DNA from: Candidatus Brocadia sp.
GTDB taxonomy: Bacteria > Planctomycetota > Brocadiia > Brocadiales > Brocadiaceae
Length of the DNA: 64,000 bases
Assembly: GCA_021646415.1 (NCBI GenBank)
Contig: SOEU01000001.1
Location: 62,001-126,000 of the forward strand
Direction of reading: 5' to 3'
The number at the start of each line of letters is the position of its first letter. The stretch's first letter is position 1. The position numbers and the translations under genes were made by a program. The notes below the pieces were generated by a model. It was given only the letters and a program-made list of their open reading frames with translations, made no database searches and had not been told where the DNA came from. Of the stretch, positions 1 through 64,000 are shown piece by piece.

Positions 1-3000
1 GAGAATGACGTTTCTGTCTTCTCCGTTTGAAGTAGGAATTTCACTATTACCGGGTGGTATTGACTGTACGGACGTATTGCTATATGTCCCTGCGGTTTGT
101 CCATGCCTTGCTTGTGTCTTCTCACGAAGGGGACGAACCCGGCTGCCATCAACCAGCAAGGTTGTTAGTGGGAGCGGCTGTTCCCTTGTATCTTCGACGA
201 GTGCGTCGAGTTTGAGCTGACGTACCTCCCTCCCCTGGTAGAGGCGATCGAGCTGGAGATGCACTCCGTGAACCACTAGTTGACCTAATGCGTGTAGAAG
301 CTGAATGATGCCTGACCGACCAGGTACATTTAATGCCACGGCTAGATAGGATTGTCCATCAAGAATTTGATGCGTCAGCCCCGTGAGCACATTGCGCGGT
401 CCAACTTCAATAAAGATACGGGCACCGGCACGGTACATTGCCCAGATTTCACCTGCAAACTCTACCGGTTGTACCAGATGTTTACTCAGAAGGGAGGTAA
501 TGTCCTCTGGGCGCTGAGGATAAGGTTCTGATGTGGTGTTGGAAAAGACATCCAGCTTAGGAGTAGCGACTTCAATGGTTGAGAGGAACTCTGCCAGTCG
601 ATCCCGTGCCGGAGCCATCAGCGGCGAATGAAATGCACAGGAAACGGGTATGGAACGGGTCCGTATTCCCTGCGCTTCAAGACGTTTCACAGCCTCTTCT
701 ATGCCTGGTCTTGTTCCGGAAATGATCGTTTGTTTCGGGGCGTTAAGATTGGCAACCCATACACCCTCAACTGACGATATGATCTCTTTGACTTTCCCAT
801 GCTCTGCATCTACGGCAACCATCGTTCCGAGGTCTTGTCCTGCCATTTCCGTGATGAATCGTCCCCTTGCCTCAGAGAGGGTGTACAATACCTCTTCACT
901 GAAAACCCCGGCAGTACATAATGCAACATACTCACCGTAGCTGTGCCCGGCGACCATGTTCGGCTTGATCCCAAAGGTTTGCAGCAGGTGGAATAAGCCC
1001 ATATCTGCAGCACCGAGGGCTGGCTGGGCGATGTTGGTCTTTGTAAGATCCCGCTGACAGGTTTGTTCTTCCTCCTGATTGAAGCAGGGTGGTGGAAAGA
1101 TAAAGGTGCTGAATGGACGGGGGAACCGGTCGGCCAGAGTATGGTCAGCCAGTTCAAACCGCTTCCGCACTTCAGGGAACAGAATTGCCAGATCAAGAAG
1201 CATGTCGGGGTACTGGGAGCCCTGGCCGGGAAACAGGAACGCAACCTTGCTATCTCTGCCAATGGGTTCTTCGGTAAAATAGATTCCTTTTGGATCCTGG
1301 ATTTGACCACATCCCGGATTCTTTAAATTTTCTCCGGCAGAGGTTAATTTCTGCTGCAAATCATCCAGTGAGCTGGCTATAATCGCGAGCTTAAGTTCGC
1401 AGTGATCTTTCTTGGAGTGCTTCCACAAAGTATAGGCAAGATCGTGCAATGCCGGCCTGGCGCTATGCAATAATGCATGATTTAACTTGTCTATGGCTTC
1501 GATCAGTTCTTTGCGGGAATGCCCTGTCAAAAGGAAGAGTTCGCCCGGCCAACAATGGGAAACAGAATCATGGGATGAGGGTAAAAAGTTCCCGGTATAC
1601 TCCTCAATTGCGGCATGGAAGTTTGTACCTCCAAAGCCGAAGGCGCTGACACCAGCCCTGCGTGGCTGATCTGTAATTCCACTGATCCAGGGACGTGCTG
1701 CGGTATTTACATAGAAAGGGCTTCCTGTCAAAATCTGATTAGGCCGTTCAACCCCTAGGGTTGGAGGGAGTACCTTGTGATAGAGCGATAATGCAACCTT
1801 AATCAGGCTGGCTACTCCTGCCGTAGATTTTGTATGTCCGATCATTGATTTGACCGACCCGATAGCGCAACTCTGACGGGCTGCACCGGCGGCTTCAAAT
1901 ATTCCTTTGAGTGTTTCAATCTCCGCACGGTCACCAGCTACAGTTCCTGTGCCATGTGCTTCGATCAGGCCGACGGTTGCCGGAGAAAAACCGGCCTTTT
2001 CGTATGCCCGCCTCAATGCTAATGCCTGCCCCTCAGGGCGTGGGGCTGTTAATCCCTTGTCACGCCCGTCACTGGAACCCGAAACGGCTTTGATCACTGC
2101 ATAGATTCGATCCCCGTCCCGTTCAGCGTCGGATAAGCGCTTTAAGACGAGGATGGCAATTCCTTCGCTGATTACAATGCCATCGGCACCTTCATCGAAG
2201 GTCCGGCATCGTCCGCGCGGTGAGAGCGCCTGGGTCTTGCTGAAGCAGAGATAAGAAAAGGGGTTTTGCAGCGTATCAGTCCCGCCCACAATCACCATGT
2301 CGCTGGTTTCATTTTCAAGCTCCCTGAGTGCCAAATACACTGCTGCCAGAGAGGAGGCACATGCCGCATCTACCGTGTAGTTAACTCCGCCAAAGTCAAA
2401 ACGGTTAGCTACCCGGCCAGCAGTTACATTGAGGAGGATACCTGCAAAGGAGTCTTCTGTCCATTCCGGAAGTTTGGACAGGGCTTCCGGTGGGATGTTT
2501 TTCATGAACATGGGTAAATTGGAGCGAAAAGAGTACTGTTGTCCCAGATCAGAGAGACCACCGCTTGAGCCGAGAATTACCGATGTCCTTTCCCGATGAA
2601 ACGGACGATTTGCATATCCTGCGTCTTCGATTGCTTTTTGAACCACTTCGAGCGTAAGTAATTGAAGCGGTTCTATGGAGGACAGGGTATTGGGTGGCAT
2701 CCCATATTTGGTCGGATTAAACGGAACAGGGTCGATGAATCCGCCCCATTTGGAATAGACCTTATCACGGACATTACGATCGGGATCGAAGTAGAGTTGC
2801 CAATCCCATCGGTCCTTTGGAACTTCGGTAATTGCATCAACCTTATTCAGGATATTTTCCCAATAGGTTGTTAAGCTACCCGCTTTTGGTAATATGCATG
2901 CCATGCCGATAATCGCAACGTCGCTGGGTTTTGCCTTTCGGTGGGTCAAAGCCCGGGGGGGCTGAAACTCTGCCAACTCTGCCAGTCGTTCAGAACTTTT

Positions 3001-5016
3001 GACCGAGACCTCGTGATGAATCTCTTTAACCGTGCAGGTGCGATCGCGGAGTGCTGCAAGCTGACCGATCATATACATGCCCTGATTATGCTGTTCCTCC
3101 GCGCTTAACATGATATATTTCGATACCCCTCCATCCTGTCCTGATCGTTGATTACGGATAACACCTTTAGAGGCGGCCCGCAACCGGCCGAGATTGAGTT
3201 CTTCGAGGGTATTGCGGATTTTTTCAACTGATGCCCCCTCAGCAGACAGGCGTAACTTTTCCTGAGCGAATATCTTGGTATAGGGTGTATCGACGCAGCG
3301 GGTGGCGTGGCCCGGTCCGCTCTCCATGAGAGTGGTTTTGGTGCACCGGATTGCCTCCTCCTGGAAGGACTTGACAATGGCTCCGGTAGCCACCGCTTCC
3401 TCAGTAAATAGGTAGGCTGTACCAAGGAGAACACCGATCTTTCCTCCTCGTTCGGCCAAAGGGGCTGCCATAGTTGCTACCATGGAAGCGGAAAGTGAAT
3501 CATGAATACCCCCCGCAAAGAGGACGTGGCAGTTCGCCATATCTTTTTCGTGTAATGACTCTATAAGTATGTCGATCATTGGATTCCACAATACAAAGCT
3601 TGACCGTGGTCCCACATGGCCGCCGCACTCGCGCCCTTCAAAGATGAAACGGCGTACCCCGTTTTCAATGAACATCCTGAGTAACCCGGGTGATGGGACA
3701 TGCAGGTAAGCATGAATACCCTCCTTTTCGAGGGCATGGGACTGGTCAGGCCTTCCTCCGGCAATGATCGCAAAAGGTGGTTTGTACGTTCTGATGACAT
3801 CCAATTGTCTCTGAAGGAGGTCCGGTGATATGAATCCCAGTATACCTACTCCCCAGGGTTTGTTACCAAGCAGCCTTTTCGTTTCTTTGAGCATATCCTT
3901 AATCTCCTGTGCATCCAGCATGGAGATAGCAAGGAAAGGCAATGCCCCTTCTTCTGCCACACGGGCAGCGAATGCGGGTGTGTCAGAAATCCTGGCCATT
4001 GGGCCCTGGACAATCGGGTGGCGCGTGCCATGGGAGCGGGCCAGCGGAGATCCCTCGTCAAGGGGACGGAGTGTCTTTGCGGTCCTGATATGCGCGGCAA
4101 TTGTCTGTCGGAATCCATCCAATACCCCTCCCACGGTATGGAATCGTTGGGCAAGTGATACGGCGAAGGCTGCGTCCTGACCGAGAAGCCAGATGTGTTG
4201 CCCCGGATCACCCCACCCTGCTCGTTTCTTGATCTCCGGGCGCAAAACAGCAAGAACTTCTGATCCGGGACGAGTGTCTGTAGCAAGGATATTTACTATC
4301 CCGGATAAATCCTGGAGGACGGGTAGTCCCGAACGGGAGTAAACCCGGCAGACCCCGCCTGTCTCATTTCCCATGCAGATTGTTTCGCTACCGTCCATAT
4401 GAGCTATGACAGTTTTAACTGTTTCCGGGAGGGGGGACTCGCGGGTTAATGCAAGCTGTATATCCAAAACCACACCTGCGGCTCCCGCAGCATAGCAAGC
4501 CGCTGCCGTGTGCGGTCCGATGCCTCCCTGGACCCAGACAGGCAATGACATATTCTTCAATAATTGCTGAAGGAGTATGAAACTTGTTTCTTCCCCAACC
4601 CACCCCCCGGCCTCGTTTCCCTTGGCAATGAACCCATTTACTCCTACAGCATTTCCAAGGCGTGCCTGATCAAGGGAGGTTACTTCCAGGAGGACAGTAA
4701 TATTTTTGAGCTTGAGGAGTTGTACCTGTTTATTGAGTAATTCAGGATTATCACTGGTCAGAATGGCAATATCAACCTGCCCGGGAAGTTTGGATATTAT
4801 ACTGGTTACAAAAGGGTCATCTCCACTGTAGAGTTTAATACCACAACCCTTTTTGGCATACCGGGTCAGCTTTGAAATGGTATTCAGTGCTTCTTGATCG
4901 TTGTTCGTGTATTCAAGGTCTATTATCCCAATTTCTCCGGCCCTGCTGGCGGCAATTGCGATGGATGAGTCTGGCAGGCAGGGGGGGGTCAATGCAATGA
5001 GTCGAAATGTTTGCAT
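1..5016 (-). CDS. PKS-like lipid/polyketide synthase with tandem N-terminal PfaD-like domains (partial)
   Basis: The frame is open from an ATG at 5016 to the window edge (at least 1,672 codons), so the C-terminus is missing. Residues 1 to about 300 resemble a nitronate monooxygenase/PfaD-type flavin TIM barrel (GNEAGGWVGEE, QGGIGPHTA). A second, better conserved copy covers about 320-650 (EGRECGGHVGPRSS). A ketosynthase follows from about residue 699, with active-site VDAACASS near 882 and the histidine motifs EAHGTGT near 1016 and KSMIGHT. An acyltransferase carries GHSYGE near 1358. This order is known from multidomain secondary-lipid and PUFA-type synthases. The product cannot be told from what is visible; ACP and any reductive domains should lie beyond the edge. 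A Wza-like gene 44 bp upstream on the same strand suggests a cell-envelope or exported lipid-linked product (inference). Confidence 0.85.
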   Translation of the reverse strand, partial: MQTFRLIALTPPCLPDSSIAIAASRAGEIGIIDLEYTNNDQEALNTISKLTRYAKKGCGIKLYSGDDPFVTSIISKLPGQVDIAILTSDNPELLNKQVQLLKLKNITVLLEVTSLDQARLGNAVGVNGFIAKGNEAGGWVGEETSFILLQQLLKNMSLPVWVQGGIGPHTAAACYAAGAAGVVLDIQLALTRESPLPETVKTVIAHMDGSETICMGNETGGVCRVYSRSGLPVLQDLSGIVNILATDTRPGSEVLAVLRPEIKKRAGWGDPGQHIWLLGQDAAFAVSLAQRFHTVGGVLDGFRQTIAAHIRTAKTLRPLDEGSPLARSHGTRHPIVQGPMARISDTPAFAARVAEEGALPFLAISMLDAQEIKDMLKETKRLLGNKPWGVGILGFISPDLLQRQLDVIRTYKPPFAIIAGGRPDQSHALEKEGIHAYLHVPSPGLLRMFIENGVRRFIFEGRECGGHVGPRSSFVLWNPMIDILIESLHEKDMANCHVLFAGGIHDSLSASMVATMAAPLAERGGKIGVLLGTAYLFTEEAVATGAIVKSFQEEAIRCTKTTLMESGPGHATRCVDTPYTKIFAQEKLRLSAEGASVEKIRNTLEELNLGRLRAASKGVIRNQRSGQDGGVSKYIMLSAEEQHNQGMYMIGQLAALRDRTCTVKEIHHEVSVKSSERLAELAEFQPPRALTHRKAKPSDVAIIGMACILPKAGSLTTYWENILNKVDAITEVPKDRWDWQLYFDPDRNVRDKVYSKWGGFIDPVPFNPTKYGMPPNTLSSIEPLQLLTLEVVQKAIEDAGYANRPFHRERTSVILGSSGGLSDLGQQYSFRSNLPMFMKNIPPEALSKLPEWTEDSFAGILLNVTAGRVANRFDFGGVNYTVDAACASSLAAVYLALRELENETSDMVIVGGTDTLQNPFSYLCFSKTQALSPRGRCRTFDEGADGIVISEGIAILVLKRLSDAERDGDRIYAVIKAVSGSSDGRDKGLTAPRPEGQALALRRAYEKAGFSPATVGLIEAHGTGTVAGDRAEIETLKGIFEAAGAARQSCAIGSVKSMIGHTKSTAGVASLIKVALSLYHKVLPPTLGVERPNQILTGSPFYVNTAARPWISGITDQPRRAGVSAFGFGGTNFHAAIEEYTGNFLPSSHDSVSHCWPGELFLLTGHSRKELIEAIDKLNHALLHSARPALHDLAYTLWKHSKKDHCELKLAIIASSLDDLQQKLTSAGENLKNPGCGQIQDPKGIYFTEEPIGRDSKVAFLFPGQGSQYPDMLLDLAILFPEVRKRFELADHTLADRFPRPFSTFIFPPPCFNQEEEQTCQRDLTKTNIAQPALGAADMGLFHLLQTFGIKPNMVAGHSYGEYVALCTAGVFSEEVLYTLSEARGRFITEMAGQDLGTMVAVDAEHGKVKEIISSVEGVWVANLNAPKQTIISGTRPGIEEAVKRLEAQGIRTRSIPVSCAFHSPLMAPARDRLAEFLSTIEVATPKLDVFSNTTSEPYPQRPEDITSLLSKHLVQPVEFAGEIWAMYRAGARIFIEVGPRNVLTGLTHQILDGQSYLAVALNVPGRSGIIQLLHALGQLVVHGVHLQLDRLYQGREVRQLKLDALVEDTREQPLPLTTLLVDGSRVRPLREKTQARHGQTAGTYSNTSVQSIPPGNSEIPTSNGEDRNVIL

Positions 5017-5059
5017 AGTATATTTCTCACGACTAAAAGAGTTTTTAATATGGAAGATA

Positions 5060-5830
5060 CTAAGGTGGTGAGATTACGATAGGTGTCCGTGAGACGTCTA
5101 TTCTTCCATGAAAAACCTCTTCGTCTATGCGGTCGCCCAAAAGGATGCCTTGTTCAGTCCATGCAAGAGGTCGGACAATATTCTCAAAGTGCTTGAAGAA
5201 TCGATCAACATCAGAGATAAATGTCCGCGGGACATACACGACATCCCCACTTTTTAAGAAGACATTTTGGGATAAATCTCCCTGTGCGAAGGTCTTTTTT
5301 AAATCAAGCCTCTTCAAATCAGGTTTTTCAGGCCCGCCTCTGATTAGTACGACACTGCTATACTTTCCATCAAGGGTGTATCCACCTGCCTTTGCGATTG
5401 CTTCAATTATGGTTGTTGGTGTATCAATCTGATATACCCCGGGGCTGTGAACTTCTCCCAAAACGAAAATCTTCTGGCCCTTAAATGACGTAATTTCTAA
5501 ACTTACCAGGGGATCTACAAGGTAAACGGAAAGGGACTCTTTAATTGTCTTCCGAAGCTGGTGTATGCTCGTACCCTTTGTGTGAATTTCGCCAATGAGA
5601 GGAAATGTGTTTATTCCATCCGGGGGAATGCGTACTTTTTTATTAAGGTCATCATGTCTGTATACCGTCAACTCCACCTCGTCACCCACACCTAAAATGA
5701 ATTCAGATACAACTACATCTTTTTCAGTCTCAGAAGGTTTTGCGTCGACTTCGTCCTTCGTCGGTTTCTGCGTTGTGGCACATGAAACGGCTATCAAAAA
5801 GATTAGACAGACAAAGATTACTCGCTTCAT
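5060..5830 (-). CDS. Polysaccharide export (Wza-like) lipoprotein
   Basis: An exported outer-membrane-type protein of the polysaccharide biosynthesis/export family. The start is placed at the ATG at 5830, which gives MKRVIFVCLIFLIAVSC, a signal sequence ending in a lipobox cysteine. A start 14 codons further upstream is open but would put a charged stretch before the signal. After the lipid attachment site comes the export domain (GVGDEVELTVYRHDDLNKKVRIPPDG), then one SLBB-like segment (KIFVLGEVHSPGVYQIDTPT). The protein is about 256 residues, shorter than E. coli Wza, so it probably lacks the C-terminal helix barrel. It lies directly upstream of the PKS-like gene, apparently in one transcript. 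A homologous but distinct gene sits at 40615-41301. Confidence 0.85.
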   Translation of the reverse strand: MKRVIFVCLIFLIAVSCATTQKPTKDEVDAKPSETEKDVVVSEFILGVGDEVELTVYRHDDLNKKVRIPPDGINTFPLIGEIHTKGTSIHQLRKTIKESLSVYLVDPLVSLEITSFKGQKIFVLGEVHSPGVYQIDTPTTIIEAIAKAGGYTLDGKYSSVVLIRGGPEKPDLKRLDLKKTFAQGDLSQNVFLKSGDVVYVPRTFISDVDRFFKHFENIVRPLAWTEQGILLGDRIDEEVFHGRIDVSRTPIVISPP

Positions 5831-6253
5831 CAACAGGTACCAATGCGTTTTATACTGATCATTACGTGTCACGAATGCGGATTCTTTCCATAAATCAGGG
5901 TATCAGAACGTTTATAAATCTTAGGGAAAGTTTTTAGTAAATGCAAGGTTTTTTTGCGTATCCAGAAACATTACCTCCATTCCGGACAGGTCGGAAGTAT
6001 TTTGAGTTGTTTCGTGCTAATATTCATTTGTAGTGTTATTTCCTGCTGCTATGCCATATTGAGTAGTATTAATCAGGTGGAATTACACTCTTTTCTTCAT
6101 AAATAATATAGTAAAATATTTAACTCTTCAAAAATGACTTGAATTCTAAAATTATTTCAGTATATAAAGGAGTAATATCTCGAGTTTTTCAGGGTGTATT
6201 ATTAAAAAGTCAACTTTATATTACTTCATACATAAAATTTGAGGTGAATGCTC
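5831..6253. other. Intergenic region upstream of the Wza/PKS transcript
   Basis: AT-rich sequence between the minus-strand Wza-like gene and a small plus-strand gene. It presumably carries the divergent promoters. I see no convincing sigma-70 box pair, RNA gene or repeat in it. Confidence 0.4.
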
Positions 6254-6448
6254 ATGTTTGAGCCAGTAGTATATTGTTCTTGTGGGAATCTAAAAGAATA
6301 TGGAGGCAATTGGCAAATAACATCTCGTTCTTTTAAAGAGGCATTTATGCTGCTTAAAGAGAGCGGGTCTCTTATTTCAAAAGAAAGATGTCCCATCTGT
6401 AGATGTATAGATGCGGGAGAAATTTTATTATCTCTGAAAAATCTTTAA
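6254..6448 (+). CDS. Small Cys-rich protein, possible zinc ribbon
   Basis: A 64-codon reading frame. GAGGTG at 6241-6246 sits 7 nt before the ATG at 6254, so that start is preferred over the ATG at 6248. The product MFEPVVYCSCGN... carries a CxC pair near the N-terminus and CPICRC near the middle, a spacing that suggests a small metal-binding fold. I do not recognise a family. It has no obvious operon partner; the hydrogenase operon starts 250 bp downstream behind a MITE-like element. The good Shine-Dalgarno and the paired cysteines argue for a real gene, but its short length leaves doubt. Confidence 0.5.
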   Translation: MFEPVVYCSCGNLKEYGGNWQITSRSFKEAFMLLKESGSLISKERCPICRCIDAGEILLSLKNL

Positions 6449-6527
6449 AAAGGTTGGCAGTTAAAGAATAGCTCGCTGACAGCTTTAGACTTAACTAATT
6501 GATTTTTAATTATTATTAGATAAAATG

Positions 6528-6662
6528 TGACAGATTAGTTTTTGAAAAAACACCTGTAGTTAAAAAATGCTTTTACGGCAGTATGTAGTAGCAATTCATG
6601 AATTGCCACTATCGTACATGAAAACCACAGTATTATTGGAATTTTTCAAAACTAAACTGTTG
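6528..6662. repeat. MITE-like element, family B, copy 1
   Basis: About 135 bp bounded by imperfect inverted repeats (TGACAGATTAGTTTTTGAAA at the left; the reverse complement of the right end reads CAACAGTTTAGTTTTGAAAA). The centre is a palindrome around GGCAATTCATGAATTGCC at about 6590-6610. A second copy with the same ends and core lies at 59405-59538. There is no coding capacity. It lies just upstream of hyfB and may sit in that operon's promoter region. Confidence 0.75.
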
Positions 6663-6699
6663 CGATGAGACATTCATCTATTTGTGAAAACCTTGGATA

Positions 6700-8742
6700 A
6701 TGCACACTATGATTGAGCATCTATTTGTTCTATCTATCATTCTGTTTGCGCTCGGTTCGCTGTTTGCCTTATGTTTCTATAGATGGCAAATGCTGGGAAA
6801 TTACCTATCGCTTATTTTGGCGGCCATTGCTTCCTGTGTTAACATTGCGATAGCCACATCGGTATTATTCAACCACTCTGCCGTACGGTTCAATTTTCTT
6901 TTATACCACGCCATTATTAAATATAGTTTTTTAATAGATTCGCTCTCTGCAATTTTTATCCTTGCCATATCTGTTATTAGTTTTATAGCTTCCATCTATT
7001 CTCTTGGATATACAAAGTTATACGTCAATAAGCGGGACACGCGGTTTTTGGGTTTTCATTTCAACGTCTTTCTTTTGGCCATGGTCCTTGTGGTAACTGC
7101 AAATAATGCCTTGGTATTTATGATCGTATGGGAGCTTATGACGCTGGTTTCGTTTTTCCTTGTCATTTTTGAATACGAAAATCCCTTTCATAGAAAGGCC
7201 GGTTTTGTCTATCTCTTCATGTCTTATATTTGTGCAGTATTTATCTCCGTTGCCTTTTTCATTATGTTTTCGTATGTAAAGACATGGACGTTTGACTTTG
7301 ACAGTTTCAGATATGCCGGAGACGTTATGCCGGCTATATGCAAAAATATTGTTTTTTTCCTGGTGCTCATTGGTTTTGGTATCAAAGCCGGTATTTTCCC
7401 CTTGCATCTCTGGCTCCCTTTGGCGCACCCCGCAGCGCCCAGCAATGTGTCTATGGTCATGTCAGGCGTGATGATTAAAACAGCCATCTATGGTTTTATC
7501 CGGTTCTACTTTGAATTCCTTACACCATGTCCTCCCTGGTGGGGGATTATTATTCTCATTATCGGCGCTTCATCGGCGGTATTAGGTATCCTGTATGCTC
7601 TTATGGAGAAAGATATTAAGACTTTACTTGCATATAGTAGTGTTGAAAATATCGGTATCATCCTTATTGGTATTGGGTTGTCAATGATCTTTAAATCATA
7701 TAATCTCATGGCATTATCATCTCTTGCAATGGTTGCAGGTCTCTACCACATGTTGAATCATGCGGTATTTAAGTCGTTACTTTTTGGTTGCGCCGGGAAT
7801 ATCTATTACTCAACACATACGAGGAATATAGAACAACTTGGCGGTTTGATCAAACGATTACAGATAACAGCTCCTTTATTCCTGGTAGGTGCCTTAGCTA
7901 TTTCAGCAATTCCTCCCCTCAATGGGTTCATGAGCGAGTGGCTTGTTTTTCAATCATTGTTAAATGGCTTTAACATACCATCGGTAATCGTAAAGGTACT
8001 AACTGCTATTTGTGGCGCTGCTGTCGCCTTGACGGGGGCGCTGGTTGCCACCTGTTTTGTTAAGGCATTTGGGATTTCATTCCTTGCTTTGCCGCGTTCT
8101 GAACATGCACGACATGCCAGGGAAGTCCCTGTTATTATGTATGTAAGTATGGGACTTCTGGCCGGGCTATGTGTATTTCTGGGGCTTTTTCCTGCAAAAA
8201 TTATGATGACCATTAATCATGTCAATACCGAATTGTTAGGCGTGAATATTGCGAAGGCAATTACTTCATATGATTGGTTGCAGATGAAGACCCTCCAGAC
8301 CAATTTTTCTGAGATATCGCCAAAAAGCGCCACTGTTTTTGGCTTAATGCTTTTAGCAGTTACCGTTGGGGCAATGACTTTAATAAATCCAGGTTTTACA
8401 AAGAAGATGTATGAGACCTGGACGTGTGGAATATCTCCGGAACCAAGATTTGGGTACACGGCAACGGCTTTTTCTAAACCGTTCAGGATTATTTTCAGTA
8501 ACTTATATAGACCTCGCCTTGAGATAAAGACTACGTACTCTGTACCTAAGTATTTTGTAAAGTCTATAATGTATATTTCTGAGATAACGCCCATATTTGA
8601 AAAATATTTCTATGCCCCCCTTTCAAAATATGTTTTAAGCATATCAAATAAGGTAAGATGGATACATACCGGGAGCGTTCATATCTATCTTGTCTATATT
8701 TTTATCACCTTATTAATCTCGATGTTGGTTATTAGATGGTAG
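6700..8742 (+). CDS. hyfB: Hydrogenase-4 subunit B-like antiporter subunit (HyfB/HycC, NuoL-like)
   Basis: A 680-residue polytopic membrane protein of the NuoL/MrpA family, close to the size of E. coli HyfB. The Proton_antipo_M core is clear: MIVWELMTLVSFFLV near residue 143, GIKAGIFPLHLWLPLAHPAA near 227 with a conserved lysine, and SGVMIKTAIYGFIRF near 255 with a second lysine. It should be a proton-translocating arm of the membrane hydrogenase encoded downstream. The ATG at 6700 has only a weak upstream GGA; the ATG at 6709 is an alternative. It is the first gene of a tightly packed operon: the next start is 11 bp after its stop. Confidence 0.9.
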   Translation: MHTMIEHLFVLSIILFALGSLFALCFYRWQMLGNYLSLILAAIASCVNIAIATSVLFNHSAVRFNFLLYHAIIKYSFLIDSLSAIFILAISVISFIASIYSLGYTKLYVNKRDTRFLGFHFNVFLLAMVLVVTANNALVFMIVWELMTLVSFFLVIFEYENPFHRKAGFVYLFMSYICAVFISVAFFIMFSYVKTWTFDFDSFRYAGDVMPAICKNIVFFLVLIGFGIKAGIFPLHLWLPLAHPAAPSNVSMVMSGVMIKTAIYGFIRFYFEFLTPCPPWWGIIILIIGASSAVLGILYALMEKDIKTLLAYSSVENIGIILIGIGLSMIFKSYNLMALSSLAMVAGLYHMLNHAVFKSLLFGCAGNIYYSTHTRNIEQLGGLIKRLQITAPLFLVGALAISAIPPLNGFMSEWLVFQSLLNGFNIPSVIVKVLTAICGAAVALTGALVATCFVKAFGISFLALPRSEHARHAREVPVIMYVSMGLLAGLCVFLGLFPAKIMMTINHVNTELLGVNIAKAITSYDWLQMKTLQTNFSEISPKSATVFGLMLLAVTVGAMTLINPGFTKKMYETWTCGISPEPRFGYTATAFSKPFRIIFSNLYRPRLEIKTTYSVPKYFVKSIMYISEITPIFEKYFYAPLSKYVLSISNKVRWIHTGSVHIYLVYIFITLLISMLVIRW

Positions 8743-8752
8743 GATATCTGCC

Positions 8753-9691
8753 TTGATTCAGCTTATTATACTTCCCATTCTCCAGATTGTTGTTATTGTA
8801 GGATTGTCTCCCCTTGTCAAAGGATTTATTAATAAAATAGAGGCCCGTTTTCAGTGCCGGAGAGGCCCGAGCTTATTTCAGCCGTATTACAACCTCACGA
8901 AGCTTTTTCGGAAAGATGCTGTGGTATCAGAAACGGCGTCATGGATCTTCATGGCCACCCCATATGTGACCTTTATATCTATTCTGATTATTGCGCTCCT
9001 GGTTCCCGTTCTTTCTTCAACCGTTCCTGCAAATTTTACGGGCGATGTCATTCTTGTTATCTACCTTTTTGCATTGGGAAGATTTTTTCTCGCACTTTCT
9101 TCCCTTGATACCGGCAGTGCGTTTGGGGGTATGGGGGGGAGTCGTGAGATGACAATCTCTTCTATGGCTGAACCTGCCATGATGCTTTCTGTTTTTACCG
9201 TTGCTATTATTAATGGTTCTACCAATTTAAGCAGTATTACCCAGGCCATGCTGAGTTACAAATTACTGAGTCCCTCGCTCTTCTTATCCCTCGCCGCCCT
9301 TGCCATTGTAATTATTGCGGAAGCAGGGAGGATTCCCGTTGATAATCCATTTACCCATTTAGAATTGACGATGATTCACGAGGGAATGATACTTGAATTT
9401 TCTGGACGGTATCTTGCTTTGATCGAATGGGCATCCTGCATGAAATTGCTCATATTGTTAACGATCCTTGTAAATACCTTTTTGCCGTGGGGTGTTGCTT
9501 CTGGTCTTACATTCCCAGGATTGATTATTTCTTTTGCATTATATGTGGTCAAGATTGGATTTTTTGCGCTTCTTATTGCCATTGTTGAATCTTCTTTCGC
9601 GAAGGCGCGATTATTCCGTATACCAAACCTGTTAGGGACTTCATTTATTTTGGCGGTGCTTGCGATTATTACTCATTATGTTGTGGGTTGA
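8753..9691 (+). CDS. hyfC: Hydrogenase-4 subunit C-like (HyfC/HycD, NuoH-like) membrane anchor
   Basis: A 312-residue protein of the NuoH/HycD family. Signature features are IEARFQCRRGPSLFQPYYNLTKLF near the N-terminus, GSREMTISSMAEPAMM in the middle, and AEAGRIPVDNPFTHLELTMIHEG near residue 180-205, the charged segment that contacts the quinone/hydrogenase module. In this family the subunit anchors the peripheral NiFe module to the antiporter subunits. The start is a TTG at 8753, with GGATA a few bases upstream. Length matches E. coli HyfC. It is part of the hyf operon. Confidence 0.9.
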   Translation: MIQLIILPILQIVVIVGLSPLVKGFINKIEARFQCRRGPSLFQPYYNLTKLFRKDAVVSETASWIFMATPYVTFISILIIALLVPVLSSTVPANFTGDVILVIYLFALGRFFLALSSLDTGSAFGGMGGSREMTISSMAEPAMMLSVFTVAIINGSTNLSSITQAMLSYKLLSPSLFLSLAALAIVIIAEAGRIPVDNPFTHLELTMIHEGMILEFSGRYLALIEWASCMKLLILLTILVNTFLPWGVASGLTFPGLIISFALYVVKIGFFALLIAIVESSFAKARLFRIPNLLGTSFILAVLAIITHYVVG

Positions 9692-9697
9692 TTTGCT

Positions 9698-10363
9698 ATG
9701 AAACAACACGTTATAGTAAATTCTCAAATTATCGATGTCCTGGCGGTCATGATGCTCATGGCAACAGTTTTACATATTGGGACAAGCCGATTGACTACCT
9801 GCGTATGGGCGTATGCTATCAGATCCTTTATCCTGGCGTGCGCGAGCGGACTCATTGCATATTTTTCTGGTATTTACCATATTTTTATTACAACGGGCAT
9901 TACCCTAGTGATTAAGGTAGTTATCATCCCATGGTTCCTTTTTTACATCATAAAAAAAGTCGGGATTAAAAAAGAGGTAGAATCCTTTCTTAGTTTTACC
10001 TTGTCGTTGCTGTGTTCATGCGGCGTTATCCTTATTGCATATTATGCGACAGAACCTATTATTCAGTTTGAAAGCACCTTAATGAGGCATTGCCTACCCA
10101 TTTCGATAGCCATTACCCTTGTGGGATTTTTTACCATGATTACCAGGAAAAAAACAATTACCCAGATACTTGGTCTTTTAGCAATGGAAGATGGTCTTTT
10201 CTTCGCTGCCTTATCCACATCATACGGTATGCCTCTCATCGTAGAGTTGGGCGTTTTTTTTGATATCCTGGTGAGCGTGATCATTATGGGCATCTATGTG
10301 TACAGGATTAAAGAAACGTTTGAAACCAGTGATGTCGGCTTTCTAAGAGAACTCAGGGAATAG
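9698..10363 (+). CDS. hyfE: Hydrogenase-4 component E-like membrane protein
   Basis: A 221-residue, strongly hydrophobic protein with about six or seven membrane segments, the size of E. coli HyfE (about 216). The stretch ITRKKTITQILGLLAMEDGLFFAAL resembles the HyfE/NuoK-like segment with an acidic residue inside the membrane. The HyfE fold is related to NuoJ/NuoK, so it probably links the antiporter subunits. The ATG follows the hyfC stop by 6 bp, and the hyfF start follows this stop by 1 bp, which supports translational coupling. I assign it from position and topology more than from unique motifs. Confidence 0.8.
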   Translation: MKQHVIVNSQIIDVLAVMMLMATVLHIGTSRLTTCVWAYAIRSFILACASGLIAYFSGIYHIFITTGITLVIKVVIIPWFLFYIIKKVGIKKEVESFLSFTLSLLCSCGVILIAYYATEPIIQFESTLMRHCLPISIAITLVGFFTMITRKKTITQILGLLAMEDGLFFAALSTSYGMPLIVELGVFFDILVSVIIMGIYVYRIKETFETSDVGFLRELRE

Positions 10364-10364
10364 C

Positions 10365-11840
10365 ATGCTCATATCAATTTTTCTCATTATACCGCTGATA
10401 ACCGCTATCGCCTGTGTTTTTATAAAAAAACACAATATATCTAAGTATATAAGTGTCGCCGGCAGCTTCATTCTTTTGCTCTATAATATATATCTTAGTT
10501 ATACTATTTACCTTAATCATTCATTAAATGAACTCAATGGCTTTTTCTATGGAGACGCCCTTAGCTTACTCACTGCGCAGATTGTCAGTGTTGTTGGTTT
10601 CGCCGCTGCCTTATATTCGATTGGCTATATGGATGCAGAACTCCATGAGGCGGAGTTTCCTGAAAAGAGGTTGCGGTGGTATTACTTTCTTTTCCATATT
10701 TTTATTTTTACCATGTTGGCGGTTTGTGTGACCAACAACCTGGGTATTATGTGGGTGGCAATTGAAGCCACAACCTTATCTACTACATTCCTGGTGGGTT
10801 TTTATAATAAAAAGCCTCACCAGGAAGCGGCATGGAAATATATCATCATCTGTACCGTGGGGATTACCCTGGCGTTATTTGGCGTTATTCTTACCTATCA
10901 TTCATCAAAAGATGTCATTGGCGAAATTGGGCACGCGCTGAATTGGACGGACCTGCTTGCTGTGGCAGATAGGTTTGAACCGCATCTGATGAAACTTGCC
11001 TTTCTCTTTATTATTATTGGGTATGGTACGAAGGCAGGGCTTGCGCCTATGCATACGTGGTTGCCCGATGCCCATAGTCAGGCGCCATCGCCCATTAGCG
11101 CCTTATTTTCCGGTGTGTTATTAAATTGTTCCTTGTACGGTATCATTCGTTTCCATATTATTTCGTCAAAATGCCTTGGCCCAAATTATTCGTGTACCCT
11201 TTTGATGGCGTTTGGGCTCATCTCTGTCATTGTTTCCATACCTTTTATCCTTGTACAAAGGGACTATAAGCGATTATTCGCCTTTAGTAGTATTGAACAC
11301 ATCGGTTTTATTGCGCTCGGTTTGGGTTTTGGAGGTATCTATAGTATTTATGGCGCAGAGCTCCATACTTTCAACCACGCAGTAGCAAAATCACTCCTGT
11401 TTTTTTGCGGGGGTAATTTATTCTTAAAATATAAAACAAGGGAAATGGAATCGATAAAAGGAATTATCAGAACAATGCCCGTTACCGGAGTAATTTTGAT
11501 TATCGCTGTCTTTGCCATTACGGGTATCCCACCGTTTAATATATTTGTCAGTGAATTTATCGTTCTGGCCGATGCCTTTTCAAGCGGGAGTGCATTTGTT
11601 CTTATATTTACATCATTGCTTATTGTATTTCTCGTGCTTATTTTTATCGGTTACATAAATAATATATTCAAAATGATTTTTAGCGAACCCACAGAAACCA
11701 TTGTCCAGGGGGAGGTGAGCAAGTTTACCATCGCTGCCATGTGCTTTTTATTGGTCTTTGTGCTGATTATTAGTTTCTACGTGCCGCCCATCATGCGGGT
11801 AATACTCAGTCAAATTTCTGATATTATAAGGAATGCATAA
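10365..11840 (+). CDS. hyfF: Hydrogenase-4 subunit F-like antiporter subunit (HyfF)
   Basis: A 491-residue second antiporter-type subunit. The core motif GTKAGLAPMHTWLPDAHSQAPSP begins near residue 221 (lysine about 223) and is followed by SALFSGVLLNCSLYGIIRFH, the form typical of HyfF rather than NuoL. AGGGA lies 5 nt before the ATG. The stop overlaps the hyfG start (TAATG). With HyfB this gives two proton-channel subunits; no HyfD-like third antiporter and no HyfA ferredoxin is present, so the complex is smaller than E. coli Hyf and lies between Hyc and Hyf in composition. Confidence 0.88.
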   Translation: MLISIFLIIPLITAIACVFIKKHNISKYISVAGSFILLLYNIYLSYTIYLNHSLNELNGFFYGDALSLLTAQIVSVVGFAAALYSIGYMDAELHEAEFPEKRLRWYYFLFHIFIFTMLAVCVTNNLGIMWVAIEATTLSTTFLVGFYNKKPHQEAAWKYIIICTVGITLALFGVILTYHSSKDVIGEIGHALNWTDLLAVADRFEPHLMKLAFLFIIIGYGTKAGLAPMHTWLPDAHSQAPSPISALFSGVLLNCSLYGIIRFHIISSKCLGPNYSCTLLMAFGLISVIVSIPFILVQRDYKRLFAFSSIEHIGFIALGLGFGGIYSIYGAELHTFNHAVAKSLLFFCGGNLFLKYKTREMESIKGIIRTMPVTGVILIIAVFAITGIPPFNIFVSEFIVLADAFSSGSAFVLIFTSLLIVFLVLIFIGYINNIFKMIFSEPTETIVQGEVSKFTIAAMCFLLVFVLIISFYVPPIMRVILSQISDIIRNA

Positions 11841-13432
11841 TGGAAAACCACAGGCAACTTTATATTGACGAATTGACCAATCGGTTCAAAGACACGGTCA
11901 TCATTACGAAAAGTTTCCTGGAAAACGAAATATATATTTCTACGAAAAAAGAACATCTTTTGGATGTGTGTGTCTATATACGGGGAACTCTTCATGCGAG
12001 TCTTTCGTCAATGGTAGGTAACGATGAAAGAAGCCTGAATGGGAATTTCAGAATTTACTACGTATTTTCTATGCCTCGTGCAGATATATTTTTGATTGTT
12101 CATATACCCGTGAGTGAAGACCATCCGGAATTCCCATCGGTTACCACAAAAATTCCTGCTGCACACTGGTATGAGCGTGAGATTAAGGATATGTTCGGGC
12201 TTGAACCCGTTGGACATCCTGATCCCGGCACGCTTGTACTTCATGGCAATATGCCGGAAAAAACATATCCTTTAAGGAAGGATTTTGATGTAAATACCCG
12301 TGTGCCCCTTCAGGAATCCAAACTGCCATTTTTTAAAGTAGAAGGCGAAGGTGTTTTTGAAATTCCCGTGGGGCCCATCCATGCAGGCATTATTGAACCG
12401 GGACACTTCAGGTTTAGCGCTGTCGGTGACAGCATATATTATCTTGACGCAAAATTGTTTTATACGCACAAAGGTACAGAGAAGCTGTTTGAGACGATGC
12501 CATACACAAAGGCGTTATTCCTTGCCGAGCGTATCTGCGGTGTTTGTGCTGCCTCACATGCAACTGGCTATTGCCAGGCTATTGAGAAGGTGACGGGTGT
12601 TGAAATACCACCGCGTGCAAAATTTATACGGACTATTGTTTTAGAATTGGAAAGACTTTACAACCATATTGGTGATGTTGGCAATATCTGTGCGGGTGCA
12701 GCATTCCTTTTAGGGATCTCACATGGGTTCAGGATTCGTGAGCGTATGCAACAACTCAATGAGACCATTTGCGGCAACCGGTATTTAAGAGGTATGCTTG
12801 CGATTGGCGGTGTGCGATTTGATATCTGCGATGATCTAAAAAAGCATATCTTAAGTACGCTCAGTGATGTCAAAAAAGATTTCAAAGAGCTTACAAATAT
12901 TATGTTTGCGTCTTCCTCTCTGTTAGACAGGCTTGAAACTACGGGGAGACTGTCTACTGAAATTGCTAAGGAATTAGGAGTTGTTGGCGTAGCAGCAAGG
13001 GCTTCTGGTATTGCTACCGATACCAGGCTTATTCACCCGTATGCGGCTTATGACGAAGTCGATTTTGATATTCCGATCTTTCATTATGAGGGAGATGTCC
13101 TTGCAAGGATACGGGTCAGGGTAGATGAGGTTTATCAGTCAATCTATATTATTGAGCAATGTTTTGAGAAGATGCCGGAAGGACCTCTTAAAGTCCAGAT
13201 TAAGGAATTACCTCCCAACAGACAGGCATTGAGTTATGTGGAGTCTCCACGGGGAGAGAATATTTGTTGGATTATGACCGCACCGGATAATAGATTATTC
13301 AGGTATAAGGTAAGGTCGCCGTCGTTCTGTAACTGGCCGGCGATTCCTTTTGCAATTCCCGGGAATATCGTGCCTGATTTTCCCCTGATTAATAAGAGTT
13401 TCGAGTTGTGTTATTCGTGTACTGACTTGTAA
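11840..13432 (+). CDS. hyfG: Group 4 [NiFe] hydrogenase large subunit (HyfG/HycE; NuoC-NuoD fusion)
   Basis: A 530-residue catalytic subunit. Residues about 30-165 form a NuoC-like 30-kDa domain (PAAHWYEREIKDMFGLEPVG). The rest is a hydrogenase/NuoD-like domain. Both NiFe cysteine pairs are present: RICGVC (C233, C236) and CYSC near the very end (C524, C527). This separates it from NuoD, which lacks them. Two oddities: the usual DPC preceding the last pair reads ELC, and the protein stops three residues after C527 (TDL), so there is no C-terminal peptide for a maturation protease to remove. AAGGAA precedes the ATG, which overlaps the hyfF stop. Its electron partner should be the HyfH-HyfI fusion downstream. 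No formate dehydrogenase is in the window. Confidence 0.9.
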   Translation: MENHRQLYIDELTNRFKDTVIITKSFLENEIYISTKKEHLLDVCVYIRGTLHASLSSMVGNDERSLNGNFRIYYVFSMPRADIFLIVHIPVSEDHPEFPSVTTKIPAAHWYEREIKDMFGLEPVGHPDPGTLVLHGNMPEKTYPLRKDFDVNTRVPLQESKLPFFKVEGEGVFEIPVGPIHAGIIEPGHFRFSAVGDSIYYLDAKLFYTHKGTEKLFETMPYTKALFLAERICGVCAASHATGYCQAIEKVTGVEIPPRAKFIRTIVLELERLYNHIGDVGNICAGAAFLLGISHGFRIRERMQQLNETICGNRYLRGMLAIGGVRFDICDDLKKHILSTLSDVKKDFKELTNIMFASSSLLDRLETTGRLSTEIAKELGVVGVAARASGIATDTRLIHPYAAYDEVDFDIPIFHYEGDVLARIRVRVDEVYQSIYIIEQCFEKMPEGPLKVQIKELPPNRQALSYVESPRGENICWIMTAPDNRLFRYKVRSPSFCNWPAIPFAIPGNIVPDFPLINKSFELCYSCTDL

Positions 13433-13439
13433 GAATATG

Positions 13440-13942
13440 GCCCACGAAATACGCGAAATTACGCGAAAAAGAAAAATTTTGGATAAGTTGAACTATGTCT
13501 GGGATCTTATATCCTGATGAAAGTTATGCCATCATGGGAGCTTGCTTTAATGTTTACAAAGCAATGGGATGTGGGTTTCTAGAGAATGTTTACCATGAAT
13601 GCCTGGAAATTGAATTTGAAGAGCAAGGAATTTCGTTTGAATCTTGCAAAGAATTAAAACTCATATACAGAAATAGGCAACTGAAGCAGACGTATAAACC
13701 AGATTTTGTATGTTACGATAAAATAATTGTTGAAATTAAGGCAATTTCCAATTTGCTGGATGAGCACAAAGCACAAGTTCTTAATTATTTAAACGCATCC
13801 GGACTAAAGTTGGGCATACTCGTTAATTTTGGTCATTATCCTAAATTAGAATACGAGAGATTTATTTTAACAGATGAAAGGCCAATGGACGTACCGTAGT
13901 TAAAGAGATAATTTTTAGTGTCATTTCGTGTATTTTGTGGGC
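13440..13942. mobile_element. Inverted-repeat-bounded cassette carrying a GxxExxY gene
   Basis: The sequence starting GCCCACGAAATACGCGAAAT at 13440-13470 is repeated in inverted, imperfect form (26 of 31 positions) at 13912-13942. The pair encloses only the GxxExxY gene. The cassette fills the gap between hyfG and the hyfH-hyfI fusion, genes otherwise packed with 0-11 bp spacing. This points to insertion into the operon. No transposase is present inside. Confidence 0.75.
13495..13899 (+). CDS. GxxExxY-family protein (PDDEXK-like)
   Basis: A 134-residue protein with the family hallmark GCGFLENVYHECLEIE (G-x-x-E-x-x-Y) near residues 26-40. PDFVCYDKIIVEIKAI near residues 72-87 resembles the D...ExK core of PDDEXK nucleases. 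The family is widespread in planctomycetes and Bacteroidetes, and its function is not established. Start: ATG at 13495 with a weak upstream GGA. It is unrelated to hydrogenase function and sits inside a cassette with inverted-repeat ends, so I read it as cargo or driver of a small mobile unit. Nuclease activity is inferred from the motif only. Confidence 0.85.
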   Translation: MSGILYPDESYAIMGACFNVYKAMGCGFLENVYHECLEIEFEEQGISFESCKELKLIYRNRQLKQTYKPDFVCYDKIIVEIKAISNLLDEHKAQVLNYLNASGLKLGILVNFGHYPKLEYERFILTDERPMDVP

Positions 13943-13951
13943 TAACATAAA

Positions 13952-14743
13952 ATGTTTACAAAATTTCAAAAAAGTCTTCAAACGGGCGTTGTAACTTCAC
14001 GGTATCCAAAAGAAAAAGAACCTGCCCCACTCCGTTTTCGGGGGAGGATTGAAATAGATAATGAAAAATGCAAGCAATGTAATGTATGTGTGGACGTTTG
14101 TCCAACAAACGCTTACACGTGGGTTGAGGAAAAAGGCAAACGATATTTAGAATTATCTCACGCCAGATGTATCTTTTGCGGGATGTGTGAGGAGTCATGC
14201 CCTTATAAGGCTATAACGATTACCAATGATTTTGAGCTCGCTGCAACGAATAAAGACGATCTTTTGGTTAAAGCTGGCTTAGATAAAACGGCTTCAGTTG
14301 AAGATCTTGGCATGAAACTCAGGGAAAGAATTTTTTCCGTTTTCAGACGTTCACTCCACGTTCGTGAAGTGGATGCCGGCTCTTGTAATGGGTGTGAGTG
14401 GGAGATTGTTGCCTTATACAATAGCCCTGTGCATGATTTACAGAGATTTGGGATAGATATAGTTGCATCACCGCGCCACGCAGATTGTCTGCTCGTGACC
14501 GGCCCCCCAACAAGGAATCTGGAGACCGCACTGATAAAGGCATATCATTGCACCCCGGAACCTAAGATGGTTATTGCCTTGGGTGCATGTGCATGTAGCG
14601 GTGGTGTCTTCAGTAACTGTTATGCCACAAAAAATGGGATTGACAACGTAGTCCCTGTCGATGTTTATATCCCCGGTTGTCCTCCAAGACCTCAGGCTAT
14701 AATCTACGGATTCCTGCTTGCATTGGAGAGAATCGACAAATAG
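13952..14743 (+). CDS. HyfH-HyfI fusion: ferredoxin plus hydrogenase small subunit (NuoI-NuoB-like)
   Basis: A 263-residue protein. Residues 1-95 form a 2[4Fe-4S] ferredoxin of the NuoI/HyfH type, with C40-C43-C46-C50 and C73-C76-C79-C83. Residues about 130-263 form a NuoB/HyfI-like small subunit with CNGC (C145, C148), GACAC (C213, C215) and PGCPP (C243). In E. coli these are two proteins, HyfH and HyfI; here they are joined with no sign of a frameshift. It should carry electrons between the ferredoxin side and the NiFe site of HyfG. The start lies 9 bp after the right repeat of the inserted cassette, and I see no good Shine-Dalgarno before it. Confidence 0.88.
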   Translation: MFTKFQKSLQTGVVTSRYPKEKEPAPLRFRGRIEIDNEKCKQCNVCVDVCPTNAYTWVEEKGKRYLELSHARCIFCGMCEESCPYKAITITNDFELAATNKDDLLVKAGLDKTASVEDLGMKLRERIFSVFRRSLHVREVDAGSCNGCEWEIVALYNSPVHDLQRFGIDIVASPRHADCLLVTGPPTRNLETALIKAYHCTPEPKMVIALGACACSGGVFSNCYATKNGIDNVVPVDVYIPGCPPRPQAIIYGFLLALERIDK

Positions 14744-14796
14744 GACAACCTTTGCTTCGCTTTCTAACCTCTTATCACAAGAGCCAAAGCATTACC

Positions 14797-14873
14797 ACCA
14801 GGTAGGTCACGGGCATTGCTGCCCGATTCCCCCCCTCAGAACCAGTACGTGATAGTTTCCCATCATACGGCTC
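14797..14873 (-). mobile_element. Group II intron 3'-end remnant (domains V and VI)
   Basis: On the minus strand, 14873-14839 reads GAGCCGTATG, a GAAA loop, then CACGTACTGGTTC: a group II domain V with one extra base in the 3' arm. It is followed by a GC-rich domain VI-like hairpin (CGGGCA/TGCCCG at 14810-14825). The rest of the interval to about 15224 has no reading frame and may be further decayed intron sequence. It points the opposite way to the intact intron that begins about 350 bp downstream. Confidence 0.65.
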
Positions 14874-15634
14874 AAGCGCCAGTTAAGGCTTCCCTTGTGG
14901 AGAAACCCATGAATAAAATGTTAATTCACTCCACGTTAGTAATCGGCTGTCAGTAACAAGAAATACGAAGGGGGGCACCAATACTATTAAGTATCGTCAT
15001 TTGCGTTCCCTTCTTTTCAACTGATTAATCCGACTTTCACGTGATAAGGCACCTGCCAAATATCAGCCCACTTACGTAGCCGGTAATATTGCAACCGGTA
15101 TACCTATCATTACAATAGGTCATTCGCTTTCTTAAGGCATCTCAACCCAAACCTCCAACAGCATGCTTTACAGTTAGCCTACCCAATAGGAAGAAAAATT
15201 GTGGGGTCAAAGGAAAAAAATTGGCGTGCCCAGGGAAGGGTATTGCTTTCTAGCGGGTGAAAGTCCCGTCATGGTAAAAGCCGGAGCCATGTAGCTTGGA
15301 TGGCAGGGGGCGATGGAAACATTACCTTCTGAAGCCCATTGACAAAGTCGGCGTAAGGCCGGTGAGCGAATATCCGGGTCGTAACGTACGTGAACGTAGA
15401 GGTAGCCTCGTGAAAGTCAAGAACCACTGGCCGAGCCTGTCAATTTTAGGCGAAGGCGGAATTCTCTGACCTAAACTGGCTAATGGGGAAAAGAACGGTG
15501 GCGGGGTATCAGCGACGACACGGATAGAAAGGAGCGGTATCAACTGGGGAAGCCCTCCTTGTCCCAGATAGAAATATCAGGAACGAAGGTATGCCCTATA
15601 AGTCGAACGGCGAAATGGGCAGACAGACAAGAGG

Positions 15635-17044
15635 GTGGCGGATGAGTCCGTAGTAGCGAGGATGACAAGGAAACATAACCTTGCCGGAGCGAAGGGACTC
15701 TGCTGTGACTTAAATCTTTCTACGGAGGCGAGGCAGGGAAGAATGACAAAGGCTTCCATAAGTCTGCAGGAACTGAGGAGAAAGATATACAGGAAGGCGA
15801 AGACCGAGAAGCAATGGAGGTTTTGGGGACTGTACTGTCATGTCTGCAAGAAAGAAGTCCTGAGAGAAGCCTATCGATTGGCAAAGGCCAACGATGGTGC
15901 ACCCGGAATCGATGGAAAGAGTTTCGAGGACATCGAGGCAGAGGGGGTTGAGGGATTTCTAGAAGGGATAAGGCAGGAACTTCTTAACCGGGCATACAGA
16001 CCGTTGCCCAACAGAAAGGTCGAAATACCGAAAGGAAATGGAAAGACCCGAATGCTTGGGATACCAACGGTCAAAGACCGGGTAGTGCAGGGAGCGTTAA
16101 AGCTTTTATTGGAACCGATATTTGAAGCGGACTTCAAGGACTGCTCGTATGGCTATCGTCCCAAACGACACGCACATCAGGCAATCGACAGAGTGACGAA
16201 AGGGGTACTGCATGGCCTTACCAGGGTGGTGGATGTAGACCTGAGCGGATACTTCGACAACATAAGGCATCATATACTGTTGGAAAAGATAGCCCGGCGG
16301 GTGCAGGACGATGATATCATGCACTTGGTAAAACTCATTCTTAAGGCAAACGGGGAGAAGGGAGTGCCGCAGGGCGGGATCATATCGCCGTTGCTGTCGA
16401 ACCTTTACCTAAACGAAGTGGATGAGATGATGGAGCGGGCAGGGGAAGTAACCCGCCGCAACGGATACTACAATCTTGAATTTATCCGGAGCGCAGATGA
16501 CATGGTAATACTGATACACGGACATCCTAGAGAGAACTGGTTAATACAGAAAGTTCAGAAGCGACTCAAAGAGGAACTGGACACATTGCAGGTACAAATG
16601 AACGTGGAGAAGACGAAGGAAGTGAATCTCCAAGAAGGAGGATGTTTTAGTTTTCTGGGGTTTGACGTTAGACTCGTCAGAAACCGTGAAGGCAAGGCCT
16701 ATGTCAGCAAGACACCCCGCAAGAAGAAACGACAGGAAATCGGCAAGAAGATAAAGGCGGCGCTCAAGGCAAACTGGAACAAGCCATTAAAAGAAGTGAT
16801 ACAAACAGTCAATGCAATAATCAGGGGCTGGGTGAATTACTTCAGGATAGGCAATAGTAATAGTACCTTCAACAAAGTCAGAAATTACAGAGAGATGAAG
16901 GTGCGAAGGTTTGTCATGCGCAGAAAGAAACTGAAAGGTTTTGGCTGGAGGAAGTGGAGTAGGGAAGAGATATACGAAAAATGGGGTCTGTTCAATGACT
17001 ACCGAATACGATATGTTTACCCGAAAGCAAATCCAAGCCGATAG
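15635..17044 (+). CDS. ltrA: Group II intron reverse transcriptase/maturase
   Basis: A protein of up to 469 residues. The reverse transcriptase domain shows RVVQGALKLLLEPIFEADF, SYGYRPKRHAHQAI, VVDVDLSGYFDNI and GVPQGGIISPLLSNLYLN. It is followed by a domain X/GIIM region (VIQTVNAIIRGWVNYFRIGN). It has no HNH endonuclease domain, as in many bacterial class introns that target ssDNA. The catalytic box normally written YADD reads SADD here (S286, A287, D288, D289). The aspartates are kept but the tyrosine is lost, which could reduce activity or be a sequencing variant. The true start may be internal (for example the ATG at 15742), because the first residues overlap intron domain sequence. Confidence 0.9.
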   Translation: MADESVVARMTRKHNLAGAKGLCCDLNLSTEARQGRMTKASISLQELRRKIYRKAKTEKQWRFWGLYCHVCKKEVLREAYRLAKANDGAPGIDGKSFEDIEAEGVEGFLEGIRQELLNRAYRPLPNRKVEIPKGNGKTRMLGIPTVKDRVVQGALKLLLEPIFEADFKDCSYGYRPKRHAHQAIDRVTKGVLHGLTRVVDVDLSGYFDNIRHHILLEKIARRVQDDDIMHLVKLILKANGEKGVPQGGIISPLLSNLYLNEVDEMMERAGEVTRRNGYYNLEFIRSADDMVILIHGHPRENWLIQKVQKRLKEELDTLQVQMNVEKTKEVNLQEGGCFSFLGFDVRLVRNREGKAYVSKTPRKKKRQEIGKKIKAALKANWNKPLKEVIQTVNAIIRGWVNYFRIGNSNSTFNKVRNYREMKVRRFVMRRKKLKGFGWRKWSREEIYEKWGLFNDYRIRYVYPKANPSR

Positions 17045-17074
17045 GTGCATATGCCTTGTTGTGAAGAGCACAGG

Positions 17075-17108
17075 AAAGCCGTATGAGGGAAAACCTCACG
17101 TACGGTTT
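17075..17108 (+). ncRNA. Group II intron domain V
   Basis: A 34-nt hairpin: AAAGCCGTATGAGG, a GAAA-type loop, then CCTCACGTACGGTTT. It contains the AGC catalytic triad at 17077-17079 and the two-base bulge before CGTACGG. It lies 30 bp after the maturase stop, as expected. Confidence 0.85.
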
Positions 17109-17156
17109 GATGAGAAGATGCTGGAAATAGGGTATGGTTGTGATCGTGTGACACTC

Positions 17157-18197
17157 TCAGAGGAAACGGAGAGAAACGGGGAATACAAACCTCAGCCTGT
17201 AGCCACTACGCCAGTGTTTTACTCTACACAAATCCGCTTCAACTCTTTTGATGATCTGAGAAATACGTTTGTCATTTTTCAGTTTTTCTCGTAATCGTTT
17301 TCTCCCCTGGCTCACTGTACTATAGTCCACCCCCATCATTTCTCCTATCTCAACTCCGCTTAGTCCACCAACCCGATACAACAAGTCCATAGCTATTTGC
17401 CTTATTATACCTCGTTCCGTTTTTATTTCATCAAAACTTTTATTCGTCTCTTTGCAAAGTGCATCAATGATTTCATCTTTTGCGGTATATTTTTTTAACC
17501 GTTGTACTGCAGGAATCTCACGTGATTTCGCTGGCAAAAATTTCTTTCTTACCCAATTGATAAACGCATCACTCCCCAGTATGCTTCCTCCAATAACCCT
17601 TTCTTTTATATCAATACCTGTCGATAAATCATTACAGAGTGTTTCCCAATACAAGCTCCTTCCTTTTTTGTTGTCTCCTCCATATGATTCAAGTATCCTG
17701 GCATAATCAATAATGCCATTTCTTCGGGTATCGTCGATATAGCCCAAAAGGCTGCTCCACGTATAACTCCTTAAATATTTCCTTTTTTCTGACAATGGGA
17801 GTTCTTCTCCTTGTTTTGTTCTAACCGGGTTTAAATGGATATATCGGGATACAATATGCAGATAACTTTTCTTTTCCACGAGAATACTCTTGTATCTTCC
17901 CTGATACAAATGGCCAGTCCTTTTATGTCTTCTATTGTAATGAGATGTGTAAGTGATGTTAAACCATCTCATAAATTTACTGAGATTGGCAAGGGGTGTT
18001 TCTAAAAGCAGATGGAAATGATTATCCATGAGGACGTAACAATACAGGATGACATGATACGTTTTCAACCCATCATTCAATAACTCAAGAAACAGATTCT
18101 TATCATGGTCATCCCTGAATATTGCCTTCCTCTCGTTACCCCGGCAGGTTACATGATATAATGCATCTTCGTATTGTATTCGTAATGGTCTTGCCAT
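17157..18197 (-). CDS. REP-associated tyrosine transposase (RAYT, Y1_Tnp) with DnaA-like C-terminus
   Basis: A 346-residue protein. The N-terminal half is a TnpA_REP/Y1 transposase: MARPLRIQYEDALYHVTCRGN, the HUH pair in MDNHFHLLLETP, and YQGRYKSILVEKKSYLHIVSRYIHLNPVR with candidate catalytic tyrosines. The C-terminal part (IRQIAMDLLYRVGGLSGVEIGEMMGVDYSTVSQGRKRLREKL) resembles the DnaA domain IV helix-turn-helix found fused to many RAYTs. The last roughly 20 residues run into the group II intron's 3' region, so the native C-terminus may have been altered. RAYTs act on palindromic REP sequences, and several candidates occur in this window. Confidence 0.88.
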   Translation of the reverse strand: MARPLRIQYEDALYHVTCRGNERKAIFRDDHDKNLFLELLNDGLKTYHVILYCYVLMDNHFHLLLETPLANLSKFMRWFNITYTSHYNRRHKRTGHLYQGRYKSILVEKKSYLHIVSRYIHLNPVRTKQGEELPLSEKRKYLRSYTWSSLLGYIDDTRRNGIIDYARILESYGGDNKKGRSLYWETLCNDLSTGIDIKERVIGGSILGSDAFINWVRKKFLPAKSREIPAVQRLKKYTAKDEIIDALCKETNKSFDEIKTERGIIRQIAMDLLYRVGGLSGVEIGEMMGVDYSTVSQGRKRLREKLKNDKRISQIIKRVEADLCRVKHWRSGYRLRFVFPVSLRFL

Positions 18198-18240
18198 TAC
18201 CGAATTATAGCAGATACAAATTATTTGTCAATTATAAAGA

Positions 18241-18298
18241 TTTGACCCCTTTGCCTTTTTGACCCCTTTGCCTTTTTGCCTTTGCCTTTGCCTTTGCG
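18241..18298. repeat. Short tandem repeat (TTTGACCCC / TTTGCC units)
   Basis: TTTGACCCCTTTGCCTT occurs twice in a row, followed by several TTTGCC hexamers, directly upstream of the RAYT start. A related GGGGTCAAAGG lies at about 15204-15214. These are probable end sequences of the transposase unit, expanded by slippage. Confidence 0.6.
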
Positions 18299-18447
18299 CT
18301 CTTGTTCTCTTAAAGAATAAAATGTTCTTGACATTCATCTGTATAGCTGATAATTTCAGATGTCGTTTTTTTTGTAAAGTATGTGTAGTATGTGTCTAAA
18401 CACATATAAGTTATATACTGCATGTTACTAAGAAGGAGTACCCAAAG

Positions 18448-18633
18448 ATGCGGTTTTTTTCTGGTGTTAAGAACAATTGGAAATCTGGGCTTATTGTATC
18501 GCTGATTTCCATTTTACTTTCTTTGTTAATAGCGGAAGCCGCCAATACCCCATCCATGATGGGGATAACCACAACTATTTGCAGTTCAATCCAACCAGAC
18601 ATCGCTGCTTGTTTCGATTTAGTTCGCCTCTGA
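18448..18633 (+). pseudogene. Truncated copy 1 of the sulP 5' end
   Basis: This 61-codon frame (MRFFSGVKNNWKSGLIVSLI...) aligns with the first roughly 50 residues of the SulP transporter at 19210, then ends at a stop. It keeps a good ribosome binding site (AAGGAG). The sequence after it matches the region upstream of the next copy, so the repeat unit includes both leader and 5' coding sequence. It cannot encode a transporter. A short membrane peptide is possible but unproven. Confidence 0.75.
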
Positions 18634-18819
18634 AATTTTGTTAAACCAATTGTCAGCTACAGGAAATTTAGTTGTTTAATTTTTTACCGTGGTGGATTTT
18701 TGTTTTAAAGATTGTTTAATATAACTAAATATTTTAATATTATTAATCAAGGAATTGCTTACTCTCAATCTGGCAGGTTTTTCCCTCGCCAGCCATGAAA
18801 TACCAAGGAGCGCACGAAA

Positions 18820-18957
18820 ATGCAGTTTTTTTCTAGTCATAAAAACAACTGGGAATCTGGTTTTATTGTACCATTGGTTTCTATTTCACTTCCCATATCA
18901 TCCGTATCCGCCAAATCTCCACCTTTTCTTAAACGAATCGTACCGAGACGGGCATAA
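18820..18957 (+). pseudogene. Decayed copy 2 of the sulP 5' end
   Basis: ATG at 18820 (MQFFSSHKNNWESGFIV...), preceded by AAGGAGCGCACG almost as in front of the intact gene. It matches the SulP N-terminus for about 30 residues, then is frameshifted; the remaining homology continues in another frame. The spacing between the three ATGs is 372 and 390 bp, which marks a tandem array. Confidence 0.72.
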
Positions 18958-19209
18958 TCACGGCCATTTGCAGTACTATCCAACCAGACCTAAGTTGTTG
19001 CTTTGACTTAGTCTACCTTCAAAATGTATTGCTAAATTCATTACCAGCAATAGAGTTCCATTGGTAGATTTTTTCAACCGAAACGGTCTTTCGTTTTAAG
19101 ATTATTTATTATAATTAAATTTTTCAATTTTATTGATTCAGGAATTATTCATTCTCAATCTGACAGAGAAAAGCTGTCTGTTAGAAAAATATTAAGGAGC
19201 GCACCCAAA

Positions 19210-20883
19210 ATGCAGTTTTTTTCTTATGTTAAGAACAACTGGAAACCGGGGCTTACGGTAGCACTGGTTTCTATTCCACTTGCAGTATCATTATCGGTGG
19301 CTGCCAATGCCTCACCCGTAATGGGGATAATTACAGCCGTTTGGGCTGGTATTGTTGCGGCCATATTCGGAGGCAGTAATTATAATATCGTCGGGCCCAC
19401 GGGAGCACTTTCGGGGATGTTAGCTGTTTTTGCTATCAATTACGGTAACGCCTCGCTTCCTTTGTTGGCAATATTAAGCGGAGCTATCATCTTAGTGTTT
19501 TTTGCCCTGCGTTTTGAGAGATATATTGTCCTTATTCCTTCAAGCGTTATGCACGGATTTACTCTCGGTGTTGCTTTAATAATAGGGTTAAACCAGTTGA
19601 ATTATGCCTTGGGGCTGAAAGGCTTGCCAGTGCACGAGCACCTTTTGCAAAATGTAATGGAGTCATTCATGCACATTGGCCAGTTAGATGTTGGGACAAT
19701 TATATTGTTTATGGTTGCCATGGCAGTAATTTTCACCTTCTCAAAATTAATACCTCAAGTCCCCGGGCCTATTATCGTAGCTCCTATCGGGATGTTTTTA
19801 GGGTATCTGTCTGAAAACGGATTTATCAGCATGCATTTTCAAACCTTGCATACCAGGTTTGGCGAAATTGGCTCAAAGATTTACCAGATGCCGAACTTTT
19901 CCACTTACATCACGAATATTAACCTGCTTAAAACCGCCTTTGCCATTGCCGTTATTGCTATATTGGAAACCCTTATCTCGGCCAAGATAGCAGACAATAT
20001 GACCAACACAAAATCTCAGCGAAGGAAAGAGATGATGGGATTGGGTCTTGCCAATATCGCTTCGGGAATTTTTGGTGGTATTCCTGCCACGGCAGCTCTT
20101 GCACGAACCGCACTAAATGTTAAAAGTGGAGCCAACCACAAGACTTCGGCTGTAATCAGTTGTGTTCTTATTGGTGTTATTTCCGTAGTATTTTTGTCAT
20201 ACTTCAAGTATCTTCCCTTAGCCGTGATAGCTTCAATTTTAGTATATGTTGCTATCCAAATGGTCGGTGCCGAGCACTTCGTACACATCTATCAGCATGA
20301 TAAAAAGGCCTTTGCCCTGTCGTTTATGGTTGCAGGTGTGACTTTGGTGGAAGATCCAGTATTTGGTATTCTAATTGGTGCAATTATCGCGCTTTTGATG
20401 TTAGTTAATCATCTCTCCAGAGCCAAGTGTGAAATAAGCATACATAGGGATAAAAAAATGGTTGCCAGGCTGCAGACTATTAAGTTTAATGAGATAGAGA
20501 AGCCATTTGGCGATGTTGTTGTGTATCGTTTTGCTGGCCAGATAAATTACATCAACTCGCAGGCACATATTGAAAATTTAAGTAATCTCAACGGCGTGCA
20601 TACGGTGATCTTAAACTTCAGAAACCTCTTCTACATAGATTTAGATGGTATGAATGCTTTGGAGGAAATAATCAATACCAACAAGGCTCGGGGTAAAAAA
20701 GTGATCATTACCAGTGCAGGACCACTCATTATTCAGGTTCTGGTTAAAACCGGATGGTATAAAGAATTGAAAGAGCAAAATCTGGTATTTAATAGTACAA
20801 CAGAGGCGCTCGAATCTCTGGGTTTTGAAATCGACAAAGATATTCCCGATGTGAAGGTATTAAAAACATATCAGTTTGCGTAG
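19210..20883 (+). CDS. SulP family inorganic anion transporter
   Basis: A full-length 557-residue SulP/SLC26-type permease. The N-terminal signature MQFFSYVKNNWKPGLTVALVSIPLAVSLSVA leads into about 10-12 membrane segments, with GGSNYNIVGPTGALSGML near residue 57 and LANIASGIFGGIPATAALARTALN near residue 278, both typical of the transport core. A C-terminal STAS domain starts at about residue 440 (VVVYRFAGQINYINSQAHIENL). The substrate may be sulfate, bicarbonate or another anion and cannot be decided here. AAGGAGCGCACCC precedes the ATG. Two decayed copies of its 5' end lie directly upstream, so the promoter region is duplicated too. Confidence 0.9.
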   Translation: MQFFSYVKNNWKPGLTVALVSIPLAVSLSVAANASPVMGIITAVWAGIVAAIFGGSNYNIVGPTGALSGMLAVFAINYGNASLPLLAILSGAIILVFFALRFERYIVLIPSSVMHGFTLGVALIIGLNQLNYALGLKGLPVHEHLLQNVMESFMHIGQLDVGTIILFMVAMAVIFTFSKLIPQVPGPIIVAPIGMFLGYLSENGFISMHFQTLHTRFGEIGSKIYQMPNFSTYITNINLLKTAFAIAVIAILETLISAKIADNMTNTKSQRRKEMMGLGLANIASGIFGGIPATAALARTALNVKSGANHKTSAVISCVLIGVISVVFLSYFKYLPLAVIASILVYVAIQMVGAEHFVHIYQHDKKAFALSFMVAGVTLVEDPVFGILIGAIIALLMLVNHLSRAKCEISIHRDKKMVARLQTIKFNEIEKPFGDVVVYRFAGQINYINSQAHIENLSNLNGVHTVILNFRNLFYIDLDGMNALEEIINTNKARGKKVIITSAGPLIIQVLVKTGWYKELKEQNLVFNSTTEALESLGFEIDKDIPDVKVLKTYQFA

Positions 20884-21409
20884 GTTCATTGCGCAGGAAG
20901 TTTTTTTCTTGCAGTTTATAGTGTTACTGGTAGAACTGTCGTCTCTTTTATCCTTATGTACCCATTTGTTGCTTTTGTTCTGGTCAGCAATGACGATCGA
21001 TCTGATGATGAAAAGAGGGGTGTAAATAAACGTAAATCGTCATTAAATTCAACGCTATGAGACGATAACATGGTTGGAAGATGGAGAGGAGAAGCGGCCA
21101 GAGGCATAATTGTCAGAAGGGTTCGATATATAATTTGTAACGGGCATTGTTTATTTTAGCAAAATGTTTTTGAATGAAGTGGGCAGGTGGGCAGGTATGA
21201 AATTTTATAAAACGGATTCTTTCAAAGAGTCCGCATTTTTTATTAAAAATTTATCTGGATTACGGGTTGCACATCAAAATTTCAGGGATAAAGGGATAAA
21301 CTGTACAGAAATTAAAGTGGCAAATTCTCATGAACTCAGTATAATAATTTTTTTCTGGGTTTTTGTATTTTGGTGATGGACTACCCCTGGCAGGAAGGAA
21401 AAGGGAGGT
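20884..21409. other. Intergenic region sulP-gdhA
   Basis: About 525 bp with only short frames of no recognisable similarity (for example 21164-21376, whose product has no family features). It presumably holds the gdhA promoter. No RNA gene or convincing palindrome was seen. Confidence 0.4.
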
Positions 21410-22660
21410 ATGAAAGATAATAATATCCTCTATGAAACGGCACTCAAGCAATTTGATACCGTAGCAGATATGCTGAATATAGAAGATGGCATAAGGGAGC
21501 GCATGCGAAATCCAAAACGCTCCCTTATTGTTTCTGTACCCGTTAAAATGGACAACGGCAAAACAAAGGTATTCACAGGTTATCGGGTACAGCATGACAT
21601 AACGCTCGGTCCTTCCAAAGGTGGTATTCGTTACCATCCTAATGTTGACCTTGAAGAGGTCTCAGCCCTTGCCATGTTAATGACGTGGAAGTGCGCCCTC
21701 ATGCACATGCCCTATGGTGGTGCTAAAGGAGGCGTTCAATGCAATCCGGAAGAAATGTCAGAAAACGAGCTGGAACGTATGACCCGGCGTTACACCACGG
21801 AAATTGTTCAAATCATAGGGCCAGACAAGGACATCCCTGCCCCGGATCTTTACACCAATTCACAAACGATGGCATGGATGATGGATACGTATAGCATGCA
21901 GCAAGGCAACACGGTTCCTGGTGTCGTTACCGGTAAACCCTTATTATTAGGTGGTTCGTTAGGAAGGGCAGAAGGCACTGGCAGAGGGGTTGCCTATATG
22001 GTAATGGAGGCGGCGCGGGTGTTATATAAAGAACTTCGTGGCTTACGCGTGGCCATTCAGGGTATGGGTAATGTCGGTTCTGTCGCTGCAAGGCTTTTAT
22101 ATGAACAGGGTTGTAATATTGTAGCCATAAGCGATGTGAGTGGTGGTGCGTATAATCCAAAGGGCATTCTTGTTCCTTATCTTCTACACCATATTAAAGA
22201 ACACAAGCATGTTATTGGTTTAAGGGAAGCTGATTCCATAACCAATGAAGAGCTTTTTGAACTGGATTGTGATGTTATTATTCCGGCGGCTATTGAAGGG
22301 CAGATTACCGAACAAAATGCCGACAAGGTTAAGGCGAAAATTATCGTAGAAGGCGCCAATGGTCCGACAACACCAGAAGCGGATAAGATATTGCAGGCCA
22401 AAAAGGTGTTTTTAGTGCCTGATATCCTGGCCAATGCTGGTGGCGTAACGGTCTCGTATTTTGAATGGGTGCAGGACATTCAGTATTATTTCTGGAGCGA
22501 AGAGGACATTCAGAAGAAGTTAAAGGATGTCATGGTTAGTACATTCAACCGTGTGCTGGCACTTTCTAATAAGCAGGGTGTGGATATGAGAACCGCCGCA
22601 TTGATGCTGGGCATAGGGCGTGTGGCAGAAGCCAAAAAAATGCGCGGTCTATATCCCTGA
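21410..22660 (+). CDS. gdhA: Glutamate dehydrogenase (Glu/Leu/Phe/Val family)
   Basis: A 416-residue hexameric-type dehydrogenase. The substrate-binding region shows KGGIRYHP near residue 70, K94 in MTWKCALMHMPYGGAKGG, and the catalytic lysine at about 106. GPDKDIPAPDLYTNSQTMAWMMD follows. The Rossmann domain starts near residue 214 (VAIQGMGNVGSVAARLL). The enzyme interconverts 2-oxoglutarate plus ammonium with glutamate, using NAD(P)H. This is a fitting ammonium-assimilation step for a nitrogen-metabolising organism, though coenzyme preference is not readable. AAGGA lies about 10 nt before the ATG. The MFS gene follows within 15 bp and may be cotranscribed. Confidence 0.93.
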   Translation: MKDNNILYETALKQFDTVADMLNIEDGIRERMRNPKRSLIVSVPVKMDNGKTKVFTGYRVQHDITLGPSKGGIRYHPNVDLEEVSALAMLMTWKCALMHMPYGGAKGGVQCNPEEMSENELERMTRRYTTEIVQIIGPDKDIPAPDLYTNSQTMAWMMDTYSMQQGNTVPGVVTGKPLLLGGSLGRAEGTGRGVAYMVMEAARVLYKELRGLRVAIQGMGNVGSVAARLLYEQGCNIVAISDVSGGAYNPKGILVPYLLHHIKEHKHVIGLREADSITNEELFELDCDVIIPAAIEGQITEQNADKVKAKIIVEGANGPTTPEADKILQAKKVFLVPDILANAGGVTVSYFEWVQDIQYYFWSEEDIQKKLKDVMVSTFNRVLALSNKQGVDMRTAALMLGIGRVAEAKKMRGLYP

Positions 22661-22675
22661 TTGAAATATTCGTTT

Positions 22676-23941
22676 ATGGAAGCGCCACAGAGTAAACAGC
22701 AAGAAGAAGTTGCTGTGAAAAAAAGCCTTAACCTTTCCATCAAAGATGGGGTGGCATTTGCTGCAACAACAGGGTTCGGAGATAATTATATCAATCCTTT
22801 CGCCGTAGCCCTGGGTGCAAGTAATTTCCAGATTGGTTTGTTAAGTTCCCTACCGCAGTTCCTTCCCGCACTTATACAACTGAAGGTTGCCGACGTGACC
22901 GAGCGGCTTGGGAGTCGCAAGAAGATTATTGTACGTTCAGTCTTTTTCCATGCCTTTATGTTACTCCCCATTGCTTTCATTCCGTATCTGCCTGAATTTC
23001 TTCAGGTCGGTGCGCTTATTGGTTTTTGCACCCTGTATATGCTCTTTGCCTCTCTTGCTGGCCCGGCATGGGGTTCTCTGATGGCAGACCTTGTACCTGT
23101 AAGAAGAAGGGGGGCATTTTTCAGTAAACGTTCAAGGCTTATTGGTATCGTTACTTTAGCCACCACCTTTTTGGCAGGTTACATCCTGCACCTATCCAAG
23201 ACTCAGTCGCTTGTTGGCTTTACCGTCATTTTTTCCCTCGCCATGATTTCACGATATATCTCGTGTTATTTCTTAAGCAGGATGTATGAACCGCCTCTGG
23301 AAGTAATGCGCGAGCACTACTTCTCGTTCGGGGCATTTCTGCGAAGGCTCAATATCGGAAATTTTGGGAAATATGTGGTCTTCCAGAGTTCTTTTAACTT
23401 TGCGGTCTTTCTTGCCTCACCATTTTTCCCGGTATTTATGCTCCGCGATCTGGGGTTTTCATACCTTACTTATACCATCGTTGTTACAACCGTTCCCCTT
23501 GCTACTATCTTATCAATAAGTTACTGGGGGCGGTACTCAGATGTCCTTGGGAATCGCCGGGTTATGGGGATATGCAGTATCGTCGTATCAGTTTTGCCAG
23601 CCCTCTGGCTCATCTCCCATCAAATATACTTCCTCATAGGAATTCAGGTACTGGCCGGCTTTTTCTGGGGAGGGTTTAATTTATGTTCTTCCAATTTTAT
23701 TTATGAATCTGCAATCCCTGAAAAGCGGACGCGCTGCATTTCCTATTTTAACACCATCAACGGGCTTGCGATTTGTCTGGGAAACCTGCTCGGAGGTTTT
23801 CTGGCAACCCATATACCGCCTGTTTTTGGCTATCGGCTGCTTACCCTTTTCGCCATTTCATCATGCCTGAGAATTGTTTTATCCACTACCCTGCTAAGTC
23901 GGGTAAAGGAAATCAGAAAAGTTGTTAGCAATTCCGTGTAG
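22676..23941 (+). CDS. MFS transporter
   Basis: A roughly 420-residue major facilitator with about 12 hydrophobic segments. The cytoplasmic loop between segments 2 and 3 carries ADVTERLGSRKKIIVRS, an MFS motif A-like stretch; a second half-repeat shows YWGRYSDVLGNRRVMG. The substrate is not evident. The ATG at 22676 is preferred; a TTG immediately after the gdhA stop (22661) would add five residues. The close spacing suggests an operon with gdhA, but no substrate link should be assumed. Confidence 0.82.
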   Translation: MEAPQSKQQEEVAVKKSLNLSIKDGVAFAATTGFGDNYINPFAVALGASNFQIGLLSSLPQFLPALIQLKVADVTERLGSRKKIIVRSVFFHAFMLLPIAFIPYLPEFLQVGALIGFCTLYMLFASLAGPAWGSLMADLVPVRRRGAFFSKRSRLIGIVTLATTFLAGYILHLSKTQSLVGFTVIFSLAMISRYISCYFLSRMYEPPLEVMREHYFSFGAFLRRLNIGNFGKYVVFQSSFNFAVFLASPFFPVFMLRDLGFSYLTYTIVVTTVPLATILSISYWGRYSDVLGNRRVMGICSIVVSVLPALWLISHQIYFLIGIQVLAGFFWGGFNLCSSNFIYESAIPEKRTRCISYFNTINGLAICLGNLLGGFLATHIPPVFGYRLLTLFAISSCLRIVLSTTLLSRVKEIRKVVSNSV

Positions 23942-24086
23942 CATTGCATATTTAGCTTACGCTTGCATTTTCTGATTTTTAGCGGTATCTTTATCTTAAT
24001 TTTTATTGTGACGAGAAAAAATTGGTTAATGACTGATTTAAGAATTACCGAATCTACCATTGAACAAGCCACCCTTGCCTGGTTTG

Positions 24087-25346
24087 ATGAACTGGGATAT
24101 ACTGTACTTTTTTTCAAATACTCCCTTGCTTATTAAATCATTACTCATCTTTATCCTCACCTATGTTATCATCTCCGCCCAGAAGATGAAGTGGCATAAG
24201 CTTGACAGACCCTCGGGGGCGTTGCTTGGTGCCGTGTTGATGGTGCTTTCCGGCGTATTAACATTGGACGAGGCATACCGGGCGGTGGATTTTAATACCA
24301 TTTTGTTGCTACTGGGCATGATGATCCTCATTGGCTATCTCAAGGTAGCAAATTGTTTCAAGTATCTCTCTTATTTGCTGATTACCCATGCCAGGAATTC
24401 CTTTCTTTTGCTGTGTTTTGTATCTTTTTCCAGTGGTATCTTGTCGGCACTGTTTGTTAATGACACCATCTGTCTGATGTTTACTCCTCTTTTGATACTT
24501 GCATTAAATCAAACGAAGCTTAATCCAGTACCGTATCTCATAGCCCTGGCAACCTCATCTAATATTGGAAGCGTAGTTACCTTAACCGGAAATCCTCAAA
24601 ATATGCTCATAGGCGTTTTTTCAAAGATACCCTATCTGGATTTCACCCTGCATCTCATGCCTGTTGGGATAGTAAGCCTTATAGCCAATGTGCTCATCAT
24701 TTATGGAGTATTCAGAAAGGATATTAACTTTAAAAAATTGGACCCCATCATACTGGTAAAACCAGAACTTGACGGAAAGCTTACCACAAAATCTCTCTTT
24801 GTGCTCTTCTGCATTTTTTTTGGGTTTGTCTTTACAGGCAATCTTCCGTTATCAGCAATAACCGGCGGGCTTGCATTGATTATCATATCAGGGACAAAAC
24901 CTCAATACGTGCTGGAAAAGGTTGATTGGACCCTGCTACTCTTTTTCAGCGGGCTGTTTATTGTGGTGGGTGGTATCAATAAGGCCGGTTTTTTAATCCT
25001 GGCACATAATGCCGTTGAGCCCTATCTGGGAAAGACCGAATCCAGCCAGATTGTTCATTTCAGCATCTTTTCCGTGATTGCCTCCAACCTTGTCTCAAAT
25101 GTGCCTTTTGTCTTGTTGTCGGCTGCCTGGATTGAGAAGTTTCTTGATCCAAAGACCATGTGGTATGTGCTGGCCATGAGTAGCACGTTTGCTGGAAATC
25201 TCACCATTATGGGCTCTGTGGCTAATATGATTGTTTTAGAACTTTCGAAGGAATATGTCCACGTGGGATTCTGGGATTTTTTTAAGGTAGGGTTTACTAC
25301 CACGGTAATTTCTACCATTATTGGAATTATTATTTTGATTCATTAA
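24087..25346 (+). CDS. ArsB/NhaD-type (SLC13-like) permease
   Basis: A roughly 419-residue membrane protein of the ion transporter superfamily. Typical features are FNTILLLLGMMILIGYL near the N-terminus, LFVNDTICLMFTPLL near residue 125, ATSSNIGSVVTLTGNPQNMLIG near residue 158 (the conserved helical-hairpin loop), and a matching second half with SNLVSNVPFVLLSAAW and SSTFAGNLTIMGSVANMIV. Families sharing this pattern carry arsenite, sodium/proton exchange or dicarboxylates. The motifs favour ArsB/NhaD but do not fix the ion. The start is uncertain: ATG at 24087, or TTG at 24060 adding nine residues. Confidence 0.82.
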   Translation: MNWDILYFFSNTPLLIKSLLIFILTYVIISAQKMKWHKLDRPSGALLGAVLMVLSGVLTLDEAYRAVDFNTILLLLGMMILIGYLKVANCFKYLSYLLITHARNSFLLLCFVSFSSGILSALFVNDTICLMFTPLLILALNQTKLNPVPYLIALATSSNIGSVVTLTGNPQNMLIGVFSKIPYLDFTLHLMPVGIVSLIANVLIIYGVFRKDINFKKLDPIILVKPELDGKLTTKSLFVLFCIFFGFVFTGNLPLSAITGGLALIIISGTKPQYVLEKVDWTLLLFFSGLFIVVGGINKAGFLILAHNAVEPYLGKTESSQIVHFSIFSVIASNLVSNVPFVLLSAAWIEKFLDPKTMWYVLAMSSTFAGNLTIMGSVANMIVLELSKEYVHVGFWDFFKVGFTTTVISTIIGIIILIH

Positions 25347-25676
25347 TGCGGATTTTTATTTCTTAGAACGGGGGAAAGAGGATTATTGGTATGAAATTTT
25401 AAGATAACAAAAATGCAACCACTGGACTGATAACCACCCCTCTTTCCCCTCCTTCGCAAGGAGGGGATTAGGGGAGGTGAGATAAACGCTTTACAATATC
25501 TTCCCATGCAAAGTGGGGACTTCGCCGTGGTGTTTTCGACTTCCTTCGGCATGACGTCATTCCAAGCGGAGTCAAGGAATCAGTGGAACGATGAAGGGGA
25601 GTTCTTCCACCAGAATTGTCATATGGGTTCTTGTCACAGGCGTCACATAAATAAAAAGAAACCTCTGTCTATCAAG
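25347..25676. other. Intergenic region with a hairpin repeat
   Basis: Between two convergent genes. It holds a strong hairpin, CCCCTCCTT-CGC-AAGGAGGGG at 25446-25466, of a kind that recurs in related form near 54170-54205. It may serve as a bidirectional terminator or be a REP-type repeat. No gene seen. Confidence 0.5.
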
Positions 25677-26270
25677 TTAAACGCCCTTATCCTGCTTCTT
25701 CATAAATTCATCGATCTTTTTACTGATCCTTTTGGCCTCTTCTTTCCCTAAAACGAGTTCTGCAAAATCCGTGGCAATCTCTGCTGCCTGGTCCGAAGAG
25801 ATTCCCTTGACCCTTGAAATCTTCCAGACTCCATCTTCTACCACCAAGGTGCACTCCCCGAATCTTTCTTTCATAGGTAATCCACCGCTATTCAGGAGGA
25901 ATTTTATATCCTCAGGATTCTGGTTAACCTTCAGGGTTTCCTCCATATCAGGGATACTTGAGTGGATTTTTACAAGAGCGGTGTTGCCGCCGACTGATGT
26001 ACTTACGATCTCCTGCCGGGCCGCATTATGTGCGAGGTCAATAACTTCGGTGAGCCTTGCCGGAGTGATCTTTTTTACGTATTTTATGAGTTCCAGCCAA
26101 TTGATAATCGTGGTGTCAGTTTTTGAGATGAAGGAATATGCCCTGTCGTAGTCGTTGTTCCTCACGGCATGAAGATATTTCTCTACAACTATTCTCGGAG
26201 CGTCTTGGGCATAGCTAACTCCGCTAAAGACAATCATGGCAACGAAAAGAACGGAAATTAATTTTCTCAT
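25677..26270 (-). CDS. Exported protein of unknown function (NTF2/DUF4878-like fold possible)
   Basis: A 197-residue protein with a clear Sec signal peptide (MRKLISVLFVAMIVFSGVSYAQ, cleavage after SYA). The mature part begins APRIVVEKYLHAVRNNDYDRAYSFIS, and later has ECTLVVEDGVWKISRV. This pattern of an N-terminal helix pair plus a sheet ending in VxDGxWKI is common in DUF4878/SnoaL-like exported proteins. AGGAGGT precedes the ATG at good distance. Function unknown. It is convergent with the permease gene and divergent from the DUF1264 gene. Confidence 0.75.
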   Translation of the reverse strand: MRKLISVLFVAMIVFSGVSYAQDAPRIVVEKYLHAVRNNDYDRAYSFISKTDTTIINWLELIKYVKKITPARLTEVIDLAHNAARQEIVSTSVGGNTALVKIHSSIPDMEETLKVNQNPEDIKFLLNSGGLPMKERFGECTLVVEDGVWKISRVKGISSDQAAEIATDFAELVLGKEEAKRISKKIDEFMKKQDKGV

Positions 26271-26644
26271 ATTTTTTACCTCCTCATGAAAATACCGTAT
26301 AATTACTCAAATAACATAATTTTATCATCATTAATCAATTTTGCCATGAAAAATAATAGAAATTTCCATCTTATTTATCCGGTTTTTCGGTGAAGACCAA
26401 CTTGTTTTATCCGTGTTTCATGTAAAAATGCATCTGACTTGCAAAACCGGAAGCCTTTTCCTTGATCATTTTCTTGTTTTTCAACTATGAGTATTTTCTA
26501 TTTTACCTCAGGATAAAGTGTGTGTTATAATGCCAAAAGAAATAGATGTACCGGATTTGTAAGAAAAAACCAAGGCGGAGGAAACAAGGTTACACGAACG
26601 ATCGATACAACAATTTCTTAATCAATCAACAAAAGGAGGTAAAA
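26271..26644. other. Divergent intergenic region
   Basis: Separates the divergent exported-protein gene (minus) and the DUF1264 gene (plus). AT-rich; should contain both promoters. Open frame continues upstream of 26645, but the strong ribosome site and signal peptide place the plus-strand start there. No repeat or RNA seen. Confidence 0.4.
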
Positions 26645-27400
26645 ATGAGTCGATATTCGTGCAGGACGATGGTGAATAATGTAGCTTTTGCTGTGGTAAT
26701 TGCGTTTCTCAGTCTGATGTTCATTCCCTTAAAAGGTGCTGTAGCAGAAAAGGGGGAGCATGGTGTTGAAAATGTTAATAAGTTAAAGTATGCTGATCCC
26801 GTCAAAGATATTCATCTCTACCTTTGTGCATTCCATATAGCCAAGAACAATCCGAAATTGGAGATAGAGGCTCACCATTATTGTTCGATGCGGAATCTCA
26901 ATATTAAGGGTGGCGGTATCCATCAGTGTATCATATATGACTCCAAGGATGTGCCTGCCAAGCTCCTTGGTATTGAGTACATTATCAGCGATGAGACTTA
27001 TCAGACACTTCCGGACAGTGAAAAAAAGTATTGGCATCCGCATGCGTATGAGATCATATCCGGACAGCTCATCGTGCCCGATTTAGCTGACATGGGTGAT
27101 AAGGCTCTTGAAGGTTTTTTAACGAGTTGGGGGAAGACATTCCATACCTGGCCTGATCCAACCACTGAGATCCCAATGGGCGAGCCGCTCCTCATGTGGT
27201 CTGCAGGGGGCGATGGGCAGATCAGCAAAGGGATGATAGACAAACGCGATAAGCAGTTTGGTATCTCTGCTGATGATCTCCGTGAACGAAGGAAGATCTA
27301 TGGATACCAGGTCCCGAACGTGAATGTGCCGAAGTCAATTGATGAGATTGGCCGGCAATGGACGAGTAAGGGGCCGGATAAGCCAGAGAAATTAAAATAA
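26645..27400 (+). CDS. Exported DUF1264 (OBAP-like) family protein
   Basis: A 251-residue protein. AAAGGAGGT 5 nt before the ATG at 26645 fixes the start, although the frame is open further upstream. Residues 1-32 are a signal peptide. The rest matches the DUF1264/oil-body-associated-protein family: HLYLCAFHIAKNNP, EAHHYCSMRN, GIHQCIIYDS, KLLGIEYIISDETYQTLP, WHPHAYEIISGQL. The family occurs in plants, fungi and bacteria with no proven biochemical role. The bacterial member here is exported to the periplasm or beyond. The histidine-rich conserved motifs could bind metal (inference). It stands alone, with no obvious partner. Confidence 0.85.
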   Translation: MSRYSCRTMVNNVAFAVVIAFLSLMFIPLKGAVAEKGEHGVENVNKLKYADPVKDIHLYLCAFHIAKNNPKLEIEAHHYCSMRNLNIKGGGIHQCIIYDSKDVPAKLLGIEYIISDETYQTLPDSEKKYWHPHAYEIISGQLIVPDLADMGDKALEGFLTSWGKTFHTWPDPTTEIPMGEPLLMWSAGGDGQISKGMIDKRDKQFGISADDLRERRKIYGYQVPNVNVPKSIDEIGRQWTSKGPDKPEKLK

Positions 27401-27540
27401 AAAACCACTGATGATCATAAATAAATCAGAAAGAGGGCAACCTTTTGTCAATTTGGACTGTTAAACATGCTCCGGAGCATTTCTGCTTTGGGAATTTTCA
27501 TTATACACAATTTTATGAGAAATATTTTTTAAATTTTGTA

Positions 27541-27612
27541 TTGACATTTCAACCGAAAATGTTTTGAATAATAAACGTTTGGAAAATTAAACATTTATTA
27601 TTGTAAACAGAA
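27541..27612 (+). promoter_or_regulatory. Sigma-70-like promoter with four 16-bp-spaced operator-like sites (left copy)
   Basis: TTGACA (27541-27546), a 17-bp spacer, then TTGAAT (27564-27569). Four 8-bp sites, AAATGTTT (27557), AAACGTTT (27573), AAACATTT (27589) and AAACAGAA (27605), start exactly 16 bp apart. The first overlaps the spacer and the -10 box, and the second covers the probable start point, an arrangement suited to repression. The same layout occurs at 34873-34944 on the minus strand. Confidence 0.75.
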
Positions 27613-27674
27613 TCTCTCATATCTCCCAACGAGAGACCCCGGTTCCTCCCGCAGGGTAAAACCTGCGGGAGGAA
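27613..27674 (+). ncRNA. Conserved two-hairpin leader (left copy)
   Basis: Stem 1 is TCTCTC (27613-27618) with GAGAGA (27631-27636), enclosing ATATCTCCCAAC. Stem 2 is a 13-bp stem TTCCTCCCGCAGG/CCTGCGGGAGGAA (27643-27655 and 27662-27674). No T-run follows, so it is not a standard intrinsic terminator. Sequence and structure recur in the right copy (34811-34872). Confidence 0.65.
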
Positions 27675-27895
27675 TTCAAAGCGTTGCACACCCATGGCCA
27701 ATTATCCCCACTGTCACCTGCCTTACACCGGAAAAAAAGCTTGTAAATAAAGTGCATTCATCGGGTATACTTATGAAAGGCAGGAATAACCTTAATGGTT
27801 ACCGTTTACAATCAATTCCATCATGAAAAAGCAGAAAAGATGCAGGTGGCTTTTGACGAAAGATACGTACCCTAAACCAGAAATTCAGAAGGACT

Positions 27896-29320
27896 TTGCG
27901 ATGGCCCAACCTAATTGACATCCATGATACCTGTAATATGACTATCTCTGCCAAAGTAAACCATCGTATAAAATATTTGCTTCAACCTCTTTTCGGGAAA
28001 AAAGGAGTTATCAACCTGAAGGGCCGTCTTGCCAAAAGTGCTTCGGGTTCATTTGGTCTCAAGATAGCCTCTACAGGCCTATCATTTATTATTGGATTAT
28101 TACTTGCCCGATTGTTGGGTACCACTGGTTACGGCACCTATACCTATGCCATGAGCTGGGTAGGATTGCTTGCAGTTCCTGGAGCATTGGGGCTGGATAA
28201 ACTGCTTGTCCGGGAAGTTGCCATATACGAAACAAAATCTGAATGGCATTTCGTGAGAGGTCTCCTCCGGTGGGCAAATCAGACGGTATTGATAGTGTCG
28301 TTGGGGCTGGCATTATTAGCCTCTTTCATCGGCAGTATCTTTGCTGGCCGCCAGGATTCTTTGGTTTTAATCTCTCTCTGGATAGCCATGGTTTCGCTTC
28401 CGCTGGTTACACTTACCAGGCTAAGACAGGCCGTACTGAAGGGACTCAATAGGGTAATAGCCGGACAAGTACCAGAAATGCTCATCCAGCCAATACTCTT
28501 TCTTTGTTTTCTTGGCATTACCTATCTGCTTCTCGGTAAAGCTTTAACTGTGCCACAGACGTTGGGAATAAACATTGCAGCTACAGGAATTGCCTTTATT
28601 GTCGGAACGCGGGTATTACTCAAAACGCTCCCGTCATCCATCAAAGAAACTTCTCCTTCTTATAAAATTCGGGAATGGATGCGGAGTGCTTTACCCCTGA
28701 TGCTAATCACCGGTATGCAGATAATAAATGCCAAGACAGACATTCTTATGCTTGGGGCAATGAAGGGTACAAAAGAGGCGGGTATCTATTCAGTTGCCAA
28801 TCGTGGGGCAGAATTTATCACCTTCATCCTGCTTGCTGTCAATACGGCGCTGGCACCAACGGTGGCAAGCCTCTATGCAGCAGGAGACATGAAAAAATTA
28901 CAGGATGTGGTCACAAAAAGCACCCTAATAATTCTGTTATTTTCGCTACCTATCGGGCTTGCCCTTATATTCTGCGGACATTGGTTCCTGCTTCTCTTTG
29001 GAGAAGCCTTTGCACAAGGCAGAATGGCCCTTGCAATCTTATCGGCCGGTCAGCTTGTTAACGCATCAATGGGTTCTGTCGGTCCCCTGCTTGTTATGAC
29101 CGGACATGAGAGAAATGTCGCTATTGGTGTGGGAATCAGCGCAGTGTTGAACATCATTCTGAATGCTCTGCTGATACCTCGATGGAGTATTGCAGGAGCC
29201 GCAATTGCTACCGCAAGTAGCATGATTACCTGGAATATTTTGCTGGCAACCTGGGTATACAAAACGATTGGGATCCATTCCACTGCATTGGGAGAATTTG
29301 TCCCCTGGAGAAAGAGATGA
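27896..29320 (+). CDS. Oligosaccharide flippase (Wzx-like, MATE/MOP superfamily)
   Basis: A 460-474-residue membrane protein with about 12-14 segments. The N-terminal pattern KSASGSFGLKIASTGLSFIIGLLLARLLGTTGYGTYTYAMSW is characteristic of polysaccharide-transport flippases. It also has LPLMLITGMQIINAKTDILMLG and YSVANRGAEF. It should move lipid-linked glycan repeats across the inner membrane. The start is uncertain: TTG at 27896 has AGAAGGA just upstream, while ATG at 27938 lacks one. It is the first gene of the operon driven by the promoter-leader at 27541. The next gene overlaps its stop (ATGA). Confidence 0.85.
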   Translation: MRWPNLIDIHDTCNMTISAKVNHRIKYLLQPLFGKKGVINLKGRLAKSASGSFGLKIASTGLSFIIGLLLARLLGTTGYGTYTYAMSWVGLLAVPGALGLDKLLVREVAIYETKSEWHFVRGLLRWANQTVLIVSLGLALLASFIGSIFAGRQDSLVLISLWIAMVSLPLVTLTRLRQAVLKGLNRVIAGQVPEMLIQPILFLCFLGITYLLLGKALTVPQTLGINIAATGIAFIVGTRVLLKTLPSSIKETSPSYKIREWMRSALPLMLITGMQIINAKTDILMLGAMKGTKEAGIYSVANRGAEFITFILLAVNTALAPTVASLYAAGDMKKLQDVVTKSTLIILLFSLPIGLALIFCGHWFLLLFGEAFAQGRMALAILSAGQLVNASMGSVGPLLVMTGHERNVAIGVGISAVLNIILNALLIPRWSIAGAAIATASSMITWNILLATWVYKTIGIHSTALGEFVPWRKR

Positions 29321-30249
29321 CAAAGCCTGAGTTCTTTATCGTAGGTGCGCCAAAATGCGGCACTACCGCAATGCATGAATATTTAAGACACCATCCGGGT
29401 ATCTTCATGCCTGATATGAAGGAAATAAATCATTTTGCCGATGATTTATTGAAACATGATGACCCTTTTCTCAAGAGAGAACGGTACCTCTCGTTATTTG
29501 AAAGAGCAGGTGAAAACCAACTTGCAGGTGAAGCTTCAGTTTACTATTTATTTTCAAAAAATGCGGCACGAAACATCAAGTCCTTTTGTCCCGGTGCAAA
29601 AATTATTATCATGTTGAGGAATCCCGTGGACGTTCTCTATTCACGGCATGCACAGCTCGTTTATAATGGTGCTGAGGATATTTTGGATTTTGAAGCATCT
29701 CTGGCAGCGGAAGAGAAAAGGAGAAACGGCGAAATGATCCCTCGAAATATCAGGATAGAGAAAAAACTCCTGCACCGTGAAGTGGTTAAATTCACAGAAC
29801 AGGTAAGAAGATATTTTGATACCTTTGGGAGAAATCACGTTCACATAATCATCTATGATGATTTTAAACAGGATACCGCAATGGCATACCATGAGACGCT
29901 CAGGTTTCTTCGTGTCGATACCAATTTTCGGCCAGATTTCAAAGTTATTAATCCAAACAAACGTATCCGCAACAGAACCCTTCAGCGATTCTTAAAGACC
30001 CCACCTTCGTTGGTGAGTACAATCGGCAAATTGCTTTTACCTCAATCGTTCCGCGATGTACTGCTGAACAGGCTTAAAAAATTAAACACCCAATATGTTT
30101 TCCGGCAGCCTATGTCTCTGGAATTACGGAGGCGTTTGCAAGAAGAGTTCACTCCAGAAGTAAATGGTTTAAGCGAGCTTTTGGGACGGGACTTGAATCA
30201 TTGGAGCACAGACAAAAGCACAGATACGCTGGGGACACCAGGAAACTAA
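29317..30249 (+). CDS. PAPS-dependent sulfotransferase
   Basis: A 310-residue protein. The 5'-phosphosulfate loop is FIVGAPKCGTTAMHEYLRHHP at the N-terminus, and the 3'-phosphate-binding motif is IIIMLRNPVDVLYSRHAQL near residue 94. These are the two signatures of the sulfotransferase fold. It probably adds sulfate to the EPS or its lipid-linked precursor at the inner face of the membrane. It overlaps the flippase stop by 4 bp. It is a clear paralog of the sulfotransferase at 31258-32154, with similar blocks throughout (for example the IIYDDFK segment and INPNKR), suggesting tandem duplication with a third, divergent member between them. Confidence 0.87.
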   Translation: MTKPEFFIVGAPKCGTTAMHEYLRHHPGIFMPDMKEINHFADDLLKHDDPFLKRERYLSLFERAGENQLAGEASVYYLFSKNAARNIKSFCPGAKIIIMLRNPVDVLYSRHAQLVYNGAEDILDFEASLAAEEKRRNGEMIPRNIRIEKKLLHREVVKFTEQVRRYFDTFGRNHVHIIIYDDFKQDTAMAYHETLRFLRVDTNFRPDFKVINPNKRIRNRTLQRFLKTPPSLVSTIGKLLLPQSFRDVLLNRLKKLNTQYVFRQPMSLELRRRLQEEFTPEVNGLSELLGRDLNHWSTDKSTDTLGTPGN

Positions 30250-30298
30250 AATATTCCCAGCATGGCAAAGCTGCAACCAAAATTCCTGCAATGGAGTA

Positions 30299-31222
30299 AT
30301 GGAGCGGTGTATTATCAGTAATTCTATGAATAACAAATCAAACTGGTTAGGACCTGTTGCCATTGGCGGCGTTGGGGGGAGTGGTACAAGGGTTATTGCC
30401 GAAATTCTCATACAACTCGGGTTTTATTTGGGAAAAGATATGAATGCCGCCCGTGATAATTTATGGTTTACGCTGCTATTTAAGAGGCCTGATTGGTTTT
30501 TTAAAAAAGCAACCAGGAAGGAATCACATATTTTGAAAGGCCTCGGCATCTTTGAAAGGGCAATGACCGCTAATATAAAACCCCACAACGACGAATTGAG
30601 TTTTATCATGCGGGCGGTTGTTGAAATGATGTTCAAAGGGCATGATTATTCAGGATCGGGGCGCGGTTTATGGCCAATGAGAAGGGCCGTAACCATGCTC
30701 CGTTCAAAAAAAATTGATCGTTTAAAATATCTGGGTTGGGGCTGGAAAGAACCGAATACCCATATTTATCTTGAGTATTTAAACAAACATTTTCACCATT
30801 TGAAATACATACATCTTATGCGACATGGAATCGATATGGCATATAGCCAAAATCAATCCCAATTATACAACTGGGGCAGGATCTTTGGAATTGCCGTGAA
30901 TGATTCATCGATTCCTCTCCCCAGGCTATCGCTTCAGTACTGGAATGAGGCGAATAGGAAAGCAATAACCTTCGGACGGAAACACCTAAAGAAAAGATTC
31001 CTAGTTATTAATTTCGACAAGCTGTGCACGGATCCGGGACATGAAATAGAATTGTTAATACATTTTCTGGGACTAGATACCAGATGTGTAAATATAGATG
31101 AATTGGAAAGATTACCCAGATTACCGGAATCTGCTGGACGCTATAGAAATTATGATTTATCCATTTTTAACAAAGAGGAAATTGAGGCTGTAAGGGAGTT
31201 AGGGTTTATTGTCGATATTTAG
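30299..31222 (+). CDS. Divergent sulfotransferase family protein
   Basis: A roughly 300-residue protein. It has a glycine-rich N-terminal loop IGGVGGSGTRVIAEILIQLGF in place of the usual GAPKxGTT motif, then WGWKEPNTHIYLEYL and YIHLMRHGIDMAYSQNQ, matching the 3'-phosphate region of the sulfotransferase_3-like group. Acceptor unknown, presumably a sugar in the same glycan. ATG at 30299 and ATG at 30326 are both possible; neither has a strong ribosome site. It lies between two closely related sulfotransferases. Confidence 0.75.
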   Translation: MERCIISNSMNNKSNWLGPVAIGGVGGSGTRVIAEILIQLGFYLGKDMNAARDNLWFTLLFKRPDWFFKKATRKESHILKGLGIFERAMTANIKPHNDELSFIMRAVVEMMFKGHDYSGSGRGLWPMRRAVTMLRSKKIDRLKYLGWGWKEPNTHIYLEYLNKHFHHLKYIHLMRHGIDMAYSQNQSQLYNWGRIFGIAVNDSSIPLPRLSLQYWNEANRKAITFGRKHLKKRFLVINFDKLCTDPGHEIELLIHFLGLDTRCVNIDELERLPRLPESAGRYRNYDLSIFNKEEIEAVRELGFIVDI

Positions 31223-31257
31223 GTATTTATACGGACAGAATGAAATAAACAATCAAT

Positions 31258-32154
31258 ATGAGAATACCAGATTTCTTCATTGTCGGCGCGCCGAAAAGCG
31301 GGACAACCGCCATGTGTGCATATCTCAGGCAACATCCGGAGATTTTCATACCGGGAAAAAAGGAATCCCACTATTTTGGTACCGATCTTAATTCCCCAAG
31401 GTTCATCAGAGATAGAGAAATATATCTTTCTTTATTTTCCGGGGCAAAAGATGAAAAACGGGTAGGAGAATCCTCGGTTTGGTATCTTTATTCAAAAAAA
31501 GCTGCTTCTGAAATTAAGGAATTTTCACCTTCCGCAAGCATTATTATCATGCTGAGAAATCCCGCGGACATGCTCTATTCTCAACATAGCCAATTTCTTT
31601 ATAATGGTAATGAAGATATCGCATGTTTCGAAGAGGCCATTAACGCCGAGGATGATCGAAAGCGTGGCTTACGCATACCGCCTGGTGTCCATTTTATCGA
31701 AAGTCTTTTTTACCGGGAAACAGTAAAATATACTGAACAGGTTCAGAGATATTACAATGTTTTTGGAAGAGAGAATGTGCATGTCATTATTTATGATGAC
31801 TTTAAAGTGGATACAATTAACGTTTACCGGGAAAATTTGCGCTTTTTGGGTGTAACCGGAGATTTTCAACCGGAGTTTAAAACTATCAACCCGAATAAGC
31901 GTGTACGCAGCAATATATTAAGAAACCTTTTACAAAATCCCCCGCAAATCGCCAGAGTGCTCGGTAAATTTTTTGTGACTCATACGCTGCACCAGTGGTT
32001 TGTTAAAAAACTGACGTCTTTCAATAGAGAATACGAGTCTCGTCCACCCATGGATACAGAGCTACGGAAAAGACTACAAGCAGAGTTTGCATCAGAGATA
32101 GAACGATTAAGCGAACTTTTAAGACGTGACTTGACTCATTGGTGTAAAACATAG
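31258..32154 (+). CDS. PAPS-dependent sulfotransferase (paralog of 29317)
   Basis: A 298-residue protein. Motifs are FFIVGAPKSGTTAMCAYLRQHP, IIIMLRNPADMLYSQHSQ and VIIYDDFKVDTINVYRENLRFLGV. It is collinear with the protein at 29317 over its whole length, including the C-terminal ELRKRLQAEFASEIERLSELLRRDL stretch. The two enzymes may sulfate different positions of the same polymer (inference). It is followed after about 45 bp by a methyltransferase in the same direction. Confidence 0.87.
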   Translation: MRIPDFFIVGAPKSGTTAMCAYLRQHPEIFIPGKKESHYFGTDLNSPRFIRDREIYLSLFSGAKDEKRVGESSVWYLYSKKAASEIKEFSPSASIIIMLRNPADMLYSQHSQFLYNGNEDIACFEEAINAEDDRKRGLRIPPGVHFIESLFYRETVKYTEQVQRYYNVFGRENVHVIIYDDFKVDTINVYRENLRFLGVTGDFQPEFKTINPNKRVRSNILRNLLQNPPQIARVLGKFFVTHTLHQWFVKKLTSFNREYESRPPMDTELRKRLQAEFASEIERLSELLRRDLTHWCKT

Positions 32155-32200
32155 ATTTACAGAAAAAAAGTTTTGATGATACTTTTCAAAAAATTAGCGT

Positions 32201-32989
32201 ATGGCTGGTACTATTGAGTATCACAATCCACTCGGCAAATCAGACTATTTGTCAATTCAGCACCTGGAACGGTATAAGTTCTCCGTTTCTCGTCTTAAAC
32301 CAGGCCAGCGGTTATTGGATATTGCTTGTGGAGCCGGTTACGGAACTGCACTGCTTTTAAAACATGGTTGTAAAGCTATAGGTGCCGATTATGATGAACA
32401 GGCGGTCGCTGATGCTCAAACCAAATACAAGTATGGAAATTTTGTAAGGGCTGATGTCTTGGAGATTCCATTTAAAGACGAATCTTTTGACGTCGTGGTA
32501 AGTTTTGAAACCATAGAACACGTCCATGATGGCAACAGTTTTCTTTCCGAGGTATATCGGGTATTAAAGCCCGGCGGCACCTTCCTCTGCTCTACTCCAA
32601 ACCTTCGGTACACAGCCCATCCACCGTACCATGTCAAGGAATACTGCCCCGAAGAATTTTACGGACTTGTAGAGCAGCGATTTTCTCAGGTGGAACGTTA
32701 TGGTCAGTATTTCAAACCTTTAGACAGAGCATCCGACTTATATCATCGGCATTTCCATGCCTTTTTCGTTTCTCTCCTTGAGAAGACGAATATCAAAAAA
32801 ACGTCAAAATGCATACTCCGTCCTGCTGTCAGGAAAGGTTCAGAAAATCCTGAATGTCAATCTACCGGAGATTTGATGATTGGACAGGCTTTTCAAGGAA
32901 ATGGTAATTCATACTACCGGGTACGTCCATTCATCAATACGAAACGACTCAGGATAATGGTCGTTGCGGCGAAAAAGGGGACAGATTGA
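32201..32989 (+). CDS. SAM-dependent methyltransferase (class I)
   Basis: A 262-residue protein. Motif I is LLDIACGAGYGTALLLKHG near residue 38, followed by GADYDEQAV, VRADVLEIPFKDESFDVVVSFETIEHV and the post-motif YRVLKPGGTFLCSTPN. This is the methyltransferase type 11/UbiE-like pattern common in EPS clusters, where such enzymes methylate sugars. Its stop overlaps the TTG start of the glycosyltransferase. Substrate unknown. Confidence 0.85.
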   Translation: MAGTIEYHNPLGKSDYLSIQHLERYKFSVSRLKPGQRLLDIACGAGYGTALLLKHGCKAIGADYDEQAVADAQTKYKYGNFVRADVLEIPFKDESFDVVVSFETIEHVHDGNSFLSEVYRVLKPGGTFLCSTPNLRYTAHPPYHVKEYCPEEFYGLVEQRFSQVERYGQYFKPLDRASDLYHRHFHAFFVSLLEKTNIKKTSKCILRPAVRKGSENPECQSTGDLMIGQAFQGNGNSYYRVRPFINTKRLRIMVVAAKKGTD

Positions 32990-33990
32990 AACTTGCTATC
33001 CTAACCTACCATCACGAACCCTTCAGTCACCGTATTTATCGCGAAAACATCGAGCGTGAGCTGGTTTTGCTCGGAATAGAGGTATTCCCTTTTACGGAAG
33101 ATAACCCTATTCCAAAAGAATGTGATCTTGTGTGGGAACCGGGGATTGCTGGCAGCCGTTCACCCCACCCAGGTTTAAAAAATACTCAACGGCCTGTTGT
33201 AGTAACTGTGCATGGAGTCGGCCCTTTTACCATGTCATGGTATGAAATCTATCCAAACCTTTTACAAGCTTTACGTGGGAAAATACAGAAACGCAGAACA
33301 TTTAGTGCCTGGCAGTGGTTTTGGAAAAAGATTTCTGCAGTAATTACCGTTTCTGAGTTTGCGGCACAGGAGATATCCAGTGTTTTCAGCATTCCACGGC
33401 ACATGATTTACCCTGTTTATCATGGCGTTGACCATACTATTTTTTACGCAGATGGTAAAAAACCAGACATTGAATATCCTTACCTGTTGCATGTATCACA
33501 GTACAAACCGAAAAAGAATACTGATCGCATTCTTGCAGCTTATGCAAATTTGCCAGAAGACAGGAGGCCTGCCTTCGTAGCAATCCTGCCAGGCTATAAA
33601 GGGAAAAAAATTGCTATAAAAGGTGTCAAACTTATTTCTGAGGGATATTCTTCCGCAGAACTGGCAATATGGTACCGAGGTGGGATGGGATTTGTGTTTC
33701 CGTCGCTGCACGAAACGTTCGGCATACCTATCCTGGAAGCTATGGCATGCGGGTGCCCGGTAATTACCTCCAATATCAGTGCCTGTCCCGAGGTAGCCGG
33801 GGATTCAGCATTATTCGTGAACCCGCGTTCTGTGGTCGATATTACCAGCGCCATGAAACGTTTGACAGAAGATGAATCGCTGCGCCAATCGTTACGCCAT
33901 AAAGGTCTGGTTCGGTCTCAGCAATTTACCTGGAAGAAAAGCGCGGAAAAGCATCTGGAAATTTTTGAAAAGGTATTGGCAAAAACCTGA
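32986..33990 (+). CDS. Glycosyltransferase family 4
   Basis: A 334-residue GT-B glycosyltransferase. The N-terminal domain includes VVTVHGVGPFTMSWYEIYP and AVITVSEFAAQEI. The C-terminal nucleotide-sugar domain has YLLHVSQYKPKKNTDRIL, FPSLHETFGIPILEAMACGC (the E-x7-E motif) and EVAGDSALFVNP. The start is TTG at 32986, overlapping the methyltransferase stop. It is the last gene of the plus-strand EPS operon; the regulator on the other strand ends 54 bp downstream. The sugar it transfers cannot be told. Confidence 0.88.
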   Translation: MKLAILTYHHEPFSHRIYRENIERELVLLGIEVFPFTEDNPIPKECDLVWEPGIAGSRSPHPGLKNTQRPVVVTVHGVGPFTMSWYEIYPNLLQALRGKIQKRRTFSAWQWFWKKISAVITVSEFAAQEISSVFSIPRHMIYPVYHGVDHTIFYADGKKPDIEYPYLLHVSQYKPKKNTDRILAAYANLPEDRRPAFVAILPGYKGKKIAIKGVKLISEGYSSAELAIWYRGGMGFVFPSLHETFGIPILEAMACGCPVITSNISACPEVAGDSALFVNPRSVVDITSAMKRLTEDESLRQSLRHKGLVRSQQFTWKKSAEKHLEIFEKVLAKT

Positions 33991-34044
33991 AATCTTCTTC
34001 CTGTCTCCGCTTTACCTCATCTATTGCATCCTTTATCTCTTTCG

Positions 34045-34614
34045 CTAAATTCTGATATCGACAATTTCTATAGAGTCAGGTATAAGTTTTATCGTATGAA
34101 CATCCAATTCTTTTGTTACTAAAAGGAAGTGAGGGGAGTGCTTGTGTATTTCTTCGATTCCTATTACCTGATAGCCAAATATCCTGATTTTTTTTTCATT
34201 ATCAGCAATCGCAACAAGGTCTATTTCTTTATCCTGGATAACGAGATAGGCCATCTCCATGAGGTCTGTGACGCCATAAATGGCAACGGAGTTCTTACCC
34301 TGAAAGGAGATACTATCGATTTTATTTTCAACGTCCTTTCTCACAGCTTTATAGAAATGAAAATTCCTGTCAAAAAATTTATAGGCAAGCTGTGTTTTTT
34401 CAGCAATCCCTTTGGGAGTCAGAATGTACCGGATCCTTCGGGGGTTTACACCCAGCATTTTCACTAACCCGCTCTTCGTAAGTTTTTTTAAAGCGAAATT
34501 TATGGAAGCCACGTTAATGCCCAGCTGCAAAGAGAGCTGGCGCTGGGAGATCTGCTCTCCATTTTCAATTGATTGGAGGATATTATATTGCGTGATTTCT
34601 TCCTGGTTAGACAT
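34045..34614 (-). CDS. EPS-associated winged-helix regulator with Rossmann-like C-terminal domain
   Basis: A 189-residue protein. Residues 1 to about 85 form a MarR/EPS-type winged helix (ISQRQLSLQLGINVASINFALKKLTKSGLVKM, then a YILTPKGIAEK wing), as in the EPS-associated MarR-like group. Residues about 105-189 (VAIYGVTDLMEMAYLVIQD, DLVAIADNEKKIRIFGYQVIGIEEI, FLLVTKEL) look like the small Rossmann domain of PglD/CoA-binding proteins, although the glycine-rich loop is weak (GVTDLM). It could sense a nucleotide sugar or cofactor (inference). It lies downstream of the right promoter-leader at 34811-34944, shared with the flippase operon, so it may control both and itself. Confidence 0.75.
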   Translation of the reverse strand: MSNQEEITQYNILQSIENGEQISQRQLSLQLGINVASINFALKKLTKSGLVKMLGVNPRRIRYILTPKGIAEKTQLAYKFFDRNFHFYKAVRKDVENKIDSISFQGKNSVAIYGVTDLMEMAYLVIQDKEIDLVAIADNEKKIRIFGYQVIGIEEIHKHSPHFLLVTKELDVHTIKLIPDSIEIVDIRI

Positions 34615-34810
34615 AAAGCGTTAATTACTCAAAATCAATCGCAACTTCCCTAAGTTCCTCTGTGATCCTGAGTATATTCCACAAATCTTACTACGTGGAA
34701 GGAATGAATCAATAAGCTTTCCTTTTTGAAACAAACTTATTTTCCATGAAGAGCTTGCGTATGAATGGTAAGTTAGTAAGCAAATATTTCTATCTGTGCT
34801 TTTATAGATA

Positions 34811-34872
34811 TTCCTCCCGCAGTTTACTTGCTGCGGGAGGAACGGGGTCTCTCAATTGGGTGATGTGAGAGA
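34811..34872 (-). ncRNA. Conserved two-hairpin leader (right copy)
   Basis: On the minus strand, stem 1 is TCTCTCA/TGAGAGA enclosing CATCACCCAA (34847-34872). Stem 2 is a 12-bp stem, TTCCTCCCGCAG/CTGCGGGAGGAA (34811-34842), with loop CAAGTAAA. The linker GAGAGACCCCG is shared with the left copy. No T-run follows stem 2. Confidence 0.65.
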
Positions 34873-34944
34873 TTATGTTTATAATTACAAACGTTTATTT
34901 TTCTAAACGTTTACTATTTAAAACGTTTTTTAGGAAAATGTCAA
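34873..34944 (-). promoter_or_regulatory. Sigma-70-like promoter with four 16-bp-spaced operator-like sites (right copy)
   Basis: On the minus strand: TTGACA (34944-34939), 17-bp spacer, TTAAAT (34921-34916). Three perfect AAACGTTT palindromes start at 34889, 34905 and 34921, and a fourth, degenerate site lies at 34873, all exactly 16 bp apart. It is oriented toward the winged-helix regulator, about 295 nt away. Confidence 0.75.
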
Positions 34945-34962
34945 CTTAAAAGTAAAAAACTT

Positions 34963-35841
34963 TTATTTCCCGGTATTAAGTTCCTCTAATATTTCCTGCG
35001 CTAGCTCCCGTACAGAACCGTCTTCATCATTGAGGGCGCTCTTGATAAATTCGATAGCAGCCTCTCCACCCACTTCACCTAATGCCTCTACAGCGCTTTC
35101 ACGCACCCATGGGTCTTGATCCTTGAGTGCTGAAGAAAGTGGGTCGACAATACTTTTGTCGCCGATATCCAGTAAGGCGTCAATAGCGCTTAATCGTACG
35201 TCTTCGTTGGGGTCATTCGCCAGCGCCTTTGAGATAATTTCTATTGCCCTTGTATCTTTGCTTTCCCCCAAGGCGATAATTGCATCTTCTCTCTTCCCTG
35301 AATCCTCATTTTCCAGGGCATCTTCTACCAGGGATTCAAAGGAGGTTTGTTCCTTTTTTGGTTTTTCTTTTCTGGCAACAGGCATCCCTGGCCTGGAGAT
35401 GACTTTTCTTGGAGGCTCATCATTTACTTTTGTAAAAATTTCTTTGGACTTACTGGCACTAATAATGGAAAGCTTCCCTTCTTTCACCTCGTGGAGGGCA
35501 TAAGCAAAGGCATAATTCTTGTCTTTAAGGATCCTGCGCACCCCTTCTCCGATGGGTATGTTTTGGAATTCTACAGTAACGGTCCCGTCAATTGAATCGT
35601 TAAGCCATATTCTGGCTCCGCTCTGTGACATGATTTCTTTTAAGACCTTTTCCAAAGGAGAGTTTTTTATCTTTACCGATAGTTGGCCATTACTAAATTT
35701 GATATCATGGATTTCTTCACCTGTTGGTACATCTGCCCAAAGGGCATGCCTTATGTTGACTGTGAAAAAAAGCAAGGATGCCATGATGGTAAGTATGCCA
35801 ATCCGTGTATATTTGTAAATTGTGTTGTTAAAAGGAAACAT
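34963..35841 (-). CDS. Exported STN-like/HEAT-repeat protein
   Basis: A 292-residue protein with an N-terminal signal/anchor (ILTIMASLLFFTVNIRHALWA). Residues about 45-110 resemble a secretin/TonB short N-terminal (STN) domain (SVKIKNSPLEKVLKEIMSQSGARIWL, then VTVEFQNIPIGEGVRRIL). A charged linker follows, then residues about 165-290 form three to four HEAT/PBS-lyase repeats (DAIIALGESKDTRAIEII, RLSAIDALLDIGDKSIVDPLSSAL, RESAVEALGEVGGEAAIEFI). A periplasmic scaffold or assembly role is likely, but no specific function is known. It lies 5 bp after the phosphomannomutase stop, as last gene of a four-gene minus-strand operon. Confidence 0.78.
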   Translation of the reverse strand: MFPFNNTIYKYTRIGILTIMASLLFFTVNIRHALWADVPTGEEIHDIKFSNGQLSVKIKNSPLEKVLKEIMSQSGARIWLNDSIDGTVTVEFQNIPIGEGVRRILKDKNYAFAYALHEVKEGKLSIISASKSKEIFTKVNDEPPRKVISRPGMPVARKEKPKKEQTSFESLVEDALENEDSGKREDAIIALGESKDTRAIEIISKALANDPNEDVRLSAIDALLDIGDKSIVDPLSSALKDQDPWVRESAVEALGEVGGEAAIEFIKSALNDEDGSVRELAQEILEELNTGK

Positions 35842-35846
35842 AAATA

Positions 35847-37379
35847 CTATAAGAATTTCCCTTGAATAATATTGATTAACAGCCTTTTCCCCTTCTCCAT
35901 AATTTCATGTGTTCTTCCTTCCAGATTTAAACGGAGCAGGGGTTCAGTATTGGATTTTCTCACGTTAAACCACCAGTCACTGTATTCAACGGTAACTCCG
36001 TCCAGATGGTCGATCTTTCCATTGGAAAATTTATTGGTAATTTCCGCAATCTTCGCATCTTTATCGTCTACCTCAAAATTCATTTCACCAGTAGAATAAT
36101 ACCTCTTCAGTGGCGCCACTATGTTCGAAAATGGGATGCGTTTTGAGCTCAAGATATCTAAAACCATGAGAAAAGCGATCATCCCGGAATCCGAATAGTA
36201 ATTATCCCTGAAATAGTAGTGCCCTGAGAGTTCTCCGCCAAAGACTGCCTTTTTTTCCCGCAGTGTTGCCTTCATATAGGCATGACCAACCCGCTCACGA
36301 TAAGGCACGCCACCTGCAGCTTTTATCTCTTCGGGAACGACCCAACTCGATCGGAGGTCATACAAAATCGTTGCCCCTTTTTCCCGTTCGAGAAATTGCT
36401 TTGCAATCAACGCCGTAATGATATCGCATCCAACTGTCCGTCCCATCTCATCAATAAAGACACACCGGTCGGCATCTCCGTCGAATGCAACTCCCAGATG
36501 TGCCCTTGTCTCGCGCACCTTATGTTGCAAATCAACAAGATTCTCAGGCTTTAATGGATTGGCTTCGTGATTGGGGAAATTTCCGTCCAGTTCAAAATAC
36601 AACGGGATAATTTCGATGGGAAGCCCTTCACAAACAACGGGGACCGTTTTACCTGCCATCCCGTTTCCCGCATCGATTACTATACGAAGGTGTCTGAGGT
36701 TGCTGGCAAATTTTAAGACGTGCTTTTTATAATCCCCAAAGATATCGCTCTGAATGACCTTGCCAAGTTGCTCCCCGCGTGGGGGATGATATTGTTTTGT
36801 CAGTTTTGCAATCCGCTCTATCCCCGTCTCATAACTGACGGGAATGGCCTGTTTCCTGCATATTTTTAATCCGTTATACCCAGCGGGATTATGAGAGGCG
36901 GTAACCATGACACTTCCGTCATACTTATAATGTCCCACAGTGAAATAAGTCATCTCCGTTGAAACGACACCCACATTAACAACATTCAGTCCTGCTGTGC
37001 ATAAACCATCGATCAGGGCATTGGCAAGTGGTTTCGAAGATGGCCTCATATCCCTGCCGACAACGATGTTTTTCGCATCAGGATTTTCTTCCTTAAAAAA
37101 TTGGGATATGGCCGTTCCGATCTTGTGTACCGTCTGATCATTAATCTCCGATGGATATTTCCCGCGAATATCGTAACTCTTAAAGATATTCATAGAAAGT
37201 TTAGACTCAGCATGTGACGGGTTAAGGCTCGCCGGTTCAACCTTCTCCAGACATACATTGCATTTAGGATAATTCACCCTCTGCCTGCCCCTGCATACGG
37301 AATAGCTAATGGTATACGACTCGCCCGGACAACGGCGCTGTCTTTCTTCAGCCCTTTCAAGAATTGGTCCTTTTTTCAT
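35847..37379 (-). CDS. Phosphomannomutase/phosphoglucomutase with N-terminal Cys motif
   Basis: A 510-residue alpha-D-phosphohexomutase. The active-site serine is S162 in MVTASHNPAGYNGLK, the metal loop is AFDGDADRC, the sugar loop is FGGELSGHYYF, and the phosphate loop is RKSNTEPLLRLN. It interconverts hexose 6- and 1-phosphates for GDP-mannose or UDP-glucose synthesis, matching the EPS context. The first 62 residues precede the usual start (MNIFKSYDIRGKYP at 37193) and contain C17, C29, C40 and C43 in a zinc-knuckle-like pattern. GAGGAG lies 8 nt before the ATG at 37379, supporting the long form. Confidence 0.9.
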   Translation of the reverse strand: MKKGPILERAEERQRRCPGESYTISYSVCRGRQRVNYPKCNVCLEKVEPASLNPSHAESKLSMNIFKSYDIRGKYPSEINDQTVHKIGTAISQFFKEENPDAKNIVVGRDMRPSSKPLANALIDGLCTAGLNVVNVGVVSTEMTYFTVGHYKYDGSVMVTASHNPAGYNGLKICRKQAIPVSYETGIERIAKLTKQYHPPRGEQLGKVIQSDIFGDYKKHVLKFASNLRHLRIVIDAGNGMAGKTVPVVCEGLPIEIIPLYFELDGNFPNHEANPLKPENLVDLQHKVRETRAHLGVAFDGDADRCVFIDEMGRTVGCDIITALIAKQFLEREKGATILYDLRSSWVVPEEIKAAGGVPYRERVGHAYMKATLREKKAVFGGELSGHYYFRDNYYSDSGMIAFLMVLDILSSKRIPFSNIVAPLKRYYSTGEMNFEVDDKDAKIAEITNKFSNGKIDHLDGVTVEYSDWWFNVRKSNTEPLLRLNLEGRTHEIMEKGKRLLINIIQGKFL

Positions 37380-37391
37380 AAATGCTGCTCC

Positions 37392-37970
37392 TCACAGTTT
37401 CAGCAACTGTCTCCCCGCATCAAATGCCTGTTGTAAGAGATCCTGCCTCTTATTTACAGAGCCTTTCTCTTCCAATCCGGCACACAAAATGTCGCCAGCG
37501 TATTTCGTATCTAATACATGGAAAAAAGACTTTATTGTTTTTACAGCACCGGTAAACAACCCTTCCCCGGCATCGCGTGCTGCAGTTGCGATAAAAAACC
37601 CCCTTGCAAACCTTCCATCTTCCCTGATTGGTAAGTTTAAAATATATTTCCGGGCCCAAAAAGCCTGACAACGGTCAATAAGCGCCTTCAGCTGCGCACT
37701 TACACCCATAAAGTAGATGGGGGTGGCAACAACAATAGCGTCTGCAGCCACGAGCTGGGAATAAATTTTTTGCATATCGTCACCGATAACACACACCCCT
37801 TTTTCAAAACAGCCACCGCAAGAATTACAGGGGGCAATCTGTAAATCACGTACGATGATCTTTTCCACGCCGGCATTACTTGTCTCGGCGCCTTTCATGG
37901 CTTGATCGAGCAATATGTCGGAGTTACCCTGGGGACGCGGGCTGCCAAAGATGCCAATCACTTTTTTCAT
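37392..37970 (-). CDS. Iron-sulfur flavoprotein (NADPH-dependent FMN reductase family)
   Basis: A 192-residue flavodoxin-like protein. [17 protein letters not shown] near the N-terminus binds the FMN phosphate. The compact cluster motif C48-C51-C54-C60 ([13 protein letters not shown]) is that of the ISF family, which carries a [4Fe-4S] cluster next to [23 protein letters not shown] is the usual second FMN loop. Such proteins transfer electrons in anaerobes; the partner is unknown. Its ATG overlaps the stop of the upstream UXS-like gene by 4 bp. Its place in an EPS operon is curious and may simply be a shared transcript. Confidence 0.85.
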
Positions 37971-38917
37971 AGATTTTTTTCGAGGGAAGCTAACGCATCT
38001 TTAAAATATCCAAGCGTTTTACGCAGACCTTCTTCACGAACAATCTTTGGTTCCCAGCCTAAAACATTCTTTGCCCTGGAGATGTCGGGTTGCCGAATCT
38101 TTGGGTCATCAACCGGAAGGGGTTTGAATATAATCTTGCTTTTGCTTCCGGTGAGGGCTAGTATCTCCTTTGCCAGCTGGTGAATAGTTATCTCCTCAGG
38201 ATTACCGATATTTACAGGATCATGCTCCTTTGAAAGAAGCAACCGATAGATACCTTCAATGAGATCGGAAACGAAGCAGAAACTCCTCGTCTGCAAACCG
38301 TTCCCGAACACGGTAATATCCTCACCCCTGATTGCCTGGCACATAAAATTCGGGAGTGCACGGCCGTCTTTTATTCGCATTCTGGGTCCGTAAGTATTGA
38401 ATATTCTCACGATTCTGGTATCCACATGATGGTATCGATGATATGCCATAGTCATTGCTTCCGCAAATCGTTTTGCCTCGTCATAAACCCCTCTCGGGCC
38501 AACAGGATTCACATGACCCCAATAATCTTCCCGTTGAGGATGGATTTGAGGGTCTCCGTACACCTCTGAGGTGGATGCCAAAAGGAATCTTGCCTTCTTT
38601 GCCTTGGCCAACCCCAGGCTGTTTAAGGTACCCAGGGAACCAACCTTTAAGGTTTGTATAGGGAATTCCAGGTAGTCAAAGGGACTGGCCGGCGAAGCAA
38701 AGTGCAGCACATTATCAACGTGTCCATCCACATACATGTAATCGCTTACATTGTGCTTTATAAAGCGGAATTGGCTGTTTCCCATCAAGTGGACTATATT
38801 CTCTGCCTTTCCCGTCAACAGGTTGTCAATGCATAGAACCTCATGCCCCTTCTCGATCAGATAATCACACAGGTGTGAACCGATAAACCCGGCACCACCC
38901 GTAATTACCGTTCTCAT
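37967..38917 (-). CDS. NAD-dependent sugar epimerase/decarboxylase (UDP-glucuronate decarboxylase-like)
   Basis: A 316-residue extended SDR. Start ATG at 38917: GAAGGGG lies 9 nt upstream, better placed than for the in-frame ATG at 38935. The NAD motif is [30 protein letters not shown] and the catalytic YDEAK (Y145, K149) within [15 protein letters not shown] match UDP-xylose synthase-type enzymes, as do [10 protein letters not shown] and [16 protein letters not shown]. The likely reaction is UDP-glucuronate to UDP-xylose plus CO2, supplying EPS. It is the first gene of the minus-strand operon. A dTDP-glucose dehydratase-like activity is less likely. Confidence 0.85.
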
Positions 38918-39169
38918 GGAAGTATACCCCTTCAAAATCTGTAAATTCTAATAACATAAAGAACTTACGTTGAATTTTACAATATTTTCATCAAAATGCA
39001 ATCCAAAATCACCGGTATCTAATTATGAGAAGGCAACCTTGTTATTGTGGTCACTCAGCCAGTGACCAATAATGACGAGTTCATGGTTGTTTCTTTGTAA
39101 ACGATGATGCAGCAGTAAAGCGATGTTATAAATCGGAAAGATGGAATGGGTAGGAAAAGATATTGAAGA

Positions 39170-40447
39170 CTAGAAGGCTGCGCCTATGGTAAAGGTAATG
39201 ACGTGCTTTTCCCTGCCAAGGTCTCTTGAATCGTCTGATTCCGAGTCGCGGTTTTCGAGCCAGTAACTTAATTCTGCAAATAACCATTTCTGAATCCTGT
39301 AATCTACAGAAGTCCTGACCCCCCATGCAAAGACCTCTGCATCGGATTCGCCCTCATGAATAGCAGGAATATCCAGGAGTTGATAATAGTTTGAAAAGCT
39401 CGCCTCGATTTTTTCTGTTAATTTTCTTCGAAAAGTCAAATAAACGGAATTTAGTTCATAAAAGCTTCTTTCAGGCAATCCAATAATCTCTTCCTGACTT
39501 CTCCGCAGCATGACGGAGAAATTGGTTATGGTATTCAACTGTGTTTTCGATTCCAAAGAAAATACCACCCCGCTAAATTGATCAAACCCCTCTTCTTCAT
39601 AATCACGCACACGATAGCCTATCTTAAATATGCCGGTTGTCTTTGCCGTCTCTTTCCATTGCACGCCAGCCAGGGATTCATAAAACACAGAATCACTTAT
39701 GACGTTGGTATCGTAATTTGTTTTGCCGAAATTCAATTCGGCCAAGGTATCTAATTTTGTAAGGAGCTTATACGTTAACCGTGTGCCTATTTTCTGTTCA
39801 TTATAACTTGAGTCTTCGAACGTGTCATACTGATGGTCATTGTTAGAATAAGAGATTTCTGAGTCGAACCTGGCAAAATAGTCGGGGAGGAAAACGGTTG
39901 TGGTGAAATAGTTTGATCTCCTCCTTGTTCTCTGGATTAAATTCCCGTAAATAAGATCGAAGGTCGGAGGTATCTCGGTATCTTCAAGCCTGTTATGAAG
40001 GATAATGCCCAGCCCGCGCGGGAGTACTGTTTTCCATGAGCCTTCAACGTATTGCTCCACGCGCCCCTGATCAGGATTTTCACGGTAATCCAGAAAGTTT
40101 GCGAGGTAACTTACACTAAATTCACTTTTCAGGCCTCTGATTGGCAAGAAGAGATTCATCCCCGGCGAATACATGGTAATAAGATCAGATTCTTCATCAT
40201 CAGGGGTATCAAAAATATTACTGTCAAATATCTCGCTTATTGCAAACAAAGGATGGAGCCTAAGGGGTCCTAGCTGTAAATTGCCTTGCGTACTGTCTAT
40301 CCGGGATAATTCAACGGGCACTGTATATTGTGCATCAGTCTCGTGACAGAGTGTTTGCTGGAAAAAAATGATGAAGAGAAATGAGAAAAAATGAAGGAAG
40401 ATTTTCTTTTTGTAAAATGAAAAAGGATGTTTGAGGTTTTTGGGCAT
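39170..40447 (-). CDS. Outer-membrane beta-barrel protein, EPS-locus type
   Basis: A 425-residue protein with a long signal peptide (basic start, then FLHFFSFLFIIFFQQTLCHETDA). The mature part is rich in alternating aromatic strands (GIILHNRLEDTEIPP, YFARFDSEISYSNND, LFAELSYWLENRDSE) and ends in a phenylalanine (VITFTIGAAF), the usual signal for outer-membrane barrel insertion. PLFAISEIFDSNIFDTPDDEESDLITMYSPG near the start is typical of barrel proteins encoded in Gram-negative EPS loci. It probably takes part in glycan export. It is divergent from the second Wza-like gene. Confidence 0.8.
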   Translation of the reverse strand: MPKNLKHPFSFYKKKIFLHFFSFLFIIFFQQTLCHETDAQYTVPVELSRIDSTQGNLQLGPLRLHPLFAISEIFDSNIFDTPDDEESDLITMYSPGMNLFLPIRGLKSEFSVSYLANFLDYRENPDQGRVEQYVEGSWKTVLPRGLGIILHNRLEDTEIPPTFDLIYGNLIQRTRRRSNYFTTTVFLPDYFARFDSEISYSNNDHQYDTFEDSSYNEQKIGTRLTYKLLTKLDTLAELNFGKTNYDTNVISDSVFYESLAGVQWKETAKTTGIFKIGYRVRDYEEEGFDQFSGVVFSLESKTQLNTITNFSVMLRRSQEEIIGLPERSFYELNSVYLTFRRKLTEKIEASFSNYYQLLDIPAIHEGESDAEVFAWGVRTSVDYRIQKWLFAELSYWLENRDSESDDSRDLGREKHVITFTIGAAF

Positions 40448-40614
40448 CTTTTCTCGTTTACCGTCGCTTTGTTGCTCAAATAATTTTTATAACTTGAAAC
40501 ATTTTCTTTACCTGTATATAATAATGAGAAAATTTAGCCGCTATTATATAAGAGTTATTGGCCGTAATCAATGAGTTTATCTCTGAAATCTTTCATCTTC
40601 TCAAAACATATCAT

Positions 40615-41301
40615 ATGTCTATTACTGTCAAATATCCTCTGTTAGCAATTCTATTACTGGTACTTTGTTCTTGCGCTTCCACTGGCTGGAATGAAAATAT
40701 ACAGTCAGGAGATAGCAATATTTCAAAAGGATTATCAGAAGTTCAGCCTATTGCAGGAAAGGGTGGGGACATGAACGATAAGAGCCGGACTGATTATCAT
40801 ATCCGGTGTAAAGACATCCTATATATTGATGTGTACAATGAGCCGGAATTGAGTTATGACCAACAAAAGCAGAAATCCTTGCGCGTCTCCACGGATGGTA
40901 AGATCTCTTTTCCCCTTATAGGCGACATTGAGGTAGCCGGGCTCACGCCGTTTCAATTGGAAAGAAAACTGGAAGAACTCCTGGGTGATGGTTATCTGAT
41001 AAATCCCCATGTCTCTGTTATTGTGGGGAGTTATCATGGTTCGGTATGTGTCATCGGACAGGTGAAAAGTCCAGGAGAGATAAAATTACAGGACAGGGAA
41101 ATTACCGTTGTCGAGGCAATTTCTATGAGGGGGGGATTTACTGATATTGCCTCTTCCAATCGCACTTACATCGTCAGGATGGAAAACGGTGAAAAAAAAA
41201 TAATTCAGGTAAAGGTAAACAAAATTATTAAAAACAAAAAAGGCGAGGCTATTGTCCTGAAACCCGATGATACCGTGGTCGTTCCGGAGGCATTCTTTTA
41301 A
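40615..41301 (+). CDS. Polysaccharide export (Wza-like) lipoprotein, second copy
   Basis: A 228-residue protein starting at ATG 40615 with SITVKYPLLAILLLVLCSC, a lipoprotein signal with lipobox LCSC. The export domain (RCKDILYIDVYNEPELSY, LRVSTDGKISFPLIGDIEVAG) is followed by an SLBB-like segment (VCVIGQVKSPGEIKLQDREITVVEAI). It is homologous to but clearly diverged from the gene at 5060. The frame is open to a TTG at 40558, but the signal peptide favours 40615. Paired divergently with the barrel gene. No Wzc-like kinase is in the window. Confidence 0.85.
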   Translation: MSITVKYPLLAILLLVLCSCASTGWNENIQSGDSNISKGLSEVQPIAGKGGDMNDKSRTDYHIRCKDILYIDVYNEPELSYDQQKQKSLRVSTDGKISFPLIGDIEVAGLTPFQLERKLEELLGDGYLINPHVSVIVGSYHGSVCVIGQVKSPGEIKLQDREITVVEAISMRGGFTDIASSNRTYIVRMENGEKKIIQVKVNKIIKNKKGEAIVLKPDDTVVVPEAFF

Positions 41302-41560
41302 GGATGATATGGGCACTGCTGATGGCCAGTTCGGCAGTGGTATAAGATTTGAATCGTTTATCGAGTGAAAGTTGTTCGATAGTTTTCAGATCGTCAGCCG
41401 ATCCTTTCTGCAGTAGTTCATCCACTATTTCAAATCCGGCTTCATAAAACAAATCAAGATAATCCCGATGTCTTAAACGATTTTGGTAATGCAACGTGGG
41501 ACTGAAGGGTGACCATTGTCTTTCTGAATATTGCAAAAAATTATAAATAGTCAGCGTTGT
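41249..41560 (-). pseudogene. 3' remnant of a methyltransferase gene
   Basis: Reads NFLQYSERQWSPFSPTLHYQ, then a YLDLFYEAGFEIVDE segment and SSAHIILKR on the minus strand, like the C-terminal part of EPS-locus SAM methyltransferases. The catalytic N-terminal half is missing. The frame upstream is replaced by a repeat with GCGGGAATCC (about 41601-41690), and the end overlaps the Wza-like gene. Broken and presumably not functional. Confidence 0.6.
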
Positions 41561-41846
41561 CTGGTTAGAAATTTGCATGACTTGTTTTATTGCTCTCGAG
41601 ATGTCATTCCCGCATGTTTTTAGCGGGAATCCAGGAGGTTCAGGGTTTACTGGATACCCGATAAAAGCGTTCGGGTATGACAAAACCGTACCTGCAAATT
41701 TCTAACCGGACAACGCTGATTCACAGCACAAGTTCAAGCTTTAGAGTACCGTTCAAATATATGGTCCAATCTCCAAGATCGAACCAGCCTTGGCTTAACC
41801 CACGCTACCGTAAAACCGCTTCAATAAAATGAAAATTCCTCTATAA

Positions 41847-42143
41847 TCAGGAAGATTGCCCAAATATCTCGGATACTACTGCTGTAATATCAGGCTGTGG
41901 TTCAGATTGATCATCTAACTGGATGGGATTTTGAACCTGAACTATTACTCTTGTTTGTAACTTCAAGGTAAACAGGCGATTTAACCTCCCTGCACATGCC
42001 GCATGTTTACTTCCTGTTGGTGTCATATCCATAATCCTCCCATCGAGAAGTTCCACTCTATCATCTTCATGCAGAATGTTCCTTTCTACCAGCTTGTGAT
42101 ATTCTTTGACAGTGAAACGATGGATCAACAATGTCGTGTTCAT
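41847..42143 (-). pseudogene. Truncated Uma2-family (DUF820, PDDEXK-like) protein
   Basis: About 98 codons from ATG 42143: FTVKEYHKLVERNILHEDDRVELLDGRIMDMTP, then QNPIQLDDQSEPQPDITAVV. This is the N-terminal two-thirds of a Uma2-type protein, normally about 190 residues. It stops soon after the PQPD motif, so the second half of the nuclease-like core is missing. The family is common in genomes rich in mobile elements, with unproven function. Probably a decaying gene. Confidence 0.65.
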
Positions 42144-42182
42144 AATCACGAACCTCCGCAAAAAACGTTGCAAATTATTACC

Positions 42183-43343
42183 CTAATTTTTATTCTGAAG
42201 AAGATTTGCCTGGTACACTCGCAGAAAGATTTTTACCACCCGATGAAGGTCTTCCCTGCTGAGATTTGAACCGGACGGCAGGCAAAGTCCCTTATCGAAT
42301 AATTCTTCAGCCACACCGGAACCATAATAGGGGAAATTCTGAAAAACCGGCTGCAGATGGAGTGGCTTCCATACCGGCCTGGACTCAATGTTTTCAGATT
42401 CCAGGGCCAATCGCATATCCTCCCTTGTGGAACCACATTTTGAAGGATCAATGGTCAGACATGTTAACCATCGATTACTTTTGCCAAACCCTGCCTCCGG
42501 CATAAACTGAATACCGGGCAAACCTCCTAATTCTTTTTGATAAAAGTCAAAGTTGTCCCTGCGTGCCTGCACCCGCTCTGACAAAACACGGAGCTGTCCC
42601 CGGCCTATTCCTGCAAGCACATTGCTCAGCCGGTAATTATAACCAATATGGGAATGCTGGTAATGGGGGGCATGGTCCCTTGCCTGTGTTGCCAGGAACT
42701 TTGCCTTCCGGATCAAGCCCTCGTTATCGGAGACCAGCATCCCGCCGGAAGAACAGGTAATGATTTTGTTGCCATTGAAAGAAAATATCCCGAATTTACC
42801 AAAAGTTCCTGTGTGCCTCCCTTTGTAGTAAGCTCCAAGAGACTCTGCCGCATCTTCAATGAGAGGAATCTCATATTGATTGCAAAGATTCATTATAGGG
42901 TCAATATCTGCGCTCTGTCCATACAGATGGACAACAATTACCGCCTTTGGCCTTTTCCCCTTCCTGATCCTATCCCGAATGGCATCTTCAAGGCAGTTGC
43001 AGTCCATATTCCAGGCGCCGGATTCGCTGTCTATGAATATCGGGGTTGCCCCCTGGTAGGTAATCGGATTCGCGCTGGCTGCAAACGTAAGTGTAGAACA
43101 GATAACTTCATCGCCAGGCTGAATTCCCAATAAAATTAATGCCAAGTGAATGGCGGCGCTTCCGGAACTGACTGCTGCGGCAAATCGGGAGCCCGTAATT
43201 TCGCAAAATTCCTTTTCAAACATATCTACATGGGGGCCAACGGGGGCAATCCAATTTGTTTCAAATGCCTCTTTTACAAATTCAAATTCTTTGACTCCCA
43301 TATGGGGAGAAGAAAGGTAAATGCGTTTTTTATTCATAGTCAT
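42183..43343 (-). CDS. DegT/DnrJ/EryC1/StrS aminotransferase
   Basis: A 386-residue PLP enzyme. The internal-aldimine lysine is K193 in FSFNGNKIITCSSGGML, and the cofactor aspartate is D164 in LIEDAAESLGAYYKG. The N-terminal IYLSSPHMGVKEFEFVKEAFETNWIAPVGPHVD is typical of sugar aminotransferases of the PglE/WecE group. It would convert a 4-keto UDP-sugar into an amino sugar for the glycan's first residue. It lies 260 bp before the initiating sugar transferase on the same strand, a frequent pairing (as in pglC-pglE-like loci). Confidence 0.88.
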   Translation of the reverse strand: MTMNKKRIYLSSPHMGVKEFEFVKEAFETNWIAPVGPHVDMFEKEFCEITGSRFAAAVSSGSAAIHLALILLGIQPGDEVICSTLTFAASANPITYQGATPIFIDSESGAWNMDCNCLEDAIRDRIRKGKRPKAVIVVHLYGQSADIDPIMNLCNQYEIPLIEDAAESLGAYYKGRHTGTFGKFGIFSFNGNKIITCSSGGMLVSDNEGLIRKAKFLATQARDHAPHYQHSHIGYNYRLSNVLAGIGRGQLRVLSERVQARRDNFDFYQKELGGLPGIQFMPEAGFGKSNRWLTCLTIDPSKCGSTREDMRLALESENIESRPVWKPLHLQPVFQNFPYYGSGVAEELFDKGLCLPSGSNLSREDLHRVVKIFLRVYQANLLQNKN

Positions 43344-43356
43344 AAATCAGGTTGGG

Positions 43357-43395
43357 TTTAAAAGACAAAATCTAAAAGACAAAATCTAAAAGACT
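43357..43395. repeat. Short tandem repeat
   Basis: AAAAGACAAAATCT is repeated about two and a half times upstream of the aminotransferase gene. Probable slippage product; it might affect leader spacing. Confidence 0.6.
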
Positions 43396-43600
43396 TTTTT
43401 TATATAAACGAACTCATTACCCACCCCTTTATCCCCTGCCCAAGAAAGTTCCCTTCTAGAGGGTGGTCGTGGGATGCGTCAATAGGATAACAAAATAGTT
43501 TGAAATTCCTTGTATAAGCAGTAAATTAAGCCTTTGTCGATTTTTTGCCACGAAAACACTGCATCACAAAGAAAAACTTTGTGTCTGGTTTGCTTACCTG

Positions 43601-44266
43601 CTATTTCATCCTTTCTATTGCCTGCTTTATTTCTCTTACTACATGGTGTTCTTTTGTTGATACTTTTGCTGATAATACCCTTCCGACAGTAAGAACCCAT
43701 ACTGTTTTGAGCAGAATACCGAAATCAAAAAGAAAGGACTTCCTGTTCACGTGTTCCATCGCAAGTCCGACCTTTGCGGGAACGAAAATTTCTTCGTATG
43801 CCTTATCAGGTTTTCTGGCAAGGGAGAGCAGATCCTCCTCATTTCTCAGGTGTAATGATGCATTGCTTGTGATGCCGGGACGGACTTCCAATATCCTTTT
43901 CATTGCGCCGGTATAATTGCTTACTATCTCCGGGACATCGGGGCGGGGCCCAACAAAACTCATATCCCCTTTCAGTACGTTCCAGAGTTGCGGTAATTCA
44001 TCCAGTTTCGTCTTCCGTAAAACCCTGCCGACCTTTGTAATTCGAGGGTCATGGCCTGTAGTCACCGAGGTGCCGATGCGATCGGCATTGACCACCATAG
44101 AGCGAAATTTATATAGCCTGAATAAACATCCGTTACGCCCAACCCTTTTCTGTGAATAGATGATGGGGCCAGGAGAAGTCAGTTTAATGAGCAATGCTGT
44201 AACTATAAAAAGTGGCGAAAGTATTATAATACCGATCAAAGATACAATAAAATCAAAAATCCTCAT
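43601..44266 (-). CDS. Initiating sugar transferase (PglC/WcaJ-type bacterial sugar transferase)
   Basis: A 221-residue protein with one N-terminal membrane re-entrant helix ([29 protein letters not shown]). The catalytic domain carries [59 protein letters not shown] and [11 protein letters not shown]. This is the short, monotopic form like PglC. It transfers a phospho-sugar to undecaprenyl phosphate and so starts glycan assembly. Paired with the upstream DegT aminotransferase. Confidence 0.9.
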
Positions 44267-44320
44267 GAGCAGACATTTCCAAAAGAGATTTTTTCTGGTT
44301 TGTAATATCCTTCAGTGTCT

Positions 44321-44719
44321 TCAACATTTTTCTTCCCAAATAGTTTTAACCCTGTATTGTGCAATGAAAGAATCGGAAGTTACAATAGGTAATTTTTCCA
44401 ACTGTGCCTGGGCAATAATCATGCGGTCAAAAGGATCTCTATGGTGGTGTGGAAGACTAAAAACATGAAGGGCATGGCTTATCTGTATTGGCAACCCTTG
44501 TATTGTATTTAACGCCATTTGTTCTGACACAAAAATCTGAGGTTTATTCGGTAACTTTATCCTGCCAATTTTTGCCTTAATCGCTATTTCCCAGCAGCTT
44601 GCGGCACTTAAAAATAATTCATTATTACCGTCGCTGATAATATTTCTAACCGGAAGTGGTATGAGGGGACTATCAATAATCCACCAGAGAAATGCATGGG
44701 TATCTAACAAAGCCTTCAT
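44321..44719 (-). CDS. VapC-like PIN-domain toxin
   Basis: A 132-residue PIN protein. The acidic active-site residues appear as D6 in MKALLDTHAFLWW, E in ASCWEIAIKAKIGRIKLP, and D in HHHRDPFDRMIIAQAQ. The LDTHAFLWW start is typical of PIN toxins paired with Phd/YefM antitoxins. It would act as an endoribonuclease. Its ATG overlaps the antitoxin stop by 4 bp. A small addiction module inserted near the EPS locus. Confidence 0.88.
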   Translation of the reverse strand: MKALLDTHAFLWWIIDSPLIPLPVRNIISDGNNELFLSAASCWEIAIKAKIGRIKLPNKPQIFVSEQMALNTIQGLPIQISHALHVFSLPHHHRDPFDRMIIAQAQLEKLPIVTSDSFIAQYRVKTIWEEKC

Positions 44720-44949
44720 TGCTCAAATTCACTCAATACACTCTCAGGTAAAGGCTCAAAAAAATTATCTTCCAAAACTACGCGTCCCTTAGCGCTTCCT
44801 GGTTTGCGCTTTTTAGCCTCTTTTTTTACAGGAACAATGCGAGCTATAGGTTTTCCTGCTTTTGCAATAATAACCTCTTCACCGCTTCCAACACGATTTA
44901 AAAGTTGAGAAAAATGGGTTTTTGCCTCATGTATATTTACTTTAATCAT
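44716..44949 (-). CDS. Phd/YefM-family antitoxin
   Basis: A 77-residue protein: KVNIHEAKTHFSQLLNRVGSGEEVIIAKAGKPIARIVPV is the Phd/YefM dimerisation and DNA-binding core. The C-terminal tail (FFEPLPESVLSEFEQ) would neutralise the PIN toxin encoded downstream. GGAGGTG sits just before the ATG. The antitoxin-first order with a 4-bp overlap is the usual autoregulated arrangement. Confidence 0.9.
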   Translation of the reverse strand: MIKVNIHEAKTHFSQLLNRVGSGEEVIIAKAGKPIARIVPVKKEAKKRKPGSAKGRVVLEDNFFEPLPESVLSEFEQ

Positions 44950-45173
44950 CTCACACCTCCACGCCTATAGTAGACTAAGCTGTAGGCCAAGTCAATAAGT
45001 TTTTGTGTAATAAGATGACTTTCCATTTTCCACATAAGTTGCATAAAAACATAGCAAAAATGGAAAAAAGAAAAAAGGAATCGGATTCCCTTGAATTGCT
45101 TGAAATTGCTGGCTAGACAAAGAGATATCAGAAAAGACAGGAGCATATCAAAAGACATAAAAAGTCTTGGAAT

Positions 45174-46016
45174 TTAGTCCAGGGTAATTATTTGCGCTCC
45201 CTTAGGTACAGAGAGGGTAAATAGTTTTGGGTCAAGTGCGCCGTTCACCGTGATATTTGAAAAAGTGATACTGAGGGTAGTATTATGCGCTGGCCAGCGA
45301 ACGTCAATCCTTTGAGGTATCCTGCAGCTATTGAGAGTTATATAATCGGTAAATACCGCTTGTAACCGGACAGAACCGTCTGAATTGAATAATTCACATC
45401 GAAAAACCTCTGCATTGACCCTGTCAATCAACAGGTTTCCTTTCAGATTTACATCTTCCTTGTCCACTTCGAGCATATGAATAAGCCAATAGGCAGGCCA
45501 GGTTTCCAGCGTGGGTTTTTTCCCTTCAAGGATTTCCCTGTAATTGAACAGGCTCGCCATATCCGCCGGGAAAATATTGATACCAAGCGTCTCAATCCTG
45601 TGAAAGGTATTGGATGTGCCTGTATAAACCGTATTTTCCAGGGGGATATGTAATAAGAATTGATTACCATCCGAAGACATATCAAATAACGTTGTGGCAA
45701 ACTTAGAACCTATCGCCCTCAAACTCTTTGGACTCTGGTATAATAGCAATCCGGTACAGCGAATGGGGCCTTTGGCGTCTGGCATAGTAAGAGTCATCTC
45801 TACATTTGCACGAAAGGTGGTAAGTTTGGAACTGTTGGAAATCAAGGTATCCCGTATTTGTTGTAAAGAGAGATTTTTGGTCTCCCCCTGGATATTCTTC
45901 AAGATAGCCGAGGTATCTTCCCAAATTGGCCTTTGCAAGGCCGCTGTCTTATAGGTCGCGCAACCAGATGACAAAATTACAAACAAAAGGAAACCAAAAA
46001 TTCTGTATGTCTTCAT
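45174..46016 (-). CDS. Outer-membrane lipoprotein, LolB/DUF4292-like
   Basis: A 280-residue lipoprotein from ATG 46016: MKTYRIFGFLLFVILSSGC, a signal with lipobox SSGC. The mature part (LRANVEMTL-type strands, TGLLLYQSPKSLRAIGSKFATTLFDMSSDGNQFLLHIP, PADMASLFNY) resembles the LolA/LolB beta-taco group and DUF4292 proteins. It may bind lipids at the outer membrane (inference). The frame is open upstream to 46361, but that part belongs to an unrelated photoproduct-lyase remnant, so the longer protein is not accepted. Confidence 0.72.
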   Translation of the reverse strand: MKTYRIFGFLLFVILSSGCATYKTAALQRPIWEDTSAILKNIQGETKNLSLQQIRDTLISNSSKLTTFRANVEMTLTMPDAKGPIRCTGLLLYQSPKSLRAIGSKFATTLFDMSSDGNQFLLHIPLENTVYTGTSNTFHRIETLGINIFPADMASLFNYREILEGKKPTLETWPAYWLIHMLEVDKEDVNLKGNLLIDRVNAEVFRCELFNSDGSVRLQAVFTDYITLNSCRIPQRIDVRWPAHNTTLSITFSNITVNGALDPKLFTLSVPKGAQIITLD

Positions 46017-46034
46017 CCCTATATCCAAGATAGA

Positions 46035-46405
46035 TTTTAAAAGCCGAAATATACACAAAAGGCGTGCGAATTTTTTAAAAAAACTCCCCTGCAATGGGCA
46101 ATATTCACCTATAGTAATTCGCGTGGGTTTAATATAACAAAATATTTTTTCAATAAGTTCAGGATAATCTCTTTCCCATGTTGAATATAATATAATGGGG
46201 TCTATTCTTAAACGTATTTCATCGCCATGGTCCTGTAATTTCCTTGCGGCAATCAATCGTGCCTCTGGAGATGCAGTACGATGCTCAAGCTGTCGATAAA
46301 TCATATCGGTATTGACGCTAAATGCCATCATAAATTTATCACGGTGATTTAGATTCAACAAAGATTCAATATTGTCGCTTTTTGTAAGAAAAAGAAATTG
46401 AAACA
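46035..46405 (-). pseudogene. Remnant of a spore photoproduct lyase-like radical SAM gene
   Basis: The minus-strand translation reads FLTKSDNIESLLNLNHRDK, then MAFSVNTDMIYRQLEHRTAS, then PEARLIAARKLQDHGDEIRL, RIDPIILYSTW and RITIGEY. This matches the middle of SplB-like radical SAM proteins. The Cys-cluster part and the C-terminus are missing. By chance it reads in frame into the lipoprotein gene downstream. Confidence 0.65.
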
Positions 46406-46467
46406 GTTTAGTTTTTTGAAGGATGTGTTGTGCTTTTTAAGTCCCTATAAGGACGTGAGGCAATATG

Positions 46468-46639
46468 CAGGCAATTTATTGCCTGTATTTTTATCAAATA
46501 GAAATACAGTCCCGTAGGAACGATTGAGACGATTGTGTATCCATAATCTTCATTCGCCCCTACAGGGCTTATTTTTATCTTTCTCTTAACACAGGCAATA
46601 AATTGCCTGCCTATGAGCAATTTGCCCCTCCGGGGCAAA
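46468..46639. repeat. Inverted palindrome pair (REP-like)
   Basis: CAGGCAATTTATTGCCTG (46468-46485) and its exact reverse complement (46592-46609) bracket about 105 bp. A third hairpin, TTTGCCCC-TCC-GGGGCAAA, follows at 46621-46639. The 290-bp gap before dapF holds nothing else recognised. Confidence 0.65.
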
Positions 46640-46696
46640 ATCAGCACAAGGCTTTGCCTTGATAGTTTTTCAAATAACTAAAGTGTTACTATATTT

Positions 46697-47536
46697 TTAT
46701 TCATGTAATCTCCACTCGCTGGTAAATACCTCCGTCGCCGTTCCTGTCATGTAAACATTGCCATCTCCTGCCCATTCCAGTTCCAGGTCTCCGCCCGGGA
46801 GATGGGCAAGGATCATGTGTTCGGTCTTTTTGTTGAGGACACCCGCAACACATACCGCCGAGGCACCTGTCCCGCAGGCCATCGTTATTCCCGAACCGCG
46901 TTCCCATGTCTTCATGGTGATCTCTTTGGAGTTATGGACCTGGACAAAGTGGACATTTGTCCGTTCTGGGAATACCCGATGACGCTCAATTTCCGGACCA
47001 TATTTTTGTATATCGAATTTATCAAAACTTTCCACAAAGACAACGCAATGGGGATTTCCCATGGAAATGCAAGTAATCCGGAATGATACATCTTTATCAA
47101 TCGTCAGGACTTCATCGATCACCTGGGTTTCTTTGCCGAGCATGGGGATTTCTGATCGCATGAGTTTTGGTTTGCCCATATTGACTTTAGCCTTTGATAC
47201 TTTCCCGTTTTCTGTGAAAACCTGAATCGTCTTGGTACCTGCAAGGGTCTCTACGGTGAGCGGATTCTTCTGGCTGATTTTGTGGTCATACACGTACTTT
47301 GCAACACAGCGGATACCGTTCCCGCACATCTGAGCCTCGCTGCCGTCGGCATTAAAGATACGCATCTTGCAATCCGCCACCTTTGATGGCAAGATAAGGA
47401 TAAGCCCGTCGGATCCCACACCAAAATGCCTATCACTTATGATGGAGGCCAGTTTTTCAGGTTCTTTAACCACTTCTTCAAAACAGTTTATATAAACATA
47501 GTCGTTACCAATACCGTGCATTTTTGTAAATTTCAT
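46697..47536 (-). CDS. dapF: Diaminopimelate epimerase
   Basis: A 279-residue protein converting LL- to meso-diaminopimelate for lysine and peptidoglycan. The two catalytic cysteines are present: C71 in DGSEAQMCGNGIRC and C221 in GSGITMACGTGASAV. The N-terminus MKFTKMHGIGNDYVYI is the family norm, and the length is usual (about 275). It is relevant because anammox planctomycetes were long thought to lack peptidoglycan. It stands alone, flanked by palindromic repeats. Confidence 0.95.
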   Translation of the reverse strand: MKFTKMHGIGNDYVYINCFEEVVKEPEKLASIISDRHFGVGSDGLILILPSKVADCKMRIFNADGSEAQMCGNGIRCVAKYVYDHKISQKNPLTVETLAGTKTIQVFTENGKVSKAKVNMGKPKLMRSEIPMLGKETQVIDEVLTIDKDVSFRITCISMGNPHCVVFVESFDKFDIQKYGPEIERHRVFPERTNVHFVQVHNSKEITMKTWERGSGITMACGTGASAVCVAGVLNKKTEHMILAHLPGGDLELEWAGDGNVYMTGTATEVFTSEWRLHE

Positions 47537-47993
47537 AGGAGTATCCCAAAGGTTTTTCTTGTGTATTGAGAAGTTTTTACATCTTTCATCATTGTTTATT
47601 TTACCTGTAATTTCAAACGATTCAAGTCAATGTTGTCATTATTTTGCTTTTCTGTATTCGCATAGTCTTTTATAATATTGAAAAGGTTAAGGGGGCGCAC
47701 TTTTCCCTTCGGGGTAAAGTCTGAAGGGCTGACAGATTATAGGCGCTTACAAAAAATATTTTAACAGTTTCAGCAAAAATATTTTTATCAAAAACCGGAG
47801 TAACAGGTAATATCAAGGCTTATAAACTAATTTGTAATGTGACGAACTTTTAAAGTTCATAGAAGACTAACCCGAACGAGTCGGAAAAGACAAAATCCAA
47901 AGCACGAAATTTGTGAGTCAACCCTGTCAGGGTTCTGAACCCTGACAGGGTTGACTCTTCCGACCCCTTCGGGTTAGGTTATAATATTTTTAA
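47537..47993. other. Divergent intergenic region dapF - glycosyltransferase
   Basis: Holds the nested palindromic element at 47867-47977, listed separately. The stretch 47537-47866 shows no other feature that I can support. Confidence 0.4.
47867..47977. repeat. Nested palindromic element, family C
   Basis: Outer inverted repeat: CTAACCCGAACGAGTCGGAA at 47867-47886, matched 18 of 20 by the complement of 47958-47977. Inside is a perfect 21-bp-arm palindrome at 47915-47957 whose arms each contain their own hairpin (AACCCTG-T-CAGGGTT). A half copy of the outer end lies at about 59218-59240. It ends 16 bp before the glycosyltransferase start. Confidence 0.7.
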
Positions 47994-48980
47994 ATGCCAA
48001 AAATATCCGTCATTATTCCTAACTATAATGGCAGGCGATTCCTGGAAGCCTGCCTGTCTTCTCTCAAGAAACAGACCTATACCGATTTTGAAATAATACT
48101 CGTGGACGATGCGTCTACTGATGAATCCCTGTCCTTTGTTAAAACCTATTATCCCGATACAAGAATCATCGCGCTGAAAAAGAACGTTGGCTTTGCATCA
48201 GCCGTAAATGAAGGCATCCGACAGGCAAGAGGACAATACATCGCCCTCCTCAACAACGACACGGAGACAGATAAAAATTGGCTCATAGAATTGAATCAGG
48301 CGCTGGACAATCATAAAGACGCCGGCTTTTGCTCCTCCCTCATGATTAATTACAACAACCGAAATCTTGTGGATTGTGCGGGGATTAGTTTTTCATCCTG
48401 GGGCAGGGCTTATAAGAGGGGCGAAGGAGAGGCTATTGATTACTACCAACAACCGTCATTCATCTTTGGCGCCTCGGGAGGCGCTGCCATCTATCGCAAG
48501 GAATTGTTTGAAAAGGTCGGACTCTTTGACGAAGACTTTTGGGCATTTTTTGAGGACGTCGACCTGAGCTTTCGGGCGCAACTGGCAGGTTTTCGGTGCC
48601 TCTATGTCCCAACGGCCATTGTTTATCACATCGGGACGGCCAGCCATAGCAGGAAGAGTTTAAAGCTTCGTTATACCGGTTACCGCAACAAACAATGGGT
48701 GATATTCAAGAATTATCCGGCATATTACCTGTTCAAATATTATTTCAAATACGGTCTCAGCGAAATCAAGACCGTCCTGACAGACCTTAAAGACGGCTTT
48801 TTTTTATCCCCCTTTATTGCCAATTGGCTTATTTACAAGGATATTCCAAAGCTATTCAGGAAACGAATGGAAGTCCAGAGATCAAGGACGGTGAGTATTC
48901 AGTATCTGGATAGTATTATTGATAAGTCTCATGATAAACTAAATAAAAGAAGTGTTACAATCACAAAGAAGAATTTTTAA
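47994..48980 (+). CDS. Glycosyltransferase family 2
   Basis: A 328-residue GT-A enzyme. Motifs are ISVIIPNYNGRRFLEACLSSLKKQTYTDFEIILVDDASTDES at the N-terminus, YIALLNNDTETDKNWL (the DxD-like metal site), GASGGAAIYRKELFEKVGLFDEDFWAFFEDVDLSFR, and a C-terminal amphipathic segment. It resembles the rhamnosyltransferase-like GT2 group. It probably adds a sugar to the cell-surface glycan. It lies right after a palindromic element and is not in an operon with neighbours. Confidence 0.88.
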   Translation: MPKISVIIPNYNGRRFLEACLSSLKKQTYTDFEIILVDDASTDESLSFVKTYYPDTRIIALKKNVGFASAVNEGIRQARGQYIALLNNDTETDKNWLIELNQALDNHKDAGFCSSLMINYNNRNLVDCAGISFSSWGRAYKRGEGEAIDYYQQPSFIFGASGGAAIYRKELFEKVGLFDEDFWAFFEDVDLSFRAQLAGFRCLYVPTAIVYHIGTASHSRKSLKLRYTGYRNKQWVIFKNYPAYYLFKYYFKYGLSEIKTVLTDLKDGFFLSPFIANWLIYKDIPKLFRKRMEVQRSRTVSIQYLDSIIDKSHDKLNKRSVTITKKNF

Positions 48981-49147
48981 AGATTAAAAATAAATACGAC
49001 ACGCTAAATCACAAATCAAGATGTAACTCCTTTTCTTTTTAATAACAACGTCATCCAAATAAGTTGCTTGTTCATGACTGCGCCCAGTTCCACCCAGAGC
49101 AACCAACGAAACAAATCAGCCACCGCGCCTCTTGCAGTTGGCTGGAT

Positions 49148-49432
49148 TTAATCGTTAGATGATTGAATTTCACTGTATTGTTCTACAGGAATAATTAATT
49201 CTTTTTTTACCTTTTTCCCATGTGAGTAAATAGAAATAAATTCTTTTTCAATTTGTTTTAATACACTTCCTTTAAAATACTGTTCTCCACAAAATTCACA
49301 TTGTTCACATGGAACATCATTAACTACAAGGAAATTATCATAATGTTTATAAGTATATTGAACCTGAGTAGTTTTGAAATTCTTATTTCCGCAAAAATGA
49401 CAAACTTTCATGCCGCATTTAACCCCTTTCAT
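49148..49432 (-). CDS. YgiT-type zinc-finger protein (orphan MqsA-like antitoxin)
   Basis: A protein of up to 94 residues with two CxxC pairs, CHFCGNKNF and CEQCEFCGEQYF, the YgiT/MqsA N-terminal zinc-finger pattern, followed by VLKQIEKEFISIYS. The start may be ATG 49432 or 49411 (MKVCHFCG). Such proteins usually follow a DUF4258 toxin gene or are fused to an Xre helix-turn-helix. Neither is found next to it here, so it is an orphan or a remnant. Confidence 0.7.
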   Translation of the reverse strand: MKGVKCGMKVCHFCGNKNFKTTQVQYTYKHYDNFLVVNDVPCEQCEFCGEQYFKGSVLKQIEKEFISIYSHGKKVKKELIIPVEQYSEIQSSND

Positions 49433-49480
49433 AAGGATTTTTAAATTTCGGAGGAGAAGGAATATATACAGTTATAACCG

Positions 49481-49700
49481 ATGAATAAAAAATCGGTTCC
49501 GGTTTCTGTTCATAATAATCATAAGAAGTGGTTGAGGTACTATCTTGATTTCTGCCATAAATACTACCATAGGTATGCTGACAGGGAATCCCTTAAACAT
49601 TTTATGGTCAAATTGCATGAGAAACATCAATCTCTTGCATCGCAGGCGGAGGCGACACAGGCAGTGTCCTTTATTACGAGATGCTGCAAGCCGTTCCCTC
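49481..49700 (+). pseudogene. Integrase N-terminal fragment (SAM-like core-binding domain)
   Basis: The first roughly 75 codons, HKKWLRYYLDFCHKYYHRY, then a SLKHFMVKLHEKHQS segment and ATQAVSFI, match the N-terminal SAM-like domain of tyrosine recombinases. The catalytic R-H-R-Y domain is absent; the frame runs on to 49990 in unrelated sequence. Remainder of a lost mobile element or integron-like integrase. Up to 50159 nothing else is recognised. Confidence 0.6.
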
Positions 49701-50159
49701 ACCTTCCAGTAAACCATCCAGAGCATGAAGCTAAGGGTCGCCCATTAGAAGGCTTTTGGCCCGCAAAACAATTCTCGGACAAGCTGTTGAATATAGAACA
49801 TTGTAGTGTGATGCGCGTCTTGATTTATAGTATTGTAGATATTTCTGTCTTTCTCCGCGCCTCTATGCCTCTGGTGATTAAAGTTTTATTTTCGAAATTA
49901 ATCACGCCCCCTGAACTTTGTATTTCAAAGGGGCCTGTGGCTTGGACAATGGCTGAAACGGAATGCTGTTTGAATCATTTGAATCCATGAGTCCCTGGAT
50001 ATTCTCCAGGTATTTGCCTATTGCGCCAGTTTTGTAAATTGGGTAGGGGGACAAAACCCGACTTTTATAAATCTTCGTTTTTTAATGAACAAAAATTTAC
50101 AAAAGGAAGGGCAAAATTCAGATGAAATATAATTATCGGTAATACTCAAAAGGTTTTTG

Positions 50160-50336
50160 CTATTTCTTGCGATACACGTTCAGCCCAATCTTTTCTTCGC
50201 GATCAGGGATGGTGACGTTTCCTTCCGTTGATGCGACAATGATGTTCTTGCCAGAAGAAGAGGGACCGAACTCTTTTGATAGGTCTATCTTTATGGTAAG
50301 CATGTTTCCTTCTACAGAAAATTCTACGTTTTTCAT
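50160..50336 (-). CDS. Small conserved beta-rich protein of unknown function
   Basis: A 58-residue protein from ATG 50336, with GAGG 8 nt upstream. KNVEFSVEGNMLTIKIDLSKEFGPSSSGKNIIVASTEG is a pattern I recognise from small proteins found in several anaerobes, with no assigned role. It is acidic/basic mixed, with no cysteines and no signal. It has no operon partner. Confidence 0.7.
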   Translation of the reverse strand: MKNVEFSVEGNMLTIKIDLSKEFGPSSSGKNIIVASTEGNVTIPDREEKIGLNVYRKK

Positions 50337-50411
50337 ATGCAAAACCTCGCTTTCTCAAAATGATGAATGGTTTTATAATAAATCAGACCTTCGGCTACTT
50401 TCTCAATGTAG

Positions 50412-50556
50412 AGCGACGAGGCTCGTCGCTTTATAACCTCCTCTCCTTCGCAATGCAATGTCATCAAGTTAAGATAATGTGTCGCCCTTTCAGGGCTAAA
50501 AAATTGTTACGCTCTATACCCAGGGCTGTCGCCCTGGGCTATATTCTATCAGCCCT
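50412..50556. repeat. Cluster of small palindromes (REP-like)
   Basis: AGCGACGAG-G-CTCGTCGCT at 50412-50430, CCCAGGGC-TGTC-GCCCTGGG at about 50519-50538, and AGCCC-TTC-GGGCT just after. They fill the gap upstream of the small protein and downstream of glyS. Possibly RAYT substrates or terminators. Confidence 0.55.
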
Positions 50557-50701
50557 TCGGGCTTTACTTCCAAATAAACAAAATGAAAATTCCTTGTATA
50601 ATACATTTAACCTGAAAACCTTGTAGACAATGCCGATTTGTCCGCTTTTTAATACCGTCGCTATAAACATAATTATTCTGTCGCCTTGGAATCAGACTCC
50701 C

Positions 50702-52840
50702 CTAAGACTTCTCGCCAGACATGTTCATCTGAGAAAGTTCAGCTATCTTTTCGGAATATAATCCGTTAATCGACTTGATAAGCAACAACCTGTTGTTCCG
50801 AACGGCTTCATCTTCAACGTTCACAAATACCTTGTCAAAGAAAATATGAACGGGTTTGGCAAAGACCTCATAGTACGTATGGGAGGCTTCTTCGTATCTT
50901 TTTTCATCTACCTGCTTCCGAATGGCTGTCTCATTTCCTTTAAAAATCTCCCATAATGTATGTTCCTCGGCTTCGGTAAAGAGACGTGCATCTACCGACC
51001 CGCTGCTATTCGCCTTTTTGCCGATGTTAAAGGTCCTTTCGACAACGGTAACCAGATCCGGCCACCATTCTTCTTTTGAAACTTTGGATAATGCCTTTAA
51101 CCTTTGAAAAAAATCATAGATATCATCAAATCCGACATCTGCATTCAAGACGGCGTTCACCAGGTCGTAACGATGTCCTCTTTCTATATTTATCTGAAAT
51201 AACCTGTCCCTGAAAAATTCCTTTATGGCAGACACTAACTTATCGTGTACTACCTTGTGTTCACCGTGTATTTCTTTTGCTGAAAACATTGGAAGCAGGG
51301 ATAAAGACCGGCAAAGAACTTCCCTGAGTTCTAACGTAAATCCATGCTCTTCTATGATACGGACAATACCGTAGGCATGTCGCCGCAGGGAGTAAGGGTC
51401 CTGTGAACCGGTCGGGGTTAATCCCAGGGCAAAACAACTGGATATCGTATCAAACTTGTCGGCCAAACCCACAACGGCCCCAACCTTTGATGTGGGAATA
51501 TTATCGGTGGCAAAGCGAGGCATATAATGTTCGGCAATTGCTAACGCAACTGATGGTTCTTCACCATCCCATTCGGCATATTCCCTTCCCATAATTCCCT
51601 GTAACGATGGAAATTCACCTACCATCTGGGTAAGAAGGTCTGCCTTACACAAGAGTGCAGCACGTTTCACGAATGCATCAGCTTCAATCGATAACTGATG
51701 AAAAGCAATTAATCGGTGTGATATATATTCGGAGAGTTTGACAATCCTGTCTGTTCTGTCACGATAATTCCCCAACTTTTCAAGGAACGCAAGGTTCTTT
51801 AAATCTTCCACCCGGTTTTCCAGTGGAACTTTCCTGTCCTCTTTCCAGAAAAATCTGGCGTCAGAAAGTCGCGCCCTCAATACACGTTCGTTACCCTGAA
51901 TAGCGGTACCGGCATTACTTTCGTCACGGTTAAGTGCCGCAATAAATTTATTGATAAGCTTACCGTCTCTCTTTTTGATAGGGAAATATCTCTGATGCTC
52001 CTTCATGGCCGTTTCTATGACATTGGCAGGGATGTCCAGGAATTCTTCATCAAATCCGCATTCAATGGCGTTGGGGTACTCCACCAGGTTGGTTACTTCA
52101 TCCAGCAACTCTTCGTCGTCAATGGTTGTACCGTAAGGTGCCATGAGCTGTTTTATCTTTGTCTTTAGTATCTCACGACGCTCAGTCATATCAACTACGA
52201 CCTTTTCCTGCCTAAGTAATTGCTTGTATAAGTCCCAATCGGCCATGGAAATTTCGATTTTTCTACCGGATAGGAAAGGATGCCCGGAGACAAATTTGTC
52301 TGCCTTAATCCCATTGATCTCCACAGGAACAACCTTATCCCCAAAGAGTGCAAAAAGCGAACGTATGGGGCGGGCAAAAAATAATTTATTCCCTTTCCAT
52401 TTCATGGATTTGGGAAATGAGATGTTCTTGATAATTTCTGGTAAAATTTCCGGCAAGATATGTAAAGTCTCTTGCCCCTCTATCCTCTTGATTGCAAAAC
52501 AATATTCCCCTTTGGGTGTCTTTTTTATTTGAAGGTTCTGTATATCGACCCCCTGAGACCTGGCAAAACCCAAACCAGCCTTTGTGGGATTTCCAGCCTT
52601 ATCAAAGGCGATTGATGCGGCAGGTCCCTGGATTTCTTCCGTAACACTTTCCTGCCTCTGCGGCAGACCCTTCACAAATAATGTTAATCTTCTGGGCGTA
52701 CCCGTGCAATAAAGAGACTGTGTCTCCAAGCGGTATTTTTTTGCGCGTTCTGTAAACAATACTTCCATCTGATTGAGCGCAGGAGTAATATAACTGGCGG
52801 GAATCTCTTCCGTACCGATTTCAAAAAGCAGGTCAGTCAT
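50702..52840 (-). CDS. glyS: Glycyl-tRNA synthetase beta subunit
   Basis: A 712-residue protein of normal length for the bacterial alpha2-beta2 enzyme's beta chain. It has LLFEIGTEEIPASYI at the start, then TPRRLTLFVKGL, GPAASIAFDKAGNPTKAGLGFARSQG, HPFLSGRKIEI and GLADKFDTISSCFALGLTPTGSQDPYSLRRHAYG. The last is the HD-like region with the expected residues. It contributes tRNA recognition. The alpha subunit (glyQ) is not in the window. Its ATG follows the nucleotide-sugar dehydrogenase stop by 1 bp, so it is probably cotranscribed with a surface-sugar gene. Confidence 0.95.
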   Translation of the reverse strand: MTDLLFEIGTEEIPASYITPALNQMEVLFTERAKKYRLETQSLYCTGTPRRLTLFVKGLPQRQESVTEEIQGPAASIAFDKAGNPTKAGLGFARSQGVDIQNLQIKKTPKGEYCFAIKRIEGQETLHILPEILPEIIKNISFPKSMKWKGNKLFFARPIRSLFALFGDKVVPVEINGIKADKFVSGHPFLSGRKIEISMADWDLYKQLLRQEKVVVDMTERREILKTKIKQLMAPYGTTIDDEELLDEVTNLVEYPNAIECGFDEEFLDIPANVIETAMKEHQRYFPIKKRDGKLINKFIAALNRDESNAGTAIQGNERVLRARLSDARFFWKEDRKVPLENRVEDLKNLAFLEKLGNYRDRTDRIVKLSEYISHRLIAFHQLSIEADAFVKRAALLCKADLLTQMVGEFPSLQGIMGREYAEWDGEEPSVALAIAEHYMPRFATDNIPTSKVGAVVGLADKFDTISSCFALGLTPTGSQDPYSLRRHAYGIVRIIEEHGFTLELREVLCRSLSLLPMFSAKEIHGEHKVVHDKLVSAIKEFFRDRLFQINIERGHRYDLVNAVLNADVGFDDIYDFFQRLKALSKVSKEEWWPDLVTVVERTFNIGKKANSSGSVDARLFTEAEEHTLWEIFKGNETAIRKQVDEKRYEEASHTYYEVFAKPVHIFFDKVFVNVEDEAVRNNRLLLIKSINGLYSEKIAELSQMNMSGEKS

Positions 52841-52841
52841 G

Positions 52842-54140
52842 TTAGAGTCGCACGATATGTTTCTTGTTAATACCTTTCAAGGCATTGCGGGTATCGACAA
52901 CCAGTTTAGAGTTGGCAACAATCAAGTTATAATCAAAGCTGCTATGGTCTGTCACAATCACCGAACAATCTATCTTAGATAAGACCTCTTTGGAAAGAGG
53001 CCTTGACTTCATACTCAGTTTTTGATAATTAATCTCCGGAATATAAGGGTCTGTATACGTTATTCTGGCACCCTTCGATCGCAGGATATTCATAATTTCA
53101 AGGGCTGGTGACTCCCGAAGATCATCCACGTCCTTTTTATAGGCAACACCCAAGACATGGATATTCGAGCCCTTCACGCTTTTTTCTATAGTATTCAATG
53201 CGTCGGTAACCTTTTCCACAACAAATTCAGGCATGCCGCTATTTATCTGGTCTGCAAGTGCAATGAATCTCAACTCAAATCCATTCTTTTTGGCAACCCA
53301 GGAAAGATAGAGTGGATCGATGGGAATACAATGTCCACCCAAACCGGGACCGGGGTAAAATGACATAAAGCCAAAGGGCTTTGTCTTTGCTGCATCGATA
53401 ACTTCCCATACATCGATACTCAATCTCTCCGACATGATGGCAATTTCGTTAACCAGTGCAATATTGACGTTTCGGAAGGTATTTTCAAGGAGCTTTACCA
53501 TCTCAGCCACCTTTGGAGACGAAACAGGGATGATCGTTTCAATAATATGGCCATATAAACAACTCGCCAATTCCGTGCATTGCTGGGTTACACCCCCAAT
53601 CACCTTGGGAATGTTTTTTACTGAATACCGCTTGTTTCCAGGATCAATACGCTCCGGAGAAAAGGCAAGATAGAAGTCTTTGCCAACCCTGAGACCTCCT
53701 TTCTCCAACAAGGGTAATACCAGTTCCTCTGTTGTACCCGGATATGTGGTGCTTTCTAAGATGAAGAGCTGATCCTTGTGCATGTAATTCTTCACTTCCT
53801 GACCCACAGTGATGATATACGACATATCAGGGTCTTTCGTCTTCGTCAGTGGAGTTGGAACACAGATACTGATGGCATCCAGATTCGATAAAACGCTGAT
53901 ATCGTTGGTTATACACAAAAGGCCTTTTTCAATGAATTGTGCAATATCTTCACTTTTTACATCGATTACATACGATGTGCCTTTGTTAAGGGACTCAACA
54001 CGCTCCTTGTTTTTATCAATCCCTGTTACACAGTATCCACTTCGGACAAATTCAAGGGCAAGTGGCAGTCCAACATAACCGAGCCCAATGACTCCAACAT
54101 TGGCCTTCTTGGTTTTAATCTTTTCTAGTAATTCACCCAT
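52842..54140 (-). CDS. UDP-N-acetylglucosamine/UDP-glucose 6-dehydrogenase (WbpA-like)
   Basis: A 432-residue nucleotide-sugar dehydrogenase. The NAD loop is VGVIGLGYVGLPLALEFVRSG, followed by SICVPTPLTKTKDPD, LESTTYPGTTEELV and FSPERIDPGNK. The catalytic cysteine lies in YPGPGLGGHCIPIDPLYLSW, and VLGVAYKKDVDDLRESPALEIM marks the C-terminal domain. It oxidises the C6 hydroxyl to a uronic acid. The motifs fit WbpA (UDP-GlcNAc) better than Ugd (UDP-Glc), but this is not certain. If it makes UDP-GlcA it could feed the UXS-like enzyme at 37967. Confidence 0.88.
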   Translation of the reverse strand: MGELLEKIKTKKANVGVIGLGYVGLPLALEFVRSGYCVTGIDKNKERVESLNKGTSYVIDVKSEDIAQFIEKGLLCITNDISVLSNLDAISICVPTPLTKTKDPDMSYIITVGQEVKNYMHKDQLFILESTTYPGTTEELVLPLLEKGGLRVGKDFYLAFSPERIDPGNKRYSVKNIPKVIGGVTQQCTELASCLYGHIIETIIPVSSPKVAEMVKLLENTFRNVNIALVNEIAIMSERLSIDVWEVIDAAKTKPFGFMSFYPGPGLGGHCIPIDPLYLSWVAKKNGFELRFIALADQINSGMPEFVVEKVTDALNTIEKSVKGSNIHVLGVAYKKDVDDLRESPALEIMNILRSKGARITYTDPYIPEINYQKLSMKSRPLSKEVLSKIDCSVIVTDHSSFDYNLIVANSKLVVDTRNALKGINKKHIVRL

Positions 54141-54857
54141 GTATTTATAGTATTACCCTTTGGGGAATGTTTTTCCCCATCTTCCCCCTTGCGAAAGGGG
54201 AGAAAGAGTGAGGTTTTTTGGTTGCGGCAGTTTTGCGCTATGAACCGGCAAACGGTGTTTTTTGAAAAAGACAGCAAACATTTTTACCAGATATTAATCA
54301 GTTGAACATTTTATTGCAATAAAAAAATGCAGGATAACCACTTATACTCCTTGACATTACCTCATTACTTGCGTAAAATCCGTACAAATACCCCTCGCTG
54401 TAATGATTTATCGTAAAAGTTCCGTAATCACAAATGATGGAAATCCGCGGAAAATGATTAAGAGAAGTCTTACCTTATGAAATCACAACCATTTTTATAA
54501 TAATTACTTTGCAATAGTTTAAAAGAGGTTATTTATGCTGATGGACGACTCTTTTACACCAGGCAGTAAAAGCCCAAAGTCTATGGTTTTTCTTTAGAAT
54601 GGCGATTTATGGAAGGGCTTGTTGAAAGGTTACCTATTACCTTGAATACGCTGAAAAAGACGTAGAAGCCTTTTGTGTTTTCTTGGAAAATGTTTCATGC
54701 AGCTTGTAATTCAAAACCCATTCAATGTATGTTTTTCTTGTTATGCTAGAGTAATGTATAATAATGTTTTTTATAACTTGGAAAATTCAGGAACTCACAA
54801 AGGAGTGCAAAGTATTCTCTTTAGCAAATTAACTTTCTTATCTGATAATTTCACAAA
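54141..54857. other. Long intergenic region without a gene
   Basis: About 715 bp between divergent genes. Near the left end is a hairpin-rich repeat (CCCC...GGGG type, about 54160-54205). The rest is AT-rich with only short, unconvincing frames. It should contain the promoters of both flanking genes. Confidence 0.4.
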
Positions 54858-55802
54858 ATGTCCAGAAAATATATATCCAGCTTAAAAACCGGTGAACCTG
54901 TAGAAGAGATATTTCTTGTTCTGAAAAAGGAAGTCAAAGAAACAAGGGAAAAAAAGCCGTATCTCAATCTGCAACTGGCCGACAAGTCCGGCTCTATTGA
55001 AGCACGGAAATGGGATGCAACTCCTCAACTTTGCGACAGCTTCAATAAGGATGCATTCATAAAGATAAAAGGGGTCGTTGAAACCTTCAACAATACCCTG
55101 CAAATCCGCATTAACGAAATCTCCCCTATCGCAGAAAAACAAGTACAGATGGGAGAATTCATACCAAGCACTGAAAAAGATATTTCCGCGATGATGAATG
55201 AACTCAAACAGATTATCAAAACGGTTAAAGACCCTTATCTCTCAAAGCTGTTATGTGCATTTTTTTCTGACGAATCCTTTTGTAAGGTGTTTTCCACCGC
55301 GCCTGCTGCTACACAATACCACCACGCCTTTTTAGGGGGATTATTGGAGCATATCCTTTCTGTTGCCAAACTGGCAATCAGCTTTTCAAATCAGTATCCA
55401 ACAATAAAAAGAGATTTGTTACTCACGGGTGTCATCTTGCACGATATCGGGAAAACACGGGAACTATCCTACGAGCGCAGTTTCCAGTATACCGACGAAG
55501 GGCAACTTACAGGACACCTCATCTCGGGTGTCCTTATGGTCAATGGAAAGGCTCAAAAAATAGATGGGTTTCCACCCGATCTTCTCAATGTGCTTTTCCA
55601 CCTCATCTTGAGCCACCACGGAGAATATGAATGGGGTTCACCGGTAAAGCCAGGTACACCCGAAGCCATTGCATTGCACCACCTGGACAATCTGGATGCA
55701 AAGGTACATGCGGCAACAAAGGCAATAACCGAGCATAAAGACTCAAACAGTTCGTGGACTGAATACGTTAAGATGTTTGAAAGGAGACTGTACAAAAAAT
55801 AG
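54858..55802 (+). CDS. 3'-5' exoribonuclease YhaM-like (OB + HD domains)
   Basis: A 314-residue protein. Residues about 15-95 form an OB-fold nucleic-acid-binding domain (YLNLQLADKSGSIEARKWDA, then FIKIKGVVETFNNTLQIRI). Residues about 150-285 form an HD phosphohydrolase domain: HHAFLGGLLEHIL, GVILHDIGKTRELSYE (H195, D196), LSHHGEYEWGSPVKPGTPEAIALHHLDNLDAKV. This is the YhaM/CbpA layout, known to trim RNA from the 3' end in Firmicutes. It precedes rnr in the same direction, and two RNA-decay genes together make functional sense. Confidence 0.88.
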   Translation: MSRKYISSLKTGEPVEEIFLVLKKEVKETREKKPYLNLQLADKSGSIEARKWDATPQLCDSFNKDAFIKIKGVVETFNNTLQIRINEISPIAEKQVQMGEFIPSTEKDISAMMNELKQIIKTVKDPYLSKLLCAFFSDESFCKVFSTAPAATQYHHAFLGGLLEHILSVAKLAISFSNQYPTIKRDLLLTGVILHDIGKTRELSYERSFQYTDEGQLTGHLISGVLMVNGKAQKIDGFPPDLLNVLFHLILSHHGEYEWGSPVKPGTPEAIALHHLDNLDAKVHAATKAITEHKDSNSSWTEYVKMFERRLYKK

Positions 55803-55869
55803 CAGAATATTTTAGATTTACGATATCAGACAAGAAACACAGAAATTGAGGCCTGAAAGGCCGTTAGGA

Positions 55870-56113
55870 TATAGCAGGGGGTGAAGCCCCCTGTTCTTGA
55901 AGAACAAAAACAACAAGCACCGAAGGGGCGAAAGGACTCTATGAAAAAAGCCTTTCATGAATGGTATTTAGCGGGCAAGGGAACTCTATTTTTTGTGCTC
56001 AACACAAAAGGCATCCCTAAAAATGTGAATGTGTCGGTCACCCGAATTCCTTTCGCCCTTTCAGGGCTAACCACAATATTTTCCATTTGCAGGGGGCTTC
56101 ACCCCCTGCTATA
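55870..56113. repeat. Inverted-repeat element with 24-bp ends
   Basis: The left end TATAGCAGGGGGTGAAGC continues to CCCCTG at 55893 and is repeated as an exact reverse complement at 56090-56113. Each end is itself a hairpin (CAGGGGG/CCCCCTG). The interior of about 195 bp is non-coding. A likely non-autonomous mobile unit or REP doublet. Confidence 0.7.
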
Positions 56114-56141
56114 CACTTTCTGCCCCTTGGGCATAAAAGGT

Positions 56142-56194
56142 AACATCCTGGTGTTTTACCTTACGAAACACCAGGATGTTTCGTAAGGTAAAAC
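56142..56194 (+). promoter_or_regulatory. Two mutually exclusive perfect hairpins upstream of rnr
   Basis: Hairpin I pairs 56142-56156 with 56166-56180 (15 bp). Hairpin II pairs 56153-56170 with 56177-56194 (18 bp, loop CCAGGA). The arms overlap, so only one can form at a time. They lie 64 nt before the rnr ATG. The layout resembles an attenuator or on/off leader, but could also be a repeat relic. Confidence 0.5.
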
Positions 56195-56257
56195 AGTTGC
56201 CATTTTTAAAAACGAAACTGGTACAAAATTTTTTTCGCTGAATAGTTACAAATTACC

Positions 56258-58450
56258 ATGATCAATCCTATCGATATCCTCAGATTCATCCGTAGCAAAA
56301 AATATAGCCCCATGACAGCCGCTGAACTGGCAGAGCATTTTGAGATCATTGATGCAGAATACCGCCAATTCTGCAACCTTTTGCAGGAGTTGGAGTTTTC
56401 CGGTGAGATTGTAAAGATCAAGCAAAAACAGTACGCCGACCCGGGAAAGGTACACTTACTGGTGGGTACCCTGGAATGCAATCCGCGGGGATTTGGTTTT
56501 GTTGTCCCGATTAAAGAAGACGGCGGTGAAGATATTTATGTCAACGAAGAAGATATGGGTTCTGCTATGCACGGAGACCTCGTGGTGGTGCGGCTCCCCG
56601 CAACTGTCCAGATTCCCAAAAAATGGAAGGAAAAGAGGCGAAGTCCATCAGGACAAATTGTTAACGTATTAAAACGTGTGAATGAATTCGTCGTGGGCAC
56701 CTTCGAAAAAACAAAACGACTGCGGTTTGTTGCCCCCGACGACCCTAGATTATTCAGGGACATCTACGTTGCAGAAGAAGTTTCAAGGGGCGCACAACCC
56801 GGCGACAAAGTGGTCATTCGAATCACCGTATGGCCATCAAGACATCTCAACCCGGAGGGAGAGGTTACCGAAGTTTTGGGAAAGGAAGGAGATCCCAGGG
56901 TTGATCTCCGTTCTATTATTTATCAATTCAAACTTCCCCACACCTTTGGCCAAAGAGTGCTGAAAGAAACGAAGCATGTACCCCATGCCGTTTCGGAAAA
57001 GGAAATCCAGAATAGGCTCGACTTACGCAACAAACTCATCATCACCATCGATCCGGAAGACGCCAAAGATTTTGATGATGCAGTCTCCGTCGGAAAGGAC
57101 CAAAATGGAGATTGGCATCTGGGCGTGCACGTAGCTGATGTCTCATACTACATAAAATCTGATACAGCCATTGATAAAGAGGCTCGCCACCGGGGTACCA
57201 GCGTTTACTTACCCGGTGAAGTCATCCCTATGCTGCCGGAAATTTTGTCAAACAATATCTGCAGCCTGAGAGAAGGAGAGGACCGGCTCACCAAAAGTGT
57301 TTTTATGACCATTAATCGCAAAGGGTATCTTGTCAAAGCAGAAATAAAACATTCGGTTATTAATGTTGCCAAACGTTTGACGTATAACCAGGCCACGGCC
57401 ATCCTCAATAATGAAACAGATGGAAATATATCTGATGAAGTGGTAGACATGCTGCGCAACATGGCATACCTTGCCGGATTGCTTTTTAAAAACCGTCTGG
57501 GGCGGGGCGCCTTAGAATTAGACCTCCCTGAAATTTCCTTAAAATTAGACGAGCACGGTTACATCAAGGATGTCGAAAAAGTTGAAAGGGATATTTCACA
57601 TAGATTAATAGAAGAATTTATGCTCCTGGCGAATGAAATGGTGGCAATATTCATGTATGAAAAAAAGATGCCGCTGCTGTGCCGCGTCCATCCGGAACCA
57701 GAGGACGATGCCATGTGGGAATTTGCTGAGTTTATCCGTGGACTGGAACATGCCAGGATAGACCCCTTTCAAAGCAAGCACCTGCAGTCGTTACTCGATA
57801 AGGTGCGTGGAAAGCCGGAGGCCTATACCGTAAATCTCGTACTCCTGAAATCGATGAAACAGGCAGTTTATACTGCGGGTGAAGGAAGGCACTTTGCACT
57901 CGCGCTGGATCACTATACCCACTTTACTTCCCCCATCCGCCGCTATCCTGACCTGCTTGTCCATAGGATTTTAGACCAATATTTTTCAGGAGAATTGTCA
58001 TCTCCTTTCGTGCACGATACATGGATGAATTGTTTACCCGATTGGGCAGGACATTGCTCCATGACCGAACGCAGGGCAGATGAAGTAGAACGGGAAATTA
58101 CCAAACTAAAATTACTTCGGTTCCTTGAACATGAGATTGGAAAAATCTTCGATGGTGTTATTACCGGTGTCCAGGAATTCGGTTTCTTTGTCCAGTTAAA
58201 TAAGTACCTGCTGGAGGGACTTGTCCACATCCGTACCCTGGCAGATGACATCTATCAGGTAGACAAAAAAACCATGGCCCTTGTTGGCACCCGTCGCAGG
58301 AAAATGTACAGGATCGGAGAGGTTGTGAAGGTAAAAATCTACAAGATCGACTTTTTAAAACGAGAAATTGATTTTATACATTGCGGCAGCCAAGAAGGGA
58401 GAGCAAAACAAGGAAAGGCACGGAAGACCGCAGAAAATGATATACAATGA
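56258..58450 (+). CDS. rnr: Ribonuclease R
   Basis: A 730-residue RNase II/R-family exoribonuclease. The layout is an N-terminal winged helix (PMTAAELAEHFEIIDAEYRQF), cold-shock-like OB domains (GTLECNPRGFGFVVPI, then EDIYVNEEDMGSAMHGDLVVV), an RNB catalytic domain (TIDPEDAKDFDDAVSV at about 263-278 with the metal-binding aspartates; TSPIRRYPDLLVHRIL), and a C-terminal S1 domain (GKIFDGVITGVQEFGFFVQLNKYLLEGLVHI). It degrades structured RNA 3' to 5'. The ribosome site is weak. The upstream leader carries alternative hairpins, and RNase R is often autoregulated or stress-regulated, so leader control is plausible. Confidence 0.95.
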   Translation: MINPIDILRFIRSKKYSPMTAAELAEHFEIIDAEYRQFCNLLQELEFSGEIVKIKQKQYADPGKVHLLVGTLECNPRGFGFVVPIKEDGGEDIYVNEEDMGSAMHGDLVVVRLPATVQIPKKWKEKRRSPSGQIVNVLKRVNEFVVGTFEKTKRLRFVAPDDPRLFRDIYVAEEVSRGAQPGDKVVIRITVWPSRHLNPEGEVTEVLGKEGDPRVDLRSIIYQFKLPHTFGQRVLKETKHVPHAVSEKEIQNRLDLRNKLIITIDPEDAKDFDDAVSVGKDQNGDWHLGVHVADVSYYIKSDTAIDKEARHRGTSVYLPGEVIPMLPEILSNNICSLREGEDRLTKSVFMTINRKGYLVKAEIKHSVINVAKRLTYNQATAILNNETDGNISDEVVDMLRNMAYLAGLLFKNRLGRGALELDLPEISLKLDEHGYIKDVEKVERDISHRLIEEFMLLANEMVAIFMYEKKMPLLCRVHPEPEDDAMWEFAEFIRGLEHARIDPFQSKHLQSLLDKVRGKPEAYTVNLVLLKSMKQAVYTAGEGRHFALALDHYTHFTSPIRRYPDLLVHRILDQYFSGELSSPFVHDTWMNCLPDWAGHCSMTERRADEVEREITKLKLLRFLEHEIGKIFDGVITGVQEFGFFVQLNKYLLEGLVHIRTLADDIYQVDKKTMALVGTRRRKMYRIGEVVKVKIYKIDFLKREIDFIHCGSQEGRAKQGKARKTAENDIQ

Positions 58451-58455
58451 ACAGT

Positions 58456-58518
58456 AGGGACACGGTGCACCGTGTCCCTGCATTTTTAGATGTATCAGTG
58501 AGTCCTCTCACTGATACA
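58456..58518 (+). terminator. Two consecutive palindromes after rnr
   Basis: A perfect 24-bp palindrome at 58456-58479 (half site AGGGACACGGTG), followed by GCATTTTTA, is terminator-like. A second hairpin, TGTATCAGTGAG-TCCT-CTCACTGATACA, follows at 58491-58518. Confidence 0.6.
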
Positions 58519-58690
58519 AAACAGCACAAGAACGCTCACAGGTTTCAATGTGAAGACACACCGAAACATCGAGGATGACAGTGGATAAGCTGTCTGGAGA
58601 ATGTTTCATTGTTAAGAGAATACCTGAAATTTCAAAATTCATGATGTTGTAGTTGTAAGCATTGTCCATTTCATATAAAAAGGTGTTGCT

Positions 58691-59209
58691 ATGATAGATT
58701 TACTCAGAAAAAGAAGGAGTATTCGGGACTACGAAAACAGGAAGATTGAACCCGAAAAGATTGAGATTCTGAAAGAGGCTTTGGTAAGGTCGCCGTCTTC
58801 AAGGGGCATCAGTCCCTGGGAGTTCATTCTTATAGATGATAAAGAATTATTGAAAAAATTATCAAAGGCAAAGGAGCACGGATCGGAGTTTCTGGAAGAT
58901 GCTGCATTGGGGATTATCGTCTGCGGTGATGAAAAGCGTTCGGATGTATGGATTGAGGACTGTTCTATTGCATCTATCCTGGTACAAATAGCTGCTCAAT
59001 CAATTGGTCTGGGAAGTTGTTGGGTTCAGATAAGAAACAGGATGCATATCAAAGATATAACTTCAGAAGAATATGTTCAAAAACTCTTAAATATCCCGGA
59101 ACACGTGAAAGTTGAATCCATTATCAGTCTTGGATATCCCGCCAGGTGTGAACAGGGTGTGCCAAAAGAAATGCTGCCATTTAAAAAAATCAGGATGAAC
59201 AGATATTGA
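58691..59209 (+). CDS. Nitroreductase-family protein
   Basis: A 172-residue flavoprotein. The N-terminus MIDLLRKRRSIRDYENRKIEPEKIEILKEALVRSPSSRGISPWEF contains the RRSIRxY FMN-binding start of the family and the SPSSxxxxPWEF loop. WVQIRNRMH and IISLGYPA close the fold. Typical short member (about 170), like those in methanogens and anaerobes. It reduces a flavin-linked substrate with NAD(P)H, substrate unknown. It stands alone between the rnr terminators and a repeat-rich region. Confidence 0.87.
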   Translation: MIDLLRKRRSIRDYENRKIEPEKIEILKEALVRSPSSRGISPWEFILIDDKELLKKLSKAKEHGSEFLEDAALGIIVCGDEKRSDVWIEDCSIASILVQIAAQSIGLGSCWVQIRNRMHIKDITSEEYVQKLLNIPEHVKVESIISLGYPARCEQGVPKEMLPFKKIRMNRY

Positions 59210-59264
59210 ATATTACCCTAATCCGAACGAGTCAGAAAAGGCCGTAGTGACAAGGCGCGCTTAG

Positions 59265-59376
59265 GCGGGTTCAAGTTTGCAACTTGAACCTAATAATTTG
59301 ATTCATCCGTCAGTTTGAATTTTTTGGCGTTATTAGCTGGCAAACTATGGGGTTTAGGTTTGAAACCTGAACCCGC
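59265..59376. repeat. MITE-like element, family A, copy 1
   Basis: 112 bp bounded by GCGGGTTC at the left and GAACCCGC at the right. The left third forms its own hairpin (GGGTTCAAG-TTTG-CAACTTGAACC), and the interior has the shared blocks TTTGATTCATCCGTCAGTTTG and GGCGTTAT. Further copies lie at 59933-60044 and 61431-61544. Confidence 0.75.
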
Positions 59377-59404
59377 TATAGGACTTAACCAAGATATAGC
59401 GAGA

Positions 59405-59538
59405 TTTGACAATTTAGTTTTTTGAAAAATTCCGCGGATGAGATGATTGCCTTGTAGTGGCAATTCATGAATTGCCACTACATATTAACACAAAGGCGTT
59501 TTGAACTGCTTACGTTTTCAAAAAACTGAATTGTCAAA
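59405..59538. repeat. MITE-like element, family B, copy 2
   Basis: About 134 bp with ends TTTGACAATTTAGTTTTTTG and, reversed, AATTTGACAATTCAGTTTTT, plus the perfect core palindrome around GTGGCAATTCATGAATTGCC (59456-59482). Same family as 6528-6662; this copy is better preserved. Confidence 0.75.
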
Positions 59539-59567
59539 TTTCATTTAATTTTCTATGACCGCTCCTC

Positions 59568-59924
59568 TTGGGGGTGTTAAATTCACGTTTAATATTTAAA
59601 TATTACAAACGATCCGCCTCGGTACTTGGCGATGCCGATAAAGGCGGGCGTGTTAGGTGGTTCACTCAGGATGTGTTAAAGCTCCCTATTCGCACCATCA
59701 ACTTCTCTGACCCGAAGGACAAGTTCCGTCACGATCATATGGCTGCGCTTGTCAACCAAATGCTCGAACTCCACAAGCAATTAGCATCGGCAAGGACAGA
59801 CTATGACAAAACCATCATCCAGCGCCAGATAGACTCCACCGACCGCCAGATTGACCAGTTGGTGTATGAATTGTATGGGCTGACGGGGGAGGAAATCAAG
59901 ATTGTTGAGGATGGCTCGTCTTGA
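59568..59924 (+). pseudogene. C-terminal remnant of an Eco57I/TaqI-type restriction-modification gene
   Basis: 118 codons: LNSRLIFKYYKRSASVLGD, then RWFTQDVLKLPI, then HDHMAALVNQMLELHKQL, TIIQRQIDSTDRQIDQLVYELYG and LTGEEIKIVE. This matches the C-terminal end of type IIG-like DNA methyltransferase/nucleases, including the coiled-coil and LVYELYGLT tail. The catalytic and most of the specificity domain are gone. It is bordered by MITE-like elements on both sides. Confidence 0.72.
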
Positions 59925-59932
59925 AACTCTAA

Positions 59933-60044
59933 GCGGGTTCAAGTTTGCAACTTAAACCCAGGTGTTTGATTCATCCGTCAGTTTGAATTCCTGACGTTAT
60001 TCGCTGACAAACCATAGGATTCGGGGTATATACATGAACTCGCG
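59933..60044. repeat. MITE-like element, family A, copy 2
   Basis: Same structure as copy 1: AAGCGGGTTCAAGTTTGCAA at the left end, TTTGATTCATCCGTCAGTTT inside, and a degenerate right end (GAACTCGCG). It starts 8 bp after the restriction-gene remnant's stop. Confidence 0.72.
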
Positions 60045-60062
60045 AATTAATGGAACATCGTG

Positions 60063-60509
60063 TTTTCCCCTCTAAAAAGAGGGGACTAAGGGGTGTGTTT
60101 CCCATGAAGATAAATTACCATCCAAAACTCAAGGAACTTGCACGGAAATTGAGAAATAAGAGTACGAAATCAGAAATAAAGCTCTGGCAATACTTGAAGC
60201 GTAAAAAAATGATGGGGTATGATTTTCATCGGCAAAAACCAATTGATACGTTTATAGTAGATTTCTTTTGTAATAAATTAAAACTTGCCATTGAGTTGGA
60301 TGGTTATACCCATACATTTGAAGAAATTGCAGAGAAAGACGCCGTAAAACAAGGGAAATTAAAGGAATTGGGTATAACGGTATTGAGATTTTGCGATGAA
60401 GATGTCATGAAAAATACGGATGGGGTTTTACAAGTAATTCGAAGGTTTATTGAAAATTATGAAAAACAGAAATTACACACCCCTTAATCCCCTCTTTTTA
60501 GAGGGGAAA
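60063..60509. mobile_element. Inverted-repeat-bounded cassette carrying a DUF559 gene
   Basis: TTTCCCCTCTAAAAAGAGGG at about 60064, continuing into ACTAAGGGGTGTG, is mirrored at 60474-60509 (CACACCCCTTAATCCCCTCT, then TTTTAGAGGGGAAA). Each end is itself a hairpin. The gene's ATG lies just inside the left repeat and its stop codon inside the right repeat, so the repeats and the gene form one compact unit of about 447 bp. Confidence 0.75.
60104..60487 (+). CDS. DUF559 (VSR-like PDDEXK) endonuclease-type protein
   Basis: A 127-residue protein from ATG 60104 (an upstream in-frame ATG at 60050 lies in repeat sequence). ARKLRNKSTKSEIKLWQYLKRKKMMGYDFHRQKPI, FIVDFFCNKLKLAIELDGYTH and VLRFCDEDVMKN are the DUF559 core. 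The D and E of VDF...IELDG fit the VSR/PDDEXK nuclease active site. No biochemical role is established for these stand-alone proteins. The TAA stop lies inside the flanking repeat. Confidence 0.85.
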   Translation: MKINYHPKLKELARKLRNKSTKSEIKLWQYLKRKKMMGYDFHRQKPIDTFIVDFFCNKLKLAIELDGYTHTFEEIAEKDAVKQGKLKELGITVLRFCDEDVMKNTDGVLQVIRRFIENYEKQKLHTP

Positions 60510-60618
60510 GTGTGTAGGGATGGGTTATGTGAAGCGTACCCATCATTTCTTATTTATCATAGGCTGCAGAGGTGTCTTGTAACAGTCAAATTAAAGATCG
60601 GCAGGTTCAAGCCGGAAT

Positions 60619-61392
60619 ATGAAAGAAGAAATAATAACCAGATTAAACAATGTTGAAACCAAAGAACGTGTAAAAATACTGTACGCTTGTGAATCGGGAA
60701 GCCGTGCATGGGGTTTCCCCTCAGCCAATAGTGATTATGACGTGCGTTTTTTATACCTTCATCCCAAAGATTGGTACTTATCCATTGATCTGGAACAGAA
60801 ACAAGAAGTTATTGAACGGCCGATCAATGACCAGATAGATTTGTGTGGTTGGGATTTACGCAAGGCTTTGTGGCTGTTTCGCAAATCGAATCCACCGCTT
60901 TTGGAATGGTTGGGATCGCCAATCGTTTACTGGGAAAAGTATTCAATTGCCACGCAGATGAGACAATTGGCAAAGACCTATTATTCCCCAAAAGCATGCA
61001 TGTATCATTATTTGCATATGGCGCGCGGCAACTATCGAGAATATCTGAAAGGGGAACAAGTTTGGATAAAAAAGTATTTTTACGTGCTTCGCCCCATATT
61101 GGCTATCAACTGGCTTGAACGGGGGTGGGGCATTGTGCCAACGGACTTCAGGGTAATGGTCAATCAACTCTTTAATTCGGGGGAATTGAAACGGGAGATC
61201 GAAAAACTGATAAACGCCAAAATGCTGGGTGAAGAATTAGATTACGGACCTCGTATTCCGGTAATAAGTAATTTTATAGATAGTGAAATTGAACGGCTTG
61301 AAGGCAGACAATTTACAGATAGCACACATCAATGCTCAGCAGATCAGTTGAACAGTTTATTTATATCTGCCTTGGATGAAATATGGTCGTAA
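60619..61392 (+). CDS. Nucleotidyltransferase superfamily protein (COG3541/PF10127-like)
   Basis: A 257-residue protein. ILYACESGSRAWGFPSANSDYDVRFLYLHP near residue 20 is the GS-x-D-x-D-type nucleotidyltransferase motif as found in the YcgL/RNA-repair-associated DNA polymerase beta superfamily. DQIDLCGWDLRKALWLFRKSNPPLLEWLGSPIVY and the downstream helical region agree with that family. Some relatives cluster with RNA ligase genes; none is seen here. The ribosome binding site is not evident. Bordered by mobile-type repeats, so it may have been acquired. Confidence 0.82.
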   Translation: MKEEIITRLNNVETKERVKILYACESGSRAWGFPSANSDYDVRFLYLHPKDWYLSIDLEQKQEVIERPINDQIDLCGWDLRKALWLFRKSNPPLLEWLGSPIVYWEKYSIATQMRQLAKTYYSPKACMYHYLHMARGNYREYLKGEQVWIKKYFYVLRPILAINWLERGWGIVPTDFRVMVNQLFNSGELKREIEKLINAKMLGEELDYGPRIPVISNFIDSEIERLEGRQFTDSTHQCSADQLNSLFISALDEIWS

Positions 61393-61430
61393 AAAGCAGG
61401 CAGAAATTGGGTTGCGTTCCTCTTTCTTAA

Positions 61431-61544
61431 GCGGGTTCAAGTTTGCAACTTGAACCCAGTGGTTTGATTCGCTCCGACGGTTTGAATTCCTTGGCGTTAT
61501 GAGCTGATAAGCTATGGGTGTTCAGGTTACAAACCTGAACCCGC
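61431..61544. repeat. MITE-like element, family A, copy 3
   Basis: 114 bp, GCGGGTTCAAGTTTGCAACT at the left and TACAAACCTGAACCCGC at the right: the best-preserved ends of the three copies. It lies 34 bp upstream of a Y1-transposase remnant. Confidence 0.75.
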
Positions 61545-61577
61545 CGGAACCTGTGAATTTTATTGAAGAATAGTGTT

Positions 61578-61709
61578 ATGCCGTCTGTAAGAATTTCAAA
61601 AGAATCTACGTCAGGAATTTATTATCTCACTTTCACCGTCAAGAACTGGTACTATCTTTTTGACAGGCATAACCGCTTTGAAATTCTTGATCAAAAGAGC
61701 CGACGTTGA
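61578..61709 (+). pseudogene. Y1-type transposase N-terminal remnant
   Basis: A 43-codon frame, MPSVRISKESTSGIYYLTFT, then VKNWYYLFDRHNRFEIL, like the start of REP-associated Y1 transposases. It stops before the HUH motif would occur. It may be what is left of the transposase that once mobilised a neighbouring repeat. Confidence 0.55.
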
Positions 61710-61898
61710 ATTATTTAATAAGAAAGGTGACATAAAAGCTTCAGAGTTTGAAAAACGAGTATGAAATTTTAGACACCAAACAAAAAGCACCAATTCTTTT
61801 TACCGATATTGGGGCTTTCATGCCATAATTGTAACGATCATTTCAATGACTACTCCCTATTTTTATACACCATACAACTAGTATCTGTTTCCTGGTAT

Positions 61899-63221
61899 TT
61901 ATTCCGTTTCAAACTGGCCTGCCTTGTGAAGGTATTTTGGATGGTTGAGTTCCGATATCCTCAGGATATACTCAGCGTCTGATATCCTGGTATACCAGTG
62001 CCCAGTGGCGCGGGCCGTGTTTGTTATGGCAACATATAAACCGATGAGCATAATGGCATAAAGCCCGTAATGGATCTTTTTACGATCCCCAACCAGTTTC
62101 ATATCCAGCGCTCCATTCACCGGACAAGCATTAACGCAATCGTAGCAGGCTACACATTCATGGGTCAGGACGTGTTTCTTTTTTTCCACAAGGATGTGCA
62201 TAGCACATGCCTTCGTGCATTTCCCGCAATCAATACACTTTCCTGTATCGCGAGTAATTCTCATAGGGCTTACGTATCCAATAATACCTAGCAGGGCACC
62301 GTATGGACAAAAAAAACGGCACCAAAAATTTTTATTTACCAGCGAAATAATGAGGAATGCCAGGATGACAGACAATGCCATACCAGACATGTTTGTGAAA
62401 AATTTCAACATTTTGACATCTGCCACACGGACAAAAGGTACACGGGTATACATGACCTCCAGCTGTGCAATGGGCATTTTGATAATAATGACCTGGATAA
62501 AAAAAGCCAGGATTGAATATTTCCAGGCGCGGGCAATAATGTCGTTGACTTTATCAGACCATATCTTTCCGGGGATAACAAATGGCAGTACCATTGCCAG
62601 GATATAAGCAGGGGTCAGGTATCTGAAGACAGGCGATTTAAAGCTCTCCATGGTTATGATCTCTAATATCAGCAGGACGATGATGGGAGTAAAAATAAGA
62701 CTCAAACCGGCCGTAAATCTGGTTGGGATATTTCGCATTAAGGACGAAACACGTTGTGGGAGTTTCTTTAAAAACCAATCCCCCAGACGCCACTCCCATT
62801 CAGAAATGGTGCCAATAGGACAGATCCAACCGCAGAACCCCCTCCTGAAAAATAAGGTCGTCAGGAGTAATGTCCCGAAGATGACGAATCCGGCGGGATG
62901 GATAGGGTTAATCGTGCCTGTCCCAAAAAAGTATTTTGTGCCCATGAGGGCGCTGATCGGCAGGAAGGATTCGACCCCAGGCGGCCGCGGCAGATAAAAT
63001 CCCTTTCCGCCAGCCTCACAGTATTTGACAAAGGTATAAAATTGCCAGCCAATAACAAGCACTACGATAAAAAAAGCTATTTGTACAGACCAGCGCAGCT
63101 TCTGAGAATTAAAACCGTTCCGTTTATATTTGCCAGACTTCCTGTTATCCGGTCTTCTTTTCTCAAGATAAAGCCCCTGCGCTGATGCAGGCATTGATTG
63201 CTGTTGTTTAACCTCTTCCAA
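61899..63221 (-). CDS. Membrane polyferredoxin (NapH/NosR/CcoG-like 4Fe-4S protein)
   Basis: A 440-residue protein with about six membrane helices. Two CxxxCP motifs sit at membrane edges (RRGFCGWICPIGT and NFWCRFFCPYGALLG), followed by a 2[4Fe-4S] ferredoxin domain (CIDCGKCTKACAMHI, CVACYDCVNACPVNGA) and a further C-terminal helix. This is the NapH/NosR-C/RdxA pattern: electron transfer from the quinone pool to a periplasmic or membrane partner. The partner is not in the window. The start is TTG at 63221 with a strong GGGAGGT 7 nt upstream. It is divergent from era. Confidence 0.88.
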   Translation of the reverse strand: MEEVKQQQSMPASAQGLYLEKRRPDNRKSGKYKRNGFNSQKLRWSVQIAFFIVVLVIGWQFYTFVKYCEAGGKGFYLPRPPGVESFLPISALMGTKYFFGTGTINPIHPAGFVIFGTLLLTTLFFRRGFCGWICPIGTISEWEWRLGDWFLKKLPQRVSSLMRNIPTRFTAGLSLIFTPIIVLLILEIITMESFKSPVFRYLTPAYILAMVLPFVIPGKIWSDKVNDIIARAWKYSILAFFIQVIIIKMPIAQLEVMYTRVPFVRVADVKMLKFFTNMSGMALSVILAFLIISLVNKNFWCRFFCPYGALLGIIGYVSPMRITRDTGKCIDCGKCTKACAMHILVEKKKHVLTHECVACYDCVNACPVNGALDMKLVGDRKKIHYGLYAIMLIGLYVAITNTARATGHWYTRISDAEYILRISELNHPKYLHKAGQFETE

Positions 63222-63463
63222 GTAACGAACCTCCCTACTTTATTTGAATTTCAAATTTGTCGAAAAATAAACGCAATATTACTATCCAGTACCAAGTAAC
63301 TCTTTTTGGTCTTCTGTTCCGTTGCAACACGAAAACACTTGATTCACCATAATTTACTGTTTAGAATGCAGTACAGTCTTTTGAAACAATTGTTCTACCT
63401 CTACGGTATAAATAATAATCAAAATCGACCTTTATACGCAAGCAATTTTGGTTCAGATATTTT

Positions 63464-64000
63464 ATGCAATCAGATAAAAAAACCTTTAAGGCAGGTTATG
63501 TAGCCATTGTGGGTAAACCGAATGTGGGGAAATCAACCCTGATCAACGATTTTATGGGATGTAAATTATCCATCGTTACTCCAAAACCCCAGACAACCAG
63601 AAAAAAAATCATGGGCGTATTAACAAGGGAAGAGTATCAGATCGTTTTTTACGATACCCCGGGCATTATGGATCCGAAATATGAATTACAAGAATACATG
63701 GTGAAGACTGCCTACAATACTATAGAAGATGCGGATGTAATATTGCTGATGGCAGAACCTTTTGAGCCTCCTGACAACGTGGACAAGGCAATATTTGAAA
63801 AGTTATCGCGTTTTAATATACCGGTAATTTTAGCCATTAACAAGATAGATTTGGTGGAAAAAGACAGTCTAATACCGATTATTTCCGCGTATAATACTCA
63901 GTTCAAATTTGCCGAGATTGTCCCGATCTCAGCCTTAAAAGGAATGAATCTTGACCTGATACTAACACTCATTGTGAAATACTTGCCAGAAGGAGAACCT
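63464..64000 (+). CDS. era: GTPase Era (partial, cut by window edge)
   Basis: 179 codons are visible from ATG 63464. G1 is VGKPNVGKST at about residues 16-25, then PQTTRKKIMGVLT (switch region), FYDTPGIM (G3), and AINKIDLVEKD (G4), with VPISALKG as G5. The KH RNA-binding domain that distinguishes Era lies beyond the edge, but the QTTRxxIxG switch is diagnostic. Era assists 16S rRNA/30S assembly. No clear ribosome site precedes the ATG. Confidence 0.92.
   Translation, partial: MQSDKKTFKAGYVAIVGKPNVGKSTLINDFMGCKLSIVTPKPQTTRKKIMGVLTREEYQIVFYDTPGIMDPKYELQEYMVKTAYNTIEDADVILLMAEPFEPPDNVDKAIFEKLSRFNIPVILAINKIDLVEKDSLIPIISAYNTQFKFAEIVPISALKGMNLDLILTLIVKYLPEGEP

Follow-up and report, generated by a model that had tools for sequence, protein, structure and literature searches.

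The cassette of the window

The window, i.e. the whole stretch of 64,000 nucleotides analysed here, carries a gene encoding a DUF559 protein between two inverted REP-like units (Table 1). Each arm is 35 nt long; the two arms are 97% complementary and are separated by 376 nt. An arm is made of a perfect 8-bp hairpin (TCCCCTCT-AAAA-AGAGGGGA) and an unpaired tail, A(C/T)TAAGGGGTGTGT, ending in GGGGTGTGT. The tails face the gene and the hairpins are outermost. Folded as single-stranded DNA, the arms give exactly this hairpin (MFE -8.1/-8.2 kcal/mol, z -3.0 to -3.9). The arms correspond to REP-like units rather than to simple terminal repeats of the transposon type. The coordinates confirm what a sequence-only reading had described, namely inverted repeats overlapping the ends of the gene: the distance from the left arm inwards to the ATG (60104) is 6 nt, and the TAA (60485-60487) falls within the right arm. 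The place of the stop codon varies among the 80 relatives bracketed in this way: 27 have it within the right arm, 17 ahead of this arm and 36 beyond it. The ORF that starts at an upstream in-frame ATG (60050) encodes 145 aa and crosses the left arm; conservation starts at MKINYH, so that this N-terminal extension is not conserved and is probably not used. According to the ORF list, DUF559 is the sole gene inside the cassette and no transposase gene is present between the repeats, unlike in a classical DNA transposon or MITE. The GTGT found at both ends of the cassette is possibly a 4-bp target duplication or may be due to chance; no consistent duplication was found among the other cassettes.

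Table 1. Features of the window. Positions are counted from its first nucleotide.
Feature	Position	Strand	Basis or remark
GxxExxY gene; inverted flanks made of iterated 9-11-mers (CCCACGAAATACGCGAAATTACGCG), not the DUF559 hairpin	13519..13866		
Group II intron pieces	14797..17227		Rfam
Solo class-E unit, one hairpin flanked by two tails	25431..25480		-16.9 kcal/mol, z -5.2; no DUF559 gene seen adjoining
Acido-Lenti-1 RNA	50519..50564		Rfam
ORF resembling the C-terminal remnant of a restriction-modification/methylase-type gene	59568..59924		Fuller version at the matching place in a relative (G007)
Segment belonging to a different dispersed repeat family (AGCGGGTTCAAGTTTGCAACTTGAACCC...)	59930..60063		Found beside several DUF559 cassettes
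Possible N-terminal extension from the in-frame ATG 60050, through the left repeat	60050..60103	+	ORF list
GTGT adjoining the left end; GTGT again at 60510-60513	60060..60063	+	Window sequence
Left REP-like unit, hairpin CCCCTCT-AAAA-AGAGGGG and tail ACTAAGGGGTGTGT facing the gene	60064..60098	+	Inverted-pair match, DNA folding
Left hairpin, 8-bp stem, 4-nt loop	60066..60085	.	Inverted-pair match, folding
DUF559 (predicted Vsr/EDxHD-type) nuclease gene, 127 aa	60104..60487	+	ATG start, TAA stop
Right REP-like unit, tail facing the gene, contains the stop codon	60475..60509	-	Inverted-pair match, DNA folding
Right hairpin, 8-bp stem, 4-nt loop	60488..60507	.	Inverted-pair match, folding

The DUF559 protein

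The protein belongs to Pfam DUF559 (PF04480; E=2.4e-32, 111.5 bits for a gathering cut-off of 20.6). Its Pfam matches are PF04480, PF18741 and PF10881 only; the HUH transposase family PF01797 is not among them. Its AlphaFold model (pLDDT 86) predicts a Vsr/EDxHD nuclease fold. VIA-align gives Z scores of 15.7 to 3hrl, 11.1 to I-Bth0305I (3r3p; rmsd 3.0, 96 residues), 9.4 to Vsr (1cw0) and, weakly, 6.3 to TnsA. Among characterised proteins, the nearest in fold (Foldseek 9.3e-05) is I-Bth0305I, an EDxHD homing endonuclease whose catalytic domain has a similar fold; unlike it, the DUF559 protein is a 127-aa stand-alone protein that has neither a separate DNA-recognition domain nor an intron context. 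Across 42 diverse members, nine polar or charged positions never vary (E24, R43, Q44, D53, E64, D66, H70, D79, R95); they are putative active-site residues. The dN/dS ratio of the window gene, calculated with six orthologues, is 0.15-0.25. Such values (about 0.2) indicate purifying selection; the protein is therefore maintained. Involvement in a defence system was rejected, the PADLOC matches being only marginal (DpdF, homing endonuclease).

Cassettes and repeat classes of the host genome

The host assembly (G000; 3.8 Mb, Brocadia-like planctomycete) contains seven DUF559 copies. All seven are located between two inverted units that have a common architecture and differ in sequence. Six classes are distinguished: A (arm CCCCTCT, tail TGTG), which is the class of the window cassette; B (arm CCCCCTT, tail TTGT); C (arm CCCCCGC, tail TGGA); D (arm CCCCTCCTGGG, tail TGGG); E (arm CCCCTCCTT, tail RGGT); and F, a longer repeat found at one host locus (L017). 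AGGG is among the further tail classes recorded. Two host copies are decaying: one has a frameshift near its start (L016) and that of the class F locus lacks its N-terminal half. In the host, copies of the hairpin are scattered as well away from any DUF559 gene (40 sites with at most 2 mismatches, for 7 with the reversed control). The complete hairpin-plus-tail pattern has 14 copies in the host, more than expected by chance since the reversed control gives 0 in all 39 genomes; the 38 relatives have 0 to 92 copies.

Such dispersion bears on the possibility that DUF559 has a host function, as a Vsr-like mismatch-repair or defence nuclease, the repeats being terminators, processing hairpins or insulators of a mobile gene. 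The Vsr fold is consistent with this, as are the proposed role in mismatch repair of Caulobacter VsrA, the one DUF559-domain protein for which a published study was found (PMC12907096), the purifying selection on the gene and the ability of hairpins to act in RNA. A terminator, however, needs neither two inverted tailed copies nor hundreds of dispersed gene-free ones, and several paralogues with different repeat classes are found in one genome; unlike Vsr and VsrA, the DUF559 gene is multicopy and bracketed by repeats. The terminator reading itself was rejected: the hairpin has no T-run 3' of it and no gathering-level Rfam match was found at the cassette, the only ones in the window being group II introns and Acido-Lenti-1. 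A host function is considered very unlikely.

Inverted flanks of related genes

The nearest homologues of the window protein are encoded by Candidatus Brocadia and other Brocadiales. Further ones are found in Bacteroidota, Ignavibacteriota, Nitrospirota, Nitrospinota, Chloroflexota, Patescibacteria and other groups. Each of 115 non-redundant stand-alone DUF559 genes was given a flank score, the best inverted match obtained when its upstream 250 nt were compared with its downstream 250 nt. It reaches 16 or more in 80 of the 115 genes and in 1 of 451 position-shifted controls drawn from the same loci; as the genes were picked for their resemblance to the copies of the host, this 70% is not a family-wide figure. 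The other 30% lack such inverted repeats. Cross-paired flanks also reach a raised level (86/575) because the motif itself is common to the loci. The check suggested in the sequence-only reading, in which many DUF559 loci are compared with 100-bp flanks, is thus clearly positive, and the arrangement that this reading had proposed, i.e. a nuclease gene with palindromic inverted ends and no transposase inside, is real and widespread.

Plasmid-borne stand-alone homologues (Deinococcus, Azospirillum, cyanobacteria, sphingomonads) reach this score in 8 cases out of 14, one of them being borderline (exactly 16), with hairpin repeats of their own; the shifted controls of the combined plasmid set give 0/69. 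Homologues from viral contigs are positive for inverted repeats in 8 of 44 cases, most of these divergent members having none, and the flanks of E. coli ycjD do not contain such inverted repeats. Spread by phages was rejected: only two distant phage matches were obtained, and the 44 stand-alone homologues of viral contigs lack hairpin units of the window's classes, the inverted repeats of the 8 positive ones being different.

A hairpin-plus-G-tail unit is located at 250 nt or less from 87 of the 115 DUF559 genes. It was not found beside any of the other genes compared within this genome group, i.e. 30 GxxExxY, 29 four-helix-bundle (TIGR02436) and 24 Y1-transposase genes. The background is 34 in 2000 random windows, which is too high a figure, as every second stretch sampled had been chosen near repeats. 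Among the gene types compared, the repeat unit is therefore specific to DUF559.

Tail class and protein clade

When plotted on the DUF559 protein tree (115 rows), which is built from few columns and leaves many forks open, the tail class changes 11 times, for a minimum of 7 and a mean of 52.7 after shuffling (0 of 200 shuffles as low). Tail classes form clades that cross phyla: TGGA is found in Planctomycetota and Sphingobacteriaceae, and TTGT in Brocadia, Balneolota and Ignavibacteriota. Since a single genome can nevertheless hold six or seven tail classes, the repeat goes with the protein and not with the host. Repeats riding along with the gene could explain part of this match. They do not explain that a non-coding repeat stays recognisable across about 50% protein divergence.

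These results also bear on whether DUF559 is mere cargo, caught by repeats that another enzyme moves (a Y1/RAYT transposase, or host replication or repair acting on hairpins). Cargo would not have a repeat class that tracks its clade over such divergence and in several phyla, nor would it be the only gene type compared that is bracketed. Y1 transposases are present in 37 of the 39 genomes; as movers of the repeats they are unsupported, none of the 24 Y1 genes adjoining the hairpin-plus-G-tail unit and these genes having different repeats of their own. The abundance of repeats in some DUF559-free genomes, and composite elements with their own terminal repeats that carry class-C doublets with or without DUF559, would fit the cargo explanation, which is nonetheless regarded as quite improbable.

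Dispersed units and doublets

Solo and paired units are dispersed in the same manner as REPs and REPINs. Same-class doublets separated by 0 to 60 nt (n=37; the sampling was not random) are mostly oriented tails-inward, as in the gene cassettes (22), more rarely outward (10) or direct (5). The commonest doublet belongs to class A. It is about 75 bp long, has a variable middle of 13-15 nt, folds into one long hairpin (z -7.5) and is found at many sites; in Brocadia-like genomes, it recurs within an element of about 170 bp. Class-C doublets are located in a larger element with the terminal repeat CATRCGTGTTAAGTTAAG, whose middle is short or contains DUF559. At three loci (L378, i.e. G009:C249, L302 and L210), other hairpin repeats interrupt a class-A unit in its loop or stem, which leads to nested mosaics.

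Genomes that have a class-A gene hold more class-A repeats (p=0.02), having a class-C gene makes no difference to class-C abundance within the family (p=0.29), and the overall correlation of gene and repeat abundance is modest (rho 0.32); none of these three values is corrected for phylogeny. A strict rule that the repeat is found only where the gene is fails on two genomes. In one (G030), no DUF559 match accompanies the 92 class-A units, which are either single or paired tails-outward; in the other (G020), a single weak DUF559 match is found for 47 class-C units. Many of the G030 units (L382-L401) form tails-outward doublets about 29 nt apart, with an extra GTCCGCC..GGCGGAC hairpin in the linker. 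The sequence-only reading had envisaged that the repeats might be equally common at random positions without the gene. In a sense this is so, solo units being numerous; they are not a random background, since their conserved tail, class structure and doublets point to a REP-like dispersal.

Borders of the cassettes and matching loci

Cassettes that are 88-96% identical to the window gene occupy different sites. Homology between them ends at the hairpins on at least one side (both sides for L065, the right side for L055). To the left of five of them (L014, L055, L064, L066, L067), further common sequence corresponds to another dispersed repeat starting with AGCGGGTTCAAGTT, into which the cassette appears to have gone.

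The search for empty sites proposed in the sequence-only reading gave matching loci from which cassettes are absent; base-exact empty sites were not found. Brocadia pituitae has two cassettes at the locus of the window. Three other Brocadia-like genomes have a downstream gene matching that of the window and no DUF559 gene; the junction is not clean. Deinococcus psychrotolerans carries a cassette between paaD and paaZ, whereas these genes are 83 nt apart and the cassette is absent in Deinococcus sp. QL22, the pair being too diverged for a base-exact reading. The joined flanks of about 18 cassettes or doublets gave no junction-spanning match in 11 congeneric genomes, because many flanks are themselves nested repeats.

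DUF559 might be a homing-type nuclease: it would cut chromosomal REP-like sites, and a cassette with matching ends would be copied in by homologous repair, the repeats being landing pads. This would agree with the end of cassette homology at the repeats, the kinship of fold with I-Bth0305I and the homing-endonuclease matches in PADLOC and PHROGs. An element keeping two intact repeats would, however, remain a target of its own enzyme, and the ends are inverted, not direct. Moreover, free-standing short doublets with variable spacers would need their own route of multiplication, intron or intein context is absent, and the paaD-paaZ pair points to an insertion at a site without pre-existing repeat. 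Homing is considered unlikely.

A proposed REP-associated nuclease

REPs are among the commonest bacterial repeats. To our knowledge, only the GTAG-tagged ones have had a candidate enzyme. The REP/RAYT system, or REPtron (Nunvar et al. 2010, PMC2817692), resembles the DUF559 cassettes in several respects: the gene is flanked by two inverted hairpin-plus-tag repeats, the repeats are also dispersed without the gene, several classes are found per genome, and repeat and protein appear to coevolve. The two differ in the enzyme, here a predicted Vsr-fold PF04480 nuclease and in RAYT a PF01797 HUH tyrosine transposase; in the tag, here G4-5 followed by TGTG, TTGT, TGGA, TGGG and similar motifs and in the REPs of RAYT GTAG; and in the weak correlation of gene and repeat abundance for DUF559. 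The cassette would be RAYT-like in its working, but it is no RAYT member, since it has neither an HUH transposase nor a GTAG tag. REPINs are inverted REP doublets (Bertels and Rainey 2011, PMC3116915). Class-A doublets are likewise inverted, with a variable spacer and a single long hairpin; they differ from REPINs by belonging to another family of repeat and gene and by their inclusion in a larger element in Brocadia-like genomes. CGTC-tagged REPs, reported without a dedicated transposase (BMC Genomics 2013, PMC3733652), are also a REP superfamily without RAYT, and their tag differs.

By analogy with the REP/RAYT system, the favoured explanation, given with some confidence, is that DUF559 is a REP-associated nuclease acting on its own repeat to spread it, the enzyme being unrelated to RAYT. 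That each DUF559 branch has its own version of the repeat, in at least 10 bacterial phyla, suggests that the enzyme helps the repeats and its own gene to spread. The window unit would be an autonomous member of a REP-like family, in which the nuclease gene is bracketed by the repeat that its product recognises. The hairpin and GGGG-TGTG tail would be exposed in single-stranded or cruciform DNA; DUF559 would bind its own tail or hairpin class and nick at or near the repeat; the breakage, followed by repair or replication, would copy the repeat, a doublet or the whole repeat-gene-repeat cassette elsewhere. DUF559, rather than a host enzyme, would thus mobilise the repeats. Short tails-inward doublets would relate to the cassette as REPINs do to that of RAYT, being its non-autonomous derivatives. 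Several results speak against this reading: the genomes rich in repeats without the gene, the failure to find an exact empty site with a target duplication, the modest abundance correlation, the sampled relatives, E. coli ycjD and viral-contig members without inverted repeats, and the mismatch-repair role proposed for VsrA.

DUF559 would then be a second enzyme family of unknown function tied to a specific REP superfamily. From the link it can be predicted on which repeat a given nuclease acts, and a protein of 127 aa with a substrate of 35 nt makes repeat multiplication testable. Many genes annotated as 'endonuclease domain-containing protein' may belong to selfish elements rather than to host repair or defence. 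In the literature searched, mostly outside subscription journals, no paper was found that links DUF559 to palindromic or inverted repeats, or Vsr or GIY-YIG to REPs.

Other small genes with inverted repeats

It had been proposed from the window that its GxxExxY cassette is packaged in the same way as the DUF559 gene, as part of a common strategy. The first proposal does not hold: a repeat shared by both genes is ruled out, the DUF559 hairpin unit being found at none of the 30 GxxExxY loci. Inverted ends are found at 17 of these 30 loci (shifted controls, 0/113) and consist of iterated 9-11-mers such as CACAAAGACACAAAG. What remains of the common strategy is a small gene accompanied by an inverted repeat family of its own. 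Inverted flanks are also found at four-helix-bundle (TIGR02436) genes (L262-L291; 15/30, for 0/108 shifted controls) and consist of short units that are iterated, for instance AGTGGTTAGTGG.

A broader proposal is put forward tentatively and with appreciable doubt: DUF559 proteins may be the dedicated mobilising nucleases of a large REP superfamily not assigned before (hairpin and G-run tail) present in at least 10 phyla and, more generally, unrelated small nucleases (DUF559, GIY-YIG, perhaps GxxExxY) may each drive their own palindromic or iterated repeats, RAYT/REP being one case of a broader class. GIY-YIG genes located between CGTC REPs fit the reading given here for DUF559. Inverted CGTC-type REPs bracket the gene at 4 of 7 GIY-YIG loci, a small sample (L527, L529, L531 and L532; alphaproteobacterial plasmids). 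In Azospirillum lipoferum, a small GIY-YIG gene bracketed by such REPs is located between sufB and sufC.
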